Shown: piece by piece, positions 1 through 20,414 of the stretch
How the letters are laid out: every line of letters begins with the position of its first letter
Numbering within the stretch: the stretch's first letter is position 1
Source: a virus
Virus record (IMG/VR): IMGVR_UViG_3300012928_000061
Coordinates: 1-20,414 of that record
DNA length: 20,414 nt
Reading direction: 5' to 3' (one strand)
The notes under the pieces: generated by a model
What the model was told of the DNA's origin: nothing
Database searches by the model: none
What the model saw: the letters and a program-made list of their open reading frames with translations, nothing else
Translations under genes and position numbers: made by a program

Positions 1-3000
1 AATTATCTGAATTAAATGACAGAACATTAAGACAGTTAGAAGAGAGAAGAAGCCAATTCATAGATCCGTTACAAGAATCTACAATAAAAAAACTAGAGCA
101 AGGAATTGATGCCCCTTTATTTCAGAGAAAAGCATTATTTACTACTGAAGGACAAACTCAAGAGCTCCCACTCAAAACAGCTCTTGCTGAAATGAATGAA
201 ACTGGAGATACGTTCAAAATTGACAATGATGCAATAAATAAAGCCTTGATAGAAAGTGTTGCTGGAAAATTTGGAGTGGAAGTAGGAGTTGGCTTTAATC
301 CGTCAAAACTTCAAAAAGATTTGTTTTTAGGCATGCGAGACATAGATGTGAGGGGAGGAAGAATTAGTGCATCCGATATAAGAAATATAACCGCTCAATC
401 ATTTTCAAGCATTGATGATCCAGATGAAAAATTAAGATCATATCTTTTTGGCGTAGACAAGGGGTTAATTCAAGCCACAGATCAAGAAGTTCAGCAAGCA
501 GAAGCTGCTCTTACGGCAATGAAAGAAGATCAAAAAAATATAAAAGCTATAAAAGGGCAAAGACAAAGACAATTGATAGGGGCAAAAGGGGTTGCAGAGT
601 TTGAATCCAAGTCAATGGATGGCTTAAGAACATTAAACGAACTCATATCTCAGTCTGGAGGTATTCGAGGAGTAATTGCAGCAGAAGAAGAAAAAATATT
701 TACGGAGACAACAACTGCTCTTAGATTTACTCAAACATTTAATGAAGTTTTAAAAGCCCAAATAAAAACTAGGCTTAAAAGCTTAAGAAACGATGAGACA
801 ATTGCAGCAAATGCGGATAGTGCATTAATTATTGGAGCAGAAAGAACAAGAGAACAAAGAATAGGAGCAGAAAGAAGACTTGCTTTTATGGATACAGATT
901 TGGGACAAACGCAAAATCAAGACATGCTTTCTAAAGAAATAACTAGTCAAGAAACTTCTGCGAGATTAGCAGAGGAAAGATTAAATTATTTAGCATCAAA
1001 TCAAAGCGAAGAAATACGTTTAAGAGAAGCAATGCTAAAAGAAGACAGAAGTGCTCTTGCGACTAAAATTAGAACTAATCAAATATTGATTGATAATGAA
1101 AACTTTGAAAAAGAAAACGAATTATCTGGATTAGGAAATTTTGTAGAAAGGTCTCAAAGTGCAATAATGGACTTAAGAGAAAGAGGTCAAAATCTAGGCA
1201 GGTTTTCGTTGGGCGATGCGGGATTTAATATAGCAAACGATATAACTGCCTTAGCCGAGGATTCTAGCCTAGCAACAGGTCGAGCGAGCATACTAGGGAG
1301 AACAGGGAACGATCAAGTTGCATCAAAAGCAATTAGCGAAGCTATACAGAAACAAAACGAATTAGCTAAAGAGTATGGAACTTTTTCTCCAGTAGTAGAT
1401 ACGTTAAGAGAAAAAATAGCTCAGTCAAGTGTTAACGTAGCAACATTTTCAGAAAGACTTACGGCAATAACTTTTGACAATGTGAGAACAGGACTAGTTG
1501 ATTTAATAAAAGACTTAGGCGATGCATCAAAAACATCTGGCGATGCATGGAAAAACTTTGCAAGAGGATTAGCTACTACTATTGGAGATGCACTTATACA
1601 AAGAAATGTAGATGTAATTATGCAGTCATTGGCTCCAATATTTGGAGCTGATTTAAGAGGGGTAGAAGAAAGAAATCTAGCGATAAATCAAGCAATTAGT
1701 TCTGATCTTCGTACTGGGCTTGGAGCTCAAGGAGCAATTGCGATGGGCATTTCCACACTTAATTCAAGATTTACGGAACTAACTCAAGCGATGAATGCTT
1801 CTTCAGGAGCTGGATTTTATTCTGGAGGGCCAGTTTCGGGAAAAGCAGGAAGAGATGTAATACCAGCCATGCTAACAAATGGAGAGTATGTTATAAATGC
1901 AAGGTCATCAAAAAAGATTGGAAGAGAGGCATTAGATCAAATAAACGAAAATGCGGAAATACCTGATGAAGTCTTATCAAGATCAACAATTAACAGAACT
2001 CTTTCTATAGAAAAATATGATCCTTTTGATGACGATAATTTACAAAAATATGATCCTGGAGGAAAAGTAGACTCCTCTGACAAACCTTGGGTAGAAAGTT
2101 ACCTGCAAAGACAAGGAGCAAAAGGCAAAGCATTTCTTAACCAAGGATTGCCCACAATGATTGGAACCTACACAGGCTCACAATTATATAGAAAAAACTC
2201 TAACAAACAACCAAAGGTTGAAAGAGAAGAAGAATTTAACCAAGCTAAATTAAAAAGCTTAAACACTAAATCAGTAATAGACTCAAAAAATCTTACAGGT
2301 AGAGCAATTGCTGAAGACAAAACTCAAAGAGAATATGGAGGGTTTTTACTAAGACAGGCAGACAGAAGAGTACAAAAACAAAATCAAGAGTACATGGAGG
2401 GAGTCCAGCAAGCAAATTCAATCAAAATGGCTGTAGCTTCTTTCGTTGCCGCTGAAGTAGTTAGTGCTGCAGTAGATTATGTTGGAACAAAAGTGACTAA
2501 AGCATTAAGAGAAAACCAAACAGCAAATGCATTTGAAGCATATCAAAAGAAGGGCGGAGAATTAGAAAAAGAAGGATATGTAAAGAAAATTAGAAGTGGA
2601 AGAATCGAAAATCCAGCTACAGGAACAGTTACCGATGCAGCACTTATACAAAGATCTACCTTTGCAGGAAAAGAAATCGACAGACTTCAAGAGTCCATAG
2701 CCAAAAGAAATTACATGGGCATGGATCCCAAAAACATAATAATAGATAAAGATGCATATAGGGCTGCCAGAAAGATGGGTGGAGATGCCTTTAGTGTTCC
2801 TTACTCTACTCCTTTTGGGAATGGAGAAACATGGGTTCATAGAGGAAGCAGGCTTAGCAGGGCAAATCAAAAACAATTTAGTTTCCTCAATGATTATAAA
2901 AATCCTTCTAGTTTTACATTTAATTCAATGGGAGAATTAATGGTAGAAAAAGGTTATTATAAAGGAGGCACAGTACAAAAGAAAATTTTGTCTAAGGAAT

Positions 3001-3695
3001 CTGAAAAAAGCAAATTAATACAAAAAACTATAGAAAATATAGAAAAACAAAATATATCAAATATAACAAATAATTCTATAGTAGAAGGGATGCTTTCGTC
3101 TATAAAAGGATTCAAGTATCAGTACAAAAACAAAGGCGGTTCAGTAGCTGCGATGTTAACTGACGGAGAGTATGTATTCAATAAAGATTCCTCAGGAAAA
3201 ATAGGCAATAGATTATTAGAAGCTATCAATAAATATAACGGGGGAGGCTTTGTTTCTGGGCAAAGAGGAATAGATAAGGTCGGCCCCTTTATGCTAGAAG
3301 ATGGATCTTTTGTGATCAATGCCAAATCTACCCAAAAAATGGAAGAAGACCATCCTGGCATTATGTCAATGCTGAGTTCAAAACCTAATATAGCAAAAGC
3401 AATGCTTTCAGGATTTAATCAGGGCGGAAGAGTAGGAGGGCAAGGTTCTGCAACGATAAATGAATCCGAAAGAAGTCAGGATAAAATTGCAAATCAAACA
3501 AACCAAAGCAGAGAAAACACAAACAATATAAACATATCAATAAACATTGATAAGTCAGGATCAACTTCTGAATCGACTAATATATCTGCAGAGGAAGAAT
3601 ACAGGGAAAATCAGGAAATGTCTAGCAGGATAAAGGATGCCGTTCTTAATGTAATCAGACAAGAAAAAAGAATAGGCGGCGAGCTGTATACTTAA
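1..3695 (+). CDS. H: tail tape measure protein (lambda H-like), 5'-truncated by window edge
   Basis: Sets tail length, fills the tail tube and is normally ejected ahead of the DNA. The frame is open from base 3 with no stop, so the gene begins upstream; the first internal ATG (192) is not a credible start. At least 1230 codons are visible. Numbered from that ATG, roughly residues 1-480 are Glu/Lys/Gln/Ala-rich and helical, then a typical tape-measure segment follows (GDAWKNFARGLATTIGDAL, near base 1540). One hydrophobic stretch (bases about 2425-2500) could be membrane-active. The C-terminal half carries repeated GGxV motifs and three copies of a Gly/Asp 'AMLTxGEYV(I/F)' motif seen in many tape measure proteins. 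It ends one base before the next gene. No lysozyme or peptidase domain was recognised. The family call is firm; the exact N-terminus is unknown. Confidence 0.9.
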   Translation, partial: LSELNDRTLRQLEERRSQFIDPLQESTIKKLEQGIDAPLFQRKALFTTEGQTQELPLKTALAEMNETGDTFKIDNDAINKALIESVAGKFGVEVGVGFNPSKLQKDLFLGMRDIDVRGGRISASDIRNITAQSFSSIDDPDEKLRSYLFGVDKGLIQATDQEVQQAEAALTAMKEDQKNIKAIKGQRQRQLIGAKGVAEFESKSMDGLRTLNELISQSGGIRGVIAAEEEKIFTETTTALRFTQTFNEVLKAQIKTRLKSLRNDETIAANADSALIIGAERTREQRIGAERRLAFMDTDLGQTQNQDMLSKEITSQETSARLAEERLNYLASNQSEEIRLREAMLKEDRSALATKIRTNQILIDNENFEKENELSGLGNFVERSQSAIMDLRERGQNLGRFSLGDAGFNIANDITALAEDSSLATGRASILGRTGNDQVASKAISEAIQKQNELAKEYGTFSPVVDTLREKIAQSSVNVATFSERLTAITFDNVRTGLVDLIKDLGDASKTSGDAWKNFARGLATTIGDALIQRNVDVIMQSLAPIFGADLRGVEERNLAINQAISSDLRTGLGAQGAIAMGISTLNSRFTELTQAMNASSGAGFYSGGPVSGKAGRDVIPAMLTNGEYVINARSSKKIGREALDQINENAEIPDEVLSRSTINRTLSIEKYDPFDDDNLQKYDPGGKVDSSDKPWVESYLQRQGAKGKAFLNQGLPTMIGTYTGSQLYRKNSNKQPKVEREEEFNQAKLKSLNTKSVIDSKNLTGRAIAEDKTQREYGGFLLRQADRRVQKQNQEYMEGVQQANSIKMAVASFVAAEVVSAAVDYVGTKVTKALRENQTANAFEAYQKKGGELEKEGYVKKIRSGRIENPATGTVTDAALIQRSTFAGKEIDRLQESIAKRNYMGMDPKNIIIDKDAYRAARKMGGDAFSVPYSTPFGNGETWVHRGSRLSRANQKQFSFLNDYKNPSSFTFNSMGELMVEKGYYKGGTVQKKILSKESEKSKLIQKTIENIEKQNISNITNNSIVEGMLSSIKGFKYQYKNKGGSVAAMLTDGEYVFNKDSSGKIGNRLLEAINKYNGGGFVSGQRGIDKVGPFMLEDGSFVINAKSTQKMEEDHPGIMSMLSSKPNIAKAMLSGFNQGGRVGGQGSATINESERSQDKIANQTNQSRENTNNINISINIDKSGSTSESTNISAEEEYRENQEMSSRIKDAVLNVIRQEKRIGGELYT
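1822..3345 (+). repeat. three diverged copies of a GGxV...GEYVI motif in the tape measure protein
   Basis: Copies lie at about 1822-1947 (GGPVSG...IPAMLTNGEYVINARSSKKIG), 3130-3225 (GGSVAAMLTDGEYVFNKDSSGKIG) and 3240-3345 (GGGFVSG...GPFMLEDGSFVINAKSTQKM). Each continues into a helix starting near 'KIG' or 'QKM'. Shorter lone GG(K/T/R)V motifs lie near 2056, 2963 and 3420. These are protein-level repeats, not DNA repeats. Single copies are common near tape measure C-termini; three in one protein suggests local duplication. Confidence 0.7.
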
Positions 3696-3696
3696 A

Positions 3697-4560
3697 ATGA
3701 AAGAAGGTTATGTAAGTTACGAACAAGCTTTTTTTATAGATGGACTTCAGGTTTCTGGAGTACAATCAATACAAGGAGGTTACTTTATTACTGAGGCTCC
3801 AGTCAATGTACTAGGTTTTGGTAATGTAGGAGAGAGCTTTTTTGAAGCATCACCTAATCAAGGGCAAGCTGCACCACCAAGTAATATGGCGGCATTGGTT
3901 TCTCCAATAGAAGGAAGGTTTGAAATAGAGTCTACATTAGCATCAAGCGATCTTTATCTAAATTATACTGGCGGCCAACCATTTTCTGGAGGAGTAGTTT
4001 ATTCAGATAAGTCATTTGGTTTTAATAGCGGATATATATCGCAACACCAAGTAAGCTGTCAAGTAGGACAACTTCCCTCTACTTCTACTTCAATACTTTC
4101 ATTCGGTGATGTAGGTAGCGGAATAAATCCTAAAGAAGCAAGCTTTCCTCATGCAAACCCTGGTCCAGTTGCTTTTACAAATCAAGAAAACATAAGGGTA
4201 ACATGCAGGGGCTCTTCAACAAATAGAGTAGTTGCTGCATCATATAGGCTATCTACTCAACTAGACCCAATATATGTACTAGGTAATACATTTGCTCATC
4301 AAGTTGATGTAGTTTGGCCAATGATAGGAGAAATGGCATTTAGTATAGAGACTGACGACTATGAATATAAAGCAATGCGAGACTATTTTGTAAAGCCAGA
4401 ATTAAGTGACGTTTCTATGGAAATTTTTGATTGTGATCAGAATCTAATACAAAAATATGAAATAATAAGCGGAAGGCTTGTAACTGAATCAATATCTACA
4501 AGTGTTAATAATCTTATTTCTGTAGATTTATCATATAAAACTTTTTATAATAAAAGATAA
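3697..4560 (+). CDS. tail structural protein, paralogue of the next gene
   Basis: A 287-residue protein, predicted mostly beta, with no signal peptide or membrane segment. I do not recognise a named family. It lies between the tape measure and gpM-like genes, where only tail-tip or tube-associated proteins are expected. It shares a layout with the next gene: an N-terminal 'YE(Q/D)' strand segment, then (S/N)PI(E/A)G at residue 69, then a (G/A)Y(I/L)...SC...P...FG block with Cys121. The matching elements in the neighbour are at residues 143 and 204. The start is an ATG one base after the tape measure stop, with no clear Shine-Dalgarno sequence, so it probably depends on coupling. A structural role near the tail end (distal-tail or tube-like) is inference from position and beta content. 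Confidence 0.65.
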   Translation: MKEGYVSYEQAFFIDGLQVSGVQSIQGGYFITEAPVNVLGFGNVGESFFEASPNQGQAAPPSNMAALVSPIEGRFEIESTLASSDLYLNYTGGQPFSGGVVYSDKSFGFNSGYISQHQVSCQVGQLPSTSTSILSFGDVGSGINPKEASFPHANPGPVAFTNQENIRVTCRGSSTNRVVAASYRLSTQLDPIYVLGNTFAHQVDVVWPMIGEMAFSIETDDYEYKAMRDYFVKPELSDVSMEIFDCDQNLIQKYEIISGRLVTESISTSVNNLISVDLSYKTFYNKR

Positions 4561-5696
4561 TGTCAGAGTATATAAGATATGAGGATGTTCCTGTTGTAAT
4601 AGGTTCTTTAAATAAAGAGCCTAGCTTTGTATTTTCAAATCAAGCTTCATTGTCAATCCAACAGTCTTTGCCTGTAAAAAGATATATTGATGACCATGTA
4701 ATATCTTTTACTAATACTGGAGACATTAGCTTTCTGGCAGACGAAGTTAAAACTTTAACATTAGGCAGTCAAGGTGGGCCAGCTATACCGCTTGCTGACT
4801 CTATAGAAATAGTACCTAGTGGGACATTAATAACATATCCAACTGGAAACAAATTATATTTTGAAGAAGATACTCTTCCTGGAACTTATTTTATAAAAGT
4901 AAGAGCCGAAAATGATTGCGTAATAAGTGAATCTATAGATTGCGAAAATGGAGAAATAGAAGTTCAAAGGAATTATAGCACAGATAACCCTATAGCTGGA
5001 GACCTTATAATTAACTTTTACTTAGATTCAGGAAATTTAAAATCATTCTTTGATTTAACTGGAATTTTTTCTGAAGATGATTACCCTAGAGTAAATGAAA
5101 ATAAAGTAACTGGATTTTTTGGGAATTATTTTTTCGAAGATGCATATCTTGAGTCTTTAAATTTTTCCTGTAGAGCCTTTTATCCATTTACAGCCACTGC
5201 AAGACTTAAGACTTTTGGAACATTAAGATATGATGCATCTAACATAGATAACTTTTTTAATAATCCAGAATATAATGCTCAGAAAAACTTGCCTCACGGA
5301 GCAAGGACAAATATAGTTGGCAAAGAAGATGCAGGGATGACAACAAATCTTTCTTTTGATTATACAATTAATTCTAACAGATCTTATGAATTTAATCTTG
5401 AGACTGGAGGAGCAAATGGGGAAGGCGGAGAACTCCCAGTAAGATCAACCAAAGAAGAAACAGTAAAAGCCTTAAGGATAGAGGGAGAAAATATAAACCC
5501 TTACTTAACTTTATCAGGAAAAAGAGCAAATTTAAAAATAGAACTAGAGGATATAGGGTTTACAGATTTTGAACACGACTCAAAAGGAAAGCTTAATTCG
5601 TTTGAGGTTTATGGTCCAATAGTTTCTCAAGATATATCTGCTGGAGATGGGTCTTATTTAAGAGGCACTGTAACTGTACAGGATACTTATAGATAA
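4560..5696 (+). CDS. tail structural protein, paralogue of the preceding gene
   Basis: A 378-residue beta-rich protein whose ATG overlaps the previous stop (TAATG), implying coupled translation. It shares with the 287-residue neighbour an N-terminal YED-type segment, NPIAG at residue 143 and the AYLESLNFSCRAFYP block with Cys204. It is longer because of an extra segment around residues 60-135 with Ig-like strand texture (GTYFIKVRAENDCVISESIDC) and a different C-terminal third. No catalytic motif is visible. With its sister gene it forms a tandem pair that lambda lacks between H and M. The pair could form stacked rings at the tube/tip junction or a heteromeric collar; this is inference. The family is unrecognised. 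Confidence 0.65.
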   Translation: MSEYIRYEDVPVVIGSLNKEPSFVFSNQASLSIQQSLPVKRYIDDHVISFTNTGDISFLADEVKTLTLGSQGGPAIPLADSIEIVPSGTLITYPTGNKLYFEEDTLPGTYFIKVRAENDCVISESIDCENGEIEVQRNYSTDNPIAGDLIINFYLDSGNLKSFFDLTGIFSEDDYPRVNENKVTGFFGNYFFEDAYLESLNFSCRAFYPFTATARLKTFGTLRYDASNIDNFFNNPEYNAQKNLPHGARTNIVGKEDAGMTTNLSFDYTINSNRSYEFNLETGGANGEGGELPVRSTKEETVKALRIEGENINPYLTLSGKRANLKIELEDIGFTDFEHDSKGKLNSFEVYGPIVSQDISAGDGSYLRGTVTVQDTYR

Positions 5697-8600
5697 TGGA
5701 TATTAATGCAAAAGACTGGGAAGCAGAAGCTACATATAAAAAACATGATGTAGTAAAATTTAATATACCATTAGATCATGCTGGAAACAATAAAGATATT
5801 ACAAGAATCCAAGGAACACGTGGAGATGTAGCTAGTGTAATTAGAATCCATAAATTAGGTGATTTAAGAATTTCAGCATATGTTAAGAAAAGCAATAAAG
5901 ACTCCAAATTAACAAATCATACAAAATTAAAAACGGTTACAGATAGTGATGGAATTATTGATATAGCAAGCTCTAATGGATTAGGAATAGGATTGAGATT
6001 TAAAGATTGGACTAATACCACTTTAGCCCCAAAAGATCCATTAAAAACTTTTAGAGCGATTACTTCTTCAGAAATAGTGGACGAAGAAACCCTGTTTATA
6101 GAAAAGTATATATTAAAAGAAGATATCCCAGAAGGGACAGAAGGAGGGTATCTCCAGCTTTATACATTTTGTTCCTCAATGGTAAGAGCGGGAGATAGCG
6201 TATCTTTTACAAATGTAAAAGTTGACTACGGAAGTCCTTATTTTTATTGCACAAATGACCATACCTCAAGAATTGCAAATTACCCCTTGAGCGATGAAAA
6301 CGATGCTGCTTGGACTCAAAAATTTTTGTGGAGACCATCGTATGGAACATCTTTTGACTTTGAAGGTCTTAATCATAGCATAGAAAAAGACGAAGGAGAA
6401 GACTATCAAATATCATCTTCAATAAATTCTTTAAGAAGAAGAGTAAATATAAATTTCAATAACAGGGATGATAGAGAAGCAAAAGCTATTGTACATTTTT
6501 TACAAGAAAAACATTTTGAATATGAAAGTATATATTCATTAAACGAAAAAGGAGAAAGGCCAGAATCATTAAGGATAAAAGAATTTGATTTTCCAATATC
6601 CCTGCCTTACAGATTAGATTCAAAGTTTATATGCAACTCATTTAATCATCAATTAAAATTCAGAAATAATCATAATATATCTGCAGTTTTTGAAAGCCCA
6701 TATGATAGCGAGCTAGAAAAAGTATGCTCTTTTAATGGGTACAATCCAAAGACAGACCTGATTCTTTTTGTTAAGCTAACTGGCGGAGGGCCTCCGTATA
6801 CATTAAACATAGCAAAGGATACCAGTACAACACCAAATTTTTGGGATGCAAATGATGAGGCTGGAGGAGGCATTACAAATCCAGAGAACTGCCAAACATT
6901 TGAACCTAAAAACACTTGGCCAAAACATTTAGATGGAGTAACAATAACTCCTTCAGACATAGGAGGTGGATCTGGAGAAGTATTTTTACATAACTATCAA
7001 AAAGTTAGAATAACAAGTAATATATCAAAAGAAAGTACGAATGTCACAATTGAAGCCGTAGATGCAGACACAAGCATACAAATAAATGACGAAGCATATT
7101 TTCCTATAGTCATACCTTGTCCTGGGAACCCTGGAGTACATAGTATTTTTATAGATAAACCTGAAGAGATAATGTGGTATCCTTACTTGGCTGTAAGGAA
7201 TTGTGAGTTCAAGCCATCTTATGTTCAAGATATAGAGCAATCGCCAAGAAATACTAACAGTGGGATTGTTGACCATTATCAAAAGCTTGATAAAGATGGG
7301 CCGAACCAAAATCTGTTTAGACTGCAAGTATCTTTTGATTACAGAACAGAAAAAGAAGCAAAAATAATATTACTTTTTCTGGAGCAACATTTAGGATATA
7401 AAAAGTTTAGATTTCAGCTGCCAAGGCCTTACTTGAAAAACAAAAGGCCAGAAACAACATTAACTCAAAATGAATCATCTATATTTTATTGTCCATCTTG
7501 GAGTCATCAAATAGTTTACAAGGATTGCCATAGAATCAGGGCTAACTTTATAGAATCTCCATCCGCAATAACAAATGAACCTTTTGATGATTTAATAAAA
7601 TTTGGAAGAGTCGGAAGCATAGAAAAACCATGCTTTAAAACCATTTATAATCCATCTGTGGTAAAATATGAAATATGTCCACCCTCTTCTAATTTTACTG
7701 CAAGTTTAGGGCCTGAATTTGATAATATTAATGGCAATCAAAAATCGACAATTAGACAGAGTGATTTAATGATATGCATTGATAGATCGGGAAGTATGTC
7801 TGGAGCAAAAGCTGGAGTAGCGCAGACAGTAGGCAGGCAATTAGTTGCATCTTGGAGGCAAGACGATCAATCTCCATTTCAATATGTTACCGCTGTAAAT
7901 CAACCAGTTGCCCACACTAATGATTTTCCAGAAAGTTTTGGATTAAGTGCGGCGGAACCTAACTTAGAACAACAAATTGCACGAGGATTTGATCCTACAA
8001 ACTTGGACAAGTTTGCAATAAAAATCGATCAAAAACGAGTTAACCTTGGAATCGTTTATTTTAATAGCGGCTCCTCTTTAGCTTCAGGATTAAATGGTAG
8101 GCCCCAAGCATATAATAAAACAGGTTTAATAAATAGCATAGTAGCTCAAGCAGGAGGAGGCACTGCATTTGATGGAGCTATGAGAACATGCATAAATGAA
8201 TTTAATAGAAGTGATAGGGCTTTTACCGTAAACAGTAGAATAATAATTTTTATATCTGATGGACAACCTTTTGACGGAAACAATGGAAGGGATCGAAGGA
8301 GAGATGCAGAAGATGTTGCTACTTTTGGAAGAAGATTACATACTTCATATTCCAGCGGCGGAGGTAATCCTAGAGATGATTATGTGGCTAAAGTAGCGGG
8401 GATTTTTCAAGCCGAAATAGATGCAGGATCAACTGTTGAACAAGCAGAAGCATCGTTAATCAGGCAGGGATATGACCCTAATTCAAGAACTGCCATAGGA
8501 TCATGGGCAGATGATCCACTACCAGTTGTAACATTTACTGTAGCAGTTCCTGGGGCAAACACTGGACTAATGAGCAATATGGCTAGTAGGTACGGCCCTC

Positions 8601-9979
8601 CAGGAGCAGAGCAGCCATTATTTTTTAATGCGTCCAATGTAGCAGATTTAGTTCAAATGATTAGAATAATAATGGATCTTACAGAGGATACTGGTTCTCA
8701 AAATTTTGTATCATTTACAGTCAAAAATTGTGGACCAAAACCAGCAAGAATAATAGAAACAAAAGTTAGATTTGCTGATGATACTGATGCTCCACTCTTT
8801 ACGGTGACCAGAGCTCCTGGGGTTTTTGATTACGATGCAAATGGAAGGACTCAAGGATTGAATACGGGGACATCAAGCATTAGCCCAGAGGCTAATACTG
8901 GCGGACAGTATATTAATGATGTAAATAATCCTAATTTTCCAGGCAATATGACAGGTAATGTAAAATGGAAAAGCGGCAATGTACCAGATCCTGGAAATCC
9001 TGGAAGATTTTTACAATTATTCAGGGGTGGAACAAGACTTGATGTTAATAATTCAGGAGGAGACCCTTTGATTTCAACCAATTGGAACGGAAGTCAAGGA
9101 GCGGCAAATATAGGAGTTTTCTGCAAAGATGATGGAACTAGGCCTGCTGGAGGAAAATACATAAGATTGTTCAGGGCAACAAACCCAGCGGTACAAACAG
9201 AAATAACAGATTTAAATATAGGAACTGTTGATGCAAATAATCCAGTTGGTAACTACGATCATCTCCCAGAGCTTCAACCTGGTGAAGAGCTGGATTTATT
9301 TTTTACTATAAAAACAAATAATTTATATGATGCATTGAGGCAGGTACAATTTGTTTTTGTAACAAGAGATGGATCATGCAAGCAAACAGAATGCTATGCA
9401 AATATTGATATTAATATGTATACAGTATCAAACAAAAATGTAGAGATAGATGGAGTAGACGGAGTAGATCCTCCTCCAGAGCAAGCACCTGCTCCTGATG
9501 CTCCAGACCCAGTGGCACCTGGTCCTCCAGCTCCACCTGATGCTACTTTTACAACCAGAATGTTTAGAAATGGCCCTGCTGGTCGGGTAGATGATGTTAC
9601 TGATTTTGAATTTGAAGGAGGAAATTGCAGAGGAACGAGGCATGGATTTTGGCGGATACAAGATGCTCCGCAATGGTTAGAAGATGCAGTATCCGTAGAT
9701 TTTGCTGGAAATTACACATATAATCCAAACCTAAGCATATCATTTGTTCCAGATGTTGGCATGCCATTTACATTTCCTGGCCTCTTTGGAAATCTAGATG
9801 ATGCAGTGCCAAGTTTTGCTGGCAATTGGATAAGGATGGGGAGAATAATGGACCAACAAGCAAATGATATTTATATAAAAGAACGACTGCAAAATAACAT
9901 TGGAAATTTTACAGTTGAAATATCAGATGGCACTAATATGCTAATTAGCCCTCAATACAGGACTGTAGACTGCTCATGA
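5696..9979 (+). CDS. giant tail-tip mosaic: two gpM-like domains fused to a vWA adhesin domain
   Basis: 1427 residues; the TAATG start overlaps the previous stop. Domains in order: residues 6-206, a CBM5/12-like module (W8...YxxxDVV ... YFYCTNDHTS ... AAW206) split by a jelly-roll-like insert (about 28-180); about 208-336, first lambda gpM-like domain (EAKAIVHFLQEKHFEYESIY, Cys313, AVFESP); about 340-488, Ig-like spacer with GGGPPYTLNI; about 490-622, second gpM-like domain (EAKIILLFLEQHLGYKKFRF, YCPSW, ANFIESP); about 692-995, vWA with MIDAS D696-x-S698-x-S700, T823 and D855; about 1003-1249, ASH-like beta region; about 1258-1281, proline-rich linker; about 1283-1427, unrecognised C-terminal domain. 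In lambda, gpM is about 110 residues and sits between H and L, and this gene holds the same place. Inference: the gpM parts anchor the protein in the tip and the rest is displayed for adhesion. Confidence 0.8.
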   Translation: MDINAKDWEAEATYKKHDVVKFNIPLDHAGNNKDITRIQGTRGDVASVIRIHKLGDLRISAYVKKSNKDSKLTNHTKLKTVTDSDGIIDIASSNGLGIGLRFKDWTNTTLAPKDPLKTFRAITSSEIVDEETLFIEKYILKEDIPEGTEGGYLQLYTFCSSMVRAGDSVSFTNVKVDYGSPYFYCTNDHTSRIANYPLSDENDAAWTQKFLWRPSYGTSFDFEGLNHSIEKDEGEDYQISSSINSLRRRVNINFNNRDDREAKAIVHFLQEKHFEYESIYSLNEKGERPESLRIKEFDFPISLPYRLDSKFICNSFNHQLKFRNNHNISAVFESPYDSELEKVCSFNGYNPKTDLILFVKLTGGGPPYTLNIAKDTSTTPNFWDANDEAGGGITNPENCQTFEPKNTWPKHLDGVTITPSDIGGGSGEVFLHNYQKVRITSNISKESTNVTIEAVDADTSIQINDEAYFPIVIPCPGNPGVHSIFIDKPEEIMWYPYLAVRNCEFKPSYVQDIEQSPRNTNSGIVDHYQKLDKDGPNQNLFRLQVSFDYRTEKEAKIILLFLEQHLGYKKFRFQLPRPYLKNKRPETTLTQNESSIFYCPSWSHQIVYKDCHRIRANFIESPSAITNEPFDDLIKFGRVGSIEKPCFKTIYNPSVVKYEICPPSSNFTASLGPEFDNINGNQKSTIRQSDLMICIDRSGSMSGAKAGVAQTVGRQLVASWRQDDQSPFQYVTAVNQPVAHTNDFPESFGLSAAEPNLEQQIARGFDPTNLDKFAIKIDQKRVNLGIVYFNSGSSLASGLNGRPQAYNKTGLINSIVAQAGGGTAFDGAMRTCINEFNRSDRAFTVNSRIIIFISDGQPFDGNNGRDRRRDAEDVATFGRRLHTSYSSGGGNPRDDYVAKVAGIFQAEIDAGSTVEQAEASLIRQGYDPNSRTAIGSWADDPLPVVTFTVAVPGANTGLMSNMASRYGPPGAEQPLFFNASNVADLVQMIRIIMDLTEDTGSQNFVSFTVKNCGPKPARIIETKVRFADDTDAPLFTVTRAPGVFDYDANGRTQGLNTGTSSISPEANTGGQYINDVNNPNFPGNMTGNVKWKSGNVPDPGNPGRFLQLFRGGTRLDVNNSGGDPLISTNWNGSQGAANIGVFCKDDGTRPAGGKYIRLFRATNPAVQTEITDLNIGTVDANNPVGNYDHLPELQPGEELDLFFTIKTNNLYDALRQVQFVFVTRDGSCKQTECYANIDINMYTVSNKNVEIDGVDGVDPPPEQAPAPDAPDPVAPGPPAPPDATFTTRMFRNGPAGRVDDVTDFEFEGGNCRGTRHGFWRIQDAPQWLEDAVSVDFAGNYTYNPNLSISFVPDVGMPFTFPGLFGNLDDAVPSFAGNWIRMGRIMDQQANDIYIKERLQNNIGNFTVEISDGTNMLISPQYRTVDCS
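7763..8690 (+). other. vWA domain with complete MIDAS inside the gpM-like tail protein
   Basis: The frame encodes SDLMICIDRSGSMSGAK, the classic vWA first strand with DxSxS. It is followed by GGGTAFDGAMRT, supplying the MIDAS Thr, and IIIFISDGQPFD, supplying the MIDAS Asp. A late VVTFTVAVPG strand and the NASNVADLVQMIRIIM helix complete the Rossmann-like core. Two long loops are present: about 60 residues after helix 1 and about 70 residues after the MIDAS Asp strand. All metal-ligand positions are kept, so divalent-cation-dependent ligand binding is plausible. The ligand is unknown. Confidence 0.88.
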
Positions 9980-11616
9980 GTTTTATAACAACAGAGTCTG
10001 GAGTATGCCTATCAGAAACAGGCGCTTGCGATGGTGCATTTGAAGAAAAATGCGAAGAAAATTATTATGTAAAATCAGGAAAGCATATAACTTTTGTAAA
10101 TGTATGCAATCAACCAGTAGAAATTACGGGATTATTTAATTCTGACCCAGATCGTTTCACATTAATGAATACTGGATTAAGTGGAGTATCAATATACGAC
10201 TCTACACATCCGTTAGCTAATCTACCGCAAACAATCCAGCCTTACGAAACATATAGAATAAATACTTTTTTTCATCCAAAAGGAGAAGATTTTGAAACTG
10301 CAAATTTTGGAACATTAGCATCTCCAACAGGCGATCAATTTGGTGCAATAATAGATGTAAGACCAGGAGATATAAACTTTCCAAATTGTGAAAACTTTTT
10401 TACTTTATCTGGAGAATTTCTATGCAGAGAATGTAATGTTGATCTAAAGACTGGACTAGGAGAGTTTTTTCAAACTCTTAGTTCTGCTGATATGCCAGCT
10501 CCTGACCCGCCTCCACTTCCTTCAAGTTCAGAAAATGTATATTTTATACAAGGAACTCTAACTAATTTTGCTTGGGGACCAACACAACTATTACAACAAA
10601 TGGCATTACATGGATCAGGGAACAAGCAAACAAGCGAAAATTATAGAACGCATTGGGCAGCTATCGCCCAACATATAGTAGACAGAAGAGCTACTGCTAA
10701 CACATATTTTGATGGAACAACAGCAGATAATGTAGCTGAAGAATTTCAGGCAATGGCAATCAATGAAGCAACTCCTATACAACCAAATTTTGGAGCAGAC
10801 AATGCTGGAGATTTTGAAGGAGCAATTGGTATTGCAAAAGCTGCAAATCAAATTTCATGGAACAACAACTGGGCAGGAGCAACATACAAAACAATGACTA
10901 GAGAAGGAAGTCCATTAGCATGGAATATGATATCAGAAACTATGAATCTTTTAGTTTCTGGTAATGTTAATGGTGCAGCAATTGAATTATATGGTACTAT
11001 TTTTGAAGATAATGGAGAGGGGTTTGCTAATATCGATTTAGCTGCAAATCCTTTTGACCTAGACAATCTGGTCGATTTAGGAGTATCTGAAGTTAATGGA
11101 GTTGGACCGTTTTCAAATCTTGAAATAAATATGCAAGGATCTGGCGATATAAGCATAAACTATGGAGGAAATGCTTCATTGAATATAACAGCATCAGCTG
11201 GAACAAACAGAAGAGTTTTGTCTATGGGATTCAGAGATGGAAATGATCAACTTTATACCAGAAGCCAGAATCCATCTATTGCAAATCCAAGAGGCTGTGC
11301 AACTGCTGGGAGTACTGGGTTATCATGGACATTTCAAACTAACCCCATAATGTTTTGGAATGATATAGGAAATAATGCGGAAACACCATATTACGTTACA
11401 GACATTGTCCCTTGGAGCAGGGGGAACTACGATGTATTTTTAAATAACACTTTAATATATAATGCTGGTGTAGCTCAAGCACCACCAGCTAATTGGGCAT
11501 TAAATGGATTTTCAAACGATATATTAGGAGGAGAGGGGCAAATATCACTAGACTTAAACTATTCGGGTCCCGTAGATAGTCCTCAATTTAAAATTAATTT
11601 TGTAAGGGCAGGATAA
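9976..11616 (+). CDS. surface-type protein with ASH-like domain and proline-rich linker
   Basis: 546 residues; the ATGA start overlaps the vWA gene's stop. Residues about 1-35 are Cys-rich (GVCLSETGACDG, EEKCEE). Residues about 36-150 resemble an ASH/choice-of-anchor-D beta-sandwich: HITFVNVCNQPVEITGLF, later TIQPYETYRINTFFHP. Residues about 174-185 are proline-rich (MPAPDPPPLPSSS). The remainder (about 190-546) begins with an Ala/Gln-rich helical stretch and ends in glycine/asparagine-rich beta strands; I recognise no family there. No signal peptide is seen, so it is not a secreted host-type adhesin. Sitting between the vWA fusion and gpL, and echoing the former's ASH-linker-domain layout, it probably joins the same tip assembly. 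That link is inference from position and architecture. Confidence 0.65.
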   Translation: MSFITTESGVCLSETGACDGAFEEKCEENYYVKSGKHITFVNVCNQPVEITGLFNSDPDRFTLMNTGLSGVSIYDSTHPLANLPQTIQPYETYRINTFFHPKGEDFETANFGTLASPTGDQFGAIIDVRPGDINFPNCENFFTLSGEFLCRECNVDLKTGLGEFFQTLSSADMPAPDPPPLPSSSENVYFIQGTLTNFAWGPTQLLQQMALHGSGNKQTSENYRTHWAAIAQHIVDRRATANTYFDGTTADNVAEEFQAMAINEATPIQPNFGADNAGDFEGAIGIAKAANQISWNNNWAGATYKTMTREGSPLAWNMISETMNLLVSGNVNGAAIELYGTIFEDNGEGFANIDLAANPFDLDNLVDLGVSEVNGVGPFSNLEINMQGSGDISINYGGNASLNITASAGTNRRVLSMGFRDGNDQLYTRSQNPSIANPRGCATAGSTGLSWTFQTNPIMFWNDIGNNAETPYYVTDIVPWSRGNYDVFLNNTLIYNAGVAQAPPANWALNGFSNDILGGEGQISLDLNYSGPVDSPQFKINFVRAG

Positions 11617-12563
11617 TGAAACCAGAATTAGCTACAGAAATACACAATGCTGATCCTAATATAATCATAGAGTTATATCAGATCAATTTAAAAGGAAAAG
11701 GTGAATATTATTTTCATGCTGGAGAAAATGGCATAAGAAAAAAAATAGTTTTTAATGGTAAAGAATATGATCCAATTGCTATGAAAGTAAATGGATTTGA
11801 ATATAAGGGTGACGGAAGGCTACCCAGACCTACAATGTTAATTGCTAATAGCATGGGAGAAATGTCATTAAAAAATATGTTCTTTGAAGATTTCATTAGT
11901 CATAAAGTAACAAGAATAAAAACATTCATTAAATATTTAGACGATATAAATTTTCCTGGAAATAATAATCCTTATGGAGAAGCAGATATACAAAATGCTT
12001 TTTCAAAAGATGAGTATTATGTAAATCAAAAAATAAGAGAAGATAAATATTCTTGCGAATATGAATTGGTTTCTATTTTAGAATTACAGGACATGAAGTT
12101 GCCTGGGCGTAGAATTATGGCAAATCATTGCTCATGGATATACAGAAGCACAAATGGTTGCGGATACAATAACTCCGCAGTTGCTGATATCAGAAATAAA
12201 AAAATAAGAAATGGTGGGTACAATGATAACTTAATTGGCCCAGAAACATACATAGGAAACACGGCTATTTCTGCTTCTTCTTTATGGGATCCAGATGGAA
12301 ATTATAATGTCGGAGATGTCGTAGAAGTAAAACCATACGGTTATAATGAAAGCACAAAACCAAGCATGTTTTTTGTATGCTTAAAAGATAACACTAACTC
12401 AGACCCTAAATTTGATCATGAAAGATGGGCTCAAGATGAATGCTCAAAAGACTTGCAAGGCTGTAGGCTAAGATTTGGAGCAGGTGCCCCTTCTGATCAA
12501 GAAACTACTGACGGGCTACCGTTTGGTGCATTTCCTGGGGTCGCTCAATTCAGGCCAGTATGA
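11616..12563 (+). CDS. L: minor tail protein L (tail tip, four paired Cys) with inserted CBM-like module
   Basis: gpL is a tail-tip component; the lambda protein is reported to bind an Fe-S cluster through conserved Cys. This 315-residue version keeps the family's signature pairs: HCSWIYRSTNGCGY (Cys172, Cys182) and CSKDLQGCRLRFG (Cys276, Cys283), followed by LPFGAFPG. The N-terminal half has the expected strands, including the ELVSILELQDMKLPGRRI segment. Lambda gpL has 232 residues; the extra length lies mostly between the two Cys pairs. There, W224-DPDGNYNVGDVVEV...FFVCLKDN...W271 looks like a CBM5/12-type aromatic module. The TAATG start overlaps the previous gene. A weak AGGA lies just upstream. 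Lambda-like order (M, L, K, I, J) supports the call. Confidence 0.9.
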   Translation: MKPELATEIHNADPNIIIELYQINLKGKGEYYFHAGENGIRKKIVFNGKEYDPIAMKVNGFEYKGDGRLPRPTMLIANSMGEMSLKNMFFEDFISHKVTRIKTFIKYLDDINFPGNNNPYGEADIQNAFSKDEYYVNQKIREDKYSCEYELVSILELQDMKLPGRRIMANHCSWIYRSTNGCGYNNSAVADIRNKKIRNGGYNDNLIGPETYIGNTAISASSLWDPDGNYNVGDVVEVKPYGYNESTKPSMFFVCLKDNTNSDPKFDHERWAQDECSKDLQGCRLRFGAGAPSDQETTDGLPFGAFPGVAQFRPV

Positions 12564-13279
12564 AAATAAGAGAAAAAATAAAAACCATCTGCCTTGAAAA
12601 TAAAGAAGAAGAATCTTGCGGAATTATATCTATGGATGATACAGGAAATTTTTTTATAAAACAACTAGAAAATGTACATGTTGAAAAAAACAAATATTTT
12701 AAAATCTCTTTAAGTGAATGGATAAAAGAAAAAAACAAAAATAAAATTTTAGCTGTATTTCATAGCCACACCAATACTCCAGAAAATCCATCTTCTTTTG
12801 ATATAGATTATTCGGAAGAGTTATGCATTCCATTTATTGTTTACAGTATATATACCGACAAATTCTTTTTACATTTTCCAGAATCTTATGAGCCTGAAAA
12901 ACTAGCTGGGCGATTCTATATAGAAGATATACATGAATGCACTTGCTTAATTAAGGATTATTTTGATAAAAAGTTAGATTTAAAAATATCTAAATGGCTT
13001 AAAAATTACTGTATCCCAAAAGATGCAATCGAGGCAAATGAATTATTTAAAAAAGTTTTCCAAAAAAATATGCAAGAAGTCAATAAAATAAATGAAATAA
13101 AAAAACATGATGTTTTAATTTTTAAATTTTCAGACAATAAAAAAATGCATGGCGGAATATATTTAGGAGATGAAATTTTCTTGCATCAAAAAACAAATCA
13201 AATTAGTTCTAGGACTTTTTTGGACCAAAGATGGAAAAGCAAAATATATAAAATATTTAGGCATAAAGCTTTAGTGTAA
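12560..13279 (+). CDS. K: tail tip peptidase/hydrolase K: JAB (JAMM) + NlpC/P60
   Basis: 239 residues; the ATGA start overlaps gpL. Residues 1-100 form a JAB/MPN metallopeptidase: Glu18 (ESCG), then H68-S-H70-x7-S78-x2-D81, an exact JAMM zinc motif. Residues about 110-239 form an NlpC/P60 cysteine hydrolase: Cys127 in ECTCLIKDYF, His197 in MHGGIYLGDE, and the family's ISSRTF segment. The usual Asp before the catalytic Cys is Glu, and a second Cys lies two residues on. Length and two-domain layout match lambda gpK. The NlpC/P60 half is expected to cleave peptidoglycan peptide bonds during entry. The JAB half may process a tail protein, possibly gpI. gpI follows 8 bases downstream. Both active sites look intact. 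Confidence 0.93.
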   Translation: MKIREKIKTICLENKEEESCGIISMDDTGNFFIKQLENVHVEKNKYFKISLSEWIKEKNKNKILAVFHSHTNTPENPSSFDIDYSEELCIPFIVYSIYTDKFFLHFPESYEPEKLAGRFYIEDIHECTCLIKDYFDKKLDLKISKWLKNYCIPKDAIEANELFKKVFQKNMQEVNKINEIKKHDVLIFKFSDNKKMHGGIYLGDEIFLHQKTNQISSRTFLDQRWKSKIYKIFRHKALV

Positions 13280-13287
13280 ATATAGAA

Positions 13288-14139
13288 GTGAAAAAAGTTG
13301 TTTTACATGGGAAGATAGCAAAAAATTTTGGAAAGAGCTTTAATTTAGAAGTTTCTTCTCCAAAAGAATGTATTGCTGCAATCGATTCTCAAGTAGAAGG
13401 ATTCAGAGAATATTTAATAAGGTCTGCCATGAACGGAGTTGTTTATGGACTAAGAGACAAAAACGGCAACTTTTTCGAGCCCAATTTATATGATATAAAA
13501 ACGGCAGAAGATGAGCTACATTTTGCTGCAATTCCACAAGGCGGAGGTTTTTTTGGAGCACTATTAACTGCAGTTGCGACAACATATATTGGATTATGGC
13601 TTCAAGACTTATTTGAAGTACCAGAACCCCAACCTGGACAACAAATATTTTCGGAAAGTTATATTTATAGAGGCCCAAGGTCGCAAACTATTCAGGGAGG
13701 AGCAGTTCCCGTAGGATATGGCAGACTAAGAATTGGACCGACAAATATTTCAGACATTGTATCGAATTATGACTACGATGTTGATCGTGGCGAAATAATG
13801 GGTTTTGGTGTTAACACGGCAGGAGCTATAAGTGCAGCAGAATATTTTATAGGATCCTCTCTTTATTCTTATACTGCAGCAAAAGATGATGGTGCGGCAG
13901 CCGTTCAAGGTGGATATGTATACTCTCCAAATCAAGGAATAAATCCGTTCTCAGCCCAAGGAGATGCTGGACAATCTGGAGGCAATCAATTGGGATGGGA
14001 CGGAGATCAAGCAAATAAACAAGGAGACATGGATCCTGATAACCCTAACTACGATCCCGCAGACAGTAACAGTAATAATTCTACAGGCGATCCTACTGTT
14101 CAAGACAGCTACAAAATAGGTATGGAGTACAACTTATAG
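13288..14139 (+). CDS. I: tail assembly protein I (ubiquitin-like domain), possibly frameshifted at 3' end
   Basis: gpI takes part in tip assembly. The GTG start at 13288 is chosen because the family begins immediately with this strand (VVLHGKIAKNFGKSFNLEV); no Shine-Dalgarno sequence is evident and K ends 8 bases before. Residues 1-84 match the Lambda_tail_I beta-grasp fold and run into a Gly triplet (85-87). A hydrophobic stretch (about 88-106) and a conserved QGGAVPVGYGRLRIGP follow, as in lambda gpI. Residues about 215-275 are low-complexity Asp/Asn/Gly/Pro. Lambda gpI has 223 residues, so this form is longer. The final residues (about SYKIGMEYNL) may be out of frame: adding one base in the AAAA run at 14113-14116 would join this gene to the J frame. 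Confidence 0.85.
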   Translation: MKKVVLHGKIAKNFGKSFNLEVSSPKECIAAIDSQVEGFREYLIRSAMNGVVYGLRDKNGNFFEPNLYDIKTAEDELHFAAIPQGGGFFGALLTAVATTYIGLWLQDLFEVPEPQPGQQIFSESYIYRGPRSQTIQGGAVPVGYGRLRIGPTNISDIVSNYDYDVDRGEIMGFGVNTAGAISAAEYFIGSSLYSYTAAKDDGAAAVQGGYVYSPNQGINPFSAQGDAGQSGGNQLGWDGDQANKQGDMDPDNPNYDPADSNSNNSTGDPTVQDSYKIGMEYNL

Positions 14140-14231
14140 CGGCAGTAGCAGATTCTTGTGTCACGCAAACATTTCCACTAAATTTAGATGGATCAGTAAA
14201 TACATTAAATCCAGCTGTACCTGTAGCGGTA
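14140..14231 (+). other. I-J gap, open in the J frame; probable frameshift site or base error nearby
   Basis: At 92 bases this is the only real gap in the operon. In the J frame it is open back to a stop at 14076-14078. From about 14115 it reads like protein (YGVQLIAAVADSC, TFPLNLDGSVNTLNPAVPVA). That stretch holds no ATG, GTG or TTG, and the ATG at 14232 lacks a Shine-Dalgarno sequence. The other frames here look non-coding. One extra base in the A run at 14113-14116 would give a continuous I-J frame. Confidence 0.55.
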
Positions 14232-17200
14232 ATGGTTGATACATCTCAAAAATATCGAGCATCAAATAGAAATGGCGACATCATTATTGTAGGGCCAAGA
14301 TATAGAGGTGCAAATAGGGATTCTGGAATGGGATACACTTCTTTAAATTCAACATCTGTTAGAAAAAAACTTCATTTACTATCAGAAGGCCCAATTGAAG
14401 GATTAGTTGATCAAAATGCAAAAGTTCACGAATATAATTGGACTAATCCGACTAGCGATACAAATTTTGCAAAAGGAATATATGTAAATGATGTGCCAGT
14501 AAAAGATACAGTAACAGACGGCTTCAATGTTGGTAAGATAGATTTTGATCTAACAACTACAGCTGCAAGAGTATCAGTTCCCCCTGTTAATCCCTGCGAC
14601 GATCCAAATAGCAAGTTTATCATTGGAGCAGGCAAACAAAGATTATTAAGAAAAGAATATTTATATTCTGGAATTACATTTGGAAAAAATGCAAGACTTT
14701 ATGGTCCAAGAAGAGTAGATACAAAAAAAAATGAAGAGGAATATTTTGTATCTCATATTGTAACAAATCCAAATGTATCCCATGCAATGATAAGCATAAA
14801 TATATTAGAATTGTATTATGTTTATGAAGGTGATTTTGTTGAAACAAGGATAAAATTAGGAGCCTTGCTTGGTGCCCTTGCTGGAGGCATAGTGGGGGCC
14901 ATGCTTGCAGGAGATGCATTGGGAGATGTGACACTTCAAGCAACCATGGCAGGCCTCGGAGCAGGATTAGGGAAGGCTGCTGTTGCAGCTAAGCCAATCC
15001 CAGGTGGAGGCGCCGCACTGGGTTTTGCACTTGGGGGCGCAGCTGCATTTCCCGCAGGATATGCTGCAGCCGCAACTGGGCTAAATCTGGTTGAAGCGGC
15101 ACTAACTATTCTAGCTGCTTCAGCAGTGGGAGCAATAATAGGAAATAATTTAGAATTATACAGCGGAAGAAAAATAGAAAATTCTGGAGAAACATGGCCT
15201 AATATTTTAGAGTTTAGAATTAAAGTTTCTAATGATGGACAGCATGAATATGAAACAGACATAAAGGTAAATGGGGTGGCTACAGAACCATATGTGAAAG
15301 ATTTTTTAGTACCTCTTCCTGCAAGTAATCCAAATAAATCAAATAGAATAATAAAGGTATATAGAACCACTAGGCAAAAAAATGTTGTAGCTGAAGGAGA
15401 AGCTTCAGCTAGATACAGAGAAGATGCAGAGCTGCATTCTGTTACTGAAATCATTCCAGCAATACAAAATTTTCCAAAAACAGTAGTTGCGGCAACAAGG
15501 TTAAATGCCAAAGATTTTCCTAACCAACAATCAGATATATCATTTGACTTAAAACTTAAAAAAGTAAAAATACCTAGCAACTACAATCCAGAAACTAGAG
15601 TTTATAATGGAGTATGGGATGGATTATTTTTTGGAGAATCTGAGTTTGAAGAAAAAATAGATGAAAAATTTTTAAAATGGACAGATAATCCAGCATGGAT
15701 ATTTTATGATATTGTTACTAATGATACTTTTGGGTTGGGTAAGTTTGGTATAGATGGAACAAAAGTGGATAGATGGAATTTATATAAAATTGCAAAATTT
15801 TGCGACGAAATGGTTCCGACAGGAATACTTCCAAAATATGAAAAAAGGTCTTTTTCTTGTGAAAACCCAGAGTTTCCAAAACGGAAAATTCATATACAAG
15901 GAGGAATTACTGACGATGAATTCAAACAAGAATTTAGAGGCATACCAGCAGCAGAGCTAAATCTTACCCCAAACGGAGATTTTACTAAAGGAAAACAAAT
16001 ATGTCTTTTTTATGATAATGAAAAACATATAGGAGAAAAGTTTACGATAGTAGGAACCGACTTATCATCAAAAACTATAGAGTTAGACAGAGAACCAAAA
16101 GTAGGCAAAGGTTTTTGTGCAATAGAATTTTCTAGAAAACTTCTTGAACCTAGATTTACTTCTAATTTTTACCTTGATAAGGCTCAAGATGCATTTTCTG
16201 TAATAAAAAGAATATCAGAAATATTTAGAGCAACTCCATATTGGGCAGACGGAGCAATATTCTTATCTCAAGAAAGAAAAGATGATCCAGTTATGCTTTT
16301 TAATAATAATAACATTGGGAAAGATGGATTTGTATACTCTAGTTCCCCAAGGTCGCAAAGATATAATCATGCATCAATGACATATGCTGATCAAGAAAAT
16401 TTATTTATGCCGCAAATTGAATATGCAGAAAATAGAGAGGGTATCATAAAGGACGATATAAAAGAAGTATCCCCAGATGGCTTTGGGATAACATCAAAAG
16501 GTCAAGCAAAAAGAAAAGTAAATCATATTATTAAAAAATCAAAGCTAGATAATGAATTAGTTCAATTTGATACAAATGTGATAGGCTCTTATTTAAGGCC
16601 AGGAGATGTAATCAAAATAGGAGATAAAACAAGAAATACATCTAGGATTGCAGGAAAAGTATTAAAAGTTAATGGAACTAACGAAGATAAAAATTTAACT
16701 ATAGATATTGATTATCCTACAAAAATAGATCTAGATCCTGCTGACCCAAAGACTTGGAAAAACATAACTCTTTTCACTCCTAGTTTAAGTCATAATTTTG
16801 ACACATCAAAAAATATAAACTATTGGGACCAATCTCAATTAGATAAATTTAGATCGAGTCAAGTTTCTGATTTTTACATCACTGGTATAACGAATCCTGG
16901 CAATGAAGAAAGAAATCAACTAGGAGTTACATATAACCCATATAAGTATGTAGAAGGAGCTTTTTCTTTTCATGAAGCAATAAATGACGCAATAGATAAA
17001 GGCGGAAGAGTGGCAAGGGTATCAAATTCTTTTGAACAAAGCCTACTTGAGCTATCTATCCCAAGCGGTGAATCTGCATGGATTGGAGGAAGAGCAATCT
17101 CAACTCTTCCAAATTGGATATGGCAAGAAGATAATTCGGCAATCAGTTTTTTAAAGTTTTATAATAACGTTAATCCAACAATTGATTTTTCTGAATTTGA

Positions 17201-17774
17201 ATTATACACAAAGGTAACAGGAGAAGGCGATGTGGGGACAACAAATTATGGATCAATAATATTAAATTCTGGATCAGAGGCTGGAGGGTACATTTTTGAA
17301 AAATATGATACAAAAAGCTCTAACATAACTGACTCTACATCTTATATAATAGATTGCGAATCAAATCTATCTAGAAATGAAAACTACAGAGTAATAAATG
17401 TAAAAGAAAATAATCCAGGAGTATTTGCTGTTAATGCAATAAAGTACAATGAATCAATATATAATAATGTTGAAAAAATTGAAAGCCTAAAAAATAACTC
17501 CGCACCAAATATACAGACTGAAGTCGCATTAGATCCAAATGCGGTTAATTTTACAATAACAGATGCTGGAGGAGGGCAATACAATCTAAGTGTTGTATTT
17601 GATGTGGTCACTGGAACAAATTTTTATAATATAGATATTATCAATGAAGATAATATACAGGTAAGATCGTTTACTCAAAATAATGACGATACTTTATCTT
17701 CAATCACAAAAACAATTAACGGCATCAGTCTTGAACCTGGCGGATATTTTGCTAGAGTATCATCGAATCTGTAA
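14232..17774 (+). CDS. J: central tail hub/fibre J (host specificity) with glycine-zipper and C-type-lectin-like inserts
   Basis: Forms the central tip hub and fibre and contacts the host receptor. At 1180 residues it is close to lambda J (1132). Family landmarks are LLSEGPIEGLVD (about 50), KVKIPSNYNPETRVYNGVWDG (about 444; motif shortened in places), TDNPAWIFYDIVTND (about 484), EPRFTSNFYLDKAQDAF (about 639) and ENYRVINVKENNPGVFAV (about 1050). Three insertions stand out: residues about 207-306, Ala/Gly-rich and hydrophobic; about 541-638, a beta segment before EPRF; about 907-1041, C-type-lectin-like. The C-terminus (about 1097-1180) looks like one FN3-like domain rather than lambda's long fibre, so receptor contact may be shared with the downstream protein. 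The start at 14232 is weak; translation may continue from gpI by a frame change. Confidence 0.9.
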   Translation: MVDTSQKYRASNRNGDIIIVGPRYRGANRDSGMGYTSLNSTSVRKKLHLLSEGPIEGLVDQNAKVHEYNWTNPTSDTNFAKGIYVNDVPVKDTVTDGFNVGKIDFDLTTTAARVSVPPVNPCDDPNSKFIIGAGKQRLLRKEYLYSGITFGKNARLYGPRRVDTKKNEEEYFVSHIVTNPNVSHAMISINILELYYVYEGDFVETRIKLGALLGALAGGIVGAMLAGDALGDVTLQATMAGLGAGLGKAAVAAKPIPGGGAALGFALGGAAAFPAGYAAAATGLNLVEAALTILAASAVGAIIGNNLELYSGRKIENSGETWPNILEFRIKVSNDGQHEYETDIKVNGVATEPYVKDFLVPLPASNPNKSNRIIKVYRTTRQKNVVAEGEASARYREDAELHSVTEIIPAIQNFPKTVVAATRLNAKDFPNQQSDISFDLKLKKVKIPSNYNPETRVYNGVWDGLFFGESEFEEKIDEKFLKWTDNPAWIFYDIVTNDTFGLGKFGIDGTKVDRWNLYKIAKFCDEMVPTGILPKYEKRSFSCENPEFPKRKIHIQGGITDDEFKQEFRGIPAAELNLTPNGDFTKGKQICLFYDNEKHIGEKFTIVGTDLSSKTIELDREPKVGKGFCAIEFSRKLLEPRFTSNFYLDKAQDAFSVIKRISEIFRATPYWADGAIFLSQERKDDPVMLFNNNNIGKDGFVYSSSPRSQRYNHASMTYADQENLFMPQIEYAENREGIIKDDIKEVSPDGFGITSKGQAKRKVNHIIKKSKLDNELVQFDTNVIGSYLRPGDVIKIGDKTRNTSRIAGKVLKVNGTNEDKNLTIDIDYPTKIDLDPADPKTWKNITLFTPSLSHNFDTSKNINYWDQSQLDKFRSSQVSDFYITGITNPGNEERNQLGVTYNPYKYVEGAFSFHEAINDAIDKGGRVARVSNSFEQSLLELSIPSGESAWIGGRAISTLPNWIWQEDNSAISFLKFYNNVNPTIDFSEFELYTKVTGEGDVGTTNYGSIILNSGSEAGGYIFEKYDTKSSNITDSTSYIIDCESNLSRNENYRVINVKENNPGVFAVNAIKYNESIYNNVEKIESLKNNSAPNIQTEVALDPNAVNFTITDAGGGQYNLSVVFDVVTGTNFYNIDIINEDNIQVRSFTQNNDDTLSSITKTINGISLEPGGYFARVSSNL
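14853..15150 (+). other. glycine-zipper hydrophobic insert within J
   Basis: J residues about 207-306 include LGALLGALAGGIVGAMLAG, GGGAALGFALGGAAAFPAG and EAALTILAASAVGAIIG, three membrane-like segments with repeated GxxxG/GxxxA spacing. They lie in a loop between beta strands of the hub. Base composition jumps: 137 of 240 bases are G or C in 14881-15120, against 17 of 60 in 14701-14760 and 18 of 60 in 15181-15240. It causes a long spurious antisense open frame. Confidence 0.8.
16950..17352 (+). other. C-type-lectin-like domain inserted in J
   Basis: J residues about 907-1041 follow the lectin-like pattern: a first strand (YVEGAFS), helix 1 FHEAINDAIDKGGRVARV, helix 2 NSFEQSLLEL, then AWIGGRAI...NWIWQE and a closing strand SYIIDCE. 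The canonical calcium motifs (EPN, WND) are not visible and few Cys are present. It lies between two J-family hub strands (before ENYRVINVKEN), so it is an insertion and not a C-terminal extension. Confidence 0.65.
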
Positions 17775-20414
17775 TGACTAAATCTAATATACAGTATGTG
17801 ACGCTACAGAACCCTCTGTTAACATCAGATGGATATTATATCAATGGTATTTTTTATAGTGAAGACCCTGCGCCGCATAAAATAAGTAGTTTTGGACCAG
17901 GATTAAGCGGGGCAAGCTCTGGACAGTATACAACTGAAAGAAACTTTAACTGGGGCTTATATAATCCAGAATTAAATTATGTAACATATGACAAAGATGA
18001 TATATCTAGTTTTAAAACATTTAGTGGTTTTGATGTAAATTTATACGAAGTAACTGGGGGAACTAATTATTATAACACAAGAATAAAAGATGAAGATAAA
18101 ATTCTTGTAACAGGCATAACAGGAGAACAAAACTTTTTAAATTTTGAAATATATGTAGATGATAGACATTATCCATATCAAACAATTAGGCTTAACTCTC
18201 ATAATGAATCTGGGTTTTTAAGTTATACTGGGAAAAATAGACAATTTGAAGCAGAGGTGATTTCTGTAGATAAATTTAATAATAGAAATACTGGTATAGC
18301 TATAATAAATAATGACCCTCCTACTGTTGATATACGCCCACAAAATCAATTATCAACAGGAATATCTGGAGGCAAATTTTTCATAGATTTTAATATATTA
18401 AATTCTGACATTAATCATGCAGAAGCCTATATATTTACTGGCTTATCAGATAATGGCGGATTAAATTATGACAACTTTGAGAGGGTTAATAATTCTCTTT
18501 ACAGAAAAAACTTTTATGGAGAATATCAATCTATTTCAAATGGAACATTTTTAATTGATATTGATCCTTTTGTTGACTTATATTTAGCTGTTAGAGCTGA
18601 AGATTCAATAGGGTTTGGTCCCATTACTGGAATAGACAATGCATTTACGCATAACCCTTCAATATTTGATGCTACAGGTTATAGAATTAATGAAGGTGGA
18701 AAAGTTTTTTATGAAATAAATGGAGACTTTGATCAAAATGATCCATCATTTACTGGAGAATATTTAGTAAAAGCAAACGGTAGTACTTATACTTATTTCT
18801 CTGGAGCATCAAAAGATATATATGCAGGTTCAGGAATATTGAAAAAAAATAATTTTAAGCCCGCCAATTTTAATGATGAAACCCCTTTTTCACTAGAGAA
18901 AGATGTTACTTTAAGTTTTATAAGCGGGTTTAAACAATCTGGAAAATATTGGGACAATGAAAGTATTTATTCTGAAGAAAACAAATATGCAATATTTGAT
19001 GGAAGCAATGGTATAATCAAACCTTATTCACTATCTGACATAACTGGTTTTCAAAAAGACATATTTACTTCTTATGCAGATTTTCAAAATTCAGAAAATA
19101 ATATAATTGGCTGTTTTAGTATGCCAATAAATGAACCCAATAGTTTAGATATACAATTTGAAACTGGTGTTGGTTTATCAAATGTAACATACGAAGAAGC
19201 TCAAACAATATTAAGAGATCAGAATAAAATGTTGGCAGTTTTCATGTATGAAGAACAATTAGAAAAAGCTAAAAACATTTCATCTAATTTCCCTTCAAAT
19301 TTTAAATCTGGATTTATAGGTCTAAAAAAAGAAAAAACAAATCTTTACAAACAAACTCCGTCTGGAGAATCATTCTTTTCAGAAGGCTTGGAGTTTTCAA
19401 ATGTTGCAAAAAATTACGATTATAATTCTTTATCGAACACAGGAACGTCCGTAAATATTGTTTCAAGCAATTACGAATTAATAAATCAACCTTTGTTTGA
19501 AAATGAATGGTGTTGGATAAATAATTCTGGAAATGAAATATACAGAATTGCTGGATCGGGTGAATTTGAAAGAGATTTTTATTTAGATGCAGCTTTATAT
19601 TTTAATGGACAGCATTGTAATACATTAAATAATGTAAGAGCAAATATACCTATAGTTAGAATTTCTGGTAGCGGGATTACATACAATCAGCAAAATGTAA
19701 ATTTTCAATTTAAAGGTTTGCCAGACTTTTATTTAAATGGAAATGGCTATGGAAATCAAGGGACAATACATGGATACCAAATTTATACAGGATACAATTC
19801 TCCTATTCCAATTGAAAATGAATACTTAGCAGAAGAATCATTTGAGGGAGTTGATCAAGAAAATATATCTTATACTTTAGAAAATATAACATATGCAGCT
19901 CCCAACTTTATAAGGTTTGTTCCATATGACAGACTGGGGTCTGGCATCGCAACTACAACATTTTCAACCTCTTTTACTCAAGAAATAGGGGTAGGGCAGT
20001 TTGGAGTTCAAAATCTAGATTATGAATATAATTGTAAAAGAAATTGGACTGAAGTAAATTTTCCATTAACTTTTGGGGTAGGGCAAAGCCCCCAAATCAA
20101 TTTCAATATATACTACACTGGAAACTATTCAAATAAAGACACAATAAAATTTGTAGGAGCAATGTTAAGCGGATTTGATTCTTCAAAAATAACTTTTGTT
20201 TTCTCTGATCTTATTCCTGATTCTGGTTATGCTTTAAGCTGGAATGCTCAAGTAGGAGAAGGTTTTAGTGAGCAGACCATTGGAGAGCTTGAAGAAATAG
20301 CAACTTCTGTACAATTCTTCGATGATATTGGAGAAAACTTAATTATTAGAGATCAAAGATCTATAGTTGATTCCCCAGCAGAGCAACTTTGGCAGACTGG
20401 ATCTAATGACATAT
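17774..20414 (+). CDS. large tail fibre-like protein, 3'-truncated by window edge
   Basis: The frame starts at an ATG overlapping J's stop (TAATG) and stays open to the last base: 880 codons, no stop. No signal peptide or Shine-Dalgarno sequence is seen. It is beta-rich and Asn/Tyr/Phe-rich. FN3-like texture appears at residues about 70-140 (FKTFSGFDVNLYEV, NFLNFEIYVDDRHYPYQTIR) and about 195-300 (ending AVRAEDSIGFGPITGI). Residues about 467-595 resemble a second C-type-lectin-like domain: TYEEAQTILRDQNKMLAVF, EEQLEKA, SGFIGL, ending near ENEWCWINNSGNEIYRI. Coupled to J, it probably extends or decorates the central fibre, doing work that lambda J's C-terminus does alone. I do not recognise a specific family; receptor binding is inference. 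Confidence 0.75.
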   Translation, partial: MTKSNIQYVTLQNPLLTSDGYYINGIFYSEDPAPHKISSFGPGLSGASSGQYTTERNFNWGLYNPELNYVTYDKDDISSFKTFSGFDVNLYEVTGGTNYYNTRIKDEDKILVTGITGEQNFLNFEIYVDDRHYPYQTIRLNSHNESGFLSYTGKNRQFEAEVISVDKFNNRNTGIAIINNDPPTVDIRPQNQLSTGISGGKFFIDFNILNSDINHAEAYIFTGLSDNGGLNYDNFERVNNSLYRKNFYGEYQSISNGTFLIDIDPFVDLYLAVRAEDSIGFGPITGIDNAFTHNPSIFDATGYRINEGGKVFYEINGDFDQNDPSFTGEYLVKANGSTYTYFSGASKDIYAGSGILKKNNFKPANFNDETPFSLEKDVTLSFISGFKQSGKYWDNESIYSEENKYAIFDGSNGIIKPYSLSDITGFQKDIFTSYADFQNSENNIIGCFSMPINEPNSLDIQFETGVGLSNVTYEEAQTILRDQNKMLAVFMYEEQLEKAKNISSNFPSNFKSGFIGLKKEKTNLYKQTPSGESFFSEGLEFSNVAKNYDYNSLSNTGTSVNIVSSNYELINQPLFENEWCWINNSGNEIYRIAGSGEFERDFYLDAALYFNGQHCNTLNNVRANIPIVRISGSGITYNQQNVNFQFKGLPDFYLNGNGYGNQGTIHGYQIYTGYNSPIPIENEYLAEESFEGVDQENISYTLENITYAAPNFIRFVPYDRLGSGIATTTFSTSFTQEIGVGQFGVQNLDYEYNCKRNWTEVNFPLTFGVGQSPQINFNIYYTGNYSNKDTIKFVGAMLSGFDSSKITFVFSDLIPDSGYALSWNAQVGEGFSEQTIGELEEIATSVQFFDDIGENLIIRDQRSIVDSPAEQLWQTGSNDI
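19184..19560 (+). other. second candidate C-type-lectin-like domain, in the fibre protein
   Basis: Two helices, YEEAQTILRDQNKMLAVF and MYEEQLEKAKNI, are followed by SGFIGL, the order seen at the start of lectin-like domains. The region closes with a Trp/Cys-containing strand (NEWCWINNSGNEIYRI). It is more diverged than the copy in J. The spacing from the FIGL strand to the closing strand is plausible but no calcium-site motif is evident. Confidence 0.45.

Follow-up and report, generated by a model that had tools for sequence, protein, structure and literature searches.

The window, a 20,414-base virus record taken at full length and probably a fragment, codes for a tail protein (P0001, positions 5696–9979, plus strand) in which two gpM-type domains and a vWA domain are joined in a single reading frame. 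We consider this protein, with a probability of roughly 65%, to be a distal tail-ring subunit carrying an exchangeable receptor-binding head. The frame runs from an ATG to a stop over 1427 amino acids with zero internal stops, and it contains, as the earlier note had observed, the two gpM-like domains and, after them, a vWA domain in which the five MIDAS residues are all present. Residues 1–204 (5696–6307) form an N-terminal region conserved across the long-form relatives described below; its match to a carbohydrate-binding module 5/12 (E 0.35) is not significant. The first gpM-like domain, M1, covers approximately residues 208–340 (6317–6715) and was delimited by repeat alignment, profile comparison and homologues, and the second, M2, covers approximately residues 495–622 (7178–7561). 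After a short linker, CPPSS (residues 661–665; 7676–7690), the vWA domain extends from about residue 686 to 1000 (7751–8695). It is followed by a beta-rich region (residues 1001–1245; 8696–9430), which is exchanged jointly with the vWA domain in relatives, and by a proline-rich linker and variable C-terminal tail (9431–9979). All of these features, and the neighbouring genes, are on the plus strand.

The gene lies in a tail operon whose order is the same in the relatives where it was checked. The 3' part of the tape measure gene (3–3695), whose 5' end is outside the record, was assigned by position, size and homologues, and gave no significant family match. It is followed by a tail-tube-like gene (3697–4560; Pfam Phage_tube_2, a weak match below the cut-off) and a conserved 378-aa gene with homologues in relatives (4560–5696). 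Downstream of the gene for P0001 are a gene for a 546-aa protein (9976–11616), of which the N-terminal part is conserved and the C-terminal part is exchanged together with the vWA cassette in relatives, and the homologues of gpL (11616–12563; Pfam PF05100, E 2.7e-40), gpK (JAB + NlpC/P60 domain match; 12560–13279), gpI (family match; 13288–14139) and gpJ (Phage-tail_3 family match; 14232–17774). A place between tape measure and L, which is that of gpM, was found in the window and in the related loci L018, L020 and L023. The position between H and L proposed earlier is therefore correct, except that two genes separate P0001 from the tape measure and one (9976–11616) from L. Those two upstream genes (3697–5696) are 36–38% conserved in relatives and have no counterpart at that place in lambda. 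Two other peculiarities of the operon were seen. The gpI and gpJ homologues, separate in the window (13288–17774), are a single fused ORF of 1725–1840 aa with a variable middle stretch in L184–L188. Also, an insert in the L gene (12180–12563) bears a W..Y..GD.V motif similar to the start of P0001 at its N terminus (5696–6307), and neither that insert nor the N-terminal motif gave a significant family match.

The identity of the gpM-type domains was supported by several comparisons. Pfam PF05939 (Phage_min_tail) matched residues 505–577 with an E value of 6.6e-8; the score in the window (33.3 bits) is below the gathering score of 39 bits, which was exceeded in all four of the fused relatives scanned (43.7–58.7 bits). 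The minor tail protein family PHROG 14 matched residues 503–626 (E 2.5e-7). M1 and M2 are 31% identical when aligned together, and an hhalign comparison of the pair with a group of genuine gpM proteins gave a match (probability 96.3, E 1.8e-9); the profile of the tandem-M family retrieved lambda gpM from the PDB (8iyk_M, E 6.2e-4). P0001 is thus homologous to gpM by sequence and profile, as had been proposed, and through this homology the idea of a tip component built into the tail is also sustained. In lambda, six copies of gpM in two conformers form a three-fold distal ring between the tube and the hub (PMC10721106). Lambda gpM, however, is a single 109-aa domain, in contrast to the two domains fused in tandem, and joined to a vWA head, in the window; tandem M proteins lacking the vWA domain are known from contigs of a sister lineage. 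By analogy with lambda, the two fused beta-sandwich domains would be the ring-anchoring body, and three copies would form a pseudo-six-fold gpM ring. A tandem-M chain could supply both gpM conformers, giving three vWA heads per tail, with the vWA domain and the beta-rich region after it projecting from the body and touching the host surface.

The vWA domain was recognized in the window by a significant sequence match, Pfam VWA_2 on residues 780–857 (E 6.8e-7), which exceeds the curated cut-off; the VWA family itself gave an E value of 0.0036. The Pfam vWA match was weak or absent in the other fused relatives scanned. In the window the domain has a long insert, at about residues 708–770, ahead of the second core strand. 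A structure model of residues 205–1250 was of low confidence (mean pLDDT 56.8), and its Foldseek matches included the vWA proteins PilB, MIC2 and CD11b, as well as proteins of the tail tip or baseplate from phages JBD30, Chi and T1. A better model was obtained for the relative L120, in which the metal site is degenerate (pLDDT 78.7); its matches in the PDB were the PitA pilus tip adhesin, integrin beta7 and Toxoplasma MIC2 (probability 1.00), and vWF A1 was matched with a target TM of 0.72. The vWA (Rossmann-like) fold is accordingly assigned from the L120 model together with the low-confidence model of the window, and in the modelled L120 protein it is kept without a canonical metal site. Because the vWA profile, run against the PDB, found weak integrin matches alone (best E 0.043), the fold claim is based on Pfam and Foldseek. 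The closest solved folds, those of the pilus adhesins PitA and PilB and of apicomplexan MIC2, share with the proposed protein an adhesion head on a filament tip; they differ from it in that the vWA profile found no significant sequence kinship in the PDB and in that most phage members lack the canonical MIDAS. Among predicted viral structures, the single match beyond E 0.001 was a VWFA protein of Harvfovirus.

Relatives of the window were reached through the L protein. When P0001, L and J were used singly to scan IMG/VR, zero relatives emerged, and an L profile built from eight phages was too loose; a profile from three phages opened the family, with four related loci containing homologues of the tube-like gene, the 378-aa gene, the M-M-vWA gene, the next gene and L. 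The profile of the M-M-vWA proteins from those loci then retrieved 75 viral contigs, several of which had been found before, and one contig from a bin labelled Flavobacteriaceae, which may be a case of co-binning. The long form, M1-M2 plus vWA, is present in approximately 30 contigs, the longest of 150 kb. In approximately 45 others (L128–L172), M1-M2 occurs alone as a tandem gpM-gpM protein of about 380–450 aa, and nearly all of these genes stop 0–4 residues past the M2 match; no vWA domain was found in the fetched loci of this sister lineage. On a quick M1-M2 tree, the vWA-bearing rows were separated from the rest by a branch (SH-aLRT 89; one change). The window had a long branch next to L126 and L127, and its exact position is unsure. 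In these two basal relatives the vWA domain is on a separate gene directly after the M-M gene (L126, 7855–10635, plus strand; L127, 13009–15804, plus strand), which makes the fusion not obligatory, and in all other vWA-bearing relatives the domain is covalently joined. A tblastn search of 50,697 phage records detected no homologue of P0001, of its vWA part or of the next gene, nor any of the tandem-M protein, so that no candidate double-M distal tail protein was found among the isolate phages searched. When a relative was used as the query, 6% of it was matched, in gpM of Rhizobium phages.

Since every sequence of the family is a metagenomic contig, a chimeric assembly or a chance motif had to be considered as the origin of the fusion. 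Homologues of the same M-M-vWA architecture recur in the approximately 30 contigs, however, and we conclude from this that the fusion is neither a one-off assembly error nor a chance motif. Moreover, the exchanges described next share one seam in three sets of relatives, and in the pairs L099/L109 and L114/L119 the identity is high on the flanks of the block. An artefact is hardly credible in view of this recurrence and shared seam, and was rejected.

Comparison of close relatives showed that the vWA domain is exchanged as a block. The amino acid identity of M1-M2, at 86–100%, fell abruptly to 31–39% in the vWA domain and was high again at L. For L018 or L102 against L109, the values were 100% in M1-M2 and 38–39% in vWA; for L119 against L124, 91% and 31%; and for L114 or L120 against L119, 86% and 38%. 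The reverse was seen for L018 or L102 against L019, with 68% in M1-M2 and 82–83% in vWA. In all three sharp cases, the drop came directly past a conserved CTFSS linker, to which CPPSS corresponds in the window, about 25–30 residues ahead of the first vWA strand. The DNA of L099 and L109 is 94.9% identical as far as the seam, and identity returns to 95.1% from L onwards; high identity likewise flanks the swapped block of L114/L119 on both sides. The sequence comparisons thus show a cassette that is exchanged whole at a single fixed seam, in relatives that are approximately 40% (M1-M2) and 16–30% (vWA) identical to the window and are not its close kin. Recombination at the conserved linker swaps the head plus much of the next gene in these relatives, and the ring body is left unchanged, as are L, K and J for the most part.

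Two smaller differences lie outside this block. In the otherwise 92–95% identical L099 and L109, a region that precedes the tube-like gene and probably belongs to the tape measure (L099, 5100–5956) also differs. L098 (14332–14925) and L113 are 99.6% identical in DNA up to the end of this region, yet their C-terminal tails after the vWA domain differ (approximately residues 1440–1600), which marks a second, smaller exchange point.

Modular exchange between near-identical phages, a mark of receptor-binding proteins, was found in these relatives, and the pattern is that expected of a host-range determinant. The vWA cassette is therefore probably a host-recognition module, and the exchange pattern makes the head the strongest candidate for recognizing the host, by itself or jointly with the downstream protein that is exchanged along with it. 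The earlier note had proposed an adhesin from the motif; since phages that are otherwise near-identical swap the vWA domain at a fixed seam and keep most other tip proteins unchanged, this role is now indirectly supported and on a stronger basis than that of the motif.

Many vWA domains function in protein-protein assembly without metal. The domain might, in the same manner, be a structural or assembly module in contact with the tape measure, tube or hub, exchanged for co-adaptation with its partner, and the co-exchange of the next gene would agree with such a role. The expected partners L, K and most of J, however, are 95–100% identical across the exchange, and the approximately 45 contigs of the sister lineage have no vWA domain at all, for which reasons we find an assembly role unlikely. 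Receptor recognition might instead reside in the co-exchanged downstream protein (the homologues of 9976–11616) or in the middle of J, the vWA domain being merely linked to it. L099 and L109 differ not only in the vWA part but also in the C-terminal part of the next gene and in an additional gene before L, and the same pairs show both differences. In L099/L109, the cleanest pair, L and K are 96–100% identical and I-J is mostly 95–100% identical, the exceptions being one middle stretch at 56–90% and a few residues at the ends that fall outside the shared frame; L186/L187 likewise show strong variation in the middle of I-J. Because both of these regions vary too, the receptor contact could lie in the next gene or in the middle of I-J. 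Exchange of the neighbour alone, however, would not need a seam inside the M1-M2-vWA gene and before the vWA domain, where it was found in all three sharp cases, and we regard a merely linked vWA domain as improbable. If the receptor-binding head is indeed carried by the ring subunit, host recognition would take place on the distal tail ring, at the gpM position, and not on the central fibre J or on side fibres, in a phage group for which the isolate records searched gave no match. This would make the exchangeable head a host-range candidate open to direct testing.

The metal site gives a different picture from that of the exchange. In the window all five MIDAS residues are in place: D696, S698 and S700 of the DRSGS motif (residues 696–700; 7781–7795), T823 (8162–8164) and D855 (8258–8260). 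Nineteen vWA sequences were aligned, with the same picture in an independent second alignment, and while the Asp855 position is invariant (19/19), the fourth MIDAS position, on a loop placed by sequence alignment with no structure behind it, is Thr in the window only, against Glu in eight members, Lys in eight, Arg in one and Ser in one. Glu is found in all eight members having DxTGS and SDG, and Lys or Arg in nine of those with a variable DxSxS and SDF or GDG; the Ser is that of L109, in which the first Asp is also lost. DxSxS is eroded in several aligned members although the vWA domain is retained.

These differences bear on the suggestion that the protein is a metal-dependent adhesin of integrin type, in which the MIDAS metal would bind an acidic group of a host ligand. 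The complete site in the window is in its favour, as is the presence of integrin I domains, which are metal-dependent, among the fold matches of the low-confidence window model; the replacement of Thr823 by Glu, Lys, Arg or Ser in the other 18 members and the broken DxSxS of several speak against it, within the limits of a Thr loop aligned by sequence. The suggestion therefore survives for the window's phage, whose head may bind through a metal ion, and not for the family, in which metal dependence does not appear to be a general mechanism because the site is altered or lost in relatives; as an account of the protein we hold it tentatively, as a minority possibility. A more speculative, and doubtful, view is that the metal site was re-engineered rather than simply lost, with Glu as a built-in ligand and Lys or Arg as a built-in cation replacing the metal, so that a tail tip would pass from metal-dependent to metal-free binding, or back, when heads are exchanged. 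The Thr-to-Glu and Thr-to-Lys changes offer a natural series on vWA adhesion with and without a metal ion.

Hub (J-type) proteins of phages are already known to bear vWA domains; the novelty lies in the carrier, a tandem gpM, in the exchange as a block and in the pattern by which the metal site changes. In a literature search, in which subscription journals were sparsely covered, no gpM-vWA protein was found. The vWA protein of Hardycor1 belongs to a replication/accessory module (PMC7911831). A catalogue of eCIS receptor-binding proteins lists VWA among the domains of tail-derived target-binding proteins (PMC12923769); these belong to contractile injection systems and are likened to the M-M-vWA family by the reported domain only. 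The hub-type (Phage-tail_3, J-type) proteins resemble P0001 in having a vWA domain with GGT and DxSxS in a tail-tip protein, but their carrier is the hub and not gpM. The vWA profiles of the two types matched weakly (probability 62.9), and a shared phage origin is not supported by such a match. A vWA DNA pattern searched in IMG/VR had led to the hub-type proteins of L006, L007, L008 and L012; the vWA proteins of L004, L005, L009, L010 and L011, being devoid of tail-protein features, were set aside. Hub-inserted vWA domains with complete MIDAS motifs were observed in unrelated phages, at 4560–7925 (plus strand) of L006, 129–3458 (minus strand) of L007, 6864–9476 (plus strand) of L012 and 4849–7602 (plus strand) of L189. 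The last of these is Bordetella phage MW2, in which the vWA of the hub protein APL99216 is annotated.
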